64,000 bases of DNA from contig NZ_CP060694.1 in NCBI RefSeq assembly GCF_014352935.1, positions 372,001-436,000 on the forward strand, read 5' to 3'. The stretch is from Aliarcobacter cryaerophilus (GTDB taxonomy: Bacteria > Campylobacterota > Campylobacteria > Campylobacterales > Arcobacteraceae). Made by a program: the position numbers and the translations under genes. Each line of letters starts with the position of its first letter. The first letter of the stretch is position 1. This document shows, piece by piece, positions 1 to 64,000 of the stretch. The notes below the pieces were generated by a model that searched no databases, was not told where the DNA came from, and worked only from the letters and a program-made list of their open reading frames with translations.

Positions 1-2
1 GT

Positions 3-305
3 AGTAATTTATATAACAAAGATATTCTAAAAACAAATAAGTTTGAAAATTTAAATAGTAGTAGTCTTGAAAAAGTTGAAGATAAAGAACTAAGAGAAGT
101 AAGTAATAATTTTGAAGCATTTTTTATAAATCAAATATTGGAAACTTCTTTAAAATCAACTAGCATCGCAGGAGAAGAGGCTGGTAGCGATATTATAAAA
201 AGTATGTATTTACAATCAATTTCTGATAGTTCTAGTGGTAATTTCGGAATTAGTGATATGCTTTATAACTTTTTATCACAAAATAATAAGAAAGAGCAAG
301 GTTAA
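3..305 (+). CDS. flgJ: Rod-binding protein FlgJ, C-terminal part (gene enters from the left edge)
   Basis: An open frame runs in from the window edge and stops at 303-305. It encodes about 100 residues with the rod-binding signature NNFEAFFINQILETSLKS followed by an IIKSMYLQSISD segment, as in the N-terminal FlgJ domain. The protein ends soon after this domain, so there is no muramidase domain, which is usual for Campylobacterota FlgJ-like proteins. The role would be capping or assembling the flagellar rod in the periplasm. The next gene starts 3 nt after the stop, so this gene belongs to the flagellar operon. The start codon lies outside the window. Confidence 0.75.
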   Translation, partial: SNLYNKDILKTNKFENLNSSSLEKVEDKELREVSNNFEAFFINQILETSLKSTSIAGEEAGSDIIKSMYLQSISDSSSGNFGISDMLYNFLSQNNKKEQG

Positions 306-308
306 AAT

Positions 309-686
309 ATGGTTGATAAAATTGTAGATAATATGCAACAACTAATACTTGAGTTAAAAAATGCAATAAATCAAGATATAGAAGATATAAAAGCATCAAA
401 ACACGAAGAGCTTTTTGGAAGAAATGATAGAAAAAATTCAATCATAAATGAGATTATGAATCAAAAAGTTGAATTAAACAAAGAGTTATCAACACTTATT
501 CAAAATAACTTTGATGTTAATATTTATAGAGATAAAGTAAATGAACTAGAAGAAGGGTTAAGAACTTTATATGAGCTAAATAAAAAATTAGCAAACATAG
601 TTTTACCAATAAAACAGATGTATAAAGAGCTTTTAGATGAGATAAGTGAGCAATCTGGAGGACAGATTTTTGATATTAAGGCTTAG
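309..686 (+). CDS. FlgN-like flagellar export chaperone (putative)
   Basis: This is a 125-residue, highly charged, helical protein without membrane segments. It has the size, heptad-like Leu/Ile pattern (LILELKNAINQDIEDI, VNELEEGLRTLYELNKKLANIV) and position after flgJ that are typical of FlgN, the cytoplasmic chaperone for hook-associated proteins FlgK and FlgL. FlgN proteins diverge strongly, so the call rests on length, coiled-coil character and neighbours rather than on a unique motif. It starts 3 nt after flgJ, and its 3' end overlaps the next gene by 17 nt if that gene starts at TTG 670. Confidence 0.5.
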   Translation: MVDKIVDNMQQLILELKNAINQDIEDIKASKHEELFGRNDRKNSIINEIMNQKVELNKELSTLIQNNFDVNIYRDKVNELEEGLRTLYELNKKLANIVLPIKQMYKELLDEISEQSGGQIFDIKA

Positions 687-1065
687 TTTTTTATCTTTAG
701 TTTTTTCTTCATATTTATTTGCAATTTCTGTTTTTGTAACAAAAGAAGCAATAAAATATGAAGAGAAAATAGATATTTCTAAACTAGAACAAAAAGAGTT
801 TGACACAATTCCTAGGACTTGTACTCCTTTGACTTTGGAAGATTTGCAAAATGGTGAATTTATAACAACTCATCATATAAATAAAAATAGTATAGTTTGT
901 GAAAAAAGTGTAAGATCTACTGAAAACAATGAGATAATTTTTAATTTTGGCGGAGTTAAAATAGTAAAAAAAGGAAAAATTATCTATGAGAATGAAGAGT
1001 TTATAAGATTTAAGAATTTAGATGGAACTATTGAACAAATATATAAAGATGGAAGACAAAAATGA
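670..1065 (+). CDS. Small exported protein of the flagellar operon, function unknown
   Basis: I place the start at TTG 670, because GGAGGA at 657-662 is a strong ribosome binding site 7 nt upstream; a GTG at 646 is the longer alternative. From TTG 670 the 131-residue product begins with a hydrophobic segment (residues 2-18) that looks like a signal peptide or N-terminal anchor. The rest has a short VFVTKEAI strand, two cysteines and a basic C-terminus. I do not recognise the family. A distant SAF/FlgA-type relation is possible but not supported by a clear motif. The stop overlaps the flhF start (ATGA), so the two are translationally coupled. Confidence 0.6.
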   Translation: MILRLSFLSLVFSSYLFAISVFVTKEAIKYEEKIDISKLEQKEFDTIPRTCTPLTLEDLQNGEFITTHHINKNSIVCEKSVRSTENNEIIFNFGGVKIVKKGKIIYENEEFIRFKNLDGTIEQIYKDGRQK

Positions 1066-2216
1066 ATAGACTCTCTTTTTTAGGGGAAACACCAACAGAA
1101 GCCTTAAGAAATGCTCAAATTGAGTGTGGAGAAGATGCTATTGTAATCTCTACAAAAAAAATAGCAAATGCAAATGGTTATAATAAAGATATGTATGAGA
1201 TAGTTGTTGCTGTTGAAGATGAAGAGATTCAAAAAAATATGGAGTTTACAAAAACAGCAATTACTAAAGCTACTGTTGAATCTCAACCTATAAAAGCACA
1301 AGTTTATGACTATAAAGAGGAGATTTTGAAAATGCAATCTCTTCTTGAACAAGTACAAAAAACTCTTTGGAAACCAAAAAGCCAACTATACGATTTGCTT
1401 ATACCTCCAGAATTTATAGATGTTTACACTATCTTTGAAAAAAATGAGTTCGATAGTGAGATGACATACACTATTATGAAAAAGACAATAAAAGAACTTC
1501 CAGTTTCACTAAAATCAAATCAAAAAAAAGTAAATGATTTCTTTAAATTAGTTTTAAGAAGAGTTATTCCTATTAAAATGGAGCAACCTTTAAGAAAAGA
1601 GCAAAGAAAAATTATGATGATGGTAGGTCCTACAGGAGTTGGAAAAACTACAACTATTTCAAAGCTAGCTGCAAGATTTGCTTACAAAATGGAACAAAAC
1701 CATAAGGTTGGAGTAATTACTTTAGACTCTTTTAGAGTAGGTGCAATAGAACAGCTACAAGCATATACAAATATTATGAGACTTCCTTTAGAAATAGTAA
1801 AGAAGCCTGAAGATTTGACTGAAGCACTTTTAAGGCTTAAAAATTGTAATTATATTTTTATTGACACAGCAGGTTCAAGTCAATATGATATAGATAAAAT
1901 AGAACTTATAAATGAGTACAGAAATCATGTATATGAACTTCCTATTGAGAAAACTTTGGTTTTACCTTCAAATGTAAAACATAGTGATTTAATGGAGATT
2001 TATAAAAATTATTCAATACTTGATATTGATAATTTAATCTTTACAAAATTAGATGAGACAAAAAGTTTTGGAAATGTTATATCCTTTTCACATAAAACAA
2101 AAAAATCAATAACATATTTCTCTATTGGACAAAATGTTCCTGATGATTTAATTGCAGCAGATGCTTCATTTTTAATAGATTGTTTTATGAATAATGAGTG
2201 CAGTAAGGAGATATAA
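1062..2216 (+). CDS. flhF: Flagellar biosynthesis GTPase FlhF
   Basis: This 384-residue SRP-type GTPase places flagella at the cell pole together with FlhG. The N-terminal region opens with FLGETPTEALRNAQ, a typical FlhF start. The NG domain carries the P-loop GPTGVGKTT (from residue 189), followed by the ITLDSFRVGAIEQLQAY motif, an IDTAGS switch motif and TKLDETKSFG near the C-terminus. Length and motif order fit the family. It overlaps the upstream gene by 4 nt and shares one base (TAATG) with flhG, so it is firmly within the operon. Confidence 0.95.
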   Translation: MNRLSFLGETPTEALRNAQIECGEDAIVISTKKIANANGYNKDMYEIVVAVEDEEIQKNMEFTKTAITKATVESQPIKAQVYDYKEEILKMQSLLEQVQKTLWKPKSQLYDLLIPPEFIDVYTIFEKNEFDSEMTYTIMKKTIKELPVSLKSNQKKVNDFFKLVLRRVIPIKMEQPLRKEQRKIMMMVGPTGVGKTTTISKLAARFAYKMEQNHKVGVITLDSFRVGAIEQLQAYTNIMRLPLEIVKKPEDLTEALLRLKNCNYIFIDTAGSSQYDIDKIELINEYRNHVYELPIEKTLVLPSNVKHSDLMEIYKNYSILDIDNLIFTKLDETKSFGNVISFSHKTKKSITYFSIGQNVPDDLIAADASFLIDCFMNNECSKEI

Positions 2217-3037
2217 TGCTAGATGCTAGATTATCTCAAGCCGAAAAATTAATAAATCTTACTTCAAAAGTAAATAGCGAAGTAAGTAGCTCAAAAACAA
2301 AACTTTTGACAATAACATCTGGAAAAGGTGGAGTTGGAAAATCTACTTTTACAGCTAATTTTGCTTATATATTATCTCAAAAAAATTTAAGAGTATTGGT
2401 TTTAGATGCAGATATAGGTTTGGCAAATATGCAGGTACTTTTTGATGTAAAACCAGTAGTTACTCTTTTTGACTATATTAATGGGCATAAAAAACTTCAA
2501 GAAGTAATAATAGAAACGAAATACCCAAATTTATCTTTAATTGCTGGGAAAAGTGGATACCAATATGCAACAAATAGTAGTAGTTTTATATTTTCTAGAT
2601 TAGTTCAAGATATATTGGATTTAAATTTTTATGATATTTTGATTGTTGATACTGGAGCTGGATTAAATGATTATGTAAAAGAGTTTTTAAAAGTATCAAC
2701 AAATATTTTAGCAATAACTTCAACAGATCCTAGTGCTTTAACTGATGTCTACTCTTTGATAAAAATGTTAGCAATCGATAAAAAAAGTTTAATGCTCTGT
2801 TTTAATCATACAAAAAATGATCTAGTTGGTGAAACAATTTCAAACTCTTTGATAAATTTAGCTAAAAAAAACAGATTAAAAAGCGAATTTGTGATAAAAT
2901 ATATAGGAAGTGTACCAAGCAGTGAGAACATTACAAAAATAGCTAGAGCTAGAAGAATATTTGTTAATGAGTTTCCACAAGAGGAAGCTTCTTTTAGGTT
3001 GCATAGTATTGTAGATCGTGTTTTAAAAAATATTTAA
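2216..3037 (+). CDS. flhG: Flagellar number regulator FlhG (MinD/ParA-type ATPase)
   Basis: This 273-residue protein has the deviant Walker A motif GKGGVGKS at residues 36-43 and DADIGLANMQVLFDV in the position that defines the MinD/FlhG group, followed by LIVDTGAG (Walker B). FlhG controls how many flagella are built and stimulates the FlhF GTPase. The C-terminal part has a short amphipathic segment (FRLHSIVDRVLKNI) consistent with membrane association. It begins on the last base of the flhF stop codon. Confidence 0.93.
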   Translation: MLDARLSQAEKLINLTSKVNSEVSSSKTKLLTITSGKGGVGKSTFTANFAYILSQKNLRVLVLDADIGLANMQVLFDVKPVVTLFDYINGHKKLQEVIIETKYPNLSLIAGKSGYQYATNSSSFIFSRLVQDILDLNFYDILIVDTGAGLNDYVKEFLKVSTNILAITSTDPSALTDVYSLIKMLAIDKKSLMLCFNHTKNDLVGETISNSLINLAKKNRLKSEFVIKYIGSVPSSENITKIARARRIFVNEFPQEEASFRLHSIVDRVLKNI

Positions 3038-3051
3038 AAATCGGAGTTTAA

Positions 3052-3423
3052 GTGGTAGTAGAAAGATTTTCGCAAAATCTAATAAATACTGGAATATTTA
3101 AGATATATATAGCAATTGGTTTTTTTGCTACAATAATATTTTTTACATTCAACTCAGAACTTTTTTCACCTCTTCAAATGCTTTTTGGAGCTATTTTAGT
3201 TACTGTTACTTTAAAAGGTTTTAGTAATTTAATGTTATCTTTTATAGTTAATAATTTTAGTCTAGATCAAAAGAGAATGGAGTTTGATAATAGATATAAT
3301 GAAGATAAAATCAACTTGCTTTTAAATCAACTTGTTGTAAAAGATATAAAAGAAGATAAAGAAAATGATGAGCAATCAAACGAAAATTCAACTCAAGATA
3401 AAAAAGAAGAAGCTGCAAGCTAA
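3052..3423 (+). CDS. Small membrane protein of the flhF-flhG region
   Basis: This 123-residue protein starts at GTG 3052 with GGAG at 3043-3046 as ribosome binding site. Two hydrophobic segments (about residues 16-33 and 40-65) are followed by a long, very acidic and basic C-terminal tail rich in D, E, K and N. In Campylobacter and Helicobacter a comparable small membrane protein lies between flhG and fliA. Here fliE follows instead and no fliA is seen. The function is unknown. Confidence 0.65.
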   Translation: MVVERFSQNLINTGIFKIYIAIGFFATIIFFTFNSELFSPLQMLFGAILVTVTLKGFSNLMLSFIVNNFSLDQKRMEFDNRYNEDKINLLLNQLVVKDIKEDKENDEQSNENSTQDKKEEAAS

Positions 3424-3439
3424 AATAGGAGATTAAAAA

Positions 3440-3760
3440 ATGAGCATAGTAGGTGCTATAAACTATTTAAATCCATTGCAAGGTATTGATAGTGCAAATG
3501 TAAAACAAAGTGAAACTTTAAGTGAAAGTCAATATGCTGATAAATCTTTTAAAGATTTGTTAAATGGGGCTATAAATGAGGTAAATGATTCTCAAATAGA
3601 AGGATATAACTCTATGAAAGAGATTGCAACAGGAAAAGTTGCAAATCTTCAAGAAGCTGTTCAAAAAATTGAAGAAGCAGAATTAAGTCTTAAATTGGGA
3701 TTAGAAGTTAAAAATAAAGCTATAAATGCTTATAGAGAAATTATGAGAATGCAAATTTAG
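3440..3760 (+). CDS. fliE: Flagellar hook-basal body junction protein FliE
   Basis: This 106-residue protein ends with the FliE signature VKNKAINAYREIMRMQI and has the preceding EAVQKIEEAELSLKLGLEV helix. FliE links the MS ring to the proximal rod and is exported early by the flagellar type III apparatus. AGGAG lies just upstream of the ATG. It is followed after 15 nt by flgC, but the usual third partner flgB is not next to them. Confidence 0.93.
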   Translation: MSIVGAINYLNPLQGIDSANVKQSETLSESQYADKSFKDLLNGAINEVNDSQIEGYNSMKEIATGKVANLQEAVQKIEEAELSLKLGLEVKNKAINAYREIMRMQI

Positions 3761-3775
3761 TAAAAGGAGCAAATT

Positions 3776-4243
3776 ATGGGTTTTTTTGATGGATATAACG
3801 TATCAACTTCAGGAATGAGTGCACAAAGAACAAGAATAAATGTTGTAAGTGCTAATATTGCAAATGCAAAAACAACTCATACTCAAGAAGGTGGACCATA
3901 TAAAAAGCAACAAGTTGTTTTTGAAGATGTTCTATTAGCAAATAAAACTAGAAGAACAAATTCAAATGATATTGAAGTAAATAATTCTCCACAATCTGAT
4001 TTGGCTCTTAGAGCTGTTGGAGTAAAAAAGATTATTCATACAGATGCGCAACCTGTATTAAGATATGATCCTACTCATCCAGATGCAAATGAAAAAGGTT
4101 ATGTAGCATATCCTGATATAAATCCTGTTATCGAAATGGTTGATTTAATAGAGGCTATGAGATCTTATGAAGCAAATGTTACTGCATTTAATACTCATAG
4201 GGGAATTGATACAAAAACTCTAGATATATTAGCTGGAAATTAA
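3776..4243 (+). CDS. flgC: Proximal rod protein FlgC
   Basis: This 155-residue protein begins with the flagellar rod N-terminal motif NVSTSGMSAQRTRINVVSAN followed by IANAKTT. It ends with the C-terminal rod/hook motif VDLIEAMRSYEANVTAFN. Its length matches FlgC. AAAGGAG precedes the start. FlgC polymerises in the periplasm as part of the proximal rod. Its position directly after fliE supports the call. Confidence 0.94.
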   Translation: MGFFDGYNVSTSGMSAQRTRINVVSANIANAKTTHTQEGGPYKKQQVVFEDVLLANKTRRTNSNDIEVNNSPQSDLALRAVGVKKIIHTDAQPVLRYDPTHPDANEKGYVAYPDINPVIEMVDLIEAMRSYEANVTAFNTHRGIDTKTLDILAGN

Positions 4244-4253
4244 GGACTAAAAA

Positions 4254-6206
4254 ATGGCAAATCTGGTTGATATTTTTACACAGACAAGTGGTTTAAAAGG
4301 TGAAGCAACAGTTTTAAGCACAAGTGAAGATTTGCCAAAAGATAAGCCATCTTTATTTGATTCTCTTCTAAAAACTTCAATAGAAGATATTGAAAACAGT
4401 TCAGCACAAAATACAAATTCAAAGATAGTATCTCAAAATATTACTTCAAATTTAGAAAAGAGTCCTTTGGATGCAGAAGTTATAGAGGTTAATACAAAAT
4501 TGATTGATGAAGGTTTCGATTCTCAAGCTATTAATTTGGATGAAAATTCAAATAGTGAAGAAGTTATAAAAGATTTATCAAAAAACATAACAAATGAGTT
4601 AAGTAAAGATAATACAAAAAAAGATGAGATAAAAGAACCTACAAAAAATATTCAAAATAGTATAAGTAGTAAGAACTCATTACTAGATAGGTTAGTTTTG
4701 GAAGTAAAAAATAGTAATTTAGAACAAGTACCTAAAGTTGAGCAAATTTTAAGTGAACCTTCGGAAAATGCTGATGTTTTAAGTACTGATAAGAGTTTTA
4801 TAAAATCTTTAGATAAAGTTATTGAAGGCTTAAAAAATCAAAATAATTTAGAACAAAAATTAGATAGTGAAAAAATTATAATTTCTAAAGATGATAAATT
4901 AGTAGAGATAATAAAAGAGCAAGAAATTCTTATAGAAGATATAAATGGAAATAATTTACAAATAAAAGATGACAACAGTCAAAATTTTGATGATGTAACT
5001 TTAGAAACAACTCAAAATTTATCGCAAATAATAGTAAATAGTGAAGATAGACAAAATGTAGAAAATCAAATTGAAACTTCTGTAGTTTTAAAAGATAGTT
5101 TAAATTTTGAAAATATTTTGATTGTTGAAGATGAAGTTGTAAAGAGTGATGCTATCAAAAATGAAACTGTAAAAAATGAAAACAAATTAAATTCACAAAA
5201 TATTTTAATTGTTGAGAATGAAATTGTAAAAACTGAAAACAATACGAAAGTAGATCAAAAATTATCTCTTATGGATCAATTAATTCAAACAAACAGTAAA
5301 AAAGATATTACAACAAAAATAGAAGAATCTGCTACTTCAAATCCTCAAAGCGTAGAGCAAATTAATAAAAATTCAAAAGAGGTTGCCTCAAATATTTTTT
5401 TAGCTGAGCAAAAAAATAGTTTGAATAATCAACTACTTTTTAATAAAAATGAAGCAGTGAATATTTTAAAAAATGCTTCAAGTATTGAAGATATAGAAAA
5501 AAGTGCAAATATCTTAGATTTAGATGCAAATAATTTAGAAGTTGAACAAAATATCTCTAGTGAGAGTTTAAATGATTTAAGTGTAGATGAAAAAGAGATT
5601 TTAGATAGAAAAAATATTTTAAATAGTATTTTAAATGAAAAAAATATAAGAAGTGTAGATGTTAGAAATCTTATAACAAACTCAATAGAGGCTTCGAAAG
5701 CCCTTTTGGAAGATACTATAAATATTTTAGATGATAAAATTTTGGATATTCAACCAAATTTGGTAAATTCAATTCAATCAAGAATTGTTGGAGCAAAACA
5801 GCAAATGGCTTCTATGATGTCAGATGTTGCAAGACAGATGTATGAAAACTATAAACCGCCTGTTACTGTTTTTAGAATGAATTTAAATCCTGGAGATTTA
5901 GGAACTATTTCAGTTTTAATGAAACAAGATAAGTCAAGTGGATTAACTATTAATATGAGTGTTTCTAATATTGCAACACTAGAGCTTTTAATGGAAAATC
6001 AAAATATGTTAAGAAACTCATTGGCAAAAACATTTAATGATAGTGCAAACTTTAATCTTGATTTCTCAAAAGGAGAAGGTGGTCAAAGCCAAGGAGACTC
6101 TTCAAGTAATCAAAATCAAAGAGATAAAAGAGATTCAAACACTCAAGAGATATTAAGGCTTAAGAAAGAGAATAAAGATTACGAAGAGAAAAACGATTAT
6201 ATGTAA
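4254..6206 (+). CDS. fliK: Flagellar hook-length control protein FliK
   Basis: This 650-residue protein is mostly a low-complexity, Asn/Lys/Ser/Glu-rich region (residues about 20-490) that contains a degenerate internal repeat around NFENILIVEDEVVKSD and NSQNILIVENEIVKTE. The C-terminal domain (about 520-610) contains FRMNLNPGDLGTISVLMKQ and LELLMENQNMLRNSLAKTF, the hook-length control fold that contacts FlhB and switches export specificity. The long unstructured ruler region is typical of FliK, and its length varies greatly among species. The last codon overlaps the fliR start. Confidence 0.85.
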   Translation: MANLVDIFTQTSGLKGEATVLSTSEDLPKDKPSLFDSLLKTSIEDIENSSAQNTNSKIVSQNITSNLEKSPLDAEVIEVNTKLIDEGFDSQAINLDENSNSEEVIKDLSKNITNELSKDNTKKDEIKEPTKNIQNSISSKNSLLDRLVLEVKNSNLEQVPKVEQILSEPSENADVLSTDKSFIKSLDKVIEGLKNQNNLEQKLDSEKIIISKDDKLVEIIKEQEILIEDINGNNLQIKDDNSQNFDDVTLETTQNLSQIIVNSEDRQNVENQIETSVVLKDSLNFENILIVEDEVVKSDAIKNETVKNENKLNSQNILIVENEIVKTENNTKVDQKLSLMDQLIQTNSKKDITTKIEESATSNPQSVEQINKNSKEVASNIFLAEQKNSLNNQLLFNKNEAVNILKNASSIEDIEKSANILDLDANNLEVEQNISSESLNDLSVDEKEILDRKNILNSILNEKNIRSVDVRNLITNSIEASKALLEDTINILDDKILDIQPNLVNSIQSRIVGAKQQMASMMSDVARQMYENYKPPVTVFRMNLNPGDLGTISVLMKQDKSSGLTINMSVSNIATLELLMENQNMLRNSLAKTFNDSANFNLDFSKGEGGQSQGDSSSNQNQRDKRDSNTQEILRLKKENKDYEEKNDYM

Positions 6207-6955
6207 TGGAAGAGTTTTTCTCACTTTTAAATGAAGATGTTCTTGTTAAATTTCTTCTTCTTTTTGCAAGAGTAGTATCTTTTGTAGCGTTTATGCCAGT
6301 TTTTGGACATACAGCAATAAGCGTTACTGTAAGAGTTGCTTTTGCTTTTTATTTAGTAATTTTTCTTTTTCCTTTTATTGGTGATGTTAAATATATTAGT
6401 GAATCTTCATTTATAGTATCTTTATTATCTGAAATTACTTTGGGATTAGTTGCTGCAATGCTTGTAAATATAATATTTTCATCTGTTAAGATTATAGGTG
6501 AATTTGTTGAGTATTCAACTGCTTTATCTATGGCTATGATGTTTGACCCAACAACAGGTTCTCAAGAAGGTTTGGTAGCAAAACTACTTTTTTGGATATC
6601 ATTGATGCTATTTTTCCAAACAGGAATGTATGAAATGACATTGGTTTTATTAGCAAAAAGTTTCTCTATGATACATTTAGGAACTTTTGATATATTCTCT
6701 ATAAATGGTATAAAACTTGCTATTGGTGAGATAAATAGAATGTTTGCCTTTGCATTTACTTTTGCTTTACCTCTATTTTTTATAGGATTTATTTTGGATG
6801 TTTATTATGGTTATGGTACAAAGTCAATGCCAGCATTTTCTCCATTTATTATAACTTTTCAGTTGAAGTTTGCTTTAATATTTTTGTTTTTAATATTTGG
6901 ATTAGAGATATTTTTTGATGCATTTACAAACTATTTTATTAGTAAATTTGAGTAG
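6206..6955 (+). CDS. fliR: Flagellar export apparatus protein FliR
   Basis: This 249-residue integral membrane protein has about five or six hydrophobic segments. Early FARVVSFVAFMPVFG and central STALSMAMMFDPTTGSQEG segments are characteristic of FliR. FliR assembles with FliP and FliQ to form the export gate. It overlaps the fliK stop by one base (TAATG) and is followed 8 nt later by flhB, the usual fliR-flhB pairing. Confidence 0.95.
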   Translation: MEEFFSLLNEDVLVKFLLLFARVVSFVAFMPVFGHTAISVTVRVAFAFYLVIFLFPFIGDVKYISESSFIVSLLSEITLGLVAAMLVNIIFSSVKIIGEFVEYSTALSMAMMFDPTTGSQEGLVAKLLFWISLMLFFQTGMYEMTLVLLAKSFSMIHLGTFDIFSINGIKLAIGEINRMFAFAFTFALPLFFIGFILDVYYGYGTKSMPAFSPFIITFQLKFALIFLFLIFGLEIFFDAFTNYFISKFE

Positions 6956-6963
6956 GAAGTTTT

Positions 6964-8013
6964 ATGGCTGATGATGAAGAAAAAACAGAAGAACCCACAT
7001 CCAAGAAGATAGAAGATGCCAGAGCTGAAGGAAATGTAGGTAAATCTGCTGAAGTAGCTGGTGCTGTTATTTTAACTTTGGGCTCTGTTTATTTAATATT
7101 TCTTTCAGGTTTTACATTTTTAGAGATAAAAAAAGTGATGTTGTATATCTATGGTTTTATAGGACAAGAAATAGACGAAAGCACATATTTTACAATTACT
7201 GTTACAGTTGCAACAACACTTGTAAAAGCTTTGTCTCCCATATATTTGTTAGTTTTTGTTTTAGCACTTGCTAGCAACTGGATGCAGTTTGGATTTATTG
7301 CAACTCCTTTAAAATTTGATTTACAAAAACTAGATCCAATAAAAGGTATGCAAAATGTTTTTAGCCTAAAAAAATTGATGGAGGCTCTTAAATTAACCCT
7401 TAAATTAGCTGTTATAGTTTGGGTTATGTTTTTACTTTTTGCATTAACATATCAAGATTTTTTGACAATGATGAATAAAGAGCTAAATGCAACTATAGAA
7501 GCTATGATAGACTTGATTATTATATTTGTTTTTACCATTTTGTTTATTATTATTATTTTTGCTATAATAGATTTCTATTTTTCTAAACATTATTATATGA
7601 AATCTTTAAGAATGAGTAAGCAAGAGATTAAAGATGAGTATAAAAATATGGAAGGAGACCCTCAAGTTAAGGGAAGAATTCGTAGAATTCAGATGCAAAT
7701 GGCACAAAAAAGAATGATGAGTAGCGTTCCTGATGCAGATGTTGTTATTACAAATCCAACACACTATGCTGTTGCTTTAAAATATGATAGTTCAAAAAAT
7801 CAAGCTCCTTTAGTTGTTGCAAAAGGTATAGACTTTTTAGCTTTAAGAATAAAAGAGATAGCAAAAGAGAATAGTGTAACTATAATAGAAAATCCAAGTC
7901 TAGCACGGGCTTTGTATGATCAAATTGAGTTAGAAAGAGAAGTTCCTTCAGAGTTTTATAAAGCAATTGCTGAGATTTTCTCTTATGTTTATGAATTAAA
8001 GAAAAAAAGGTAG
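6964..8013 (+). CDS. flhB: Flagellar export switch protein FlhB
   Basis: This 349-residue protein begins with the family signature EEKTEEPTSKKIEDARAEGN. Four membrane segments are followed by a cytoplasmic domain with the autocleavage motif NPTH (N264-P265), embedded in VVITNPTHYAVALKYD. Cleavage there changes substrate class from rod/hook to filament proteins in concert with FliK. All features needed for function are intact. Confidence 0.97.
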   Translation: MADDEEKTEEPTSKKIEDARAEGNVGKSAEVAGAVILTLGSVYLIFLSGFTFLEIKKVMLYIYGFIGQEIDESTYFTITVTVATTLVKALSPIYLLVFVLALASNWMQFGFIATPLKFDLQKLDPIKGMQNVFSLKKLMEALKLTLKLAVIVWVMFLLFALTYQDFLTMMNKELNATIEAMIDLIIIFVFTILFIIIIFAIIDFYFSKHYYMKSLRMSKQEIKDEYKNMEGDPQVKGRIRRIQMQMAQKRMMSSVPDADVVITNPTHYAVALKYDSSKNQAPLVVAKGIDFLALRIKEIAKENSVTIIENPSLARALYDQIELEREVPSEFYKAIAEIFSYVYELKKKR

Positions 8014-8016
8014 AAT

Positions 8017-10017
8017 TTGAGATTTTTAACTATATTTATACTTCTTGTCTCTCTTTTAAATGCTAAAGATAGAGATTTCTATTATAGTTTTATAGATTCA
8101 AATGGAAAGCAGATTCCAACAAAAACAAAAGAGACAATAATAAATACTTTAAATCAGCTAGATGAGGTTAAAGCAATAGCACTTGATGGAAAACTTCATG
8201 AGGCTTTTGAGAAATTAAAAATTATAAAAGATAATAATAAAGTATCACTTTTAAATTCTGATATTTTAATACTTTATTCTGAGTTGGTTATAAAAACAAA
8301 CTCAAAACAGCATATTAATAGTGCTTCAAATGAGCTTGAAGTAGCTATAAATTCATCGCTTATAGATCAAGAAGATTTATTAAAAGCTTATTTAATTTTG
8401 ATAGATTTAAAGCTAAATATAAATAAAGTAGAAGATGCACGATATTATGCTCAAACAGTAGTAGATATTTTTGATGATGAAGAGGCAAAATCAAGAGGAA
8501 AAATATCTTTAGCAAAGATTTTTAAGTACCAAAAAGATTATAAAAAGGCTTCTAAAACTATTTTTGAAGTATTAAACAGTACAGAGGATAAAAATATTGC
8601 CTCAATTGCTGCAAATGAACTTTTTGATATATATTTGCTTGAAGGTAAAAAAGATGAAGCAAGTGAACTTATGCGACAAATTTTATTGACAAATCCATCT
8701 TTTTACTCTAGTGATTATATAGTGGCAAATCAAAGAGTTGATTTACTCTTAAAACTAGATATGAAAACTTTTGCTATAGATATTTTAAAAAATTTAATAT
8801 TAACTTCAAAAAAAGATGATGTTTTAGAGCAAACAAAATATAAATTGGCAAATTTATATATGAGTTTATACGACAAAACAGATACTTACTTAAATCTTGC
8901 AAAAATTTTATATAAAGATATTATAGATAACTATCCAAAAAGTGAGAATTTTGATAATGCATCTATGTTTTATGATGAGATAAAAATGAGACAAAAAGCT
9001 ATTTTACCAAATGTAGTAGCAGATAAATATCCAGAAAATGAAACTATGCAAAATAAGGCACTTCTTCAAGAGTTGATTAATAATAATTTTAATAAAAAAT
9101 ATGAAGATGTAATAAAAATGAAAAAAGTCTATAAAGATATTCCAAAGGATGTCTTAAAAAGATTTGGTTATGAAAATGTTGATGAACTTTTAGATATGTC
9201 ACATTTAGGACTCATTAAAGAGTATTTAAAAGAGGAAGATTGTATTAAATTAAGTTATATTTTAAAAGATTTAAAAACAGATATTTTTAAAGATATAGTT
9301 AATGATGATAATTTAAAACAAGAGTTTATTAGTTGTATGAGAGAAGTTCCATCTATTGAAAACTATAAACAAATTAAAGATATCTTTAAAGATACAAAAG
9401 ATTTAGATATTTATCTTATTTTAGAAGCTATGGCTCTTGATGTTGAAGAGATAGATGATGCTTTGTATTACTCATCAAAAATAGAAAAATCTAAAGATAA
9501 AGAGATTTTAAAAGAGGAGTTTTTGTATAAATATCAGATTTTAAAAATTGATAATAATACAGGAAAATTAGATAGATTTTTTAAAAATAGTTTGGAAAAT
9601 AATGATTTAATTGAGGCAAATATAGAAAAACCAATAATTATTGATTTTTATTATGATTTATATCTATATTTAATAAAAGAAGGAAAAGAGGAAGAGGCAT
9701 TTAAGGTTTTAAATTCTTTAAATAATAAGCAAAATGAGTTTAAAGCTTTTGTTTATTCTCCTTTTGTAGAGAGTGAATTATCAAGATTATTAAAAAAACA
9801 AAATAATTTCCAAGGTGCAGTAAACTATTTAGTACTTGCCTTAGAGCATGCTAAAAATATAAAACCAGAGGATGAGGTAAAACTTTACTACGATATTTTA
9901 ACTTTGTATGATAGTTTGGGACAAAAAGAACAAAAAGAGATATATTTACAAAAGTGTAAAAATATAAATATAGAAGATAATTTTTATAAAAATATGTGTA
10001 ACGGAATGAATCCATGA
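8017..10017 (+). CDS. Secreted helical-repeat protein of the flagellar operon, possibly PflA-like
   Basis: This 666-residue protein starts at TTG 8017 and has a clear signal peptide (about residues 1-16, ending LLNA). The mature part is entirely alpha-helical in character with repeated helix pairs such as DEASELMRQILLTNP and NFQGAVNYLVLALEHAK, which suggest tetratricopeptide-type repeats. In Campylobacter and Helicobacter the periplasmic TPR protein PflA is part of the motor disk structure that recruits stators. Location in a flagellar operon, export signal and architecture are consistent with PflA, but I see no sequence motif that proves it. It overlaps fliI by 4 nt. Confidence 0.55.
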   Translation: MRFLTIFILLVSLLNAKDRDFYYSFIDSNGKQIPTKTKETIINTLNQLDEVKAIALDGKLHEAFEKLKIIKDNNKVSLLNSDILILYSELVIKTNSKQHINSASNELEVAINSSLIDQEDLLKAYLILIDLKLNINKVEDARYYAQTVVDIFDDEEAKSRGKISLAKIFKYQKDYKKASKTIFEVLNSTEDKNIASIAANELFDIYLLEGKKDEASELMRQILLTNPSFYSSDYIVANQRVDLLLKLDMKTFAIDILKNLILTSKKDDVLEQTKYKLANLYMSLYDKTDTYLNLAKILYKDIIDNYPKSENFDNASMFYDEIKMRQKAILPNVVADKYPENETMQNKALLQELINNNFNKKYEDVIKMKKVYKDIPKDVLKRFGYENVDELLDMSHLGLIKEYLKEEDCIKLSYILKDLKTDIFKDIVNDDNLKQEFISCMREVPSIENYKQIKDIFKDTKDLDIYLILEAMALDVEEIDDALYYSSKIEKSKDKEILKEEFLYKYQILKIDNNTGKLDRFFKNSLENNDLIEANIEKPIIIDFYYDLYLYLIKEGKEEEAFKVLNSLNNKQNEFKAFVYSPFVESELSRLLKKQNNFQGAVNYLVLALEHAKNIKPEDEVKLYYDILTLYDSLGQKEQKEIYLQKCKNINIEDNFYKNMCNGMNP

Positions 10018-11318
10018 ATATAGACGAAATTATAGATAACATAGATTCAAATAATTTAAATATAGCCTTTGGAAGAGTTGTAAATATCTCTGCTGTTACT
10101 TTAACTGCTGTTGGTTTAGATGTTGCTGTTGGAGATATTGTAAGAATTGAATCAGTACAAAAGCTATATACAGTTTTAGGAATGGTTACAGTTTTAAATG
10201 ATGATATGTTTGTAATTGTTCCATTTTCATTTATAGATGGCTTTAAGATAAATGATAAAGTATTTTTACAAAGAGATGGACTTACTATAAAGTGCGGAAA
10301 TGGTCTTTTAGGAAGAGTTGTAAATGCTTTGGGAGAACCTATTGATGATTTGGGAAAAATAAGAGATTTAGATACAAATGCACCTATAAATAAAGAGAGT
10401 ATGTCACCACTTGATAGAGGGATTATTGATCAAAAATTTGCAACGGGTGTAAAGGCTATTGACTCAATGCTTACATGTGGTAAAGGTCAAAAAGTAGGTA
10501 TTTTTGCAGGAAGTGGAGTTGGAAAATCAACTCTTATGGGAATGATAGTTCAAGGATGTGAAGCAACTATTAAAGTCATTGCACTTGTTGGAGAAAGAGG
10601 AAGAGAGATTCCTGAATTTATTCACTATAATTTAAATAACAATTTAGAAAATACTGTAATTGTAACAGCAACTTCAGATGAGTCACCACTTATGCGAAAA
10701 TATGCTGCTTTTACAGCTATGAGCATAGCTGAATATTTTAGAGATAAAGGGCATGATGTACTTCTTATGATGGATAGTGTTACTAGATTTGCTATGGCTC
10801 AAAGAGAGATAGGTCTAAGTACAGGAGAACCACCAGTTAGTAGGGGGTATCCACCATCAGTGTTTGCACTTTTACCACAACTTATGGAAAGAGCAGGCAA
10901 TAGTAAAAAAGGCTCTATTACAGCATTTTTTACAGTTTTAGTTGATGGAGATGATTTAAATGATCCAATTGCAGATCAAAGTAGGTCTATTCTTGATGGA
11001 CATATAGTTTTAACAAGAGATTTAACAGAACAAGGTTTTTATCCACCAATAAATATATTAAAATCAGCTTCTAGGGTAATAGATAAAGTTGTTACAAAAG
11101 AGCATTATAATGATTTTTTAAAGTTAAAAAGAGTATTATCACTAATAAAAGAGAACGAAGTTTTAATTAGAGTTGGTGCATACAAAAAAGGTATGGATCT
11201 TGAGTTAGATAGTGCAATAGCGAAAAAAGAGAAAGCAAGAGAGTTTTTAACACAAGGAACTCTCGAAAAGTACTCTTTTGATGAAATTGTTGCAAATTTA
11301 AGAAAGGTGTTAATATGA
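10014..11318 (+). CDS. fliI: Flagellar type III secretion ATPase FliI
   Basis: This 434-residue F1-like ATPase energises export of flagellar proteins. It has the Walker A motif GIFAGSGVGKSTLMG (about residues 162-176), VALVGERGREIPEF, the Walker B region DVLLMMDSVTRFAMAQREIG and the family segment GEPPVSRGYPPSVFALLPQL. The short N-terminal region is typical of the FliI rather than the F1 beta subunit. It starts 4 nt inside the upstream gene and overlaps flgL by 4 nt. Confidence 0.96.
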   Translation: MNIDEIIDNIDSNNLNIAFGRVVNISAVTLTAVGLDVAVGDIVRIESVQKLYTVLGMVTVLNDDMFVIVPFSFIDGFKINDKVFLQRDGLTIKCGNGLLGRVVNALGEPIDDLGKIRDLDTNAPINKESMSPLDRGIIDQKFATGVKAIDSMLTCGKGQKVGIFAGSGVGKSTLMGMIVQGCEATIKVIALVGERGREIPEFIHYNLNNNLENTVIVTATSDESPLMRKYAAFTAMSIAEYFRDKGHDVLLMMDSVTRFAMAQREIGLSTGEPPVSRGYPPSVFALLPQLMERAGNSKKGSITAFFTVLVDGDDLNDPIADQSRSILDGHIVLTRDLTEQGFYPPINILKSASRVIDKVVTKEHYNDFLKLKRVLSLIKENEVLIRVGAYKKGMDLELDSAIAKKEKAREFLTQGTLEKYSFDEIVANLRKVLI

Positions 11319-12448
11319 TATCATTAAATTCTACAACATATAGATTAGGAAATTTAGATAATTATCAAGCAAAACTTAATTTTCAGATGGGTGGAAGTAA
11401 ACTTCAATTTGGAAGCGACGATTCTGTTACTTTTGGAAGATTAACTCATACAGAAGATAAAATAAAAACTCAAAAGGGAATTGTAGAGCAAATAGAGAGA
11501 GCTGATGTTTTAAACAAGACATCAGATACTGCAATGAAAGAGGTAAAACTTCTTTTAGAAAAGATAAAAGCGGAAGAGCTAATAAAAGCAAATACTTCTA
11601 CAACTAGTATTGAAGGTCTTGAGGCGATTGCTGGAGTTATTGAAGGTTATAAGCAAAATTTATTTAATCTAGCAAATACTCAAACAGAAGGTCAATATGT
11701 TTTTGCAGGAAGTGATGCTTCTGTTAAACCTTTTTCTATGAATCCATCTGGAAAAGTAACATACAATGGAGATTCAGAATTAAGAAAAGTTGCAGTTGAT
11801 GAGGGTTCTTATAGAGAAAGAGGGATAAACGGAATAGATGCTTTCTTTTATGTTGCCGATAGTGCTTCAAAGGGCGCTACTTTAACTTTTAAAGCTGGTG
11901 ATAGAATTACAGACCAAGATGGAAAAGAGTGGGTTTTTGATAATGTTGCAAATACACTTACTAAAACAAATTGGGATGGTTCAACTCAACCACCATTAGC
12001 AGTTACTCCTCCCGTTGCTCCAGCAACTGAATATACAACTACTGTGCCAAATATAGATGGTACAAAATTTGAAGCAAGAAGAAATATGTTTGATATGTTA
12101 GATGAGGCAATTAGTAGCTTAAGAGGTCTTGATAGTGCAGGAAATCCTACTTTAACTTATGAAGATAGAAGAACTGGTATTTCAAAAGCTATTGATGAAT
12201 CTACAAAAGCTTACGATACTGCTGTTATTGCTCATTCAGAATTGGGAGCAAAAAATAAAACTTTTGAAGTATCAAAAGAGAGAGCTGAGTCTAAAATTAC
12301 ACAACTAAGTATTCTTGAAAAAGAGCTTGGAAATTCAAATTTGACTGAAGTTGCTACAGAGTTAAAGGCTCTTGAAATATCTTATACAGCACTTTATTCA
12401 ACAATAAATAGAACATTTGAGTTATCTTTAACTAATTTTTTAAGATAA
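11315..12448 (+). CDS. flgL: Flagellar hook-associated protein FlgL (HAP3)
   Basis: This 377-residue protein has the flagellin-like terminal helices expected of FlgL. The N-terminus contains YQAKLNFQMGGSKLQFGSDD and TSDTAMKEVKLLLEK, then LANTQTEGQYVFAGSD, a characteristic HAP3 segment. The C-terminus ends ALYSTINRTFELSLTNFL. The central part (about residues 150-260) includes a Pro/Thr-rich stretch, probably a surface domain. FlgL connects the hook and the filament outside the cell. Confidence 0.88.
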   Translation: MISLNSTTYRLGNLDNYQAKLNFQMGGSKLQFGSDDSVTFGRLTHTEDKIKTQKGIVEQIERADVLNKTSDTAMKEVKLLLEKIKAEELIKANTSTTSIEGLEAIAGVIEGYKQNLFNLANTQTEGQYVFAGSDASVKPFSMNPSGKVTYNGDSELRKVAVDEGSYRERGINGIDAFFYVADSASKGATLTFKAGDRITDQDGKEWVFDNVANTLTKTNWDGSTQPPLAVTPPVAPATEYTTTVPNIDGTKFEARRNMFDMLDEAISSLRGLDSAGNPTLTYEDRRTGISKAIDESTKAYDTAVIAHSELGAKNKTFEVSKERAESKITQLSILEKELGNSNLTEVATELKALEISYTALYSTINRTFELSLTNFLR

Positions 12449-12465
12449 ATTAGTTTATTTAGTAT

Positions 12466-14577
12466 ATGAAGTTTAGTTTTAAAAATATTTTCTCTAGGGA
12501 TTTAATAGCAGTAGCATTGTTTTTATCAATGCTTGCTATTATTATCATACCTCTAAATCAAGTTGCTATTGACTTTTTTATATCTATATCTTTAGCTTTA
12601 TCTTTTTTAATTTTATTAATTTCTCTTTATATACAAAAGCCAGCAGATTTAACAACTTTTCCAACACTTTTACTAATTTTGGTTATATTTAGATTAGCCC
12701 TTAGTATTGCAACAACGAGATCTATTTTAGCAGATGGACACAATGGACCAGATGCTGTAAGTACAATTATTTCAGCTTTTGGAGAGTTTGTTGTTGGCGG
12801 AAATATGGTTATTGGGGTTGTTATTTTTATTATTTTAGTTTTGATAAACTTTATGGTTGTAACAAAAGGTGCTACAAGGGTTGCTGAGGTAACTGCTAGA
12901 TTTACACTTGATTCAATGCCTGGTAAACAAATGGCTATTGATGCAGATTTAAATGCTGGATTTATTGATGATAAAGAGGCACAAGAGAGAAGAAAAGCAC
13001 TTATAACAGAAGCAAACTTCTATGGAGCAATGGATGGGTCATCTAAATTTGTAAAAGGTGATGCAATTGCTGGTATTATTATTACAGTTGTAAATATTGT
13101 TGGTGGACTTTTGGTTGGTATTTTTCAACACGATTTACCAGCTAGTGAAGCTGCAAGTATCTATACAATTTTAACTATTGGAGATGGACTTGTTGCACAA
13201 ATTCCAGCTCTTTTAACATCAACTGCAACTGCTATTATAATAACAAGATCAAATACAGATGATGAAAGATTTGCAACAAGAGCTGTAAATCAACTTTTAA
13301 AAGATACAAAATCTCTTATTTTAGTTGGTATTGGTTTAATGCTTTTTGGATTAGTTCCAGGTTTCCCTACTGGAATTTTAATGACAATGGGACTTATGAT
13401 ATCAGCTTTAGGTTACACTATTATTATGATTGATAAGGGTGAAGATAATATTGTTACAAGATTTTTTAAACCACAAGTTCCTAAAAAGATTGAAAAACCA
13501 GAAGATTTAAAAGAGAAGAAAAGAGCAGCAGCTGTTCCTGACGAGAGTCAAAGTATAGAAACTGTAATGAAACTTGAAGTTTTGGAGTTAAAACTTGGAA
13601 TTAGACTTTTACAACTGGTTCAAGGTAACTCAGAACTTCTTGATAAAATAAAAGCGATAAGAAAAAATATAGCTTCTGAGTTAGGATTTATAATACCACA
13701 AATAAGAATTTCTGATGATACAACTTTAGGAGCAAATGAGTATCAATTTTATCTAAAAAGAATTCCAATAGTAAAAGGAAGAATAGAAGTAGATAAACTT
13801 CTTGCAATGGGTGGATTATCAAGTGAGCATCTTGATGGAATAAAAGTAAAAGAACCTGTATTTAATCTAGATGCTGTTTGGATTTCAAAAGATTTAAAAG
13901 AAGATGCTTTGATGAAAGGGTTTACAGTTGTAGATGCTCCAACAATTATATCAACTCATATATCAGAAATTATTAGAAAATATGCAGAAGATATTATTAC
14001 AAGACAAGATGTTGTTGATATTGTAGAGAGATTGAAAAAAGATTTCCCTATTGTTGTTGAAGAAGCTATGAAAGTTGCTTCATATGGAAGTTTGTTAAAA
14101 GTTTGTAAAGATTTGCTTCATGAAAAAATTCCAATTATAGATATGCTTACAATAATTGAGGCAATAGCAGATATTGCTGAGTTTACAAAGGCTCCAGAGA
14201 TACTCTTAGAGCATGTAAGAGCAAAACTTTTTAGACTTATTACTCAAAAATATAAAGATACAGATGGAGTTTTACATATAGTTACTATTAAACCAGAGCT
14301 TGAACAACAGTTTATAGGAAAACTTCAAGATCATCATGGTGCAAGTCAGTTGATGTTAAGTATTGCAGAGATAAATAATCTTGTAACAAAAACAAAACAG
14401 CTTTTAGATGATATTGAGAAAAAAGGTTTTTCAAAAGTTGCAATGGTTGTTGATCCTGTTTTAAGAAAAAGAGTATCAGAAATTTATGAGAAGTTTGGTC
14501 TTTCTATTCCTGTTTTATCTCACGCAGAGCTTGATTCAAAAGCAAATTTTGCTATTGAAGGAACTTTAGAGTTCTAA
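12466..14577 (+). CDS. flhA: Flagellar export gate protein FlhA
   Basis: This 703-residue protein has about eight membrane segments in the first 330 residues and a large cytoplasmic domain. The FHIPEP-family signature lies in the loop PGKQMAIDADLNAGFIDDKEAQ, followed by FYGAMDGSSKFVKGDAIAG. FlhA forms the nonameric export gate that binds chaperone-substrate complexes. It starts 17 nt after flgL and ends the flagellar run in this window; no strong ribosome binding site is visible before the ATG. Confidence 0.96.
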   Translation: MKFSFKNIFSRDLIAVALFLSMLAIIIIPLNQVAIDFFISISLALSFLILLISLYIQKPADLTTFPTLLLILVIFRLALSIATTRSILADGHNGPDAVSTIISAFGEFVVGGNMVIGVVIFIILVLINFMVVTKGATRVAEVTARFTLDSMPGKQMAIDADLNAGFIDDKEAQERRKALITEANFYGAMDGSSKFVKGDAIAGIIITVVNIVGGLLVGIFQHDLPASEAASIYTILTIGDGLVAQIPALLTSTATAIIITRSNTDDERFATRAVNQLLKDTKSLILVGIGLMLFGLVPGFPTGILMTMGLMISALGYTIIMIDKGEDNIVTRFFKPQVPKKIEKPEDLKEKKRAAAVPDESQSIETVMKLEVLELKLGIRLLQLVQGNSELLDKIKAIRKNIASELGFIIPQIRISDDTTLGANEYQFYLKRIPIVKGRIEVDKLLAMGGLSSEHLDGIKVKEPVFNLDAVWISKDLKEDALMKGFTVVDAPTIISTHISEIIRKYAEDIITRQDVVDIVERLKKDFPIVVEEAMKVASYGSLLKVCKDLLHEKIPIIDMLTIIEAIADIAEFTKAPEILLEHVRAKLFRLITQKYKDTDGVLHIVTIKPELEQQFIGKLQDHHGASQLMLSIAEINNLVTKTKQLLDDIEKKGFSKVAMVVDPVLRKRVSEIYEKFGLSIPVLSHAELDSKANFAIEGTLEF

Positions 14578-14604
14578 TTTTTTTTCATTTTTTTAAGGAT
14601 TTTT

Positions 14605-15789
14605 TTGAAATATTATATTAATTTTTTAAGAGATAAACCTATTATTAGAAGTTTATCTTTGGTGAACTTTATTGCATCTTTTGGTGCATGGTTTTCTACT
14701 GTTGCAATTTATACTATGGTTGTAGAGTTTGGTTCAAGTGAATTTGCTATTGCAATTGTTACAGCTATGCATTTTATTCCAGCAATCTTAATAGCCCCAT
14801 TTAGTGGAAGTTTAATAGATAGATTAAAAATAAAACCACTTATGGTAACTTTACTTTTTATAGAGTTATCTATGACTGCTTGTTTTTTATTAATTGAAAC
14901 ATCCTCACAACTTTGGTTACTTCTTATTTTTATTTTTATACGAATGAGTGCTGCTTCAATGTTTTTTTCAAGTGAAATGTCACTTTTGGCAAAAATTGCC
15001 ACTGGAAAAGATCTTCAAACAGCAAATGAGATACAATCAATAATTTGGTCATTTACTTATGCCGTTGGAATGGCTCTTAGTGGTTTTATAGTAAATTTAT
15101 ATGGTGTAAAAGCTGCTATTTTGATAGATGTTGCTATTTTTGTACTCGCTTTTTTTGTTTTTCTTAATATTAAAATAAATATAGAATACAAAAAAGTTGA
15201 AGAGAAAATTTTAGAACTTATGATTGATGGTTTAAGATATATTAAAAATAATAAAATTATTTTACATCTGATTTTTTTACATGCAAGTGTAGGGCTTACT
15301 AGTTATGATGCTTTGATTACTATTTTGGCAAAAAATGAGTATAAAGAGCTTATAGCTGTCCCTCTTGCTATTGGGCTTTCTAATGCTGTAAGAGCAGTTG
15401 CTCTTATGATTGGACCAATATTTTTAAATAAGATTATCAAAAAAGATAATCTTCACTATCTTTTAGTTTTTCAAGGGATTACAATAATAATTTGGGCATT
15501 TGCTCAAAGTGATTTTTATTTATCTTTAGGTGCTCTGTTTTTTGTAGGATTTAGTACAGCATTTTTATGGTCTTACACTTATGCTCTTTTACAAAATCAT
15601 TGTGATAAAAGGTATATAGGAAGAGTAATATCATATAATGATATGTTTTTTATGCTAGCAAATGTTCTAACAACTCTGTTTATTGGAACTATGGCACATA
15701 TTACAACAACTTCAATTATTACGATATGTTTAGGAGTTGCATTTTTACTTTATGCTTACTACTATACAAAGATTTATTCAAAAATTTAA
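14605..15789 (+). CDS. Major facilitator superfamily transporter
   Basis: This 394-residue protein has about 12 hydrophobic segments. It carries the MFS loop motif SGSLIDRLKIKP (about residues 67-78) between segments 2 and 3, and a second half that repeats the pattern. The start is TTG 14605, with AAGGA at 14595-14599. It resembles the EntS-like drug/siderophore exporter group in general layout, but the substrate cannot be read from the sequence. It lies 27 nt after flhA and may be cotranscribed, although a flagellar role is unlikely. Confidence 0.85.
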   Translation: MKYYINFLRDKPIIRSLSLVNFIASFGAWFSTVAIYTMVVEFGSSEFAIAIVTAMHFIPAILIAPFSGSLIDRLKIKPLMVTLLFIELSMTACFLLIETSSQLWLLLIFIFIRMSAASMFFSSEMSLLAKIATGKDLQTANEIQSIIWSFTYAVGMALSGFIVNLYGVKAAILIDVAIFVLAFFVFLNIKINIEYKKVEEKILELMIDGLRYIKNNKIILHLIFLHASVGLTSYDALITILAKNEYKELIAVPLAIGLSNAVRAVALMIGPIFLNKIIKKDNLHYLLVFQGITIIIWAFAQSDFYLSLGALFFVGFSTAFLWSYTYALLQNHCDKRYIGRVISYNDMFFMLANVLTTLFIGTMAHITTTSIITICLGVAFLLYAYYYTKIYSKI

Positions 15790-15792
15790 TTG

Positions 15793-15798
15793 TATAAT
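15793..15798 (+). promoter_or_regulatory. Probable extended -10 element for the flavin reductase gene
   Basis: TGTATAAT lies at 15791-15798, 20 nt upstream of the ATG at 15818. AAAAGGAG between them serves as ribosome binding site. An extended -10 with weak -35 is the usual promoter form in Campylobacterota. Confidence 0.5.
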
Positions 15799-15817
15799 GA
15801 TTTAAAAGGAGAAAATT

Positions 15818-16381
15818 ATGATTTTAGACTACAAAGATGTAAATGATTTAGATAGATACAAAATAATGTCAGGAAGTATAGTTCCACGACCAATTGCTTG
15901 GATAGTTACAGATGATGATGGAGTTTTAAATGCAGCTCCTTTTTCTTATTTTATACCAATTTCAACAAACCCAGCTTTGGTTATAGTTGCTATTGGAAAA
16001 AAAGATGATGGAAGCCCAAAAGATAGTTTAGCAAATATTTTAAAAACAAAAAAAGCAACTATTTGTTTTCCAAATAAAGATAATGTTGAAGAGTTACAAA
16101 AATGTGCTACACCTTTATGTAAAAGCGAAAGTGAAATAGAGAAATTTCAAATTGATGTAAAAAAAGAGTTAGAGGATTATCCACCAATGGTAAGTTCTAC
16201 TCAAACTGCACTTTTTTGTGAATATTACGATACTTACAAAGTTGATGGAGATACAACACCAGTTGTTTTAAAGATAAATTTTCAATATATACAAGATGAT
16301 AGAATAAATGAGCGAAATCATACAAAAATCGAAAGTATTGGAAGATGTGGAGTTACTTTTAAAGCTATGGTAGATTTATAG
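15818..16381 (+). CDS. Flavin reductase family protein (FMN-binding split barrel)
   Basis: This 187-residue protein has the flavin reductase-like motif SGSIVPRPIAWIVT followed by AAPFSYFIPISTNPALVIVAIG, the FMN-binding signature of the split-barrel family. Proteins of this group reduce flavin with NAD(P)H or bind FMN as oxidoreductases. The partner cannot be inferred. It has its own promoter-like sequence and a strong terminator, so it is probably monocistronic. Confidence 0.88.
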   Translation: MILDYKDVNDLDRYKIMSGSIVPRPIAWIVTDDDGVLNAAPFSYFIPISTNPALVIVAIGKKDDGSPKDSLANILKTKKATICFPNKDNVEELQKCATPLCKSESEIEKFQIDVKKELEDYPPMVSSTQTALFCEYYDTYKVDGDTTPVVLKINFQYIQDDRINERNHTKIESIGRCGVTFKAMVDL

Positions 16382-16383
16382 TT

Positions 16384-16426
16384 TTTTATCTATCATTTTG
16401 AAATTATTTCAAAATGATAGATAAAT
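16384..16426. terminator. Bidirectional terminator between convergent genes
   Basis: A perfect 20-bp inverted repeat (16384-16403 with 16407-16426, loop TTA) lies between the flavin reductase gene (+) and the DUF350 gene (-). T-rich sequence follows on both strands, so it can stop transcription from either side. Confidence 0.85.
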
Positions 16427-16435
16427 TTATAAGTT

Positions 16436-16843
16436 TTAATAACTCATAGAACCAGCATTTAAAAGACCAATACAAATTGATAAAAATGCCATTAAAATAC
16501 CAACAGAAACTACACCTTCATTTATTTTTTCATTAAAAGAGTATTTCCCACTAATTCTTGTAACTATAAAAGCATAAGCTAGCTGAATAAATATAGCAAT
16601 AGCACCCCAAACAGCAAAGTCAAAATAAGAAACAGAGTTTTCCAAAGCACTATAAAGTGGGATAGAAACACCAATAATTGCCCCTCCAAAACCTAGTGCT
16701 GCTGCAATATTATTTTTCTCAAAAATAAGATTGTAATCATCATATGGAGTAACAAGAGCATATAGATATAAAAAAGCAACTACTAAAATAACTGCTGTAA
16801 AGAAAAATCCTAAAAAGCTTAAAAATAAACCAAATTCCATCAA
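16436..16843 (-). CDS. DUF350 family membrane protein (YjfL-like)
   Basis: This 135-residue protein has four hydrophobic segments arranged as two repeats. The loop DYNLIFEKNNIAAALGFGGAIIGVS and the C-terminal NEGVVSVGILMAFLSICIGLLNAGSM match the DUF350 family. The function is not established, although family members elsewhere accompany envelope or lipid-related genes. It is transcribed alone, divergently from the adjacent chemoreceptor gene. Confidence 0.82.
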   Translation of the reverse strand: MMEFGLFLSFLGFFFTAVILVVAFLYLYALVTPYDDYNLIFEKNNIAAALGFGGAIIGVSIPLYSALENSVSYFDFAVWGAIAIFIQLAYAFIVTRISGKYSFNEKINEGVVSVGILMAFLSICIGLLNAGSMSY

Positions 16844-16883
16844 AAATCCTTTTTTTGATAATTTTATCGAAAAGTTGTTATAT

Positions 16884-16904
16884 AAAGCTTATATATTAAG
16901 CTTT
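16884..16904. promoter_or_regulatory. Palindromic candidate operator in the DUF350/chemoreceptor intergenic region
   Basis: The sequence AAAGCTTA, five bases, then TAAGCTTT is a perfect 8-bp inverted repeat 40 nt from the DUF350 start and 156 nt from the chemoreceptor start. The half-site spacing suits a dimeric regulator. A weak hairpin role cannot be excluded. Confidence 0.35.
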
Positions 16905-16948
16905 AGAACAAATATATCAACTTTTTAATAATAAAAATATAAGTTGAA

Positions 16949-16987
16949 AGTTACAACAAAATTACCGTTTAGTTACAACTTAATTAC
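16949..16987 (+). repeat. Tandem direct repeat upstream of the NIT chemoreceptor gene
   Basis: Two 17-bp copies (AGTTACAACAAAATTAC at 16949-16965 and AGTTACAACTTAATTAC at 16971-16987) match at 15 of 17 positions and start 22 bp apart, two turns of the helix. This geometry is typical of tandem response-regulator binding sites. They lie about 70 nt upstream of the chemoreceptor start. Confidence 0.45.
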
Positions 16988-17059
16988 ATCTTAAAATTCA
17001 TAAACTCCTATTTAAATAATAAAGAATATATTACAAAAAATATTATATTAGGAAGCAAA

Positions 17060-19978
17060 ATGAATAACCTAAAGCTTAGAAATAAAATTTTTTTAATCTT
17101 GGTTTTACCTATTTTAGCAATTTTTATGTTGTCATCTATATTAATTTTTGAAAAAGTTGAAAAAGTTCTCAATATGGATAAAACATCAAGTTATATAGAG
17201 TTTACTGACCAAATGTCTAAATTGTTGGCAAATCTTCAAAAAGAGAGAGAATTATCTTTATCTTATATAAATAGCTATGCTCAAACAAAAAAAGATGATT
17301 TAGAAAATCAAATAAAAGCGAGTAAATTAGCAGAAGAAAACCTAGATACTTTTATAAAAAATTTTTATTTAATCAAAAAAGATAGTAAACTTTCTGATAA
17401 ATATGAAACTTTTAAAACTAATATATCTTTATTAGATGAAAAAAGAATAAATATAAAAGAGTTATCAAAAAGTAGTAAAGATATAGAGAACTATTATGAT
17501 GAGCTTATTTCAAATTTATTATCTTTTTTTGATGAACTTCTAATATATTCAAATAGTAAAGAGCTGCTAAAAGCTTCAAAAACTTATATTTCGATAACAA
17601 ATATTATAGAAAAGACATATAAAGAGAATTATTTAATAAAAAATATTTTTGATAATAATTTTATATCAAATTCAAATTACAATAATTTTATATCTTTAAT
17701 AATTTTTCAAGACACGGATATTAATGAGTTAAGAAAAAACTTAACACAAGAGCAGTTAGATTTTTTTAATCAAAAACTACAAAGTACAATTTTTACAAGT
17801 ATAGATGATTTTAGAAGAGCTATTTTTTTAAAAAGTGAAAAAGATAATATTTTAAATACCATAAAAGAGTCTTTAGGATACGGTGGATTAATTCACAACT
17901 ATAAAGATTTTATCTTGACAAATAATGAAGATATATTAAATAAAATCCAAAAAGAGCATACAAAAATTTTAAGAGCGATAAAAGATTACAAAAGACTTGA
18001 GCATACAAAAGAGGAAGAGAAGTTTTTAGATGATATTCAATTTGTAGCTGATTCATATATGTCTAAATCTTATAATAATGAGTATTTAGAAGATACAAAA
18101 GAGCTAGATGTAAAAATTTTAAAAGCACTAAATATTCTAACTAAAAATATTTATGGAGTAGATACTCAAAAGTGGGAAACTTTATCTTCTAGTAAAATAG
18201 AGATTTTTGAAGATATTAAAAATAAGATAGTTGAAGATACACTTTTATATATCAAAACAAATACAAAAGATTTAGATAATCAAATTTTGTTTTTTTTACT
18301 TTTTCTTCTATTGCTTATGATTTTTATTTTTTTAGTAATTATAGTAATGACAAGTAAAGTTACAAAAGCAATAATAAAATTTGAAAATAATTTAAATCAG
18401 TTTTTCTCATACTCAATGAAAGAGAAAGATAATATAAAATTAAATCAAATAGAGGGAAAAGATGAGTTTGCTTTGATGACTAAAAATATGAATACTCAAG
18501 TTTCAAAAATAGAACAAATTATTGAAAATGATAAAAATGTAATTTTAGAGATAACAGATATTATGGAAAAGGTAAATAATGGATTTTTTGAATACACTAT
18601 TAAAACAAAATCATCTACAAAAGAGTTACAAACATTAGTTGATATTATAAATAAAATGATAGATAGAACAAGATTAAAAATTGATAGTTTAAATCTTTTA
18701 TTAAACAACTATGCACAAGGTGATTATAGATTTAAAAAAGATGAAAACCATATAAAAGGTATGTATGGAGATTTTGGAATATTGTCAAATTCAACTATTA
18801 TTTTGGGACAATCATCTTCACAGTTAATTGCAATGATTACAAATGCTGGAAAAAAACTTGAACAAAATACAAAAACATTAACAAACTCTTCAAATGAATT
18901 GTCTGTTTCATCTTCGAATCAGGCACTATCTTTAAAGCAAACTTCTGTTGCACTAGAGCAGATAACTCAAAATATAAAAAATAATAATGAAAATATGAAT
19001 CAAATGTTAAAAATCTCAGATGAGTTAAATACAGATGCAATAACAGGAAGTAAATTTGCAGCTCAAACTTTTTCATCTATGGATGAAATTAGTAAAAAAG
19101 TTAAAGCTATAAATGAAGCCATAACAGTAATTGATCAAATTGCATTTCAAACAAATATTTTAAGTCTAAATGCAGCAGTTGAAGCTGCAACTGCTGGAGA
19201 AGCAGGAAAAGGTTTTGCAGTGGTTGCTGGTGAGGTTAGAAATCTTGCAAATAAAAGTGCCCAAGCAGCAAAAGAGATTAAAGAGTTGGTTGAAAGTGCT
19301 AATTTTGAGACTTTAGATGGTAAAAATAATGTTGATACTATGATAAAAGGATATGAAAATTTAGCTTTAAAAATTTCTCAGACAAAAGATATAATTCACA
19401 ATGTAACGATTTTTAGTAAAGAGCAAGAGTTAGGAATAGTTCAGATAAATGAGACAGTTTCAAAACTTGATTTTACAACACAGAAAAATGCTAAAACAGC
19501 TTTAAATATAGATAGATTATCAAATGAAGTATCAGATTTATCTAATAAATTACTTCAAATTACATCTGCTTCTAAAATAGATGATAAGTATTATGATATG
19601 GTTGAAAATGTTGATTTGATAAAAGAGTTATCTATTTATAAAAATGAGCATTTGAATTTTAAAAAAAGATATTTTAAACTCTTAAATAGATATGAAAATT
19701 GTAAGGTAGATGATTGTAAAAGTTGTAATATGGGAAAATGGATAATCTCTTGTGAAAGCAAAAATGAGATTTTTACAAAAGATGAAAAATGGCATATTTT
19801 AAAAAATCACCATGAAAATCTACATGAAAAAATGCAAGAGTATATAACACAAAATTCAAATAAAAGTGAAAATAAAGTTTTAAAAAATACAGCAAATCAA
19901 ATAGAAGAGATAACTATAAAGATATTTGATAGTTTAAACGATATTTTATATTTGGATTCAAAAAATAACAAAGTATAA
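17060..19978 (+). CDS. Methyl-accepting chemotaxis protein with NIT-like sensor and C-terminal CZB domain
   Basis: This 972-residue receptor has a first membrane segment at about residues 8-28 and a second at about 408-435. The periplasmic part between them opens with [16 protein letters not shown], the marker of NIT (nitrate/nitrite-sensing type) domains. HAMP-like linkers follow, then the signalling hairpin [18 protein letters not shown] and [18 protein letters not shown]. After this comes a CZB (chemoreceptor zinc-binding) domain with the 3His/1Cys set H864, C889 (in SCNMGKW), H918 and H922. CZB domains are known to bind zinc and, in some proteins, to sense hypochlorous acid through the Cys. 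The ligand of the NIT part is not known. Confidence 0.88.
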
Positions 19979-20186
19979 TTTAATTATTTTTTATTTTCAA
20001 ATTACATAAATAAAATATTAAAAGCTATTTTAGAAGTATTAAACTACATTTTAATAGCATTAATATAAATTATTTGTTTCATATTGTATCAATTATAAAT
20101 ATTTTATAATAAATATTATCCTTATGTAAAATTATTAATATTAAAAATTGTAATATTTCAACTTATTTATACAAAGGATACAAATC

Positions 20187-22163
20187 ATGTTAAAAAGTTT
20201 AGATACAAGAAAAAAGTTGTACTTTTTTCCAATATTGTTTATCATAATAGCGGCTCTTTCAACTATTATTTATCTCTATTTTATCGATATAGCTCATAAA
20301 AGAAATGCAGCAGCATTAACTAGTGAAAAATTTGTTTTAGATATAGCAAAAACTAGAATATCTGTTTATCAATTTTTAAGAACAGCAACTCCAAATAATG
20401 AGAATGTTGTGATTGAAAATATTCAGTTCTTAAAAAATAGTTTGGCAGAGAGTTCAAAAAATTTCGTAGATGTAAAAAATAAAGAGTTGGCATCTAAAAC
20501 TCTCTCTTTAATTGATAAATATGTTGAACTTTTCAAAGTCTATTCAAAAAATAAGATTGAAGATTATAATAATAATATATTAGAAGAGAGTGATACTTTG
20601 AAACAAAATATTGCTGCTATGGTAAAAATTGGTTTAGAGATGGAAGATAATATTCATCAAATAAATAAATCTGCTGTGAAATTAAGAGATGAAGCTTATG
20701 CAAATTTAGATAGAAATTTAATGATAATCTTAACAATAGCTACAATTTTATTTATAGGTATTTCTGTATTAGTAGCAAATAATATAATTAACTCTGTAAA
20801 TAGTTTTAAGGATGGACTTTTAGGATTTTTTGCATATTTAAATAGAGAGGCTTCAGATACAACTCTTTTAGATGAGAGTAATAAAGATGAGTTTGGTCAA
20901 ATGGCAAAAGTAGTAAATTTAAATATTTTAAAAACAAAAGCAGGAATAGAAGAAGATAGAAAATTAATTGATGAAACTATTTCTGTTTTAGGAGAGTTTG
21001 AACAAGGAGATTTGTGTCAAAGATTAAATACAAAAGTTTCAAATCCAGCTTTAATGCAACTTTCAACAGTTATAAATGGAATGGGTGATGTATTAGAGAA
21101 AAATATTGAAAATATTTTAGATGTATTAGAGAAATACTCTTCTTATAACTATTTAAGTAAAGTATCTACAAATGGTTTAAAAGAGCAACTTTTGGCTTTG
21201 GCAAATGGGGTAAATGGTTTGGGTGATTCAATTACTTCTATGTTAAAAGAGAATAAATCAAATGGTTTGACTCTTGATGAAAGTTCTATGATTCTTCTAG
21301 CAAATGTTGATAAACTAAATATTAGCTCAAATGAAGCAGCAGCATCATTAGAAGAGACAGCAGCAGCACTAGAAGAGATAACAAGTAATATTAGAAATAA
21401 TACAGAGAGTATTGCAAAGATGTCACAACTTTCAAATGGTGTAACAAAAGCAGTAAATGAAGGTCAAGCTATGGCAAATCAAACAACAACTGCAATGGAT
21501 GAGATAAATACACAAGTAAATTTAGTAAATGAAGCTATTGGAGTAATTGATAATATTGCATTTCAAACAAATATTCTTTCACTTAATGCTGCTGTTGAAG
21601 CTGCAACTGCTGGAGAAGCTGGAAAAGGATTTGCTGTTGTTGCTCAAGAGGTAAGAAATCTAGCAACAAGAAGTGCAGAAGCTGCAAAAGAGATAAAAGC
21701 AATAGTAGAAAGAGCAACTATAAAAGCAAATGAAGGTAAAGAGATTGCTACAAATATGATTGAAGGGTATAAAAACCTAAATAGTAATATATCTTCAACA
21801 ATGAATCTAATATCTGATATTGAAAATGCATCTAAAGAACAACTTCTTGGAATTGAACAGATAAATGATGCAGTAAATCAACTAGATCAACAAACACAAC
21901 AAAATGCAATGGTAGCATCTCAATCTCATGATATTGCACAAAGCACAGATGAGATAGCAAAACTAATAGTGCAAGATGCAAACCAAAAAGAGTTTGAAGG
22001 GAAAAATGAAGTAAAAGCAAAAGATGTAGGGACAAAAAAAGAGGTAAAAGAGCATATAATAGCTTCATCACCTAAAAAAATAATCAAACCTTCAAAACCA
22101 AATATTAACTCTACAAAAGAGATAAAAAGTAATTCTAATGATGACGAGTGGGAGAGTTTTTAA
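20187..22163 (+). CDS. Methyl-accepting chemotaxis protein (transmembrane)
   Basis: This 658-residue receptor has membrane segments at about residues 12-33 and 177-198 enclosing a helical periplasmic domain of about 140 residues that I cannot assign to a named sensor family. Long HAMP-like and adaptation helices ([20 protein letters not shown]) lead to the conserved signalling tip [20 protein letters not shown]. The C-terminus ends in a linker with DDEWESF, a type of acidic aromatic tail reminiscent of CheR-tethering pentapeptides but not a clear match. It is followed by a terminator hairpin. Confidence 0.88.
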
Positions 22164-22221
22164 AATTTAATTACGCATAGTAAAAAACTATGATTAATAT
22201 TTCAAAATAAAAGATATAAGT

Positions 22222-22251
22222 AAGCTAGTTTTTAAGCATTAAAACTAGCTT
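22222..22251 (+). terminator. Terminator-like hairpin after the second chemoreceptor gene
   Basis: AAGCTAGTTTT and AAAACTAGCTT form a perfect 11-bp stem (22222-22232 with 22241-22251) with an 8-nt loop. A short T-containing tail follows. It separates the transmembrane receptor from the PAS protein gene. Confidence 0.6.
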
Positions 22252-22276
22252 TATTACACAAGTAAATAGGGGAAAT

Positions 22277-22654
22277 ATGCAAGAGAAGAGTTTAGAAAAA
22301 AATACAATAATTGTTTCACAAACAAATGAAAAAGGGGAAATCATTTTTGCAAATAATGACTTTTGCAAAATAGCAGGATTTTCTTTGGATGAGCTTATTG
22401 GAAAAGCTCACAATACCGTAAGACATTCTGATATGCCAAAGTGGGCTTTTGAAGATCTATGGAGAACATTAAAATCTGGAAAAACTTGGAAAGGTATTGT
22501 AAAAAATAGAACAAAAGATGGTGGATACTATTGGGTAAATGCAACAGCTTTTCCCTCAAGAAATTCAGATGGAACTATTAGATATGTTTCAGTAAGAGTA
22601 AAACCAACAAAAGAAGAGATAGAAATTGCAAAAAAATTATATGAGATAGGATAA
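22277..22654 (+). CDS. Aer-type PAS domain protein, CetB-like redox sensor
   Basis: This 125-residue protein is a single PAS domain. It has the Aer FAD-binding pattern [20 protein letters not shown], then [20 protein letters not shown], very close to the PAS domain of E. coli Aer as I recall it. It has no membrane segment or output domain of its own. In Campylobacter jejuni, energy taxis uses separate PAS (CetB) and receptor (CetA) proteins. The next gene, 4 nt downstream, encodes a chemoreceptor, so the two probably act as a split Aer that reports redox state. Confidence 0.85.
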
Positions 22655-22658
22655 TTTT

Positions 22659-23927
22659 ATGTTTTTTAAAAATAATTCAAACAATGATGTTTTACAAAAT
22701 TTAGATCAAATAGAGAAATATCTAAATAATGAGATAAACTATATAAAAATAACTCCTTCTAAAAAAAGTAGTCAGATTAGTCAAAAAATAGCAAATATTT
22801 GTGAGCTTATAAATAAAAAAAATGATGAAGAGTTACAAATTTTTGGCGAGATTATGTTAATTTCAGAAAAGCTTGCAAATGGAATTACAAATGATAGAAT
22901 AAATTTTACAAATAGTTCAAATTTTAAACTAAACTATATTGCAAAAACTATAAATAATTTAGCAAATGATTTAGAAAATATTATAAAATTGATTAAAGAG
23001 ACTCTTTTAATGTATGGAAATTATAATTATTTGCCTAAATTAGATGAAAGTTTAGTTGAAAATGATTTTAAAGTTTTATTTCAAGAGATAAATACTTTAA
23101 GACAAACTATAACTGAAATGTTAATAGAAAATAAATCTAATGGATTAACTCTTCAATATAGTTCAAAAATTCTTTTAGAAAATGTTGATAGTTTAAATCT
23201 ATCATCAAGTAAAGCAGCTTCAAGTCTTGAAGAGACATCTGCTGCATTAGATGAAGTTACATCAAATATTAGAAACAATACAAATAATATTTTAAAAGTT
23301 GCATTTTTGTCTGATAATATAATATCTCATGCAAATAAAGGAGAAGAGTTAGCTGAGCAAACATCTAGTGCAATGCTAGAAATTGCAAAAGAGGTTAATT
23401 TAGTAAATCAGACAATAAGTGTGATAGACCAAATAGCATTTCAAACAAATATCTTAAGTCTAAATGCAGCTGTAGAAGCTGCAACTGCTGGAGAAGCAGG
23501 AAAAGGGTTTGCAGTTGTTGCTGGTGAAGTAAGAAACCTAGCAACAAGAAGCGCACAAGCTGCAAAAGAGATAAAAAATATAGTTGAAAGTGCAAATAAA
23601 AAAGCAAATATAGGAAGAGATATCTCATCTCATATGATAGATGGATATAAAGAGCTATATTTAAGTATAAATGAGACAAAAAATCTAATAAACGAAGTTC
23701 AAGCTTCAAGTCAAGAACAACTAAGAGCTGTTGAACAGATAAATAGTGCAATCTCAACTCTAGACCAACAAACACAACAAAATGCAAATATAGCTTCACA
23801 ATCTCATGAAGTAGCTGTTACAACAGATTTAATCTCAAACTTAATTGTAAAGAATGCAAATGATAAAGAGTTTGATGGTAAGAGTAGTATTAGTAAAAAG
23901 AGTATTAGATTAAATAATAAGAATTAA
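22659..23927 (+). CDS. Soluble methyl-accepting chemotaxis protein, partner of the PAS sensor
   Basis: This 422-residue protein has the full chemoreceptor signalling domain ([20 protein letters not shown] and [20 protein letters not shown]) and helical adaptation regions with [16 protein letters not shown] find no hydrophobic segment long enough to cross the membrane, so it should be cytoplasmic. The N-terminal 120 residues are a helical region without a recognised sensor. Its start lies 4 nt after the PAS gene, so input probably comes from that protein. Confidence 0.85.
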
Positions 23928-23949
23928 ATTATAAATAAGGGGGATTTTT

Positions 23950-24825
23950 ATGATTAGAGTTATTTTAATAAGTTTAATATCTATTATATTTTTAACATCT
24001 TGTGTTAATGATAAAAAAGATAAATTAAGAGTTGTTACATCAAATTGGATAGGTTATACACCTTTGTTTTATGCAAGAGAGAAAGGTCTTTTGGATAAGT
24101 TAAATATTCAACTTTTAAGTGTAGTATCTTTGAGTGAAAGTTTGCATACATATAAATCAAAACATGCTGATATATTTCTTGGAACACAATATGAATACGA
24201 AGAAGCTTTTAAAAGAGACAATCAAGTAGTTCCTATAATGCTTCTAAATAAATCTGATGGTGGTGATGTTGTTATGTCAAATCTAACATTAGAAGAGATT
24301 AAAAAAGAGGATAAACAAATTGATGTTTTTTTAGAGTTAAGTTCAGTAAACTCTTTAGTTTTTGATGATTTTATAACTAAACATAATATAAAAAATAAAA
24401 ATTTTAACTATATAAATAAAGACCAATCTTTTATAGCTCAACAAAAAGAGTTTAAAAAACCAACAATTGTTATTAGTTACAACCCATATAATATAACTTT
24501 AGAGAAAAATGGTTTAAAAACTTTAGAGACTACTAAAGATAATATAGAAATTTTAATTGTAGATGCTATGTTTACAACAAATGATATTTTAATAAAATAT
24601 AAAGATGAGTTAAAAGAGTTAAAAAAGATTATAGATATTGCTATAGATGATTTAGAAAAAGATGAAAAAGCTTATTATGATTTAATAAAAGATTATTTAT
24701 ATGATACAAGTTTTGAAGAGTTTCAACAAAGTCTTTCAAATATAAAGTGGATAAGTAAAAATATTGATCAAAATATTCTAGACTCTCTAAAAGAGCACAA
24801 TTTCCCAACAAAAGAGTTGCTATGA
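23950..24825 (+). CDS. Periplasmic substrate-binding lipoprotein (NMT1/SsuA-like)
   Basis: This 291-residue protein has a lipoprotein signal with lipobox LTSC (C18). The mature domain begins RVVTSNWIGYTPLFYAREKGLL, a hallmark of the NMT1/THI5- and TauA/SsuA-like binding protein fold. No ABC permease or ATPase gene is nearby. Instead, it overlaps by 4 nt the gene of a membrane GGDEF-EAL protein. I infer that it senses a small molecule for c-di-GMP signalling, like NspS with MbaA in Vibrio cholerae. AAGGGGG precedes the start. Confidence 0.75.
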   Translation: MIRVILISLISIIFLTSCVNDKKDKLRVVTSNWIGYTPLFYAREKGLLDKLNIQLLSVVSLSESLHTYKSKHADIFLGTQYEYEEAFKRDNQVVPIMLLNKSDGGDVVMSNLTLEEIKKEDKQIDVFLELSSVNSLVFDDFITKHNIKNKNFNYINKDQSFIAQQKEFKKPTIVISYNPYNITLEKNGLKTLETTKDNIEILIVDAMFTTNDILIKYKDELKELKKIIDIAIDDLEKDEKAYYDLIKDYLYDTSFEEFQQSLSNIKWISKNIDQNILDSLKEHNFPTKELL

Positions 24826-26801
24826 TTTTCTCAATTCAAAGATTTATTTTATTTTTTATAGCTTTACTTTTTTTATTATTTTCAATAATGTTTTTTTACT
24901 ATTTTAAAAGTCAAGAGGAGCAAACTTCAAAAGTAATATATACAACATTAGAGCATGAATTAGCCGAAAGAGCATATTCTATATCAAAAATGATGGAAAA
25001 AAAAGATGATATTTTACTTTTTAGGTCACTTTTTGTAAATACCGTTGCAAATAACAATTTTTTAAAAGCAATTTTAGTTTTTGATGATGGTAAACTTCTT
25101 CTTACAACAGATCCAAAAATTAAGAGTGTAGATAAAAATTTAATTTTAAGTGATATAAAAACTTATAATGAAAAACTATCAAAGATAACATATTTAAAAG
25201 ATGATATTATCTTTTTCGAACAAAATAAGCAAAAAAGTATAGATTTAATATTTTTAATTGATAAAGAAGAGATTAATCAATATTTTATAAAAAATAGAGA
25301 AGAGTTTTTTATATACTTTGGTTTCTTACCAATATTTGGATTTTTTCTTTTTTATATTGTTTTTAGAAAATATATTACTATTCCTCTAGAAAAATTAAGA
25401 CAATTGGCATATTATAATAATAAAATACCAAAAGCTTTTAAAATAAGAGAATTGGAATCAATAAGACACTCTATGGTTGACTCTTTTTCTAGATTAGAAA
25501 ATGAAAAAAAAGAGTTTTTTTTAATGGCAAGAACTGATTCTTTAAGTGGTTTAGCAAATAGAAACTCTTTACAAGAATTTTTAGATAGATTAATTCCGAC
25601 TGCAAAAAGAAAAAAAGAAGAGTTTGCATTTTTATTTTTAGATTTAGACCATTTTAAAACTATAAATGATTCTTTGGGGCATAATATTGGAGATGAATTA
25701 CTTCAAAAAATATCAGGTATTTTAAAAAAAGTATTAAGACCAAACGATTTTATTGCAAGAGTTGGAGGAGATGAGTTTGTTTTAATAATTCAAGATTATA
25801 AATCAAATCTTGAGCTTACAAATATAATAAAAAGAGTACAAAAACAACTATCAAAACCTTGGGTTATACAAACTCATCCTGTGGAGACAACTTGTAGTAT
25901 TGGGATAGCTATTTTCCCACAAGATGGAAAAGATCAAATATCTTTAATGAAAAGTGCAGATATAGCAATGTATGAAGCTAAAAAACATGGAAGAAATCAG
26001 TACCATTTTTTTACAAAAGAGTTAAATGATAAGCTTTTAAAAATAATAAATTTAAATAAACAAATGAGAATAGCTCTTAAAAATGGAGATTATCAACTAT
26101 TTTACCAACCAAAAGTTTGTCTAAAAGATTCAAAAATAATAGGTGTAGAAGCTTTAATTAGATGGATAGATAAAGAAAAAGGATTTATTCCACCTTCTGA
26201 TTTTATTCCTCTTGCAGAAGAGAATGATTTTATAATTGACTTAGGAGATTGGATTGTGGAAGAGGCACTAAATCAATATCTAGATTGGAAAAATAAAGGT
26301 ATAGATATAGTAATGTCTATAAATATATCAGCTAAACAATTTTTACAAAATAGGTTTGCAGAAAATCTAATAGAAAAAATTAATAGTAAAAAAATAGAGC
26401 CAAATAGGATTATTTTAGAGTTAACAGAGTATATTTTAATTGACCAAAATAATAGTGTATATTCAACTCTTAGAAAATTAAATGAATTTGGAGTAAGTAT
26501 ATCTTTAGATGATTTTGGAACAGGATATTCATCTTTATCATATCTTAAAAAATATCCTATTGATTATTTAAAAATAGATAAATCTTTTATAGATGACTCT
26601 TGTAATAGTCAAGGTAAAGTATTTATTGAAACAATAGTAAAAATGGGACAAACACTTAATATGAAGATAGTTGCTGAAGGAGTTGAGACGCAAGAGCAAG
26701 TTGAATATCTAAAATCTATCTCTTGTAATTTATACCAAGGATACTATTTTTCTAAACCTATAAAAGCAAAAGAGTTCGAAGAGTTTTATAAATCTTTATA
26801 A
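24822..26801 (+). CDS. Membrane GGDEF-EAL protein (c-di-GMP synthesis/degradation)
   Basis: This 659-residue protein has membrane segments at about residues 5-28 and 168-187 enclosing a periplasmic domain. The GGDEF domain is intact: GGDEF is at residues 315-319, and RPND (306-309) five residues upstream is a complete product-inhibition I-site. The EAL domain also looks intact: EAL at 443-445, then NISAKQF, LELTE, DDFGTGYSSLSYL and KIDKSFI, with IVAEGVET late. Either activity could operate. The overlapping upstream lipoprotein probably controls it from the periplasm. Confidence 0.9.
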   Translation: MIFSIQRFILFFIALLFLLFSIMFFYYFKSQEEQTSKVIYTTLEHELAERAYSISKMMEKKDDILLFRSLFVNTVANNNFLKAILVFDDGKLLLTTDPKIKSVDKNLILSDIKTYNEKLSKITYLKDDIIFFEQNKQKSIDLIFLIDKEEINQYFIKNREEFFIYFGFLPIFGFFLFYIVFRKYITIPLEKLRQLAYYNNKIPKAFKIRELESIRHSMVDSFSRLENEKKEFFLMARTDSLSGLANRNSLQEFLDRLIPTAKRKKEEFAFLFLDLDHFKTINDSLGHNIGDELLQKISGILKKVLRPNDFIARVGGDEFVLIIQDYKSNLELTNIIKRVQKQLSKPWVIQTHPVETTCSIGIAIFPQDGKDQISLMKSADIAMYEAKKHGRNQYHFFTKELNDKLLKIINLNKQMRIALKNGDYQLFYQPKVCLKDSKIIGVEALIRWIDKEKGFIPPSDFIPLAEENDFIIDLGDWIVEEALNQYLDWKNKGIDIVMSINISAKQFLQNRFAENLIEKINSKKIEPNRIILELTEYILIDQNNSVYSTLRKLNEFGVSISLDDFGTGYSSLSYLKKYPIDYLKIDKSFIDDSCNSQGKVFIETIVKMGQTLNMKIVAEGVETQEQVEYLKSISCNLYQGYYFSKPIKAKEFEEFYKSL

Positions 26802-26808
26802 TATATTA

Positions 26809-26834
26809 AAAGAGAGCCATTTTTAGGCTCTCTT
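26809..26834. terminator. Bidirectional terminator between the GGDEF-EAL gene and metE
   Basis: AAGAGAGCC (26810-26818) pairs with GGCTCTCTT (26826-26834). T-runs follow the stem on both strands. It serves the converging GGDEF-EAL (+) and metE (-) genes. Confidence 0.8.
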
Positions 26835-26838
26835 ATTT

Positions 26839-29103
26839 TTAGCTATTTTTTACAATCTTTACAGCTTCAACCATATTTTTAAGACTCTCTTTAACTTCTG
26901 GCCATTTTCTAGTTTTTAATCCACAATCTGGATTTATCCATAATTGTTCTTTTGGTAAAACTTCAATTAAAGCTTTTATTTGATTTACCATCTCTTGCAC
27001 ACTTGGAACTCTTGGACTATGAATATCATAAATTCCAGGTCCTATTTCTTGTTTATAGTTTACCTCTTTAAAGATTTTTAAAAGTCTATTTCCACTACGT
27101 GCAGTTTCAATAGAGATAACATCAGCATCCATAGCTTCAATAGTTTTTATAATATCATTAAATTCACTATAACACATATGTGTGTGAATTTGAGTATTAG
27201 CTTTTGCGCTACTTACACTTAATCTAAAATTATCAACCGCCCAATTTTCATAAGCTTTTATATTTTCAGCTCTTAAAGGATAACCCTCTTTAAATGCAGC
27301 TTCATCAACTTGAATCATTTTAATTCCAGCATTTTGTAAATCATCTACTTCTTTATTAATACAAAGTGCAATTTGTTTTGTTACTTCATTTCTTGGAATA
27401 TCATCTCTTACAAATGACCAATTTAAAATTGTAACAGGTCCTGTTAACATACCTTTCATAACTTTAGAAGTTTTACTTTGAGCATATTTAATCCACTCAA
27501 CAGTCATAGCATTTGGTCTTGAAACATCACCAAAAATAACAGGTGGTTTTACGCATCTACTTCCATATGATTGAACCCAAGCATTTTGTGTAAATGCAAA
27601 ACCTTCCAATAATTGTCCAAAATATTCAACCATGTCATTTCTTTCAGGCTCTCCGTGAACTAAAATATCAAGTCCGATTTCATCTTGAAATGCTACACAA
27701 TCATCAATATATTTTTTTATTTGAGTTTCATACTCTTCTTTTGAAATTAAATTTGCTTTATAATTTTTTCTATTCTCTCTAATTTCTGGAGTTTGAGGAA
27801 ATGATCCAATAGTTGTAGTTGTTAAAAAATCATATTTAAAAAACTCTCTTTGAGCTTTTATTCTATCTTCAAATTTATCTTCTCTTTCAAATTTTTTTAG
27901 ATTTTTAATCTCTTCTTGAATCTTTTGATTATGAATTTTAGTAGATACTTTTCTTTGAATATTATCTTGTCGATTTTTCTCAATATTTGCAATATCTTCA
28001 AGTGATAGTTTTGAGCCAAAAAACTGTTTTGAAACAAGGTTTAACTCTTTTAATTTTTCATTTGCAAATGCTAACCACGATTTAATCTCTTTATCTAAAT
28101 TATCTTCATAACTTAATGTAAAAGGTACATGTAAAAGTGAACAAGAAGTTCCAACTATAATATTATCTTTTGAAACTACATTTGAGATTTTGTTTAAAAG
28201 ATTTAGTTTATCTTCAAAATTACTCTTCCAAATGTTTCTACCATCAATAACTCCAGCAATTAAAACTTTATTTGAATTTTTAATAAATTCTAGAGTTTCA
28301 AAATTTTTAACTCCATGAATAAAATCAAGTCCTAAAGCCCAAATATGAGTGTTTACTAAAATTTTTGTAGCTTCATTTGAGTGTTCAAAGTAAGTAGTTA
28401 CAACGATTTTTATATTTTTTGAAACATTTGAGAGCTCATCATAAACTGGTTTTAAAAGTGATAAAACTTTTGGTTCTAAATCCTTTACAAACAAAGGCTC
28501 ATCAAATTGAACAACAATTTCACTGTTTAATTTTGAAATCTGTTCTAAAAGCTCTTTATAAACTTTTACAACACTAGAAATATGTGCAAATAGATCACTA
28601 TTATCGACACTTTTTGATAATCCTAAATAAGTAATTGCACCAATTAAATTTATTTTTGTATTAATTCCAAGCTCAAGTGCCTCTTTATACTCCTCTATAA
28701 CTTTTTTAGAGTTTAATGAAAATTTTGTATCTTTAGAAATTTCTGGAACAATGTAGTGATAGTTTGTATTAAACCATTTTGTCATCTCCATTGCTACGCA
28801 ATCTTGATTTCCTCTAGCCATTGCAAAATATAACTCTTCATCTTTTAGGTGTTGAAATCTTTTTGGAATTGCTCCTAATAAAATAGTAGTATCTAACATA
28901 TTATCATATAGTGAAAAATCATTTGAAGCTATAAAATCTATTTTTGCCTCTTTTTGATAAGTCCAGTGTCTTTTTCTCAAATTTTCTGCTACATATTTAA
29001 CTTCACTAAAATCAACTTTTTTTGCCCAATAATCTTCTAAAACCTTTTTTAGTTCTCTTTTTTCTCCAATTCTTGGGAAACCTATTACATAATTTTTTGA
29101 CAT
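26839..29103 (-). CDS. metE: Cobalamin-independent methionine synthase MetE
   Basis: This 754-residue enzyme transfers the methyl group of 5-methyltetrahydropteroyl-triglutamate to homocysteine. The N-terminus VIGFPRIGEKRELKKVLEDYW and the second-half start TTTIGSFPQTPEIR are typical. The zinc site is intact: H642 and C644 in IHTHMCYSEFND, the Glu in SIETARS, and the Cys in WINPDCGLKTRKW. AAAGGA precedes the ATG. The 213-nt leader contains a strong stem-loop that may regulate expression. Confidence 0.97.
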   Translation of the reverse strand: MSKNYVIGFPRIGEKRELKKVLEDYWAKKVDFSEVKYVAENLRKRHWTYQKEAKIDFIASNDFSLYDNMLDTTILLGAIPKRFQHLKDEELYFAMARGNQDCVAMEMTKWFNTNYHYIVPEISKDTKFSLNSKKVIEEYKEALELGINTKINLIGAITYLGLSKSVDNSDLFAHISSVVKVYKELLEQISKLNSEIVVQFDEPLFVKDLEPKVLSLLKPVYDELSNVSKNIKIVVTTYFEHSNEATKILVNTHIWALGLDFIHGVKNFETLEFIKNSNKVLIAGVIDGRNIWKSNFEDKLNLLNKISNVVSKDNIIVGTSCSLLHVPFTLSYEDNLDKEIKSWLAFANEKLKELNLVSKQFFGSKLSLEDIANIEKNRQDNIQRKVSTKIHNQKIQEEIKNLKKFEREDKFEDRIKAQREFFKYDFLTTTTIGSFPQTPEIRENRKNYKANLISKEEYETQIKKYIDDCVAFQDEIGLDILVHGEPERNDMVEYFGQLLEGFAFTQNAWVQSYGSRCVKPPVIFGDVSRPNAMTVEWIKYAQSKTSKVMKGMLTGPVTILNWSFVRDDIPRNEVTKQIALCINKEVDDLQNAGIKMIQVDEAAFKEGYPLRAENIKAYENWAVDNFRLSVSSAKANTQIHTHMCYSEFNDIIKTIEAMDADVISIETARSGNRLLKIFKEVNYKQEIGPGIYDIHSPRVPSVQEMVNQIKALIEVLPKEQLWINPDCGLKTRKWPEVKESLKNMVEAVKIVKNS

Positions 29104-29223
29104 ATTATTAATCCTTTTAATAAAAATATTTAATTCTCTACAAAAAATGTAGATAACAAAACTTGATAAATATGAAAAAATAAAAATCTTATTTTAAATC
29201 CTCTTTCGACAAGAGTTTACACA

Positions 29224-29259
29224 CGATTGGTACCAAAAATCACAGATTTTTACCAATCG
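29224..29259 (-). promoter_or_regulatory. Stem-loop in the metE leader, candidate cis-regulatory RNA
   Basis: CGATTGGTA (29224-29232) and TACCAATCG (29251-29259) pair perfectly. Inside them AAAATC and GATTTT extend the stem to an ACA loop after a small internal bulge. No T-run follows, so it is not a simple terminator. A second small hairpin (CTCTT/AAGAG) and CTACA/TGTAG pairs lie between it and metE. It matches no riboswitch I recognise. Confidence 0.45.
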
Positions 29260-29316
29260 GGTAAAATTGTCTTTTTCGGACTTAAAAACGATTTAATATT
29301 AATTTTCTAACGATTA

Positions 29317-29664
29317 TTAAAATGATAATTGTGGTGGATGTACGCCAGTTCTTCTAAATGCAAAATATGTTGTATAGTATGGGCATCTAGGGATAAATTG
29401 AAAAAGTCTTACAGCAAGTGCTGTTTTTCTTTTAAAAAAGCAATCACAATGACATGGTTTAGAATTTACTATACTACAAGATAATAAACTCTGTTCAATA
29501 TCACAGGATAACTCATCCTCTTCATCACTATTTGAAGAGATTTTTAGTTTTTCATTTATATTAGTTTTTAGTGCAGTAAATTTTGCATGCAATTTTGATT
29601 GTGTTGCATACGCTTGAATTGAAGCTAATGTAAAATATTTTTTTCCAAAGCCTTTAACTTTCAA
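29317..29664 (-). CDS. Small cysteine-rich protein of unknown function
   Basis: I choose TTG 29664 as start because AAGGAG (29672-29677) lies 7 nt upstream; the upstream ATG at 29748 has no ribosome binding site and would run into the trmD leader. The 115-residue product is basic at its N-terminus (KVKGFGKKYF), then has an acidic stretch, six cysteines including KPCHCDCFFK, and a basic-aromatic C-terminus (RCPYYTTYFAFRRTG). The Cys cluster suggests metal binding or redox chemistry, but I recognise no family. It is read in the same direction as metE and may share its transcript. Confidence 0.6.
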   Translation of the reverse strand: MKVKGFGKKYFTLASIQAYATQSKLHAKFTALKTNINEKLKISSNSDEEDELSCDIEQSLLSCSIVNSKPCHCDCFFKRKTALAVRLFQFIPRCPYYTTYFAFRRTGVHPPQLSF

Positions 29665-29774
29665 AAATTTACTCCTTATATTATTAAATGCGAAATCTAT
29701 ACTATTTATACTTAATAATATATAAAAAAATTTATGATAACATTTCAAACAAAAAAATTGATTGGAATTTTATT

Positions 29775-30452
29775 TTGAAGTTTACTTTTGTTACACTTTT
29801 TCCCAATTTGATTGAACCATATTTAAAAGATTCTATTTTAAATAGAGCAGTTGAATCAAATTTAATAAGCTACGATTTTTATAATCCTAGAGATTTTACA
29901 ACAAACAAGCACAAAAAAGTTGATGATGCTATGGTTGGTGGAGGAGCTGGAATGCTTCTATCATGCCAACCACTTTTTGATTGTTTAGAAGAGATAAAAA
30001 GAAAAGATAAAGAGGCATATATTATTTTTCCACTTGCTGCTGCTAAACCTTTTAGGCAAAATGATGCAAAAAGACTTGCAAATAAAAAAAATATTGTAAT
30101 GGTTAGTGGAAGATATGAGGGAATTGATGAGAGAGTTATTGAAAAGTATGCCAATGAGGTTTTTAGCATTGGAGAGTATATCTTAACAGGTGGAGAGCTT
30201 CCATCACTTGTTATGGCTGATGCAATATCTAGAAATGTTCAAGGAGTGCTTGGAAATGAGGCTTCTTTGGATGTTGAGAGTTATGAAAACAATTTATTAG
30301 AAGCACCTTCTTTTACAAAACCAGAAAATTATGAAAATTTATTTGTCGTTAAAGAATATTTAAAGGGAAACCATAGTAGAATTTGCGACTTAAAATTTCA
30401 GATGTCCATTTGCAGGACGAAATACTATAGACCCAATAAGGAAAGACGATGA
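29775..30452 (+). CDS. trmD: tRNA (guanine37-N1)-methyltransferase TrmD
   Basis: The start is TTG 29775, giving [20 protein letters not shown], where TrmD proteins normally begin; upstream in-frame codons encode unrelated sequence. The 225-residue protein has the trefoil-knot SAM site [15 protein letters not shown] and [19 protein letters not shown]. TrmD methylates G37 of tRNAs to prevent frameshifting. It overlaps rplS by 4 nt, the conserved trmD-rplS arrangement. Confidence 0.96.
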
Positions 30453-30805
30453 AAAACAGATATATAGCAAGTTTTGAAGCAGCTCAAATAGCTTCTAAAG
30501 AAGTTCCAGCGTTTAGAGCAGGAGATACATTAAGACTTGGTGTTGAGATTAAAGAGGGTGAGAAAAAAAGAGTTCAAACTTTCGAAGGTGTAGTAATTGG
30601 AAGAAGCGGAAACGGTGTTGATGCTACATTTACTATTAGAAAACTTGGAGCAAATAATATTGGTGTTGAGAGAATTTTCCCACTATATTGTGAGTCTTTA
30701 CAATCTATCGAAGTATTAAGAAAAGGTGATGTAAGAAGAGCTAAACTTAACTACTTAAGAGCACTAAAAGGTAAAGCTGCAAAAATTAGAGAGCTAAAAA
30801 GATAA
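30449..30805 (+). CDS. rplS: 50S ribosomal protein L19
   Basis: This 118-residue protein has the L19 signatures [31 protein letters not shown] and [33 protein letters not shown]. It lies at the interface of the 30S and 50S subunits. AAGGAA upstream of the ATG lies inside the end of trmD. It is followed directly by a strong terminator. Confidence 0.98.
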
Positions 30806-30831
30806 AAATTAAGGCTTATGCCTTAATTTTT
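30804..30831 (+). terminator. Rho-independent terminator of trmD-rplS
   Basis: AAAAATTAAGGC (30804-30815) and GCCTTAATTTTT (30820-30831) form a perfect 12-bp stem with loop TTAT. The 3' arm ends in a T-run. The stem begins within the rplS stop codon. Confidence 0.9.
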
Positions 30832-30892
30832 CTTCAAATAAACTCTCTAAAAACTTCAAAATCTTTTTTAACCATTCAAAAAAAGGAAAACT

Positions 30893-31504
30893 TTGTTATC
30901 ACAAATAATTAACTTCATTGTAGAAACTGTTGGTCAGTTAGGATATTTAGGTATTTTTATAATGATGTTTTTAGAGAGTTCTTTTTTTCCATTCCCATCA
31001 GAAGTTGTAATGATTCCAGCTGGATATTTAGCTTATAAAGGTGAGATGAATATGTACCTAGTAATTCTTTTTGGAATTTTAGGTTCGCTTGCAGGTGCAA
31101 TATTTAATTACTATTTTGCTTTAAAGCTTGGAAGAAGATTTTTAATGAGATATGGAAAATATATCTTGATTAGCGAAGATACAATATTAAAAATGGAAGA
31201 GTTTTTTAATAAACATGGTCATATCTCAACATTTTTTGGAAGATTAATTCCAGTTGTAAGACAATATATCTCTTTACCAGCAGGACTCTCTCGAATGAAT
31301 CTTTTTGTATTTTCACTATTTACAAGTTTAGGTGCTGGAATTTGGGTTGCTATATTAGCATTTTTAGGATATTTCTTAGGTGGAAATGAAGAGTTAATAA
31401 AAGAGTATTTGCATCAAATTATTATTGCTCTTTTGGTATTAATCGTTATTTTTAGCTATCTGTATTATAAATTTACAAAAAGAAAAAATAGAAGAAAAAT
31501 TTAA
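30893..31504 (+). CDS. DedA family membrane protein
   Basis: This 203-residue protein starts at TTG 30893, with AAGGAA upstream. It has the DedA signatures [22 protein letters not shown] and [22 protein letters not shown], with hydrophobic segments around them and a basic tail. DedA proteins are undecaprenyl-phosphate or phospholipid transporters needed for envelope integrity. It is probably monocistronic, lying between two terminators. Confidence 0.92.
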
Positions 31505-31529
31505 GTTGTCTATTTTTTATAGACAACTT
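31503..31529. terminator. Bidirectional terminator between the DedA and aminotransferase genes
   Basis: AAGTTGTCTAT (31503-31513) pairs with ATAGACAACTT (31519-31529) around a T5 loop, with T-rich tails on both strands. It includes the stop codon of the minus-strand aminotransferase gene. Confidence 0.85.
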
Positions 31530-32626
31530 TTTATTAGTTTAAGTCCTTTTTCTATTTGCTCAAAACTTGAGTGCGTGTAGTTAAATCTTATTTCACTATT
31601 TGGAACTTTATCTATATAAAACTGATTTGCTGGAACATACACAACTTTCTTTTTTAAACACTCTTGAACAAGAGCAAAAGTATCAATTTTTTTATCTTCA
31701 AATCCACCATACAAAAACATTCCACCTTTTGGTGTTTGGTGCTTAAATTCAGGCATTATAGTTTTTAAAGCTTGTGAGAAAAATTGAGCTTTTGCTTGAT
31801 AATCATCTCTAATTTCTTGTAAGTGTTTTTCATATTTTACTTCATCTTTTAAATACTGGGCTAAAATATATTGTGAAAGACCACAAGAGTGAAGATCTAT
31901 ACTCTCTTTTATAATCATTAAAGATTTTATCTTCTCTTCATCTGCTCGTATCCAACCAATTCTAAGACTTGGAACTAAAGTTTTAGAAAAACTTCCTAAA
32001 TGAAAAGAGTTATTTGGTAAACTAGCACTTATATATTTACTTTTTTTATCAAAATAAAGCTCACTATATGGACTATCTTCTATTAAAATTCCATCATATT
32101 TTTTTACTATATTACAAACTGCTTCTCTTTTCTCACTACTATATGTTGTAGCACTTGGATTTTGAAAATCTGGAATTAAGTATGTAAGTTTTGTCTTTTT
32201 AAAACTTTTTTCAAACTCTTCTATGTTTACTCCATCATCTTCAAGTTTTACACCATCCATTTTTAAACTATTTAGTCTGAAAATATTCATAGCTCCTAAA
32301 TATGATGGTTCTTCAATAGTTATATCTTTGTTCTCAAAAAATTTTGCCAAAATATACATTGCTTGTTGGCTTCCTGTTGTAATTAAGATATTCTCTTTTG
32401 TTGTAGCAAATCCTTCATTTGTGTATCTTAAAGCAATTTGTTCTCTTAATTCATTTATTCCATTGCTAATTGTGTATTGATAAACTTTTGGATTTTCTAT
32501 TGCTTTTAAAGTTGCTTCTTTTAAATCTTGCGTTGGAAATAGATTTTCACTTGGAAGTCCACCTGCAAATGAAATTGTCTCTTCATCAATAGCTTCAAGT
32601 ATCTCTCTAATAAATGATCTTTTCAT
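31517..32626 (-). CDS. PLP-dependent class I/II aminotransferase (2-aminoadipate/aromatic type)
   Basis: This 369-residue enzyme opens with ISFAGGLPSENLFP, the start seen in the LysN/KAT II/MocR-like subgroup. It contains YLIPDFQNPSATTYS and the PLP lysine in HLGSFSKTLVPSLRIGWIRA. It lacks the N-terminal GntR helix-turn-helix of MocR regulators, so it should be an enzyme. Substrate specificity (2-aminoadipate, branched-chain or aromatic amino acids) cannot be decided. AAAGGAGA precedes the ATG. Confidence 0.85.
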   Translation of the reverse strand: MKRSFIREILEAIDEETISFAGGLPSENLFPTQDLKEATLKAIENPKVYQYTISNGINELREQIALRYTNEGFATTKENILITTGSQQAMYILAKFFENKDITIEEPSYLGAMNIFRLNSLKMDGVKLEDDGVNIEEFEKSFKKTKLTYLIPDFQNPSATTYSSEKREAVCNIVKKYDGILIEDSPYSELYFDKKSKYISASLPNNSFHLGSFSKTLVPSLRIGWIRADEEKIKSLMIIKESIDLHSCGLSQYILAQYLKDEVKYEKHLQEIRDDYQAKAQFFSQALKTIMPEFKHQTPKGGMFLYGGFEDKKIDTFALVQECLKKKVVYVPANQFYIDKVPNSEIRFNYTHSSFEQIEKGLKLIKSCL

Positions 32627-32766
32627 AAAATCTCCTTTTAAATGGTTTGCAATTTAAAAGGAAACCATTAATATTTTTAAAATTTTACATCAATAAAAAT
32701 ATTTATACTTTACAAAAAATGCTTTTATAATTATCAATTATTGCTAAAAATATATACATTTATTGA

Positions 32767-32772
32767 TATAAT
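32767..32772 (+). promoter_or_regulatory. -10 element placing the AraC-type gene on a leaderless or near-leaderless transcript
   Basis: TGATATAAT ends at 32772 and the ATG begins at 32778, only five bases later. Transcription would begin at or within the start codon. No Shine-Dalgarno sequence is present before this ATG. Confidence 0.5.
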
Positions 32773-32777
32773 ACTTT

Positions 32778-33650
32778 ATGAAAAAATCTACTTATGAAAA
32801 AAGAGCAAAAACTGCAAATGATGTAATGAACTACATTTATAAATATATTGATACAAATATAAATATAGATGATTTAAGTTTACAATTAAATATTAGTAAG
32901 TTTCATCTTCACAGAGTTTTTAAAGAGGAGTTTGGAAAAAATATTTATGAAAGCATTAAGTCAATACGACTTGAAAAAGCTGCAAACCTATTAATTACAA
33001 ATAAGTTTTCAACAATTACTGATATTTCAAATATGACTGGATATAGTTCACAAACATCTTTTTTAAGAGCCTTTAAACAAAGGTTTTCTATGACACCAAA
33101 AGAGTGGAAAAATGGTGGTTATAAAGAGTATTCAAATAAAATAATTGAGAAAATATCAATTAGCAATGATTTAGATTTTTCAAATATTGAGCCAACAATT
33201 GTTAAAATGCCACAGATGAGAGGATATTATATTAGGCATAAAGGTTATGATAAATCTATTAAAAAAACATGGGCAAAACTTCAAACTTGGATTTATACAA
33301 ATGATATAAAATCTTATAAACAGATGGCTTTACATCACGATAATCCAATCATTACACCACTTGAAGATTGCCAATATATTGCAATTGCAGTTTTGGATGA
33401 AAATGAAGAGTTAAAAGATTTATCCCTTCCAACTTTGGATATTCCAAAGGGAATTTATGCAAAGTTTAGTTTAAGTGGAAAGTATGGAGATGTAATAAAA
33501 CTAATACAGTGGGTTTATCATGTATGGTTAATTGATAGTGGTTATGAAACAACAACAAATCCATCTTATACGATTTATGAGAAGAATCATTTTTTAAGTT
33601 TAGATGGTGAGTTTATTTTGGATTTTTATCTTCCAATAAAATATGTTTAG
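32778..33650 (+). CDS. AraC-family regulator with GyrI-like effector domain (Rob-like)
   Basis: This 290-residue protein has an N-terminal AraC DNA-binding domain (about residues 10-112) with two helix-turn-helix units: NIDDLSLQLNISKFHLHRVFKEEFG and ITDISNMTGYSSQTSFLRAFKQRFSMTPKEWK. The C-terminal half (about 130-290) matches the GyrI-like/AraC effector-binding fold (MPQMRGYYIRHKGYD, DGEFILDFYLPI). Rob-like proteins respond to small amphipathic compounds and control efflux or stress genes. It probably regulates its neighbours; the Nudix gene follows after 15 nt. Confidence 0.9.
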   Translation: MKKSTYEKRAKTANDVMNYIYKYIDTNINIDDLSLQLNISKFHLHRVFKEEFGKNIYESIKSIRLEKAANLLITNKFSTITDISNMTGYSSQTSFLRAFKQRFSMTPKEWKNGGYKEYSNKIIEKISISNDLDFSNIEPTIVKMPQMRGYYIRHKGYDKSIKKTWAKLQTWIYTNDIKSYKQMALHHDNPIITPLEDCQYIAIAVLDENEELKDLSLPTLDIPKGIYAKFSLSGKYGDVIKLIQWVYHVWLIDSGYETTTNPSYTIYEKNHFLSLDGEFILDFYLPIKYV

Positions 33651-33665
33651 AATGAGGAAATTATT

Positions 33666-34442
33666 ATGAAAAGTAGTATTGAATATATAGCAAATTTTAA
33701 AACAAGTCTTGACCCATACAATGGAATTACAATTTTAAGTGAAGATTTACCAAAAGATATTTTGGAATTTGAACAGAATTTAAAAGATTTAATACAAAAT
33801 GTAAAAGATAATAAAAATTTAATTTGGATCTATATAGATATAAAAAAATCAGACTTTATTCCAATTACTACAAAGTTTGGTTTTACTTTTCACTCTTGCA
33901 ATAGTGATTATATATTACTTGTAAAAGTTCTAAAAGAGAATGCAATAGTTCCAAATTTGGCAAATCATACTTTAGGAGTAGGTGCTGTTGTTATAAATAG
34001 CAAAAATGAGATTTTATTAATTAAAGAGATAATTAGAAATGAGTATTATAAGCTTCCAGGTGGACATATTGATGATGCTGAGATGATTTCTCAAGCTTTG
34101 AGTCGAGAAGTTTTTGAAGAAACTGGTGTTGTTGTAGATTTTGAAAGAATTGTATCTATAGGACATTTTTATCCACATCAATTTCATAAATCAAATCTAT
34201 ATGTTTTATGTCTTGCAAAGCCAAAAAGTTTAAAAATAGATGTAAAAGATAAAGAGGAGATTAGTGAAGCTATATGGTTAGATTTAGATGAGATGTTTAA
34301 AAGAGATGATATTCATGATTACACAAAAACTATTGTAAAATCAGCATTGAGTGGTCAAGGATTGTATAAAAGTGAAACTCCAATTTTAAGTCATCTTAAA
34401 AATGAGTTTGAGCTATTTTTTGTAAAAGAAAGCAAAAACTAA
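33666..34442 (+). CDS. Nudix hydrolase with N-terminal pre-Nudix domain (NUDT6-like)
   Basis: This 258-residue protein has an intact Nudix box, GHIDDAEMISQALSREVFEE followed by TGV, at about residues 134-156. The preceding ~95 residues (DLIQNVKDNKNLIWIYIDI, FIPITTKFGFTFHSC) resemble the pre-Nudix domain of eukaryotic NUDT6 and plant NUDX enzymes. The substrate is likely a nucleotide sugar, dinucleotide or ADP-ribose-type compound. It follows the AraC/GyrI gene closely. Confidence 0.85.
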   Translation: MKSSIEYIANFKTSLDPYNGITILSEDLPKDILEFEQNLKDLIQNVKDNKNLIWIYIDIKKSDFIPITTKFGFTFHSCNSDYILLVKVLKENAIVPNLANHTLGVGAVVINSKNEILLIKEIIRNEYYKLPGGHIDDAEMISQALSREVFEETGVVVDFERIVSIGHFYPHQFHKSNLYVLCLAKPKSLKIDVKDKEEISEAIWLDLDEMFKRDDIHDYTKTIVKSALSGQGLYKSETPILSHLKNEFELFFVKESKN

Positions 34443-34476
34443 ATATAATAAATTTTAAAAAAATCAAAGGATAAAA

Positions 34477-34860
34477 ATGAAAAAAATAATAAGTACAACA
34501 AAAGCTCCAAGTGCGATTGGACCATATAATCAAGCAACTAGTTTTGAGAAATTAGTATTTACATCTGGGCAAATTGCATTAGATCCAACAACTATGGAGA
34601 TTGTAAATGGTGGAGTTCAAGAGCAGACAAAACAAGTTATGGAAAATTTAAAAGCAGTTTTAGAAGAAGCTTCTAGCTCTTTTGAAAATGTTTTAAAAAC
34701 AACTTGTTATCTCTCTAATATGGATAATTTTGTAGCTTTCAATGAAATATATGGACAATATTTTAAAGGTGAAACTGCTCCTGCAAGAAGTACAGTTGCA
34801 GTTAAAACTTTACCAAAAAATGTTTTAGTTGAAGTAGATGTAATTGCATTTAAAAACTAA
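34477..34860 (+). CDS. ridA: RidA family enamine/imine deaminase
   Basis: This 127-residue protein has the RidA signatures KAPSAIGPYNQA, VFTSGQIALDP and the catalytic-site segment APARSTVAVKTLPKNVLVEVDVIA with the conserved Arg. RidA hydrolyses reactive 2-aminoacrylate-type enamines released by PLP enzymes, protecting other PLP enzymes. AAAGGA precedes the start. Confidence 0.95.
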   Translation: MKKIISTTKAPSAIGPYNQATSFEKLVFTSGQIALDPTTMEIVNGGVQEQTKQVMENLKAVLEEASSSFENVLKTTCYLSNMDNFVAFNEIYGQYFKGETAPARSTVAVKTLPKNVLVEVDVIAFKN

Positions 34861-34873
34861 TATTTTTATAAAA

Positions 34874-34899
34874 TAATCGCCTAAACAATAGGGCGATTA
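34874..34899. terminator. Hairpin between ridA and the yjjB-like gene
   Basis: TAATCGCC (34874-34881) pairs with GGCGATTA (34892-34899) around a 10-nt loop. The 3' arm lies in the last codons of the minus-strand gene, so the tail for that strand is inside the intergenic region (ATTTTATAAAAATA). Confidence 0.5.
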
Positions 34900-35348
34900 A
34901 GTCTTAAAAAATATAGAGATGGAAGAACTAAACCAAAAGTTATAGCTATTAAAACAGCAATAGCTTTAAGTCCATTGTGCGTGAACGACTCTATTAATTC
35001 AATACTTGCACCAAATCTATTTATATCTATTAATGTAGTCATTGCTCCAAAAGCATAAGTCCCTGGTAAAATAGGGATGATTGATGCAACAGTATATACA
35101 GGTCTTGGTATTTTGTATTTTCTTGACCAATATAAAGCGATTATTCCAATCACTGCTGAAGCTAAAAATGTAGAGATTTCAATTCCAAAATTTAAGTGTA
35201 AAAATATTGTTCTCAAACTATATACTATTGCTCCACCCATTGCACAATATTTTAAAGTATGTTTTGGGACATTAAAAACCATACCAAATCCCAAAGATGC
35301 AGTTGCAGCAAAAGCACCATCTATGATTAATTGTAATAAAAAATTCAT
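34881..35348 (-). CDS. YjjB-like subunit of a ThrE-family exporter
   Basis: This 155-residue membrane protein has about five hydrophobic segments. It matches the C-terminal half of ThrE-type threonine/serine exporters (DUF3815), with ILPGTYAFGAMTTLIDINRF as the conserved loop. In E. coli, YjjP and YjjB together act in dicarboxylate (succinate) export according to published work. It lies directly after the YjjP-like gene on the same strand. Confidence 0.85.
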   Translation of the reverse strand: MNFLLQLIIDGAFAATASLGFGMVFNVPKHTLKYCAMGGAIVYSLRTIFLHLNFGIEISTFLASAVIGIIALYWSRKYKIPRPVYTVASIIPILPGTYAFGAMTTLIDINRFGASIELIESFTHNGLKAIAVLIAITFGLVLPSLYFLRLNRPIV

Positions 35349-35349
35349 A

Positions 35350-36126
35350 TTAAGCCTTTATTCCTAAAATAGCAATTGCTAAAATAATTCCAACAGATGA
35401 AGCAAGTGTTAAAATCATACCATCCATCCATCTTCCCCAACCCATCATCATATAACCTTTGAATGAGTCTAAAAATGAGTTTACAAAAGCAAATCCAGGT
35501 GCCAAAAGTAGTACACTAGCTGCCATTGCAATATTTGGAGTATCTGTAAATCCATATATTTTTGATAATCCAGAAATAATTGTAGCTACAAAAGCAGTTA
35601 TCCCAAAAACTATAATCATCACAAATCTTCTTTTTGATAACTCTTGTCTTGTAAACATAGCAATACCTGAAGCAAAAAAAGTTATAACAAGTGACATAAA
35701 ATCACCACCTTGTAAATATGCAAAAGATGCACAACTAAGAGCAACCATAAGAACAACTAGCCATCTATTGTAGTAATTTGGTTCAATTTGTTTTAAAATA
35801 GTATATAAATATCTAATATCATAGTTAACTTCATTGTCTGATTTTTCCATATCTAAAACTATTTTTTGAATTTGGCAAACTATACTCATATTTATAGGTT
35901 TATGGTGAACTCTTCTTGTTGTTGTTACAGATTGCCCATGATGAAGAGTTGTTAAAACTATTGCAGATGGTATTAAAGAGATTTCGACACTTGAAGCACC
36001 TAAAACTTTTCCTAATCTTTGAGCTGTTTGTTCTATTAAGATACTTTCAGCTCCATATTCACTCATTAAAACAGCAGCTTTTACAATACCTCTTGTGATT
36101 ATAGATTGTTCTTCGTAAGATAGCAT
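35350..36126 (-). CDS. YjjP-like subunit of a ThrE-family exporter
   Basis: This 258-residue protein has a cytoplasmic N-terminal domain (RGIVKAAVLMSEYGAESILIEQTAQRLG, then VHHKPINMSIVCQI) followed by about five membrane segments, as in the DUF1212 half of ThrE. Together with the next gene, 1 nt away, it forms a split two-subunit exporter. Amino acid or dicarboxylate export is possible; the substrate cannot be read from the sequence. Confidence 0.87.
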   Translation of the reverse strand: MLSYEEQSIITRGIVKAAVLMSEYGAESILIEQTAQRLGKVLGASSVEISLIPSAIVLTTLHHGQSVTTTRRVHHKPINMSIVCQIQKIVLDMEKSDNEVNYDIRYLYTILKQIEPNYYNRWLVVLMVALSCASFAYLQGGDFMSLVITFFASGIAMFTRQELSKRRFVMIIVFGITAFVATIISGLSKIYGFTDTPNIAMAASVLLLAPGFAFVNSFLDSFKGYMMMGWGRWMDGMILTLASSVGIILAIAILGIKA

Positions 36127-36203
36127 TTTAATTTTTCTCTTTTTACTTTTTAAATTTCGTAATTATACAAGTTTTGATATAATAAATGCTTTTAAGGATA
36201 ACG

Positions 36204-36533
36204 ATGAAAGAGACAAGCCAATATTTTGCAAAAAAGAATATACTTTTTAAAGAGTTAAAAGAGATTTTACCAAAAGAGTTAAATAGTAAAAAGAAGATAA
36301 AAATCTTTGTAGGTTCAAGCACAGATCTTAAATTTTATGCAATATTTGTTTTTTCAAGCAAAAGTAGGTTTATAAAAAAAAGTTCAGATGAGCTAGAAAA
36401 TTTATACAATCTTTTGGTAAATCATCAAAACCACAACTTCAAAGTAAAAACACTATTTATACAAAGTGAAATTTGTAGTAAAACAAAACAACATCTAAAA
36501 GATAGTGGCTGGACAATAGTAGAGCAAAAGTAA
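36204..36533 (+). CDS. Small cytoplasmic protein of unknown function
   Basis: I place the start at ATG 36204, because AAGGA (36194-36198) is well spaced and a -10 element TATAAT lies at 36178-36183; a longer frame from 36186 has no ribosome binding site. The 109-residue product is basic, with a beta/alpha pattern (KKIKIFVGSSTDLKFYAIFVF, KVKTLFIQSEICSK) and no membrane segment. It converges with the PLP-enzyme gene with only 3 nt between the stops. I recognise no family. Confidence 0.6.
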   Translation: MKETSQYFAKKNILFKELKEILPKELNSKKKIKIFVGSSTDLKFYAIFVFSSKSRFIKKSSDELENLYNLLVNHQNHNFKVKTLFIQSEICSKTKQHLKDSGWTIVEQK

Positions 36534-36536
36534 TTT

Positions 36537-37418
36537 TTAAATAGATTCTAAAAAGTTTGAAAATTTAAACTTATATCTTTCTATCATAGTTTTATTTCCC
36601 AAAACTCCACCTTGATGAATATACAAAAATATATAGTCATCTTTATTTTCTAAATTTTTTATAAACTCTTCAAAAACAATCCATCCTAAACTATCATAAA
36701 GAAGGTCAAACTCTATATTTGTCTCTTTTAAAAGCTCTAAATGTTTCAAATAAAACTCAATATAGAGTTTCCCAAAATGGTATTTTTTCTCTTTTTTTAA
36801 AATTTTTGGATGATTTTTTCCTTCCAAATCTAAAAACTGCTCTTTTAAGTACTCATCATCTCCTACACAAGAGCAAGTAAAGACTTCAAAAGGTAGAAAC
36901 TTTTGTAAATATAAAGCAGTTGTTCCAGTTCCACTTGGTAAAAATATTTTTAATCTTTTATCTTCAATATTTTGCTCTTTTGCCCAAGATTTTATCTCAT
37001 TTGCTAATATTTCTATTCCAAAGCTAGCCTCTTTAACAGCTCCTCCTTCACTTATGAATAACTCATTTTCTTTAAAATGTTGTGGAATTTCACCAATAAT
37101 TAAATTCATACCATTTTTAAGTGCTTCTTTGTAGTTTCCATTTGGATTTGTAGATAAAATATCTGGTAAATGGGATACATAGTAGTCAAATTTTAGATTT
37201 TTTAATTTACATAAAACAGATAGTGAGTACATTGCATTTGATTGATTTGAGCCATGAGATATAATTTTTTCAATACCTTGTAAATCATTTTTTAAAAAGT
37301 AGTAAAATTTTCTAGCTTTATTTCCACTAAAATCACTATGAATTAAATCATCTCTTTTTACAAAATATCTTTGATTGTTTAAAAAAATTTCAGATGTTTT
37401 TGAGTTTGTAAATTTCAT
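36537..37418 (-). CDS. PLP-dependent ACC deaminase/D-cysteine desulfhydrase-like protein
   Basis: This 293-residue protein belongs to the tryptophan synthase beta-like PLP fold. The PLP lysine lies in DFSGNKARKFYYF and is preceded by FVKRDDLIH, both typical of 1-aminocyclopropane-1-carboxylate deaminase and D-cysteine desulfhydrase. HGSNQSNAMYSLSVL and LPSGTGTTALYLQKFL bind substrate and phosphate. It is shorter than characterised ACC deaminases (about 330-340 residues), so the activity is uncertain. A D-amino acid or sulfur role is possible. Confidence 0.8.
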   Translation of the reverse strand: MKFTNSKTSEIFLNNQRYFVKRDDLIHSDFSGNKARKFYYFLKNDLQGIEKIISHGSNQSNAMYSLSVLCKLKNLKFDYYVSHLPDILSTNPNGNYKEALKNGMNLIIGEIPQHFKENELFISEGGAVKEASFGIEILANEIKSWAKEQNIEDKRLKIFLPSGTGTTALYLQKFLPFEVFTCSCVGDDEYLKEQFLDLEGKNHPKILKKEKKYHFGKLYIEFYLKHLELLKETNIEFDLLYDSLGWIVFEEFIKNLENKDDYIFLYIHQGGVLGNKTMIERYKFKFSNFLESI

Positions 37419-37446
37419 AAATACCTATTTGTAAATAATTTTTCAA

Positions 37447-37452
37447 TATAAT
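37447..37452 (+). promoter_or_regulatory. -10 element upstream of the exbB-like gene
   Basis: TATAAT at 37447-37452 lies 26 nt before the ATG at 37479. AAAAGG between them can act as ribosome binding site. The -35 region is weak. Confidence 0.45.
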
Positions 37453-37478
37453 ATCCAAAAATTTCAAAAGGCTTTCAT

Positions 37479-37958
37479 ATGAACTTATTAGAATTTATAG
37501 ACAAGGGTGGGATTATCGTCTATATTTTAATTTTTTTAAATATTATTGGATTTACAATAATTATTTGGAAATTTACAACTCTTCCACAGGTAAATAAAAC
37601 AATAGCAAAAATAGCTTCAAGATTGGATTTTAACCACTCAATAAATGCACAAATTGAGTATGAAGTAAAAAAGCTTGAAACTGGGCTTGTAATTATAAAA
37701 AATATTGCAATAATCTCTCCACTTCTAGGACTTTTAGGAACTGTTGTTGGAATTTATAGCTCATTTGAAGAGATAACTATAAAGGGTTTAGGAGATCCTA
37801 CAATATTTTCAGGTGGAATTGCAGTTGCTCTTATTACAACTATTGCTGGGATTATCGTATCAATTCCTCATCAAATAGCTTATAATCACTTCATTAGCCT
37901 TGTTGATAAAATAGAGATAAAAGCTAAAAAAGAGTTAGTAAAAGAAGAGAATAGATGA
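37479..37958 (+). CDS. exbB: MotA/TolQ/ExbB family proton channel protein
   Basis: This 159-residue protein has three hydrophobic segments. The conserved segment IISPLLGLLGTVVGIYSSFEEI and IAVALITTIAGIIVSIPHQIAYN is typical of ExbB/TolQ. With the ExbD partner encoded next to it, it would convert proton motive force into energy for TonB-dependent outer membrane transport. ExbB and TolQ are hard to separate by sequence alone. It overlaps the next gene by 4 nt. Confidence 0.85.
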   Translation: MNLLEFIDKGGIIVYILIFLNIIGFTIIIWKFTTLPQVNKTIAKIASRLDFNHSINAQIEYEVKKLETGLVIIKNIAIISPLLGLLGTVVGIYSSFEEITIKGLGDPTIFSGGIAVALITTIAGIIVSIPHQIAYNHFISLVDKIEIKAKKELVKEENR

Positions 37959-38344
37959 AACGAAGAGAGCATTTGGGACTTGATTTAACACCAATTATTG
38001 ATGTTGTTTTTATTCTTTTAATATTTTTTATAGTTACAAGTGTTTTCAAAAAAGAGGAACTAGCTCTTATGCTTGAACTTCCTAGCTCAAATGCAAAAAG
38101 TATGCAAGTAAAACAGGAGCAAATTTTTATAGAGCTTAGTGTAGATAAAATGGCTATTAGAGGTATTGAAGTCTCATTTTCTTCACTAGAAGATAATCTA
38201 AAAAGTATAAAAAATAAAGATGAACCTGTAATTGTGAGAATTGATAAAAAAGTACCATATGAAAAAGTTGTAAAAGTTCTTGATTTACTTCAAAAATATA
38301 GTTTGAATAATTTGGCTTTGGTTACGAATGAAGAGAAGAAATAA
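37955..38344 (+). CDS. exbD: ExbD/TolR family protein
   Basis: This 129-residue protein has a short cytoplasmic N-terminus, one membrane segment containing the conserved Asp (LDLTPIIDVVFILLIFFIVTS) and a periplasmic domain ending in YEKVVKVLDLLQKYSLNNLALV, as in ExbD and TolR. It works with the channel protein encoded just upstream. No tonB gene follows; a terminator-type hairpin and a gene on the other strand come next. Confidence 0.87.
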   Translation: MKRREHLGLDLTPIIDVVFILLIFFIVTSVFKKEELALMLELPSSNAKSMQVKQEQIFIELSVDKMAIRGIEVSFSSLEDNLKSIKNKDEPVIVRIDKKVPYEKVVKVLDLLQKYSLNNLALVTNEEKK

Positions 38345-38379
38345 AATAGAAAATATTGATTTGTAATTTTTAATTTAAA

Positions 38380-38400
38380 ATAGAGGCTAAAAGCCTCTAT
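38380..38400. terminator. Terminator between exbD and the aldehyde dehydrogenase gene
   Basis: ATAGAGGCT (38380-38388) pairs with AGCCTCTAT (38392-38400) around an AAA loop. On the minus strand the stem is followed by a T-rich tail, so it best serves the aldehyde dehydrogenase gene. Confidence 0.75.
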
Positions 38401-38409
38401 CTTAAGAGA

Positions 38410-39906
38410 TTAAAAAAATCCTAAAGCTTTTGTATTAAATGAAGTTAAAATATTTTTTGTATGTCTATAGTTATTTAACATCATCATATGAGTCTCTCTT
38501 CCAATTCCAGATTTTTTATATCCACCAAAAGAGGCATGAGCTGGATAAACATGATAACAATTTACCCAAATTCTTCCAGCTTGAATAGCTCTTGATACTC
38601 TATGAATTTGGTGTGCATCTCTTGACCAAACTCCAGAACCCAATCCATAAATAGTATCATTTGCAATTTCAATAGCCTCTTTCTCATCTTTAAATGTAGT
38701 TACAGATAAAACAGGTCCAAAAATCTCCTCTTGGAAAATTCTCATTTTATTGTGACCTTTATAAATCGTTGGCTCTATATAAAATCCATCTGGATTTACA
38801 GAAGAGTGATAAATATCTCCACCAACTAAACACTCAGCCCCATCCTCTTTTGCAATTTTTAGATATTTTGCAATTTTCTCTTTTTGGTTAAAAGAGTTTT
38901 GAGCTCCCATTGTATTTTCTGTATCAAGAGGATTTCCAAGTTTTATAGCTTTTACCCTTTCTATAACTCTTTTCATAAATGGTTCATAAATTGACTCTTC
39001 AATTAAAGCTCTTGATGGACAAGTACAAACCTCTCCACTATTAAATGCAAATAGTACAAGCCCTTCAATTGCCTTATCAAAGAACTCATCATCAGCATCC
39101 ATTATAGATTTAAAGAATACATTTGGAGATTTTCCACCAAGTTCTAGAGTTGATGGAATTATATTTTCAGTTGCATATCTCATAATTTCTTGACCTGTAC
39201 TTGTCTCTCCTGTAAATGCAACTTTTTTAACATCTCTATGAGTTACAAGATGTTTACCTATTTTTCCACCTGCTCCATTTACAACATTTATAACACCTTT
39301 TGGTAAAACATCTTTGATTAAATCCAAAAATAGAAGTATTGAAAGTGGAGTTGAACTAGCTGGTTTTAAAACAACACAATTTCCAGCAGCAATTGCAGGT
39401 GCTAGTTTCCAAGCTGCCATTAGAAGTGGGAAATTCCAAGGAATAATTTGAGCAACAACACCATAAGGTTCATAAATCTCTTGAGATATAGTATTCTCAT
39501 CCAAATCAGAAATTGTCCCAGATTCAGCTCTTATAACAGATGCAAAATACCTAAAATGGTCAATAAAAAGAGGTAAATCTGCATTTAAAGTCTCTCTTAC
39601 AGCTTTTCCATTATCAAGTGTTTCAGCAACAGCCAAAGTCTCTAAATTTTGCTCTACAATATCTGCAATTTTGTTTAATAAAGCACTTCTTTGAGTAACC
39701 GATGTATGCTTAAACTCTTCAAAACCTTTTTTTGCAGCCTCAACTGCTAAATCAACATCTTTTTCATTTGATCTTGGAATTTTTGTAAGTAATTTTCCAT
39801 CAACTGGAGAGATATTTTCAATATACTCCCCGCTACTTGGAGCAATCCACTCTCCACCTATAAAATTCTCATACTGATTTTTATACTTTGGTCTTTCGTA
39901 AATCAT
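38410..39906 (-). CDS. NAD(P)-dependent aldehyde dehydrogenase (AldB/ExaC type)
   Basis: This 498-residue enzyme has the family landmarks YGVVAQIIPWNFPLLMAAWK, the NAD-binding AFTGETSTGQEI, the glutamate region TLELGGKSPNVFF and the catalytic cysteine in FNSGEVCTCPSRAL. The GEVCTCPSR form is typical of AldB/ExaC enzymes that oxidise acetaldehyde and similar compounds. A near-perfect palindrome lies between the promoter region and the start codon, so regulation is likely. AAAGGAG precedes the ATG. Confidence 0.93.
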   Translation of the reverse strand: MIYERPKYKNQYENFIGGEWIAPSSGEYIENISPVDGKLLTKIPRSNEKDVDLAVEAAKKGFEEFKHTSVTQRSALLNKIADIVEQNLETLAVAETLDNGKAVRETLNADLPLFIDHFRYFASVIRAESGTISDLDENTISQEIYEPYGVVAQIIPWNFPLLMAAWKLAPAIAAGNCVVLKPASSTPLSILLFLDLIKDVLPKGVINVVNGAGGKIGKHLVTHRDVKKVAFTGETSTGQEIMRYATENIIPSTLELGGKSPNVFFKSIMDADDEFFDKAIEGLVLFAFNSGEVCTCPSRALIEESIYEPFMKRVIERVKAIKLGNPLDTENTMGAQNSFNQKEKIAKYLKIAKEDGAECLVGGDIYHSSVNPDGFYIEPTIYKGHNKMRIFQEEIFGPVLSVTTFKDEKEAIEIANDTIYGLGSGVWSRDAHQIHRVSRAIQAGRIWVNCYHVYPAHASFGGYKKSGIGRETHMMMLNNYRHTKNILTSFNTKALGFF

Positions 39907-39918
39907 AATAACTCCTTT

Positions 39919-39935
39919 TTGATATTAGATATCAA
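39919..39935. promoter_or_regulatory. Palindromic candidate operator upstream of the aldehyde dehydrogenase gene
   Basis: TTGATAT, three bases, then ATATCAA is a perfect 7-bp inverted repeat 13-29 nt upstream of the aldehyde dehydrogenase start. A repressor bound here would block transcription or translation. The divergent mntP gene starts 129 nt away on the other side. Confidence 0.4.
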
Positions 39936-40063
39936 GGATAATATCACACAAAAGTAGCTTTATAGTTGCATTTATAAAAAGAGTTTTAGGCTATTTTGCA
40001 AGTTAAATTTTTGTTATTTTAGTTATAATTTCGGCTTTATATTTAAAAAAAGGGATAATTTAT

Positions 40064-40603
40064 ATGTTAGAAGTTTTGATATTGGCATTTGCTTTAAGTA
40101 TGGATGCATTTGCAGTTTCAATAGGTCTTGGAATAAAAAATAAACAAGATATAAAAATAATGGCTCTAAAAGCTGGGTTATTTTTTGGTATTTTTCAAGC
40201 TTTAATGCCATTTTTAGGTTTTTTAGGTGGAATTGGTTTAAGAGAGTATATTCAAGGATATGACAAAATTGTTGCTTTCGTTCTACTTTTACTTATTGGT
40301 GGAAAGATGTTATATGAAGCATTTACTGAAAATATAGAAGAGGAGATAGCACAAGTAACAAATAAATTATTATTAACTTTAGCAATTGCAACAAGCCTTG
40401 ATGCTATGGCTGCTGGTTATAGTTTACATCTATTTTCTGTAAATGTTTATTTATCAATTTTTATTATAGGAATTATCACGTTTATTATTAGTTATGTTGG
40501 TGTTTATGTAGGCAAAAGTGGTGGAGAAAAATATGAGAGTAAGGCTGAAATTTTAGGTGGAGTTGTTTTAATACTTATTGGATTTAAAATTTTACTTTTT
40601 TAA
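40064..40603 (+). CDS. mntP: Manganese efflux pump MntP
   Basis: This 179-residue protein has six hydrophobic segments in two repeats. The conserved acidic pairs lie in LALSMDAFAVSIG-type sequence near the N-terminus and IATSLDAMAAGY in the second half. MntP exports manganese. A TATAAT box is at 40024-40029, and AAAGGGA is the ribosome binding site. I saw no yybP-ykoY manganese riboswitch in the short leader. Confidence 0.93.
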   Translation: MLEVLILAFALSMDAFAVSIGLGIKNKQDIKIMALKAGLFFGIFQALMPFLGFLGGIGLREYIQGYDKIVAFVLLLLIGGKMLYEAFTENIEEEIAQVTNKLLLTLAIATSLDAMAAGYSLHLFSVNVYLSIFIIGIITFIISYVGVYVGKSGGEKYESKAEILGGVVLILIGFKILLF

Positions 40604-40633
40604 ATATCATTTAATAAATTTAGCTACTTTTGA

Positions 40634-40639
40634 TATAAT
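40634..40639 (+). promoter_or_regulatory. -10 element of trpS
   Basis: TTTTGATATAAT, with the hexamer TATAAT at 40634-40639, lies 30 nt upstream of the preferred trpS start. AGGAG (40656-40660) follows as ribosome binding site. Confidence 0.5.
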
Positions 40640-40669
40640 CCAAACAAAAAAATATAGGAGAATTTGGTT

Positions 40670-41635
40670 TTGAGAATTTTATCAGGTATTCAACCCTCAG
40701 GAACAATTCACATAGGAAACTACTTTGGTATGATAAAAAAGATGATAGAGTCACAAAATGATGGTGAACTATTTGCTTTTATTGCTTCATATCATGCATT
40801 AACTAGTGTAAAAGATAAAGAGTTTTTAGAGAAAAACTCTTATGAAGCGGCTATAAATTTTTTAGCTCTTGGAATGGATATTGAGAAATCAACTTTTTGG
40901 ATACAACACGATGTTAAAGAGGTTTTGGAATTATATTGGATATTATCAAACCACACTTCTATGGGACTTTTAGAGAGAGCTCACTCATATAAAGATAAAA
41001 CTTCAAGAGGAATTAGTGCAAGTCATGGGCTTTTTTCATATCCAGTTTTGATGGCTGCTGATATTTTGCTATTTGATTCAAATATTGTTCCAGTAGGAAA
41101 AGATCAAATACAACATGTTGAGATGACAAGAGATATTGCAATATCGTTTAATCATGCATATAAAAAAGATATTTTTGTTTTACCAACTGCAAAAGTAGAT
41201 GAAAATGTTGCAACAGTTTTAGGAACAGATGGGGCTAAAATGAGTAAATCATATAACAACACAATTGATATGTTTACAACTTCTAAAGAGAGAAAAAAAC
41301 AGGTTATGAAAATAGTAACTGATTCAAAAGAGCTTGATGAGCCAAAAGAGTGGGAAAACTGCAATATTTATAATATTTCAAAACTTTTTATGTCTACAGA
41401 TGAATTAAAAAATTTACAAAAAAGATATGAAACACCAGGTGAAGGATATGGTCACTTTAAACTAACACTTCTTGAAAAAATAGAAGAGTATTTTAAACCT
41501 TATGAAGAAAAAAGAGTAAAACTTTTAGAAAATCCAAAGCAAGTAAGGGAAATGCTTGAATTTGGAGCTAGTAAAGCAAGAAAAATTGCAAGTGAAAAAA
41601 TAAGAGAAATTAGAGATATAGTAGGCTTAATTTAA
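40670..41635 (+). CDS. trpS: Tryptophanyl-tRNA synthetase
   Basis: The frame has two close TTG codons. I prefer 40670, because AGGAG is 9 nt upstream and the protein then begins RILSGIQPSG as usual; 40664 is only 3 nt from that site. The 321-residue class I enzyme has the HIGH-type TIHIGNYFG and the KMSKS-type GAKMSKSYNNTI motifs, and the tryptophan/ATP-pocket segments ALGMDIEKSTFWIQ and PVLMAADIL. Confidence 0.96.
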   Translation: MRILSGIQPSGTIHIGNYFGMIKKMIESQNDGELFAFIASYHALTSVKDKEFLEKNSYEAAINFLALGMDIEKSTFWIQHDVKEVLELYWILSNHTSMGLLERAHSYKDKTSRGISASHGLFSYPVLMAADILLFDSNIVPVGKDQIQHVEMTRDIAISFNHAYKKDIFVLPTAKVDENVATVLGTDGAKMSKSYNNTIDMFTTSKERKKQVMKIVTDSKELDEPKEWENCNIYNISKLFMSTDELKNLQKRYETPGEGYGHFKLTLLEKIEEYFKPYEEKRVKLLENPKQVREMLEFGASKARKIASEKIREIRDIVGLI

Positions 41636-41684
41636 AACTATAGTTTTTTAATCTATTATTTCAAAAATTTTTTAAAGGAGCTTT

Positions 41685-42488
41685 ATGTATTCTAAAATTA
41701 AAAATATCGTAGATAGTCCATTTTTCTCAAAAGTTATTATCTATTTGATAGTTTTAAATGGTATTACAATGGGCTTAGAGACTTCAAAAACTTTTATGCA
41801 AAGTTATGGAGCTTTTACAACTTTATTTAATCAAATTGTAATTACGATTTTTACAATTGAGATTGCTTTGAGAATTTATGTTCACAGAGTATCTTTTTTC
41901 AAAGATCCTTGGAGTCTATTTGATTTTTTTGTTGTAGCAATATCTTTAGTTCCAACAAGCTCAGGATTTGAAATATTAAGGGTTTTAAGAGTTTTAAGGC
42001 TATTTAGACTTATCACTGCTGTTCCTCAGATGAGAAAAATAGTTTCAGCACTAATTAGTGTAATTCCAGGAATGCTATCCGTAATTGCTTTAATGACGCT
42101 ATTTTTTTATATTTTTGCAATTATGTCAACACAACTTTTTGGAGAGAAATTTCCTCTATGGTTTGGAACATTAGGTGAGTCATTTTACACTCTATTTCAG
42201 ATTATGACTTTGGAATCTTGGTCTATGGGAATTGTAAGACCTGTAATGGATGTTTATCCTTATGCTTGGATTTTCTTTGTTCCTTTTATATTTATTGTAA
42301 CTTTTGTAATGATAAATTTAGTTGTAGCAATAATTGTTGATGCTATGGCTATTTTAAACAAAGAAGAAGAGCAAAATATAATAGATGAGATACAATATCA
42401 AGATAATAACTTAAATAAAGAGATTAAAGAGTTAAAAAATGAGATTAGTGAGTTAAAACATTTACTAAAAAATCATCTAGAAAAATAA
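41685..42488 (+). CDS. Bacterial voltage-gated sodium channel, NavAb-like
   Basis: This 267-residue protein has a voltage sensor (S1-S4) and a pore domain (S5-S6). S4 carries gating arginines R99, R102, R105 and R108 in [20 protein letters not shown]. The pore has the selectivity filter TLESWSM with E177. A C-terminal coiled coil ([18 protein letters not shown]) follows the S6 helix. Length, numbering and most of the sequence agree with NavAb of Arcobacter butzleri as I remember it. It would pass sodium on depolarisation as a homotetramer; its physiological role in these bacteria is unclear, with motility or pH homeostasis proposed for relatives. Confidence 0.95.
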
Positions 42489-42504
42489 AAAGGCTAAATA
42501 TAGA

Positions 42505-43551
42505 ATGGATGCAATAAATTTAAAAAACTATTTTTTCTATTTTGCTAGTTTTGTAATAATTATTGCGGGAGTTAAAATGGCAAGTGAAGTAGTAGTTATA
42601 CTATTTTTAGCTATTTTTATATCTTCTATATTCTCATCTGTTTTAAATTTACTAAAAAATAGAAAAATTCCAAAAATAATCTCATATTTACTTTTAGCTT
42701 TAATTGTTTTAATAGTTGGATTTATGTTTGTTTATGTAATAAATATCTCTTTAAAAGATTTTTTAACAAATCTCCCACTATATGAAGAGAAGTTAAGAAA
42801 TTTGGTTTTAAACTCTATACATCTTATTCAAAGTTATGGATTTCAAATAGAGATTGATAGAGCAAAAATAATGGAAATTCTAAATTTTGGCTCTTTTTTT
42901 ACTCTTACAAAAAATATTATAGGAAGTATTGGAGCTTTTTTATCTCAATTTTTATTGGTAATTATTGGAGTTGCATTTATTCTAGCAGAGTCAAAATCTT
43001 TTCAAACAAAACTAAAAGTAATATTTAGAAACAACACAAAAAGTCTTGAACACTTTAATCTCTTCTCATATAACATTCAAAAATATTTTGTAGTTAAATC
43101 TTTTACAAGTTTTCTTACAGGATTTATAGTTACTTTGATGTTAATGCTTTTTGGAGTTGATTATCCAGTTTTATGGGGAGTTATAGCAATGTTATTTAAC
43201 TTTGTTCCAGTTATTGGTTCAATAGTAGCTTCAATTCCCGCAATACTTTTAGCTTTGATGAATCTTGATATTACATCAACTATATGGGTAATTGTACTTT
43301 ATATGGTAATTAATATATCTATTAGTAATATACTAGAGCCAAAACTGATGGGAAAAGAGCTTGGATTATCACCTTTGGTAATATTTTTCTCTTTAATTTT
43401 TTGGGGTTATATTTTGGGAATCGTTGGAATGTTTTTGGCAGTTCCAATTACTATGACTCTAAAAATAGCTTTTGATTCAAACTCAAATAGCCGTTGGCTT
43501 GGTATTTTAATGTCTGATTTATCAAGAAAAAAGCTAAAAAAAAGAGCCTAA
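42505..43551 (+). CDS. AI-2E family (PerM-like) transporter
   Basis: This 348-residue membrane protein has about eight hydrophobic segments. The C-terminal region contains LWGVIAMLFNFVPVIGSIVASIPAILLAL and NISISNILEPKLMGKELGLSPLVIFFSL, the core AI-2E family signatures. Family members include the autoinducer-2 exporter TqsA and Na+/H+ antiporters. The substrate is open. It follows the sodium channel gene by 16 nt and is probably cotranscribed, which makes an ion-transport role worth considering. Confidence 0.87.
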   Translation: MDAINLKNYFFYFASFVIIIAGVKMASEVVVILFLAIFISSIFSSVLNLLKNRKIPKIISYLLLALIVLIVGFMFVYVINISLKDFLTNLPLYEEKLRNLVLNSIHLIQSYGFQIEIDRAKIMEILNFGSFFTLTKNIIGSIGAFLSQFLLVIIGVAFILAESKSFQTKLKVIFRNNTKSLEHFNLFSYNIQKYFVVKSFTSFLTGFIVTLMLMLFGVDYPVLWGVIAMLFNFVPVIGSIVASIPAILLALMNLDITSTIWVIVLYMVINISISNILEPKLMGKELGLSPLVIFFSLIFWGYILGIVGMFLAVPITMTLKIAFDSNSNSRWLGILMSDLSRKKLKKRA

Positions 43552-43554
43552 GTA

Positions 43555-44253
43555 TTATAAATATTTTTTACAAATAAATATTAGTTTATCTGCACTTTCA
43601 TCTGTATGAAGAAAAAACTCTTTTATCTCAGCAATCTCAAAACCAGATTTTTTTAGAATTTTTTCTAAATACTCTTTTTTATGGTACTCTTGTACTATTT
43701 TATCTTGTTCTTTTCTATATTTTCCACTTTTTTCTTTTTCAAAAAGTGTTATATTTGTTTGAAGTTTATCATTTTCAAAAAAAGCATCTATTGCTATAAA
43801 TTTATCTTCAATATCAATATTTATAGTTCCTTGAGCTACTTCATCAAAACCAAAATATGTGTTTACATCAAATATAAAATAAGCATTTGGATTTAAAACT
43901 TTATTAACTTGTAAAATAAAATTTTCTAGCTCAATTTTAGGAATATAGTTTAAAACATCAAAAATTGCAGTTGCACAATCAAATTTTTCTTTGACATCTT
44001 CAAGAGCTATCGCTTTTGCATTTAAGCCTTTTTCTTCACAAATCTTTATCTGCTCAACACTTAAATCAATTCCAAAAGCTTTTTTTTTGTTTATCGCTAA
44101 GTTATTTAAAAAATATCCTTGTCCACAACCAATATCGATTATGTTGTCTAAATCATTTACCATAATAAATTTCAAGAACTCTTTATGAAGAGAGTAAATC
44201 TCCTCTTCAAAATCCAAATATGGCTCTATTCTTGCATATAAATCAAGTCCCAT
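43555..44253 (-). CDS. Class I SAM-dependent methyltransferase
   Basis: This 232-residue protein has motif I NIIDIGCGQGYFLNNLA followed by AFGIDLSVEQIKICE (motif II) and FDCATAIFDVLNYI, typical of class I methyltransferases. The substrate cannot be inferred. It shares the last base of hisG (TAATG-type overlap), so it belongs to the coaX-hisG transcript. The converging AI-2E family gene ends 3 nt away. Confidence 0.85.
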   Translation of the reverse strand: MGLDLYARIEPYLDFEEEIYSLHKEFLKFIMVNDLDNIIDIGCGQGYFLNNLAINKKKAFGIDLSVEQIKICEEKGLNAKAIALEDVKEKFDCATAIFDVLNYIPKIELENFILQVNKVLNPNAYFIFDVNTYFGFDEVAQGTINIDIEDKFIAIDAFFENDKLQTNITLFEKEKSGKYRKEQDKIVQEYHKKEYLEKILKKSGFEIAEIKEFFLHTDESADKLIFICKKYL

Positions 44254-44861
44254 TATAAAAATTTCTCTAGTTTATCTTTTAAATCAAAGATTAAATCTTT
44301 TTTAGCATAAAATGAGTTTTTATTTGCAATTAAGTGAGCTGTTGTCTCCATTATTGTTGGTCCAACTTCTAAACCATTTTGTTTCATAGTTTCACCAGTT
44401 TCAACAATATCAACAATACAATCACAAAGCCCAACCAAAGGAGCTAGCTCGATTGAACCATAAAGTTTTATTATCTCTACTGCCATAGCTTTTTGTTCAA
44501 AATATTTTTTTGCTATTTTTTCATGTTTTGTAGCTATTGTTATTTTACTTTTATCAAAATTTAGTTTCTCTCCAGCTCTTAAACCAAAAGCAACTTTACA
44601 TCGTCCAAGTTTTAAGTCCAAAAGCTTGATTAAATCGTACTCTTTTTCTTCTAAAACATCAAGTCCAACAACTCCTAAATCAGCAGCTCCATGCATAACA
44701 TAAGTTGGTACATCTTGATTTCTTACATTTAAAAACTTAAAACCACTTTTTTCTAAGATTAGTTTTCTATCTTCAAAAACAAACTTCTCTCCAAAAGCTT
44801 TCTCAAATCTATCAAGAGTTTCATCTGCAATTCTTCCTTTAGGAAGGGCTATTGTTAGCAT
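44253..44861 (-). CDS. hisG: ATP phosphoribosyltransferase, short form HisG
   Basis: This 202-residue protein has LTIALPKGRIADETLDRFEK, GAADLGVVGLDVLEE and the PRPP-binding region CIVDIVETGETMKQNGLE. It is the short form without the regulatory C-terminal domain, and such enzymes require HisZ for activity and feedback control. hisZ is not in the window. It catalyses the first step of histidine synthesis; hisD is encoded elsewhere in the window (48849). It overlaps coaX by 23 nt. Confidence 0.95.
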   Translation of the reverse strand: MLTIALPKGRIADETLDRFEKAFGEKFVFEDRKLILEKSGFKFLNVRNQDVPTYVMHGAADLGVVGLDVLEEKEYDLIKLLDLKLGRCKVAFGLRAGEKLNFDKSKITIATKHEKIAKKYFEQKAMAVEIIKLYGSIELAPLVGLCDCIVDIVETGETMKQNGLEVGPTIMETTAHLIANKNSFYAKKDLIFDLKDKLEKFL

Positions 44862-45474
44862 CTATTATCCTTTTCATATTTTCAAATATTAAATCTTTTT
44901 TATATATACTATTTTCAAAAAATTGGCTCAAAAACTCTCCATCTCCACCTGTAAATATTATATTTTTATTTTTACAAATCTCTTTTATAGGTAAAATGAT
45001 AGATTTTAATAAAGCAAAAAAAACAGCATCTTTTGTTTGAAGCGGTATTTTATCCAAATTAATATTTTTTTCAAAATCACTTTTTGATATTTCTAGCTTT
45101 TTTGAGATATTTTTATAAGCTTTGAAAAAACTATTTAATCCTAAAAATATAAAACCACCAATATGTTTTTTATCTTCAATAATATCTACAGTTATTGCAC
45201 TTCCTGCATCAATAATAACTGCATTTTCTTCAAAATAGCAAGCAACAGCTCTATCTACTCCTAAACCTATATAAGAAGTTTTGAAATCTATAAAATTAGC
45301 TAGATTTTTTGCATGAGGATTTTTTTTAAGAAGTTTTTTTGTAGCTTTTTCATTTACACTTATGTAAAAAATATCATCTTTAAACTTTGGGATTTTATCA
45401 TTTTTGTAGTAATTTTTTATATTTTTATCTATAAAAAATTTTGTACTTGTATTTCCAATATCACATAAAATCAA
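44839..45474 (-). CDS. coaX: Type III pantothenate kinase
   Basis: The start is TTG 45474, with AAAGGA just upstream. The 211-residue protein has the ASKHA phosphate motif LCDIGNTSTKFF, the substrate segment YIGLGVDRAVACYF and the second nucleotide motif AVIIDAGSAITVDII. CoaX performs the first step of coenzyme A synthesis and is not feedback inhibited. It is the first gene of the coaX-hisG-methyltransferase set. Confidence 0.93.
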   Translation of the reverse strand: MILCDIGNTSTKFFIDKNIKNYYKNDKIPKFKDDIFYISVNEKATKKLLKKNPHAKNLANFIDFKTSYIGLGVDRAVACYFEENAVIIDAGSAITVDIIEDKKHIGGFIFLGLNSFFKAYKNISKKLEISKSDFEKNINLDKIPLQTKDAVFFALLKSIILPIKEICKNKNIIFTGGDGEFLSQFFENSIYKKDLIFENMKRIIDANNSPS

Positions 45475-45488
45475 ATTTTTCCTTTGTT

Positions 45489-45701
45489 TTAAAATTCAAT
45501 ACTCAAAATATTTGCAAAATTTTTTAACTCTATTAATATCTCATCATTTGTCATATTTCCTATTTTACTACTAATTGGAATTGCAATAAAATCATTAAAA
45601 GGTAAATTGTCTTTAAATACAAGTACTGGTCTTTTTTTTGATTCATTTAAATTGCTAAAATAGAACTCACAAAGTACAATATCAAAAGTTTTTATTTCCA
45701 T
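45489..45701 (-). CDS. PemK/MazF-like toxin, probably truncated at the C-terminus
   Basis: This 70-residue protein begins KTFDIVLCEFYFSNLNESKKRPVLVF, the typical PemK/MazF RNase beginning, and continues FIAIPISSKIG. Family members usually have about 110-120 residues. This one stops after ANILSIEF, where others continue through the second half of the barrel. The stop is 15 nt from coaX. The start overlaps the antitoxin gene by 10 nt. It may be inactive or a minimal form. Confidence 0.6.
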   Translation of the reverse strand: MEIKTFDIVLCEFYFSNLNESKKRPVLVFKDNLPFNDFIAIPISSKIGNMTNDEILIELKNFANILSIEF

Positions 45702-45907
45702 ATATTATCTTCTTCTAAGTCTTGCCAATCTTCTATAAGGTTTGCAGAATGGTTTGAAAATAGTTTTGTATCTTCATTGTCATCTTTTGATACTGTTTTT
45801 TGTTTTTTCTCTTCTAAAATTTTTATTTTATTATTGTCAAGACTTTTTAGGAAAAACATTATATGGTTATAAATATCATCATTTATTTTTAGTTTAACTG
45901 TATGCAT
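45692..45907 (-). CDS. Antitoxin of the PemK-like module
   Basis: This 71-residue protein has a beta-strand/helix start (HTVKLKINDDIYNHIMFFLKSL) and an acidic C-terminal part (ANLIEDWQDLEEDNIWK). This layout is common for small Campylobacterota antitoxins, with an N-terminal operator-binding/dimer part and a toxin-wrapping tail. It overlaps the toxin gene by 10 nt. Its promoter (-10 TATAAT on the minus strand at 45936-45941) lies in a 55-bp repeat shared with the next antitoxin gene. Confidence 0.65.
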   Translation of the reverse strand: MHTVKLKINDDIYNHIMFFLKSLDNNKIKILEEKKQKTVSKDDNEDTKLFSNHSANLIEDWQDLEEDNIWK

Positions 45908-45912
45908 ATATT

Positions 45913-45967
45913 TTCCTTTATAAATTTTTTAAACGATTATATCAAATTGGGAAGCAAAAAGGCAAAA
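45913..45967 (-). repeat. 55-bp promoter-containing repeat, copy 1
   Basis: This segment matches 46315-46369 at 51 of 55 positions with no gaps. It contains the ribosome binding site, a TGATATAAT -10 element and upstream sequence of the PemK-module antitoxin gene, in the same orientation as copy 2. The two copies bracket the decayed YafQ locus. Confidence 0.75.
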
Positions 45968-45984
45968 AGTTTTTATTTACTTTT

Positions 45985-46125
45985 TTAGGTATTATATTTT
46001 TTAAATAAATCGCTATGAGAACCAACAGCTATGCAAGTAAAAACTAAAATATTATTTTCTTTTTTACATATTAAAAGTAAATCAGGTTTTACATGACACT
46101 CTCTAAACTCTTTTAAATTTCCATT
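45985..46125 (-). pseudogene. C-terminal remnant of a YafQ/RelE-type toxin
   Basis: Reading the minus strand in a frame different from the upstream antitoxin gives about 46 codons, NGNLKEFRECHVKPDLLLIC then a GSHSDLF motif before the stop at 45985-45987. FREChxKPDLLLIY and GSHSxLF are the conserved C-terminal motifs of YafQ-type mRNA interferases, including the catalytic-region His. The N-terminal half is absent. The frame has no start codon and overlaps the antitoxin's last codons, so I treat it as a deletion-derived pseudogene. Confidence 0.7.
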
Positions 46126-46310
46126 GCTTTTTTATAAGTTTCAAAATCTTTAAAAGTTTCAACTTTTCCATTTTTAACTTCTTCAATGGCTTCTAATAAC
46201 TCATTTGTTGGTTCTTTTTCAATTTTTAAATTAGCATTTGGTGAAAGTTTTATAATACTTTTAATAACATCTAAAAGTTTTTTATCTGCATTTTCTATAG
46301 TTATAAGCAT
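46113..46310 (-). CDS. Small antitoxin (orphaned by loss of its YafQ-like toxin)
   Basis: This 65-residue protein begins MLITIENADKKLLDVIKSII and ends VETFKDFETYKKAMEI, the size and pattern of RelB/DinJ-like antitoxins. It is preceded by a good ribosome binding site (AAAGGA) and a -10 element (46338-46343, minus strand). A toxin remnant overlaps its end in another frame. The last residues may derive from fusion at the deletion point. It may still bind its own operator. Confidence 0.6.
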   Translation of the reverse strand: MLITIENADKKLLDVIKSIIKLSPNANLKIEKEPTNELLEAIEEVKNGKVETFKDFETYKKAMEI

Positions 46311-46314
46311 TTTA

Positions 46315-46369
46315 TTCCTTTATAAATTTTTTAAATGATTATATCAAATTAGGAAGTAAAAAAGCAAAA
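46315..46369 (-). repeat. 55-bp promoter-containing repeat, copy 2
   Basis: This is the second copy of the repeat described at 45913-45967. It supplies the promoter and ribosome binding site of the orphan antitoxin gene. Recombination between the copies would delete the whole antitoxin plus YafQ remnant. Confidence 0.75.
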
Positions 46370-46391
46370 TTTTTATAAATAATAAATTGAT

Positions 46392-46493
46392 AAAAGTAGC
46401 AGTAATAGGGGAGTGATGAATTCCCCCATGTTTTCCAATTAATAAAGTCTGGTTGCAAAAACCATCAATATTAAAAGTATTACTGCTATTTTT
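46392..46493. repeat. Long-range inverted repeat enclosing most of the small peptide ORF
   Basis: AAAAGTAGCAGTAATA (46392-46407) pairs with TATTACTGCTATTTTT (46478-46493), 16 positions with one G-T pair. On the minus strand it joins codons 3-8 of the peptide ORF to its 3' UTR. On the + strand it would be a stem followed by T residues, which could end an antisense RNA. Confidence 0.6.
46408..46426 (-). other. 3'-UTR hairpin with loop complementary to the sRNA loop
   Basis: On the minus strand GGGGA and TCCCC pair around the loop ATTCATCAC. The loop bases TCATCAC are complementary to GTGATGA in the loop of the sRNA hairpin at 46608-46629; including adjacent stem bases the complementarity is 11 nt (46409-46419 with 46615-46625). 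Confidence 0.55.
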
Positions 46494-46501
46494 TGATACA
46501 T
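46439..46501 (-). CDS. 20-residue hydrophobic peptide, candidate type I toxin
   Basis: The ORF encodes MYQKIAVILLILMVFATRLY: a short polar start, a 12-residue hydrophobic stretch and a TRLY end, the size and character of Ibs/TisB-class membrane toxins. AAAAGG (46508-46513) lies 6 nt before the ATG. The start region is complementary to the 5' end of the adjacent sRNA, and the coding start also pairs with the 3' UTR. No clear promoter of its own is visible; it could be expressed by readthrough of the sRNA terminator. No homology is claimed. Confidence 0.5.
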   Translation of the reverse strand: MYQKIAVILLILMVFATRLY

Positions 46502-46561
46502 TAAAAACCTTTTAATGAATTACCCACCCGAGAGTTAAACCCTTGCCAAAATCCACCCAGC

Positions 46562-46592
46562 AAAAAAAAAGGTAAAGCTAAAAAGCTCTACC
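46562..46592 (-). terminator. Rho-independent terminator of the sRNA
   Basis: On the minus strand GGTAGAGCT pairs with AGCTTTACC (one G-U) around TTTT, followed by nine T residues. It is one of the clearest terminators in the window. Confidence 0.85.
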
Positions 46593-46650
46593 TTCTTCTA
46601 ATCCATCTATTGGGTCATCACTCCCAATAAGGTTACTATGCATCAAAAAC
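46562..46650 (-). ncRNA. Candidate antitoxin sRNA, about 89 nt
   Basis: A consensus promoter on the minus strand predicts a start near 46650, and a strong terminator ends the RNA near 46562. A hairpin (TATTGGG/CCCAATA, 46608-46629) displays the loop AGTGATGA. The 5' end has TTTTTGATGCAT, complementary to the first 12 bases of the peptide ORF with one G-U pair, and AACCTT, complementary to its AAGGTT ribosome binding site. The loop matches a loop in the peptide mRNA 3' UTR. A 21-codon ORF inside it is probably fortuitous. Confidence 0.65.
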
Positions 46651-46656
46651 GTAAAT

Positions 46657-46685
46657 ATTATATCAAACTACAAAATTAAAGTCAA
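46657..46685 (-). promoter_or_regulatory. Consensus sigma-70 promoter of the sRNA
   Basis: On the minus strand TTGACT (46680-46685) and TATAAT (46657-46662) are separated by exactly 17 bp. A clear -35 box is rare elsewhere in this window, so this is an unusually strong promoter. It lies just downstream of the porin gene terminator. Confidence 0.8.
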
Positions 46686-46700
46686 TAAAAATGGCAAAAA

Positions 46701-46728
46701 AAAAGGTTGAGCAAAAGCCCAACCTTTT
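46701..46728 (-). terminator. Terminator of the porin gene
   Basis: AAAAGGTTGAGC (46701-46712) pairs with GCCCAACCTTTT (46717-46728) with one mismatch around an AAAA loop. On the minus strand it is followed by a run of T residues. Confidence 0.85.
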
Positions 46729-46756
46729 AAAGAAAAGTTGTTTTCTAAATCTCTAA

Positions 46757-46810
46757 GAGCTGGGATTAAAATCCCAGTTCCAAAAAGAGGTGGGACTGAA
46801 GCCCCACTTC
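46757..46810 (-). other. Two tandem hairpins in the porin mRNA 3' UTR
   Basis: GAGCTGGGAT/ATCCCAGTTC (46757-46766 with 46771-46780) and GAGGTGGGAC/GCCCCACTTC (46787-46796 with 46801-46810, one mismatch) form two GC-rich stems between the porin stop codon and its terminator. They probably protect the abundant mRNA from 3' exonucleases. Confidence 0.6.
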
Positions 46811-46820
46811 CTAAGAGAAA

Positions 46821-48137
46821 TTAGAATGTATAAGCAACTTGTAATCTTCCCATGTCTTGATCAACATTTTTTATACCTGTTGATTTAACTTTTTCTTCAT
46901 AGTTACCATATCTTAGGTAAGTAGAAAGATTTTTAGACATTTTATATGTTAATTGTCCATAAACTTCTTCAACTTTTCTATCAGATAAACCTACAAATTT
47001 AGCACCTGCAGATTGAGTATCAGATGATAAGTTACCATAGTGAGCAGTGAAGTTTAAGTTATCTAAGATATCAACTCCTAAAGCTCCTTGGAAATAATCA
47101 GCATCAGCATATCCATTTGAAGTAATATTCCATCCAAGAGATGTATTTTTTGCATCTTGATCAAGTGCAGTTAAACCACCCTCTTTATCAGTTTTTGTAT
47201 ATGCAAGTCTAGCGTTAACAATAGAGAATTTACCATCAACAGCAAGTCTTAACATACCATTGTCTGAACCTTGGTTAGTTGAAGCTAGAGCAACACCATT
47301 TAAATGGTTATTTCTTGCAACACCATTTAAACCTACAACATCATCAGTTAAATTTAAAGCTACATATCTAGCTTCTAATCCTAATTTTGCATTTTCTGCA
47401 ATATCAATTTTTCCAGTTGCAGCAAAAGTATAAGAGTTAAATGTATTTTGTAAACCTGCATACCAAGCTTCAAGTTTAACAAAATCTAAATCACCTTGAA
47501 CAGTAGCAACATACATATCTCTACCTGCATCAAGAGTTAATCCTGCTCCTGTAAGACCTCTAGAAGCATTAACATCTGTTAGTTGATCAACATTTGTATT
47601 ATTGAAGTAACCAGCACCAGCAGTAATTGGTCCAAATGTTGAAAGAGCTAGGATACCTGTACCATTTTGCTCATTTCCATTTATATCAACTGCAACTGTA
47701 TATGGAGTAGTTAAACCTTGTTTACCAACATTTACAATAGTATTTGGAATAGCTGTAAATCCAAAGTAAGCATTTGATAATGTTACACCTGGGTTTACAT
47801 CACCATTACCAGCACTAAGGTTACCATTCTTTTTAGCACCAGTTGTAGCCCATCCAGAATCATCTCCACCTACGATAAATCTTGAGTTAAATTTAACATA
47901 GTCATTTACTTTTGAAGATAGGTTTAATCCAACTTTATATCTATTTCTATCAGTTGTGTTTCCTACTTTATTTCCCGCAGCATCAAGTCTATTATCTCCT
48001 GCATTGTCATATCTGTAAACAACTGATCCAGATACATCTACATTTTTAATAGCTTCTTCTAATGGTTGAGCATTAGCAGTACTAAAACCAGCAACTGCAA
48101 CAGCTGCTACTAAACTAATTTTTGAGATTTTTCTCAT
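46821..48137 (-). CDS. Major outer membrane porin (Campylobacter MOMP type)
   Basis: This 438-residue protein has a signal peptide (residues 1-23, ending TANA) followed by QPLEEAIKNVDVSGSVVYRYD, very like the start of Campylobacter MOMP/PorA. It is rich in Gly, Asn and aromatic beta-strand patterns and ends in Phe (LQVAYTF), as outer membrane barrels do. It would form the main general diffusion pore. The AGGAG site, the terminator and the 3' hairpins suggest high expression. The minus-strand leader has a CGCCAAGG/CGCAAGG direct repeat near 48194-48213. Confidence 0.88.
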   Translation of the reverse strand: MRKISKISLVAAVAVAGFSTANAQPLEEAIKNVDVSGSVVYRYDNAGDNRLDAAGNKVGNTTDRNRYKVGLNLSSKVNDYVKFNSRFIVGGDDSGWATTGAKKNGNLSAGNGDVNPGVTLSNAYFGFTAIPNTIVNVGKQGLTTPYTVAVDINGNEQNGTGILALSTFGPITAGAGYFNNTNVDQLTDVNASRGLTGAGLTLDAGRDMYVATVQGDLDFVKLEAWYAGLQNTFNSYTFAATGKIDIAENAKLGLEARYVALNLTDDVVGLNGVARNNHLNGVALASTNQGSDNGMLRLAVDGKFSIVNARLAYTKTDKEGGLTALDQDAKNTSLGWNITSNGYADADYFQGALGVDILDNLNFTAHYGNLSSDTQSAGAKFVGLSDRKVEEVYGQLTYKMSKNLSTYLRYGNYEEKVKSTGIKNVDQDMGRLQVAYTF

Positions 48138-48213
48138 GTTTTTTTCTCCTAAAATTTCGAAATTAAAGTCGATTTACAAGAATAATTTTTATTCCTTGCG
48201 AACCTTGGCGAAC

Positions 48214-48221
48214 ATTTTATA
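48214..48221 (-). promoter_or_regulatory. Probable -10 region of the porin gene
   Basis: TATAAAAT on the minus strand lies about 77 nt upstream of the porin ATG, implying a leader of roughly 70 nt. The -35 region is A/T-rich without a good hexamer. Confidence 0.4.
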
Positions 48222-48274
48222 TGAGTTAAAATTAAACTTTTCTTAAAATCGTTAATTTTTTGTTAATTTAATTT

Positions 48275-48302
48275 AAAAATAAGCATCTTGCTTCTTATTT
48301 TT
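48275..48302. other. Terminator-like hairpin between divergent porin and aroK promoters
   Basis: AAAAATAAG (48275-48283) pairs with CTTATTTTT (48294-48302), with an inner AAGC/GCTT alternative. Both strands have T-rich tails. Its position upstream of two divergent genes is odd; it could insulate aroK from antisense transcription or end a short unannotated RNA. Confidence 0.4.
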
Positions 48303-48339
48303 AGAATTTTTTACAAATATTTTGATACAATCCTTTCTT

Positions 48340-48852
48340 ATGAAAAAGAATAATATTATACTAATTGGTTTTATGGGTGTTGGAAAAGGAACTGTTGCTA
48401 GAGCTATGGTTAAAGAGTCTTCAATGTACGCAATTGATACAGATGATTTAATAGAGAGTATGGAAAATAGAGCTATAAAAAAGATTTTTGCCGTTGATGG
48501 TGAAGCTTATTTTAGAAATTTAGAAAAAAAGACAGCTCTTTGGCTTGAAGAAAGTGTAGAAAACACAATTATTTCAACTGGTGGTGGATTTTATAGACAA
48601 GAGAATCTTAAAAATATAGGAACTGTAATATATCTTAAGTCATCATTTGATGGAATTTTAAAAAGAATAAAAAAAGCACCAAATGCAAAAAATAAGTTAA
48701 AAAAGCGACCACTTTTACAAAATAAAAAAGAGGCTATGAAACTTTATGATACAAGAGTTAAAGAGTATGAAAGAGTTGCAGATATTATTGTTGATGTTGA
48801 AAATAGAGATTTGAAACTTATAGTAAAAGAGATTTTAGGACAGATAAAATGA
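48340..48852 (+). CDS. aroK: Shikimate kinase
   Basis: I choose ATG 48340, which gives KKNNIILIGFMGVGKGTVAR where the family normally begins; upstream codons lie in the promoter. The 170-residue enzyme has the shikimate-binding IDTDDLIE, YFRNLEKK and STGGGFY motifs. The P-loop reads GVGKGT: Gly replaces the usual Ser/Thr after Lys, with Thr one position later. A -10 element (TACAAT, 48326-48331) lies 8 nt before the ATG and no ribosome binding site is seen. It overlaps hisD by 4 nt. Confidence 0.92.
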   Translation: MKKNNIILIGFMGVGKGTVARAMVKESSMYAIDTDDLIESMENRAIKKIFAVDGEAYFRNLEKKTALWLEESVENTIISTGGGFYRQENLKNIGTVIYLKSSFDGILKRIKKAPNAKNKLKKRPLLQNKKEAMKLYDTRVKEYERVADIIVDVENRDLKLIVKEILGQIK

Positions 48853-50150
48853 AGATAATATATACAAAAGATAAAGAGTTTAAAACAGAGTTTGAAAATA
48901 TTTTAAAAAGAGCAAAAAGTGATATAAAAGGTGTTTCAAAAATAGTTGAAAATATTATTGATGAGATTGTTGAAGATGGAAATGAGGCTTTAAAAAGACA
49001 TATTGAAAAATTTGACAAATGGATTGTAAAAAACGATGATGATCTTTTAATATCTCAAAAAGATATGAAAAAAGCTTATGAAACTCTTGATGAGAGTTTA
49101 AAAAAATCACTTCATACTGCATATGAAAGAATAAAAATTTACCACGAAAAACAGCTTCCAAAATCTTGGATTGATTTTGAGGAAAATGGGACAATTTTGG
49201 GACAAAAAGTAACTGCCGTGGATAGAGCTGGGCTTTATATACCAGGTGGAAAAGCTGCATATCCAAGTAGTTTATTAATGAATGCAATTCCAGCAAAAGT
49301 TGCGGGAGTTAAAGAGATAGTTGTTTGTACACCAACTCCAAATAATGAGGTAAATGAGCTACTTCTTGCAGCTTGTCACCTTTGTGGTGTTTCAAAAGTT
49401 TATAAAGTTGGAGGAGCAAGTGCAATTGCTGCTATGGCATATGGAACAAAAACAATTCCTAAGGTAGATGTGATAACGGGACCTGGAAATATCTTTGTAG
49501 CAACTGCTAAAAAAATGGTTTTTGGTGAAGTAAATATTGATATGATTGCGGGACCTAGTGAAATAGGGATTTTAGCAGATGAGAGTGCAAAGGCAAATTA
49601 TATAGCAATAGATTTACTCTCTCAAGCAGAGCATGATGAGATGGCTAGTTCGATTTTGATAACTACTTGTGAAGATTTAGCAAAAAATACAAGCAAAGAG
49701 GTAGATAATTTTTTAGAAAATTTAAGCAGATATGAGATTGCTAAAAAATCAATAGATGAGAGGGGTGTTATAATTGTCGCTTCAAATATGGAAGAGGCAA
49801 TTGAGCTTATGAATGAAATAGCACCTGAGCACCTTGAAGTTATGACAAAAAATCCATTTGAGTTACTTCCTTTTATAAAACATGCAGGGGCTATATTTTT
49901 AGGTGAGAATACTCCTGAGCCAATAGGTGATTATATAGCAGGACCAAATCATACTTTACCAACAGGTGGAACTGCTAAATTTTATAGTCCTTTAAATGTA
50001 GAGAATTTCCTTAAAAAAAGCTCAATAATTAGTTTTTCAAAAAAAGCTATAAATGATTTAGGAGAGTCTTGTGCACTTCTAGCAGATACTGAAGGATTAA
50101 CAGCACATGCAAAAAGCGTAAGAGTGCGATTGGAAAATAAAGGTGAGTAA
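48849..50150 (+). CDS. hisD: Histidinol dehydrogenase
   Basis: This 433-residue enzyme has the signature [17 protein letters not shown]-like segment (here [20 protein letters not shown]), [18 protein letters not shown] and the zinc/substrate region IAPEHLEVM. It oxidises histidinol to histidine in two NAD-dependent steps. It overlaps aroK by 4 nt and the next gene by 8 nt, so it is part of the aroK-led operon. Confidence 0.97.
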
Positions 50151-50445
50151 ATATAAAGATTGGTTTACAGAAGATGACGATGATATATTTTTTGGAAGTC
50201 CAAAGTCAAAGTTTTTTGATATTTTAGAGCAGACTCATAGAGATTTAGTTGAAGATGAGATTGATAAAGTTATTGAAAAATTAGCAATTTTGGAGCTTAT
50301 TATAAGTCAAGATAAAGATGAGGATTTTGATATAAACTCATATTTAGAAGAGTTTAAAGAGAAAAATCAAGAAGATGTAAACTCTATGAAAAAAGGGCTT
50401 TATATGGAATTTTCTGGAGAGATTATTAGTAGGTTGGATAGTTAA
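50143..50445 (+). CDS. DUF2018 family protein (HP0242-like)
   Basis: This 100-residue acidic helical protein starts at GTG 50143. The segment FFGSPKSKFFDILEQTHRDL followed by DKVIEKLAILELII resembles Helicobacter pylori HP0242, a small intertwined, knotted homodimer of unknown function (DUF2018). The family is restricted to Campylobacterota. It sits between hisD, which it overlaps by 8 nt, and the prenyl synthase, which starts at the next base after its stop. Confidence 0.65.
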   Translation: MSKYKDWFTEDDDDIFFGSPKSKFFDILEQTHRDLVEDEIDKVIEKLAILELIISQDKDEDFDINSYLEEFKEKNQEDVNSMKKGLYMEFSGEIISRLDS

Positions 50446-51354
50446 GTGGAAGTTTTAGAAAAAGTAAAAAATCAAATTAGAGATTTTGTAGAGGTTTGCC
50501 ATTATCCAAAGGCTTTGGATTTGCTTGAAAAATTGGCAACTGGAAAGATGCTAAGAAGTAAACTTATACTTAAAATTGCTGGGGTTAATAGTGAAACTAT
50601 AAAGCTTTGTGCAGTTGTGGAGATGATTCATGCAGCATCACTACTTCATGATGATGTTATAGATGAAGCAGATACAAGAAGGGGAAAACCATCTATTAAC
50701 GCTTTGTATGATAATAAAACTTCAATAATGTTTGGAGATATTTTATACTCAAGAGCATTTACAGAGTTATCGCAAATGGATAAGAAAGTTGCATATCATG
50801 TTTCAAATGCAGTAACAGAGCTTAGTATTGGTGAGATGATGGATGTTGATTTAACGCAATCATTTAATAGTTCATATGATAAATATTTAACAATGATTTA
50901 TAAAAAAACAGCATCTTTAATAGAAGCTAGTGCTAGAAGTGCATCTATTTTGATAGGTTGCGATGATGAAAAACAGGATAGATATGCCTCTTATGGAAAA
51001 AATTTAGGTCTTGCTTTTCAGATGGTAGATGATATTTTAGATATTACACAAAGTAGCCAAACTCTTGGAAAACCTGCTATGCTTGATTTTAAAGAGGGAA
51101 AAGTAACTATTCCATATCTATATTTGTATGAAAGAGTTGAAGATAAAGAGTATTTGAAATCTTTGTATAAAAAAGAGTTAAACCAAAAAGAGCTTGACTA
51201 TTTAAAAGAGAAACTAAATAGTACAAATGCTTTGAGTGATGCTATAAAAGAGGCAAAAAATATAGGACTTGAAGCAATAAACTCTATAAAAGATGAAAAA
51301 AATAGTGAAGATTTAATAAATATTATGAAAGCTATGATAGAAAGAGATTTTTAA
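50446..51354 (+). CDS. Polyprenyl diphosphate synthase
   Basis: This 302-residue protein starts at GTG 50446. Both aspartate-rich motifs are present: LLHDDVIDEADTRRGKPS and FQMVDDILDIT. KMLRSKLILKIAG lies near the N-terminus. Length and motif form fit trans long-chain enzymes such as octaprenyl diphosphate synthase, which would make the menaquinone side chain; chain length cannot be fixed by eye. hemA starts 1 nt after its stop. Confidence 0.88.
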   Translation: MEVLEKVKNQIRDFVEVCHYPKALDLLEKLATGKMLRSKLILKIAGVNSETIKLCAVVEMIHAASLLHDDVIDEADTRRGKPSINALYDNKTSIMFGDILYSRAFTELSQMDKKVAYHVSNAVTELSIGEMMDVDLTQSFNSSYDKYLTMIYKKTASLIEASARSASILIGCDDEKQDRYASYGKNLGLAFQMVDDILDITQSSQTLGKPAMLDFKEGKVTIPYLYLYERVEDKEYLKSLYKKELNQKELDYLKEKLNSTNALSDAIKEAKNIGLEAINSIKDEKNSEDLINIMKAMIERDF

Positions 51355-51355
51355 G

Positions 51356-52645
51356 ATGAGTTATTTAGTAATCAGTTTTTCTCACAAAAATTTAGATATA
51401 AAACAGAGAGAAAAATTAGCATTTAATAGTGATGAAGAGAAAGCAAGATTTATAAGAAAACTTTTGGAAGCACAAACTACAAGTGAATTGGTTTTGCTCT
51501 CTACTTGTAATAGAGTTGAAATTATTGCAAAAAGTTCAAATATAAAACAAAGTAGTAAAAATATAATTGAAAATTTAGCTAGTTATTCATCTTTGGATTT
51601 TGAATTTTTATATGATAGGGCTGATATTTATGATGGAGATGGTGCTGTGCATCATCTTTTTTCGGTTGCTTCTGCACTTGATAGTTTGGTTATTGGCGAA
51701 ACTCAAATTGTAGGACAACTAAAAGATGCCTTTAGATTTTCTCAAAGTTTTGGCTTTTGTGGCGAGGCTATGAGTAAAGTTATGCATTATGCTTTTAAGT
51801 GTGCTGCGCAGGTTAGAACTGCTACAAGTTTGGGAACAGGTTCTGTTTCAGTTGCATCTACAGCTGTTGCAAAAGCAAAAGAGTTAGTAGGAGATTCAAA
51901 AGGTGTAGATGCTTTGGTTATAGGTGCTGGACTTATGAGTGAATTGGCAGTTAAACACCTAATAAGCTCTGGTTTTGATGTAACAATAACTAGCCGTGAT
52001 ATTAAAAAGGCTCAAAATCTAGCAGATAGTTTTGAAGCTTCTATAAAAGTAGAGCCTTATTCTAAACTTGAAGAGTTACTTGAAATTATGCCTGTGATGA
52101 TAACTGCAACATCTGCTCCATATCCAATAATTACACAAGAGAATACTCCAAGTTCTAGTATAAGTAGATATTGGTTTGATATTGCAGTTCCAAGAGATAT
52201 TGATGAGAATATATCAATGTTTGATTTAGATATTTATAGTGTAGATGATTTACAAGAGATTGTAAATTCAAATATGACTCAAAGATCAGCTCAGGCTAAA
52301 GAGGCTTACTCAATAGTTGGTAGATCTACTTTAGAGTTTTTTGATTGGTTGAAGAGCCTTGATATTGAACCAATTATTAAAAATTTGTATCTAAAAGGTG
52401 ACAGTATTATAGAGAAAAAAGTTCAAAATGCTATAAAAAAAGGTTTTATACCAAAAGAGCATGAAGATAATATCAAAAAACTTTGTCAAACTATAATGAC
52501 TGAGTATCTTCATAATCCATCAAAACAGCTTAAAAATATTTCAAGAAATATGGAGTGTGATTTGGTTGTAAGTTCTGTTCAAAGTATGTTTACAAAACAA
52601 AATAGTGATACAAACTTCAAATGTGAACATTTATCAAAAAATTAG
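51356..52645 (+). CDS. hemA: Glutamyl-tRNA reductase
   Basis: This 429-residue enzyme has the catalytic Cys51 in LLSTCNRVEI, the GETQIVGQLKDAF signature and the NADPH-binding LVIGAGLMSELAVKHL. It makes glutamate-1-semialdehyde, the first committed step of tetrapyrrole synthesis. It follows the prenyl synthase by 1 nt, as in other Campylobacterota, and precedes proS by 37 nt. Confidence 0.97.
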   Translation: MSYLVISFSHKNLDIKQREKLAFNSDEEKARFIRKLLEAQTTSELVLLSTCNRVEIIAKSSNIKQSSKNIIENLASYSSLDFEFLYDRADIYDGDGAVHHLFSVASALDSLVIGETQIVGQLKDAFRFSQSFGFCGEAMSKVMHYAFKCAAQVRTATSLGTGSVSVASTAVAKAKELVGDSKGVDALVIGAGLMSELAVKHLISSGFDVTITSRDIKKAQNLADSFEASIKVEPYSKLEELLEIMPVMITATSAPYPIITQENTPSSSISRYWFDIAVPRDIDENISMFDLDIYSVDDLQEIVNSNMTQRSAQAKEAYSIVGRSTLEFFDWLKSLDIEPIIKNLYLKGDSIIEKKVQNAIKKGFIPKEHEDNIKKLCQTIMTEYLHNPSKQLKNISRNMECDLVVSSVQSMFTKQNSDTNFKCEHLSKN

Positions 52646-52682
52646 AAAATCAAAAATTATTTTAAAAATATAGGAAAAATAT

Positions 52683-54386
52683 ATGAAATTTAGTAAACTT
52701 TTTATTCCAACAACAAAAGAGATGCCAAGTGATGCATCTTTGCCTTCTCATCAATTTTTAGTTCGTGGTGGATTTATTGCTCAAACTGGAGCTGGAATTT
52801 ATGATTTTATGCCTTTGGGAAAAATTGTTTTAGAAAAAATTAGAGCTATTGTAAAAAAAGAGATGGATGAAGCAGGAGCAAATGAGGTTCAATTTGGTTT
52901 TGTGACACCTCTTAGTCTTTGGAGCGAATCTGGACGAGCCTTGACTATGGGAAGTGAGCTTTTAAGATTTAAAGATAGAAAAAATGGTGAGTTTGTTTTA
53001 AGTCCTACAAATGAAGAAGCTGTTGTAAATATGGTAAAAAATAGAGTTACTTCATATAAAGATTTACCTTTACATTTATATCAAATAAATACAAAGTTTA
53101 GAGATGAAGCACGTCCACGATTTGGACTTATGAGAGGAAGAGAGTTTTTGATGAAAGATGGATACTCTTTTCATTCTACTGAAGATGATTTAGTAAGAGA
53201 GTTTAATCTTATGGAAGAGACTTACAAAAAAATATATACAAAATTAGGTTTAGATTTTAGAGTTGTTGAGGCTGATAGTGGTGCAATTGGTGGAAGTGGA
53301 AGTAAAGAGTTTCACGTTTTGGCAAGTAGTGGAGAGGATACAATTGTTGTTTGTGATGGTTGTAATTATGCTGCAAATATTGAAGCTGCAAAAAGAGAAG
53401 CAAAAAAATATGAATTTAAAGAGGGTGAATTAAAAAAAGTAGAGACTCCAAACTGTACAACAATTGAAGATGTTGCAAATTTTTTAAGTGTAAGCAAAGA
53501 GCAAACTATAAAGGCAGTTATTAAAAAAGCAATTTTTAAAGATGAATCTAAAATTGTAGTATTTTTTGTACGAGGAAGTGATGAGCTTGAAGATACAAAA
53601 GCACAAAATAGTGTAGATGCTTTGGAACTTATTGATGCAACTCTTGATGAGATAAAAGATGCAGGAGTTGTTGCTGGATATTGTGGATTAGTAGATTTAC
53701 CAAAAGATATTTTGGTAGTTGTAGATAGTGAGTTAGAAAACTCTCAAAGTATGGTTTGTGGAGGAAATGAAGATAATTTCCATTTTATAAATGTTGATTT
53801 AAGAGTTATTGAAAATATTAAATACTTTGATTTGATAGCTGTAAAAGAAGAAGATACTTGTGCTTGTTGTGGTGGAAAACTATCATATACAAAAGGAATA
53901 GAAGCTGGACATATTTTTCAGTTGGGAGATAAATACTCAAAAGCTATGAATGCTACATTTTTAGATGAAAATGGAAAAGCAAAACCATTTATTATGGGAT
54001 GTTATGGAGTTGGAGTATCAAGACTTGTTGCTGCTGTGATTGAGCAAAACCACGATGAAAAAGGTTGTATTTGGACAAAAAGTACAACTCCATTTATGGT
54101 AGATATTATTGTTTCAAACTCAAAAAATGAAGATGAAAAAAATATGGGTGAAAAAATCTATGAAGAGTTAAAAGCTTCAAATGTAGAAGTTATTTTAGAT
54201 GATAGAATAAATGCTAGATTTGGGTTTAAAATTGGAGATTTTGAGCTTTTAGGTTTTCCATATGCGATAATTATTGGGAAAAAATTATTGGACGGAATAG
54301 TTGAAATAGTGGATAGAAAAACTCTTCTTAAAACAGAAGTAAAAATAGAAGAAGTTGTTTCTAAAATTTTAAACTTAATTAAATAA
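52683..54386 (+). CDS. proS: Prolyl-tRNA synthetase, bacterial type
   Basis: This 567-residue class II synthetase begins KFSKLFIPTTKEMPSDA. It has motif 2 FRDEARPRFGLMRGREFLMKDGYSFH and motif 3 GCYGVGVSRLVAAVIEQ. Between these lies the YbaK-like editing insertion (about residues 225-385), which removes mischarged Ala. A CACCGGKL zinc-type segment follows. AGGAAA precedes the ATG. Confidence 0.97.
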   Translation: MKFSKLFIPTTKEMPSDASLPSHQFLVRGGFIAQTGAGIYDFMPLGKIVLEKIRAIVKKEMDEAGANEVQFGFVTPLSLWSESGRALTMGSELLRFKDRKNGEFVLSPTNEEAVVNMVKNRVTSYKDLPLHLYQINTKFRDEARPRFGLMRGREFLMKDGYSFHSTEDDLVREFNLMEETYKKIYTKLGLDFRVVEADSGAIGGSGSKEFHVLASSGEDTIVVCDGCNYAANIEAAKREAKKYEFKEGELKKVETPNCTTIEDVANFLSVSKEQTIKAVIKKAIFKDESKIVVFFVRGSDELEDTKAQNSVDALELIDATLDEIKDAGVVAGYCGLVDLPKDILVVVDSELENSQSMVCGGNEDNFHFINVDLRVIENIKYFDLIAVKEEDTCACCGGKLSYTKGIEAGHIFQLGDKYSKAMNATFLDENGKAKPFIMGCYGVGVSRLVAAVIEQNHDEKGCIWTKSTTPFMVDIIVSNSKNEDEKNMGEKIYEELKASNVEVILDDRINARFGFKIGDFELLGFPYAIIIGKKLLDGIVEIVDRKTLLKTEVKIEEVVSKILNLIK

Positions 54387-54398
54387 AAAGGTGGAAAT

Positions 54399-55274
54399 AT
54401 GAGTATTGAAAAAAATATAGAAAAAGTTGTTGATCAAAATGTTGAGCAAATAACAAGAGATTTTAAATCTTTTATTCCAGATAATATTGTGGAGATTGCT
54501 ATAGGATACTCTATATCTTTTGTTTTTGCACTTTTAATATTTTTTATAGGAAAATGGATTTCAAAAAGTGTAGTTAAAATTTTAGGTAAAGCTTTAAGAA
54601 AAGTTGGTGGTGTTGATGAAACTTTGGTTAAGTTTTTGGAAAACATTGTTTATTATGCCTTATTAACTGTTGTTATAATTGCTGCTTTAAATAAATTAGG
54701 AATTGCTACAACTTCATTTTTAGCTATTTTAGGAGCTGCTGGTTTAGCTGTTGGTTTAGCTTTGAAAGACTCTTTAGGAAATTTTGCTTCAGGTGTTATG
54801 ATAGTTTTATTTAAACCATTTAAAGCGGGAGATAGTGTAGTTGCTGCTGGAGTTAGCGGAACTGTTACAGAAGTTACAATTTTTAATACAGTATTTTTAA
54901 CTGCTGATAATCAAAAAATAATTGTACCAAACTCTTCAATTACAAGTGGAAGTATAACAAATGTAAATGCAAATAATACAAGAAGAGTTGATATTGTTGT
55001 GGCTATCTCTTACGAAGATAGTATTAAAAATGCAAAAGATGTTTTAACAAATATTATAAACTCAAATCCAAAAGTTTTAAAAGATAAAGGATTTGGAATA
55101 TCTGTAACTGATTTAGCTGAAACTTCTGTAAAATTGGGTGTTAATGTTTGGGCAAAATCATCTGATTATGGTTCTTTAAAAGCTGAATTACTAGAAGAGA
55201 TTAAAATAAAGTTTGATGAGGTTGGAATTACAATTCCATATTCAAAAAATGTGTATCAACAAATCAAAAATTAA
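54399..55274 (+). CDS. Small-conductance mechanosensitive channel MscS
   Basis: This 291-residue protein has three hydrophobic segments, the third being the glycine/alanine-rich pore helix FLAILGAAGLAVGLALKDSLGNFASG. The beta domain follows with FKPFKAGDSVVAAGVSGTV and NQKIIVPNSSITSGSITN. It opens on membrane tension during osmotic downshock. It is of simple MscS length. Its 3' end overlaps the cca gene by 26 nt. Confidence 0.93.
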   Translation: MSIEKNIEKVVDQNVEQITRDFKSFIPDNIVEIAIGYSISFVFALLIFFIGKWISKSVVKILGKALRKVGGVDETLVKFLENIVYYALLTVVIIAALNKLGIATTSFLAILGAAGLAVGLALKDSLGNFASGVMIVLFKPFKAGDSVVAAGVSGTVTEVTIFNTVFLTADNQKIIVPNSSITSGSITNVNANNTRRVDIVVAISYEDSIKNAKDVLTNIINSNPKVLKDKGFGISVTDLAETSVKLGVNVWAKSSDYGSLKAELLEEIKIKFDEVGITIPYSKNVYQQIKN

Positions 55275-56460
55275 TATACCAAAACTACTCATTGATATTT
55301 TAACAACATTACAAGATAGTGGCTATAAGCCATATCTTGTTGGTGGTTGTGTGCGAGATTTTCTTTTAAATAAAGCTGTTAAAGATTTTGATATTGAAGT
55401 TTTTGGTATTGAAAACTTAGAAAACTTAAAATTAATTTTAGAAAAATATACAAAAGCTCATGATATTGGAAAATCTTTTGGTGTTTTAAAAATAAATATC
55501 GATGATTTTGATATTGATTTTTCTATTCCTAGAGTAGAGAAAAAAGTAGGAAAAACTCATAAAAGTTTTGAGATAAAACTTCTTTCAAATTTAAATATAA
55601 AAAAAGCTGCAAAAAGAAGAGATTTTACCATAAATGCTATATATTATGACTATTTTAAAGATAGTTTTATAGATCCTTTTGATGGAATAAAAGATTTAAA
55701 AAAAAGAAAAATAAGATATATAGATAAAAAAAGTTTTGTAGAGGATAGTTTACGAGTTTTTAGGGCTTTTGGTTTTGCTTCAAGATTTGATTTTAAAATA
55801 ACAAAAAAGACAAAACAACTTTTAAAAACTATAATAAAAAGTGGTGAATTGAATAATTTATCAAAAGAGAGAGTTTTTGAAGAGTTAAAAAAACTTCTTT
55901 TAAAATCAAAAAAGCCAAGTGTTGGTTTAAAACTTTTGGATGAGTTTGAAATATTTAAAATATCTTTTGTAAAAAAATATAAAGCTATAGATAAACTATC
56001 AAAAATTTTTGAAAATAGAGATATAGATTTAAAAAGGGCATTAGTTTTATATTTTGTTGTTTTACTAAAAGATGAAAAAGAAGAAGATGTTTTTGAATTT
56101 TTATCAAAAATTACCAGTGATAAAAAGTTTATAAATTCTGTAGAATCTTTATGTAAAGAGAGTTTGGAAAATGACATTATAAATTTAAAAAAACAATCTT
56201 TAAATATAGTTTTGGAAGATTTAATCTTTGTTGAGATGGCATTTGGGAATAAAGATATTGATTTAATTTTACAAAAATGTGAAGAGTCTGATATTTTAAA
56301 TAAAGCATTAAAACCTCACATCATGGGAGTAGATTTGCTTGATTTAGGTTTTACTCCTAGTGGTGATTTTAGAAATATGTTGAATTTTGCAATGGATTTA
56401 CAAATAAAAGAGAATCTTTCAAAAGATGATTTAAAACAAAGACTTAAGAAGAATTTTTAA
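55249..56460 (+). CDS. cca: CCA tRNA nucleotidyltransferase/poly(A) polymerase family protein
   Basis: I prefer ATG 55249 over the longer frame from 55213, which would lie deeper in mscS. The 403-residue protein has the class II nucleotidyltransferase motif YLVGGCVRDFLLN, KDFDIEVFG with the catalytic acidic pair, and RRDFTINAIYYD. These enzymes add or repair the CCA end of tRNAs. The C-terminal half lacks an obvious HD domain. Whether it adds all of CCA or only part cannot be decided by eye. Confidence 0.85.
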   Translation: MCINKSKINIPKLLIDILTTLQDSGYKPYLVGGCVRDFLLNKAVKDFDIEVFGIENLENLKLILEKYTKAHDIGKSFGVLKINIDDFDIDFSIPRVEKKVGKTHKSFEIKLLSNLNIKKAAKRRDFTINAIYYDYFKDSFIDPFDGIKDLKKRKIRYIDKKSFVEDSLRVFRAFGFASRFDFKITKKTKQLLKTIIKSGELNNLSKERVFEELKKLLLKSKKPSVGLKLLDEFEIFKISFVKKYKAIDKLSKIFENRDIDLKRALVLYFVVLLKDEKEEDVFEFLSKITSDKKFINSVESLCKESLENDIINLKKQSLNIVLEDLIFVEMAFGNKDIDLILQKCEESDILNKALKPHIMGVDLLDLGFTPSGDFRNMLNFAMDLQIKENLSKDDLKQRLKKNF

Positions 56461-56472
56461 AATAAAATCCTC

Positions 56473-57705
56473 TTAAGGTCTATAAATTCTATTTTCACTT
56501 CCATTTACAACATGAAATATTGTAACGCTATATTTTTTTGAGTAATATTTTAAAAGTAGATGCTGTAAAGTTGGCTCTATTGAAGGAGTAAACCAAGCAT
56601 TATTTGAAATCATAATCATATATTTAGTATCCCCTAAATTTTCAAATATTTTATCTGTTGTCCCTTCATAACAAATTGCATTTCTATATTTCTCTCCTTG
56701 AATTATAAAATCGGTTGGAGAGCTTGCTTTTGAGTAATCAGTAGCTCCATTATAGAAAATATCATTAATCAAATCAACAAAGAATTTAGGAAGAGGGATC
56801 TCTTCACCAAAAGGTACTAAAACAACTTTTTTTGCTATAGATACACTATTTTTACTATAAAAATATGAAGCATTAAAAATTTGGTTATCTTCTACATATA
56901 AAGCACCTGTTACTATATCTATTTTATTTGATAATTCTAGAAGCATATTGTTTAAACTAGGGTATTTATTTAGTGCAACAGAAAAAGCAGTTTCAGGTAA
57001 AACAACTAAAGTATAGCCATTGTCAATAGCATCAAAAATTTGTTTGAAATTTTCATCATTTAAAGTTTTTAAATACTCTTTATCCCATTTTAAATCTTGA
57101 TTTATATACATTTGAGGCATATATATTTTTGCTTTTGGAGTATCTATAAATTCACCTTTTTCACTATGAAAAGCAAATAGTAGTGGTAAAATAGCTAGTA
57201 CTTTTAATCTTTTTAATTTTATTACAAGATAAAGCGATATAAGAATTAAAAAAAATGCAAATTTTGTAGTGCTTAAATATGAATCAATAAATATAAGCTC
57301 AAGTTTTAACCAATTAAAACCAAATGGAGAGATAAATAAAAATCCAAAAATCATTAAAATTCTAAAAGAGAGTTTATTTATAACTGCAAAAAGAGCAAAA
57401 ATAGTTCCAAAAACAATACCAATTCCTAAAAGTAAAAATGGAGCTATATAGGTAATATCATAGTATTGTAAACTAACACTCATCCAATAACACCACAAAA
57501 TTCCTGTAAAGAATCCTGCATAAAATAGAGAAACTCTAGGAATTGTGAGTAGAAGATATATTCCATAAAGTCCAAATAGTGTATTGATTAATTTAAATTC
57601 AAATCCAAAATATGATAAATATATAAAAGCACTAAGTAGGCAAGCTGTAATCAAGCCTTTTATTATTAAATTTTTGTTAAAATATTCCGTTTTTAATAAA
57701 AACAT
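56473..57705 (-). CDS. lnt: Apolipoprotein N-acyltransferase
   Basis: This 410-residue protein has a set of N-terminal membrane segments (about residues 15-175) and a periplasmic nitrilase-like domain. The catalytic triad appears as Glu in VVLPETAFS, Lys in IAKKVVLVPFGEEIP and Cys in RNAICYEG. Lnt adds the third acyl chain to lipoproteins. It is shorter than E. coli Lnt but near the Campylobacter size. It is divergent from yajC, as in Campylobacter jejuni. Confidence 0.93.
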   Translation of the reverse strand: MFLLKTEYFNKNLIIKGLITACLLSAFIYLSYFGFEFKLINTLFGLYGIYLLLTIPRVSLFYAGFFTGILWCYWMSVSLQYYDITYIAPFLLLGIGIVFGTIFALFAVINKLSFRILMIFGFLFISPFGFNWLKLELIFIDSYLSTTKFAFFLILISLYLVIKLKRLKVLAILPLLFAFHSEKGEFIDTPKAKIYMPQMYINQDLKWDKEYLKTLNDENFKQIFDAIDNGYTLVVLPETAFSVALNKYPSLNNMLLELSNKIDIVTGALYVEDNQIFNASYFYSKNSVSIAKKVVLVPFGEEIPLPKFFVDLINDIFYNGATDYSKASSPTDFIIQGEKYRNAICYEGTTDKIFENLGDTKYMIMISNNAWFTPSIEPTLQHLLLKYYSKKYSVTIFHVVNGSENRIYRP

Positions 57706-57733
57706 ACTAAACCCACAATAAAAAGGAAATTCG

Positions 57734-58000
57734 ATGCAAGGCGATTTATTGACTTCATTACTACCTCTGGTTGCACTTTTTGCAATATTCTATTTTTTAA
57801 TAATTAGACCACAACAAAAACAAGCAAAAGCTCATAAAGAGATGATCATAAACCTTAAAAAAGGTGATAAGATTGTAACAAATGGTGGCTTAATGGTAGA
57901 AGTAGTAAAAGTTGAAGATGCATTTTTTGTAGTAAAAAATAGTGATAACTCTGAGATGAAATTGGCTAAAGAGTTTGTTGCTAGACTTATTACTGAATAA
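57734..58000 (+). CDS. yajC: Preprotein translocase accessory protein YajC
   Basis: This 88-residue protein has one N-terminal membrane segment (LLPLVALFAIFYFLIIRPQQKQ) and a small soluble domain with LKKGDKIVTNGGLMVEV, the YajC signature. It associates with SecD and SecF, encoded downstream. AAAGGAA precedes the ATG. Confidence 0.95.
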   Translation: MQGDLLTSLLPLVALFAIFYFLIIRPQQKQAKAHKEMIINLKKGDKIVTNGGLMVEVVKVEDAFFVVKNSDNSEMKLAKEFVARLITE

Positions 58001-58007
58001 TTTATTA

Positions 58008-58034
58008 TTTAAGATATGATTTTCATATCTTAAA
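58008..58034 (+). other. Intercistronic hairpin between yajC and secD
   Basis: TTTAAGATATGA (58008-58019) and TCATATCTTAAA (58023-58034) form a perfect 12-bp stem with a TTT loop. The tail TTCTCTCCC is not a strong T-run, so it may attenuate or process the message rather than end it. Confidence 0.5.
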
Positions 58035-58061
58035 TTCTCTCCCTATAAATAAGGATTTATA

Positions 58062-59627
58062 TTGAAAATTTTTAATTTTAAACTCACAATTTTTTTAATT
58101 AGTATTATATTTGGTGTTTTTTTTGCTATTCCATCTTTAATGCAAACAGATTATGGTAAAAAAGTAAATTTGGGTCTTGACCTTCAAGGTGGACTTCATA
58201 TGCTTTTGGGTGTAAACACTGAAGAGGCGGTAGCTTCAAAAATAAAATCAATCGCAACTGCTGTTAAATATTTTAGTGATGATGAAGAGTTGCTTATTGA
58301 TGGATTGACTGTTAGTGATAACTCTATTTATTTCTCAATTTTAGATATTGATGAAATGGCTAAAATGGATAAAATGCTTTCAGAAATAAAGGGTTTAGAT
58401 ATAGTTAAACAAGATTTAGAGTATAAAGTTTCTCTAAATGCTGAAGAGATAATAAAAACAAAAGATTATTCTGTTGCTCAAGCTGTTGAGACTATTAGAA
58501 ATAGACTTGACCAATTTGGGCTTAGTGAACCGACAGTTGTAAGACAAGGTGATAGTGATATAGTTGTTCAACTCCCAGGAATTAAAACAGCTAGTGATGA
58601 AAAAGCAGCAAGGGATTTAATCTCAAAAGCTGCAAAACTTGAACTAATGGCAGTTGATGAAGAGAGAATGGATAGAGTATATCAAATGACAAGTAAAGAG
58701 GCAGCTGCTTTTGGAGATGTTATTTTAGAAGATACAAATGATTCAAATAAAAAATATCTTGTAAAAGAGATACCAATTTTGGATGGAAGTCAAGTTGTAG
58801 ATGCTCAGGTTGCTTTTAGTCAATCAAATCAACCAATTATAAATTTTACTTTAAATAGTGCCGGAGCTAGAATTTTTGGTGATTTTACTGCTAAAAGTGT
58901 AGGAAAAAGGTTAGCAATTGTTTTAGATGGAAAAGTTTACTCTGCACCAAATATAAATGAGAGAATTGGTGGTGGAAGTGGTCAAATTTCTGGAGGGTTT
59001 ACAGTACAAGAAGCTGGAAATGTTGCTATTGCTTTAAGAAGTGGAGCACTTTTGGCAAGCGTAACTCTTTTGGAAAAAAGAAGTGTTGGACCATCTTTGG
59101 GGGCTGATAGTATAAAAGCTTCAATGATAGCTTTAGTCTCTGGAACAGCTTTAATTTTTATATTTATGATGTTTTATTATAGAAGAGCTGGAATTATTGC
59201 AAATATAGCTTTAATTGCAAATGTATTTATTCTTTTAGCAGTAATTGCTCTTTTTGGGGCAACTTTAACCCTACCAGGTATGGCTGGAATTATTCTTACA
59301 TTAGGTATGGCTATTGATGCAAATGTTATTATAAATGAGAGAATTAGAGAAGTTTTAAGAACGGGTGCAAGTGTTCAAAAAGCTATAGAAGATGGTTATT
59401 CAAACGCTATTAGAGCTATTATGGATGGAAATATTACAACTTTTTTAGTTGCTATTGTATTGTATGCTTATGGAAGTGGAGCTATTAAAGGTTTTGCTGT
59501 AACTATTTCTATAGGGATTTTAACTTCAATGCTTACATCTATTGTAGGAACACATGGTATCTATCAAGCAATAATGCCAAAAATTGCAAAAGATAAAAAC
59601 AATAAAAAATGGTTTGGAGTAGCATAA
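58062..59627 (+). CDS. secD: Protein translocase subunit SecD
   Basis: The start is TTG 58062, with AAGGA upstream. The 521-residue protein has an N-terminal membrane segment, the first-domain signature VNLGLDLQGGLHMLLGV, a large periplasmic part, and a C-terminal RND-type membrane domain with TLPGMAGIILTLGMAIDANVIINERIRE. SecD uses the proton gradient to help translocated proteins leave the Sec channel. Its stop shares one base with the secF start. Confidence 0.97.
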   Translation: MKIFNFKLTIFLISIIFGVFFAIPSLMQTDYGKKVNLGLDLQGGLHMLLGVNTEEAVASKIKSIATAVKYFSDDEELLIDGLTVSDNSIYFSILDIDEMAKMDKMLSEIKGLDIVKQDLEYKVSLNAEEIIKTKDYSVAQAVETIRNRLDQFGLSEPTVVRQGDSDIVVQLPGIKTASDEKAARDLISKAAKLELMAVDEERMDRVYQMTSKEAAAFGDVILEDTNDSNKKYLVKEIPILDGSQVVDAQVAFSQSNQPIINFTLNSAGARIFGDFTAKSVGKRLAIVLDGKVYSAPNINERIGGGSGQISGGFTVQEAGNVAIALRSGALLASVTLLEKRSVGPSLGADSIKASMIALVSGTALIFIFMMFYYRRAGIIANIALIANVFILLAVIALFGATLTLPGMAGIILTLGMAIDANVIINERIREVLRTGASVQKAIEDGYSNAIRAIMDGNITTFLVAIVLYAYGSGAIKGFAVTISIGILTSMLTSIVGTHGIYQAIMPKIAKDKNNKKWFGVA

Positions 59628-60595
59628 TGGAGATTTTTAACAACAATAAAACTTATGATTTTATGGGTAAAAAAGTTGCTTTTTTAACTATATCTGGAAT
59701 TTTGATTATAGCTTCACTTGTGTTACTATTTACAAGAGGTTTAAACTATGGTATTGATTTTGTTGGAGGAACTATTGTTCAAGTAAAATATGAACAAGCT
59801 GCACCTTTAGATAAAATTAGAGAGGTTTTAGAAAATAGTAAATATGCTGGTTCAAATGTAACAGAGTTTGGAAGTGCTGATGAGATAACTATAAGATTTA
59901 CAGGTACTTCAAGTAGTGTAACAAATGATGTTAGTGATGAGATGAATAAAATATTAGAACCAACTGGAAAATTTGAGATAAGAAAAATAGATATGGTTGG
60001 TGCAAAAGTTGGAGCAGAACTAAGAGAAAAAGGTATTATGGCTTTGACTATGGCTTTATTGGCTATGCTTATTTATATTGGATTTAGATTTGAGTGGAGA
60101 TTTGCTGTTGCATCTGTTATTGGTCTTGTTCATGATGTTATTATTACTTTGGGGCTTATTAGTCTATTTAAAATAGATGTAAATCTTGATATGATTGCTG
60201 CTATTTTAACTTTGATTGGATATACAATAAATGATACTATTATTGTAAATGATAGAATTAGAGAGAGTTTACAAATCACAAAAGAGAGAGATCTTGATGC
60301 TTTAATAAATGATTCTGTTAGTAGAACTCTTTCAAGAACGGTTCTTACATCTTCTACTACACAATTAGCAGTTCTTACTATGCTTTTATTTGGTGGGGAG
60401 ATTATATATGCGTTTTCATTTACACTATTTGTTGGAATTATTATAGGAACTTACTCATCTATTTTTGTGGTTTCTCCATTTATTAAATTCTTAGGATTTA
60501 ACACAGATAGTTATAGAAATAAACAAGCTATAAAAGAGGCAAATAGAAGAGAGAAAGAGAAATTAAGAGCTATGTATGAGCAAGGAAGAGTTTAA
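59627..60595 (+). CDS. secF: Protein translocase subunit SecF
   Basis: I place the start at ATG 59627 (TAATG overlap with secD), since the longer frame lies inside secD. The 322-residue protein has NYGIDFVGGTIVQVKY near the N-terminus and the C-terminal LIGYTINDTIIVNDRIRES with SRTLSRTVLTSSTT, all SecF hallmarks. It pairs with SecD. Confidence 0.96.
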   Translation: MEIFNNNKTYDFMGKKVAFLTISGILIIASLVLLFTRGLNYGIDFVGGTIVQVKYEQAAPLDKIREVLENSKYAGSNVTEFGSADEITIRFTGTSSSVTNDVSDEMNKILEPTGKFEIRKIDMVGAKVGAELREKGIMALTMALLAMLIYIGFRFEWRFAVASVIGLVHDVIITLGLISLFKIDVNLDMIAAILTLIGYTINDTIIVNDRIRESLQITKERDLDALINDSVSRTLSRTVLTSSTTQLAVLTMLLFGGEIIYAFSFTLFVGIIIGTYSSIFVVSPFIKFLGFNTDSYRNKQAIKEANRREKEKLRAMYEQGRV

Positions 60596-60611
60596 ATAAA
60601 GGTAACTTAGA

Positions 60612-60779
60612 ATGGATTCTTCAATAAAAGTATTAATTTATATTATAGTTGTTTTATTTATCGCTGTTTATATACTTTTTAATATAGTATTAGGCGATGC
60701 AAAAGAGGAAAAAAAGATAAACGAAAACCCTAGCTCTATTCAAGAAAGAAGAGATGCTTTAAAAAAGATGTTTAACTAA
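60612..60779 (+). CDS. Small single-pass membrane protein after secF
   Basis: This 55-residue ORF begins at ATG 60612, 16 nt after secF, with AGGTAA as a weak ribosome binding site. One hydrophobic segment (about residues 6-29) is followed by a charged tail (AKEEKKINENPSSIQERRDA). It is probably cotranscribed with secDF. Its last 8 nt overlap the end of the convergent membrane protein gene. The function is unknown. Confidence 0.6.
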   Translation: MDSSIKVLIYIIVVLFIAVYILFNIVLGDAKEEKKINENPSSIQERRDALKKMFN

Positions 60780-61191
60780 TATCATCTTTTTTTAAAAGTA
60801 AAAATATAAAATATGCACCGAAAAGATTTAAAGGTGCATATATATAAGAATAAATTGAGTTATTTATAAAAAGATACAAAATAGAGTTTATAAGATATAT
60901 AAATATTAAAAACTTTAGGGAACTCTCTACATAAATATTCAAAAAATCAATCTTTATCATCTCCAATTTTTGTAAAATAATTAATAGAAAAAATAGATTA
61001 AAAAAGAGTGAAAAAATACTTAATAGTAAGTTCTTATTTTGAATTATATTTGAAGATTGAATAAAAATAGATACTAAGATTATAAAGATTGAACCATATT
61101 TTACTATTGGTTCAAAATCTATAAACTTTAAAAAACAGCACCTCTTTTTTAGAGTAGGAAGAAGAGTATTAAACTTTTTTTTACTTTGCAT
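60772..61191 (-). CDS. Small membrane protein downstream of motB
   Basis: This 139-residue protein starts on the last base of the motB stop (TAATG), so it is translationally coupled to motB. It has a basic N-terminus with two adjacent cysteines and about four hydrophobic segments, very rich in Ile, Leu, Phe and Asn. I recognise no family. Its position suggests, but does not prove, a motility or envelope role. Confidence 0.6.
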   Translation of the reverse strand: MQSKKKFNTLLPTLKKRCCFLKFIDFEPIVKYGSIFIILVSIFIQSSNIIQNKNLLLSIFSLFFNLFFLLIILQKLEMIKIDFLNIYVESSLKFLIFIYLINSILYLFINNSIYSYIYAPLNLFGAYFIFLLLKKDDIS

Positions 61192-61934
61192 TACTCTTTC
61201 ATTTTATTAAAAATTGTCTCTAAATTTAAATCTTCTTCACTTTGAATTTGACCATTTGAATGAAGTTCAAACACAACTACACTTTTATCTTTTAGAGTTG
61301 ACTCTTTATTGCTTCCAAAACCACTTGAGTATAGTCTTGAAGGTTTTACATTGTATTTTACTAACTCTCTTATTACATTATTTGCTCTTGCTGTTGAAAG
61401 TTCTAAAGCATCTTTGTGTTTAGAGTTTTTAACCTCACTATCTTGTGCATAGCCTTTTACATTTATTTCAGTATCTTCAGGCATTGCATTTATTAATTTA
61501 GCTAAGTTACTCAAAAAATCATTTGCAAAAACAGATGTAATCTCTGATTTTCCATTCTCAAAAGCTAAATGCGCTGGAACACTCATTAAAGAACCATTTG
61601 GAAGCTCTATTAAATTTGCACCTTTATTTTGATCTTGTTCTTGTTCATCTTTATTCTCTAAAGTATGAACTATAACTTTTTTTCCCTCAACATTATCATC
61701 AGAAGGTTCATCTGTCATAGCTTTTTCTTGTTTTGTTTGCTCTTCAACTATATTTGCAGATGGAAATTTATAAATTTTTATAAACTCCTCTTTTAATGCT
61801 TTTTGTTTCTCCATATTTACAGAAGCCAAAGCGTATAAAGCAATAAAAAGAGCTAGTAGAAGACTTAAAAAATCTGCATATGGAACTGCCCACTTCTCAC
61901 CAGCTGGGCACTCACACTTCTTTTTTTTAGACAT
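61191..61934 (-). CDS. motB: Flagellar motor stator protein MotB
   Basis: This 247-residue protein begins CECPAGEKWAVPYADFLSLL, with D21 as the ion-binding aspartate of the single membrane segment. A plug/linker region is followed by an OmpA-like peptidoglycan-binding domain (TEINVKGYAQDSEV, LSTARANNVIRELVKYNV). MotB anchors the stator to the cell wall and carries ions with MotA. It follows motA by 12 nt. Confidence 0.95.
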   Translation of the reverse strand: MSKKKKCECPAGEKWAVPYADFLSLLLALFIALYALASVNMEKQKALKEEFIKIYKFPSANIVEEQTKQEKAMTDEPSDDNVEGKKVIVHTLENKDEQEQDQNKGANLIELPNGSLMSVPAHLAFENGKSEITSVFANDFLSNLAKLINAMPEDTEINVKGYAQDSEVKNSKHKDALELSTARANNVIRELVKYNVKPSRLYSSGFGSNKESTLKDKSVVVFELHSNGQIQSEEDLNLETIFNKMKE

Positions 61935-61946
61935 TTAAAAAAAATC

Positions 61947-62699
61947 CTATAAAGGCATTGGAGTTACCATTTTAGATAACTTCAATTTAAGTTCACCTGG
62001 TGCATCACCTCGTGCCATTCCTTTGCAAGCAGCAAGTATTAAGTATTGCTCTTTTACAACTAAATGCCCTTTAGCTTTTAATTTAACTCCCCAAGGTCCT
62101 AAAAAAATATACGAACCAGCAATTCCCATAACGGTTGCTGTAAATGCTCCAGCAATTCCAGCTGCCATAGCAGGAGGATCATCAAGTTTTTGTAAAGCTA
62201 AAATTAGACCAAAAACAGCACCAACAAGCCCAATAGTAGGAGATGTTTCCCCCGCATGCAACCAAAAGTGACTAGCTCCGTGATAGTACTCTTCTGTTGC
62301 TTCAATTACAGGTTCTAATTGTTCTTCAATTTGCTCCTCTTTGCTTCCATCAACAACCATACTTAAAGCTTCTTTTAAGAATTGATGATTTAAACCCTGA
62401 ACATCTTTTTCTAAGGCTAAAACCCCCTGTTTCTTAACCGTTATTGCATACTCAACAAGTTCATCAATTCTTGCTTCAAAATTCACAGGTGACTTTTTGA
62501 ATATATTTTTAAACTCTTTAAAAGCCGCTTTTACATATTTGGAATCAGTTGCAACAACAGCCGCTAGCATGGCAGTGGGTATAACTATAATAAATGAGGA
62601 GATATGAAGAACTCCAGCGGGATTTCCACCTTCTAAAATAACTCCCACGGAAATAGATGTTATAGCACCTATTAATCCTAACAGTACAGATAAATCCAT
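61947..62699 (-). CDS. motA: Flagellar motor stator protein MotA
   Basis: This 250-residue protein has four membrane segments and the conserved pore-lining region SPTIGLVGAVFGLILALQKL and AGIAGAFTATVMGIAGSYIF. The cytoplasmic loop (EFKNIFKKSPVNFEARIDELV and QGLNHQFLKEALSM) contacts the rotor. With MotB it forms the torque-generating stator. It is divergent from the DUF6394-like gene. Confidence 0.95.
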   Translation of the reverse strand: MDLSVLLGLIGAITSISVGVILEGGNPAGVLHISSFIIVIPTAMLAAVVATDSKYVKAAFKEFKNIFKKSPVNFEARIDELVEYAITVKKQGVLALEKDVQGLNHQFLKEALSMVVDGSKEEQIEEQLEPVIEATEEYYHGASHFWLHAGETSPTIGLVGAVFGLILALQKLDDPPAMAAGIAGAFTATVMGIAGSYIFLGPWGVKLKAKGHLVVKEQYLILAACKGMARGDAPGELKLKLSKMVTPMPL

Positions 62700-62853
62700 T
62701 TGTTTTCCTAAAAAAAAATTAATTTATAATATCTAAAGTAAATTAAAAAAGTGCTGTAATCTATAAATAAAGTTTGCAATATAGTTAAAATTAGTTTTTT
62801 ATACAATTTTAGCTAATATACATACTTTATTTTAAATAGTTAAAAGGAAAAAA

Positions 62854-63198
62854 ATGGACTGGGGTAAGGTAACCTATATTTTCTTAACATTAATGTCTTT
62901 AACAACAACGGCTGGTTTTTTGTATGAACCAAATATAATAGCTCTTTTTATAGCAGGTGGAGTTAATGTAATATCTACAATTTTAAAAATTGGTGTAAAA
63001 AATCTTCTTGCAGCTGAGCTTTTGGCTTGTTCATTAGTTGCTGATTTACACTTGATTCCTGCATTTTTGGTATTTGTTTTTACAGGAAATATGAAATTAG
63101 TTATTGCTCTTGCAATTGGTGCTGTAATTGCAAATATTGTATCAATGATACTTTCTATGGTAGAGAGTGCAAAAAATAAAGAAAAGGAAGATTATTAA
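62854..63198 (+). CDS. Conserved Campylobacterota membrane protein (DUF6394-like)
   Basis: This 114-residue protein has about four hydrophobic segments with short polar turns ([32 protein letters not shown]). It begins [15 protein letters not shown] and ends in a charged tail. I assign it tentatively to the DUF6394 group. The function is unknown. AAAAGGA is the ribosome binding site and the stop overlaps the leuS start (TAATG), indicating coupling. Confidence 0.6.
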
Positions 63199-64000
63199 TG
63201 GAGTATTTGGCGAAGGATATTGAAAAAAAGTGGCAAAAATTTTGGATTGATAATAAATCTTTTGAGCCAAGTGATGATTTTTCAAAACCAAAAAAATATA
63301 TATTAAGTATGTTTCCATACCCTAGTGGAAGAATTCACATGGGACATGTTAGAAATTACTGTTTAGGTGATGCTTTTGCCAGACATTTTAGAAAAAATGA
63401 TTTTAATGTACTTCATCCAATTGGTTGGGATAGTTTTGGAATGCCAGCTGAAAATGCTGCTATTAAAAACAAACTTCATCCAAAAAAATGGACTTATGAA
63501 AATATAGATTATATGAGAAATGAGCTAAGAAGTTTAGGTCTATCTTTTAGTGAAAATCAAGAGTTTGCAACTAGTGATGAGCTTTATACAAAATATGAGC
63601 AAGAGTTTATAATTAAAATGTATGAAGCTGGAGTTTTATATAGAAAAAGTGCAACTGTAAATTGGTGTAATGATTGTCAAACAGTTTTAGCAAATGAGCA
63701 AGTTGTTGAGGGGTGTTGCTGGAGATGTGACAATGAAATTGTTCAAAAAGAGATGCCAGGATACTATGTAGCAATTACAAAATATGCACAAACTTTGCTT
63801 GATGATTTAAAAACACTTGAAAATTCATGGCCTTCACAAGTTTTAACAATGCAAGAGAATTGGATTGGAAGAAGTGAAGGATTAGAGTTTAAATTTGATG
63901 TAACAAAAGAGACAAGAGCAAAACTTGATAAAATGTTTGCAAATTTTAGTGTATTTACTACTAGACCTGATACTATTTATGGAGTTTCATATACAGCACT
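63198..64000 (+). CDS. leuS: Leucyl-tRNA synthetase, N-terminal part (runs off the right edge)
   Basis: The frame from ATG 63198 is open to the window end, giving 267 residues of a protein that normally has about 800. It contains [17 protein letters not shown] with the HMGH motif at residues 47-50, [13 protein letters not shown] and the zinc-type Cys pairs in WCNDCQ and CCWRCD. It reaches the start of the editing domain ([14 protein letters not shown]). It is coupled to the upstream membrane protein. Confidence 0.96.

Follow-up and report, generated by a model that had tools for sequence, protein, structure and literature searches.

A probable type I toxin-antitoxin family of the Campylobacterales with its antitoxin RNA upstream of the toxin on the same strand

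What is encoded by a module in which a promoter, an RNA of 89 nt with its terminator, a G-rich spacer of 60 nt, a Shine-Dalgarno (SD) sequence, a 20-codon open reading frame, a GGGGGAATTCATCACTCCCC hairpin and a closing arm follow one another in series? Such a module occupies positions 46685-46392 on the minus strand of the window, a stretch of 64,000 nucleotides of Aliarcobacter cryaerophilus DNA. An earlier note on this DNA had proposed a type I toxin-antitoxin system, in which a hydrophobic peptide is controlled by a small RNA (sRNA) encoded in tandem. Here, we describe a comparative analysis of the element and its relatives. Comparison strongly favors the type I reading: the short ORF is under constraint, the RNA contacts are copy-specific, the closure of the mRNA covaries, the neighboring genes are unrelated, and antitoxins occur without toxins, while no toxin was found without its antitoxin. 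The module probably represents a new type I family spread across the Campylobacterales, in which the antitoxin lies upstream on the same strand and the toxin mRNA would arise by terminator read-through.

The components were located where the earlier note had placed them (Table 1). The consensus promoter TTGACT-17-TATAAT precedes an RNA of about 89 nt that closes with a strong terminator, and the ORF for the hydrophobic peptide, preceded by an SD sequence, begins about 60 nt beyond the predicted RNA. The predicted 3' end of this RNA reads AAGGTAGAGC-TTTTTA-GCTTTACCTT and falls inside a run of nine Ts. The same architecture was seen in 52 segmented copies, with an upstream promoter matching 8-12 of 12 consensus positions (mostly 10-12), an sRNA of 81-100 nt and a spacer of 40-71 nt.

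Table 1. Features of the module, in window coordinates
Feature	Position	Strand	Remarks
Promoter TTGACT-17-TATAAT	46657..46685	-	11/12 consensus, top score within 3.5 kb; near-perfect sigma-70
Predicted antitoxin sRNA, about 89 nt	46562..46650	-	promoter and terminator; 81-100 nt in members
sRNA contact a, TTTTTGATGCAT and AACCTT	46629..46649	-	pairs with SD and ORF start; cognate test z = -23
sRNA hairpin TTGGG-AGTGATGA-CCCAA, loop = contact b	46610..46627	-	5/5 pairs changed on both sides
sRNA linker, contact c (ATGGATTA)	46599..46606	-	partner is the leader upstream of the SD; z = -12.1, 49 copies
sRNA intrinsic terminator	46562..46594	-	stem covaries
G-rich spacer and putative toxin 5' leader, including c' (46522-46515) and SD AAGG (46511-46508)	46502..46561	-	without promoter signal
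Putative toxin ORF, 20 codons, MYQKIAVILLILMVFATRLY, ATG at 46501	46439..46501	-	codon-position differences 0.41/0.19/0.57; peptide conserved across families
Closure helix 5' arm, within first codons of ORF	46478..46493	-	16 nt, 94%; 6/8 core pairs changed on both sides
3'-UTR hairpin GGGGGAATTCATCACTCCCC, loop = b' (YUNR motif)	46408..46427	-	YUNR in 41/49 loops
Closure helix 3' arm	46392..46407	-	covariation and inverted-repeat search

The gene upstream of the module encodes a Campylobacter-type major outer membrane protein and has its own terminator; downstream are small ORFs, one of which is PemK/MazF-like. This latter ORF (window 45489-45701, minus strand; 70 aa, matching positions 2-59 of 109) is probably a truncated type II toxin, and a further small ORF (45692-45907, same strand) directly precedes it. 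Two adjoining hairpin repeats of the form GGAASTG...CASYTC (46757-46811, minus strand), the only two clear copies in this genome, are located between the module and the porin gene; hairpins resembling them flank the elements at loci L020 and L103.

The element is present once in its own genome. The relatives that the earlier note had proposed to seek in other Arcobacter genomes were found: a covariance model built on the mRNA part identified 40 copies, distributed over 24 of the 104 Arcobacteraceae genomes and eight genera. The same model gave matches in 26 of 398 genomes across the phylum and, in a second family, detected copies in 59 of 228 genomes. A DNA search had reported relatives in 19 of the 31 genomes of the genus, some of its weak matches being chance; the low-scoring BLAST matches L012, L014-L019, L026, L027 and L030 are chance or unrelated terminators, and L123 and L209 were rejected as chance. 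Named carriers include Arcobacter caeni, A. cryaerophilus and a Sulfurimonas MAG, and one copy resides near an integrase gene on pACIB, a mobilizable plasmid of Aliarcobacter cibarius whose annotation has no gene at the match. A 2.5-kb MAG contig labelled Lutibacter (JAGPIQ010000250.1, L053) holds a copy near-identical to that of Aliarcobacter locus L025, and was probably mis-binned. A search of phages for the element gave no match, and viral contigs lack a 19-mer that is conserved in the spacer. A 20-base hairpin pattern matched 18 times in viral contigs, in no case with such an ORF, and most of its matches outside the Campylobacterota are chance.

A serial RNA, a terminator, a short ORF and a hairpin look similar to a leader peptide or attenuator that governs the next gene. 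The genes around the copies, however, have little in common. Only 51 of 325 flanking ORFs have a counterpart near another copy, and 74 Pfam families are represented among 82 neighbors, none of them more than three times; no downstream gene recurs throughout the family. The neighbors being unrelated, the module is not the leader of one gene. Coding constraint on the peptide, a closure helix and sRNAs that stand alone, all described below, would likewise be unexpected of an attenuator, and we give this explanation almost no credence.

Both the peptide and the complementarity of its mRNA to the sRNA are conserved in related genomes, as seen in the coding constraint of the ORF and in a test of cognate pairing in 49 copies. 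Differences between copies are fewest at second codon positions and most frequent at third positions (0.41/0.19/0.57), as expected for a translated ORF, which argues for coding constraint. The peptide has 20 codons and a conserved hydrophobic core, although the uniform length is partly by construction, since the ORF search demanded 20 codons. Position 10 is leucine in all 49 copies, and the C-terminal residue is Y or H in the 52 segmented copies. An ATG, TTG or GTG stands at the start of the ORF in 49 of these 52; the other three have TTA, ACG or ATA at the aligned position. Three loci from genera g12, g8 and g6 (L204, L205 and L208) form a divergent subfamily, which is alike in layout and has a different peptide, e.g. 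MKGYIVTRLLIILVVVGIILVVPLY.

The pairings described in the earlier note were recovered by an unguided inverted-repeat search of the element, which used no prior knowledge of them. This search joined the sRNA 5' end (46638-46649) to the first 12 bases of the ORF (46490-46501; 12 nt, 92%), the sRNA hairpin loop (46615-46625) to the 3'-UTR hairpin (46409-46419; 11 nt, 100%), and the start region of the ORF (46478-46493) to its own 3' UTR (46392-46407; 16 nt, 94%). The proposed match of the sRNA AACCTT to the AAGGTT ribosome binding site of the ORF was found as well (46634-46629 with 46511-46506). Beyond these, there is a third sRNA-mRNA contact, c, absent from the earlier note, in which the sRNA linker (46606-46599) is complementary to leader sequence ahead of the SD (46522-46515).

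Pairing within one sequence is partly possible by chance; chance is ruled out here by the comparison of cognate and non-cognate partners and by the covariation of the closure helix. Duplex energies were calculated for each sRNA against each mRNA of 49 non-redundant copies. The covariation of sRNA-ORF pairing that had been suggested as a check takes the form of partner tracking: at contact a, energies were -21.1 kcal/mol for cognate and -9.4 kcal/mol for non-cognate pairs (z = -23), and the own mRNA was the best partner in 40 of the 49 copies and among the top three in 46. The cognate advantage at contact c was -10.7 versus -7.1 (z = -12.1), and that at contact b -15.7 versus -13.3 (z = -6.6), the specificity of b being low because its sequence is conserved. 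These z values were computed without a relatedness model; control segment pairings, which have the same relatedness and are not expected by the model, gave z values of -0.1 to -3.5. In the distant copies L125 and L163, the loop of the sRNA, TTGGCTA, and that of the 3' UTR, TAGCCA, are altered jointly. A further candidate contact between spacer and 3' UTR (GGGAGTG/CACTCCC) is complementary, yet barely copy-specific (z = -2.6), and was rejected.

Seven genomes contain two or three copies, and in these nearly every sRNA clearly prefers its own mRNA start site over that of the other copy, the weak exception being L029 in genome G026 (-11.0); copies that share a genome are largely orthogonal at contact a. 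The second copy in genome G008 (L058, the same as L020; minus strand of the locus, ORF at 4617) has the appearance of a natural recombinant. Its sRNA 5' end misfits its own ORF (-7.9 kcal/mol) and fits the toxin of a copy in another genome, L031 (-22.9), and a neighboring copy, 1 kb away, has an sRNA that fits the ORFs of both (-22.0).

Antitoxins encoded on the opposite strand, of the aapA/isoA kind, occur in this phylum, and a cis-antisense arrangement was weighed for the module. The best -10 match on the opposite strand scored 4.5, versus 4.6 in shuffled sequence, across the 49 copies, whereas the sRNA encoded on the same strand is conserved and changes in step with its target; we regard a cis-antisense antitoxin as very unlikely. 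Two loci from genus g33 of family f2 (L122 and L126, about 1120-1620) do suggest such a layout. They bear tandem copies of a similar peptide of 19-20 residues, with a sense TATAAT some 80-100 nt upstream and an opposite-strand TATAAT, in TGCTATAAT, inside the ORF. Their layout is aapA/isoA-like and their toxin appears related; the toxin may have been coupled to two antitoxin layouts.

The helix that closes the first codons onto the 3' UTR covaries within the coding region, six of eight pairs having changed on both sides; the hairpin and terminator stems of the sRNA covary as well, and all five pairs of the hairpin are altered on both sides. A U-turn motif of the YUNR type is present in the 3'-UTR loop of 41 of the 49 copies, compared with 43% of shuffled loops. 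When the full-length RNA was folded, 43 of 49 minimum-energy structures had the 5' part of the sRNA paired with the start region, which suggests that a long read-through RNA would be born silent.

Whether the peptide is toxic was approached through the occurrence of the two halves. Two of the 40 mRNA-model matches in the Arcobacteraceae lie at contig ends, and the other 38 all have an sRNA upstream (37 identified by an sRNA model and one, L157, by eye); a toxin half lacking its sRNA half was thus found in none of the 38 assessable cases. Nine sRNAs, by comparison, have no toxin (G021:C17, the first in G021:C13, G054, G004:C56, G100:C1, G026, G009, G103 and G075:C65). If either half were lost equally often, a 9:0 split would have a two-sided probability of 0.004, a figure to be read with the caveat that loss of the sRNA may also remove a shared promoter; the asymmetry is weaker if one promoter is common to both halves, because loss of the sRNA would then also silence the toxin. 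The loci with solitary antitoxins are L195, L196, L197, L198, L199 (first), L201 (first), L203, L206 (first) and L207. Some of these loci are cut off right behind the T-run and others at the ORF start, and the solitary sRNAs could be anti-addiction RNAs.

Toxicity of the peptide is judged likely in view of these orphan sRNAs in the absence of orphan toxins, the unrelated neighbors, and the toxicity of IbsC, a peptide of similar make-up. A small membrane peptide under the same riboregulation might instead modulate without killing, and the lack of any family match for the peptide would be in keeping with such a role. We consider this unlikely, in view of the patchy, multi-copy occurrence of the element among unrelated neighbors and on a plasmid, the existence of orphan sRNAs and not of orphan ORFs, and the multiple layers of silencing, which are typical of toxins.

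The earlier note gave no start for the toxin mRNA; the sequence favors read-through from one promoter. The 40-71 nt between sRNA and ORF hold no promoter signal above chance: across terminator tail and spacer, the best -10 hexamer has on average 3.1 of 6 matching positions, compared with 3.6 in shuffled sequence, and the best two-hexamer match is 5-9 of 12. The lack of such a signal between the two parts suggests that the toxin mRNA is probably a read-through product of the antitoxin terminator, although an unusual promoter would be compatible with it. Type I systems are usually built with a separate promoter for the toxin, which here would give two independent tandem transcripts, and the conservation of the G-rich spacer across genera could mean a promoter of unusual kind. 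Spacers of 40-45 nt, however, leave little room for both a promoter and a leader bearing c', and together with the hexamer scores this makes a separate toxin promoter possible, if on balance doubtful. The spacers, in the window (46502-46561) as in all members, are strikingly G-rich against an A+T-rich genome. Every copy has at least three G runs, usually at least four, and a two-tier RNA G-quadruplex is possible there.

We therefore lean, with some reserve, towards a type I system with one promoter, in which the toxin mRNA would supply its antitoxin as a terminated leader RNA, terminator read-through would set the ratio of toxin to antitoxin, and the toxin mRNA would carry the antitoxin in cis and need to be cut before translation. 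The strong promoter would yield the 89-nt RNA ending at the intrinsic terminator, and this terminated RNA would be the abundant antitoxin; rare transcripts that read through would be the toxin mRNA. Holding the antitoxin sequence in its own leader, the read-through mRNA would fold closed and be silent at birth. Free sRNA would silence processed mRNA that has lost this leader, with pairing that begins at the hairpin loops and then extends to the start site. Upon loss of the sRNA, processed open mRNA would be translated, and the peptide would enter and damage the inner membrane. If the one-promoter layout is true, its control logic is one of which we know no example among characterised type I systems, and it is directly testable.

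New here are the family itself, three partner-specific contacts and, likely, the single promoter. Type I systems are hard to detect because both parts are tiny and unannotated, and this family spans an order with food-borne and environmental bacteria. Its natural covariation is ample enough for it to serve as a model for how an antisense RNA and its target can diverge and yet remain matched, how paralogues are kept apart within one genome, and how solitary antitoxins are left behind.

As the earlier note had supposed, no system of this form seems to have been described in Arcobacter: we found no paper describing such a toxin-antitoxin type for either Arcobacter or Sulfurimonas and no entry for the family in Rfam, Pfam, NCBIfam, PHROG or PADLOC. 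A survey of intergenic RNAs in Arcobacter sp. L left most genus-restricted motifs without a name (PMC6429828), and this element may have been touched there unnamed. No Rfam 15 covariance model matched the window at gathering score, and sub-threshold matches over the element are scattered and far under the cut-off. The peptide matched no known toxin family. Marginal NCBIfam matches to TatA (E 0.02 and above) reflect hydrophobicity, the Pfam model Ibs_toxin (PF13956) found nothing in the own genome at E up to 10, and membership in Ibs was rejected, six family peptides giving no Ibs match.

In Escherichia coli, Sib is encoded on the strand opposite ibs, whereas the antitoxin here lies upstream on the same strand. 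Sib has two target-recognition domains, and pairing is multi-site here too. IbsC, of the same general make-up as the present peptide, is a 19-residue hydrophobic helix that is toxic at 15 residues and requires its C-terminal part (PMC8309996). The aapA/isoA systems of Helicobacter pylori, from the same phylum, likewise combine a small toxic peptide, in aapA, with an RNA antitoxin. IsoA is transcribed in antisense, from the opposite strand; the RNA described here, in contrast, is encoded upstream on the same strand and makes three separate contacts, and the peptide is unlike in length and sequence. A long-distance 5'-3' interaction keeps full-length aapA mRNA silent, and trimming of the 3' end activates it (PMC6733600). 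The covarying closure helix is an interaction of this type, a likeness in working and not proof of membership.

In par/Fst-RNAII of Enterococcus faecalis, the antitoxin contacts its target at several separate sites, namely the 5' repeats and the terminator that both genes use (PMC8167048), and multi-site pairing is likewise found here. The par genes are convergent, with a common bidirectional terminator and a 33-residue toxin with a charged tail, whereas the present module has both parts on the same strand, a separate terminator and no DNA common to the two RNAs, and the two sides of each contact evolve separately. A U-turn motif aids loop pairing in par/Fst-RNAII, and the YUNR form of it recurs in the loops described here. 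Parallel orientation is already known among type I antitoxins (PMC8167048), and the same-strand order alone is thus not new. The ribosome binding site of zorO is masked by its own 5' UTR (PMC8309996). Both zorO/orzO and tisB/istR of Escherichia coli resemble the module in having an adjacent, trans-type sRNA with no DNA in common. In these two systems, the primary mRNA is inactive until its 5' end is processed, and the genes are divergent, each with its own promoter. The present module differs from them in its same-strand order, the absence of a promoter signal between its parts, its other peptides and its three-part contact, and it has in common with hok the 5'-3' closure of the mRNA.
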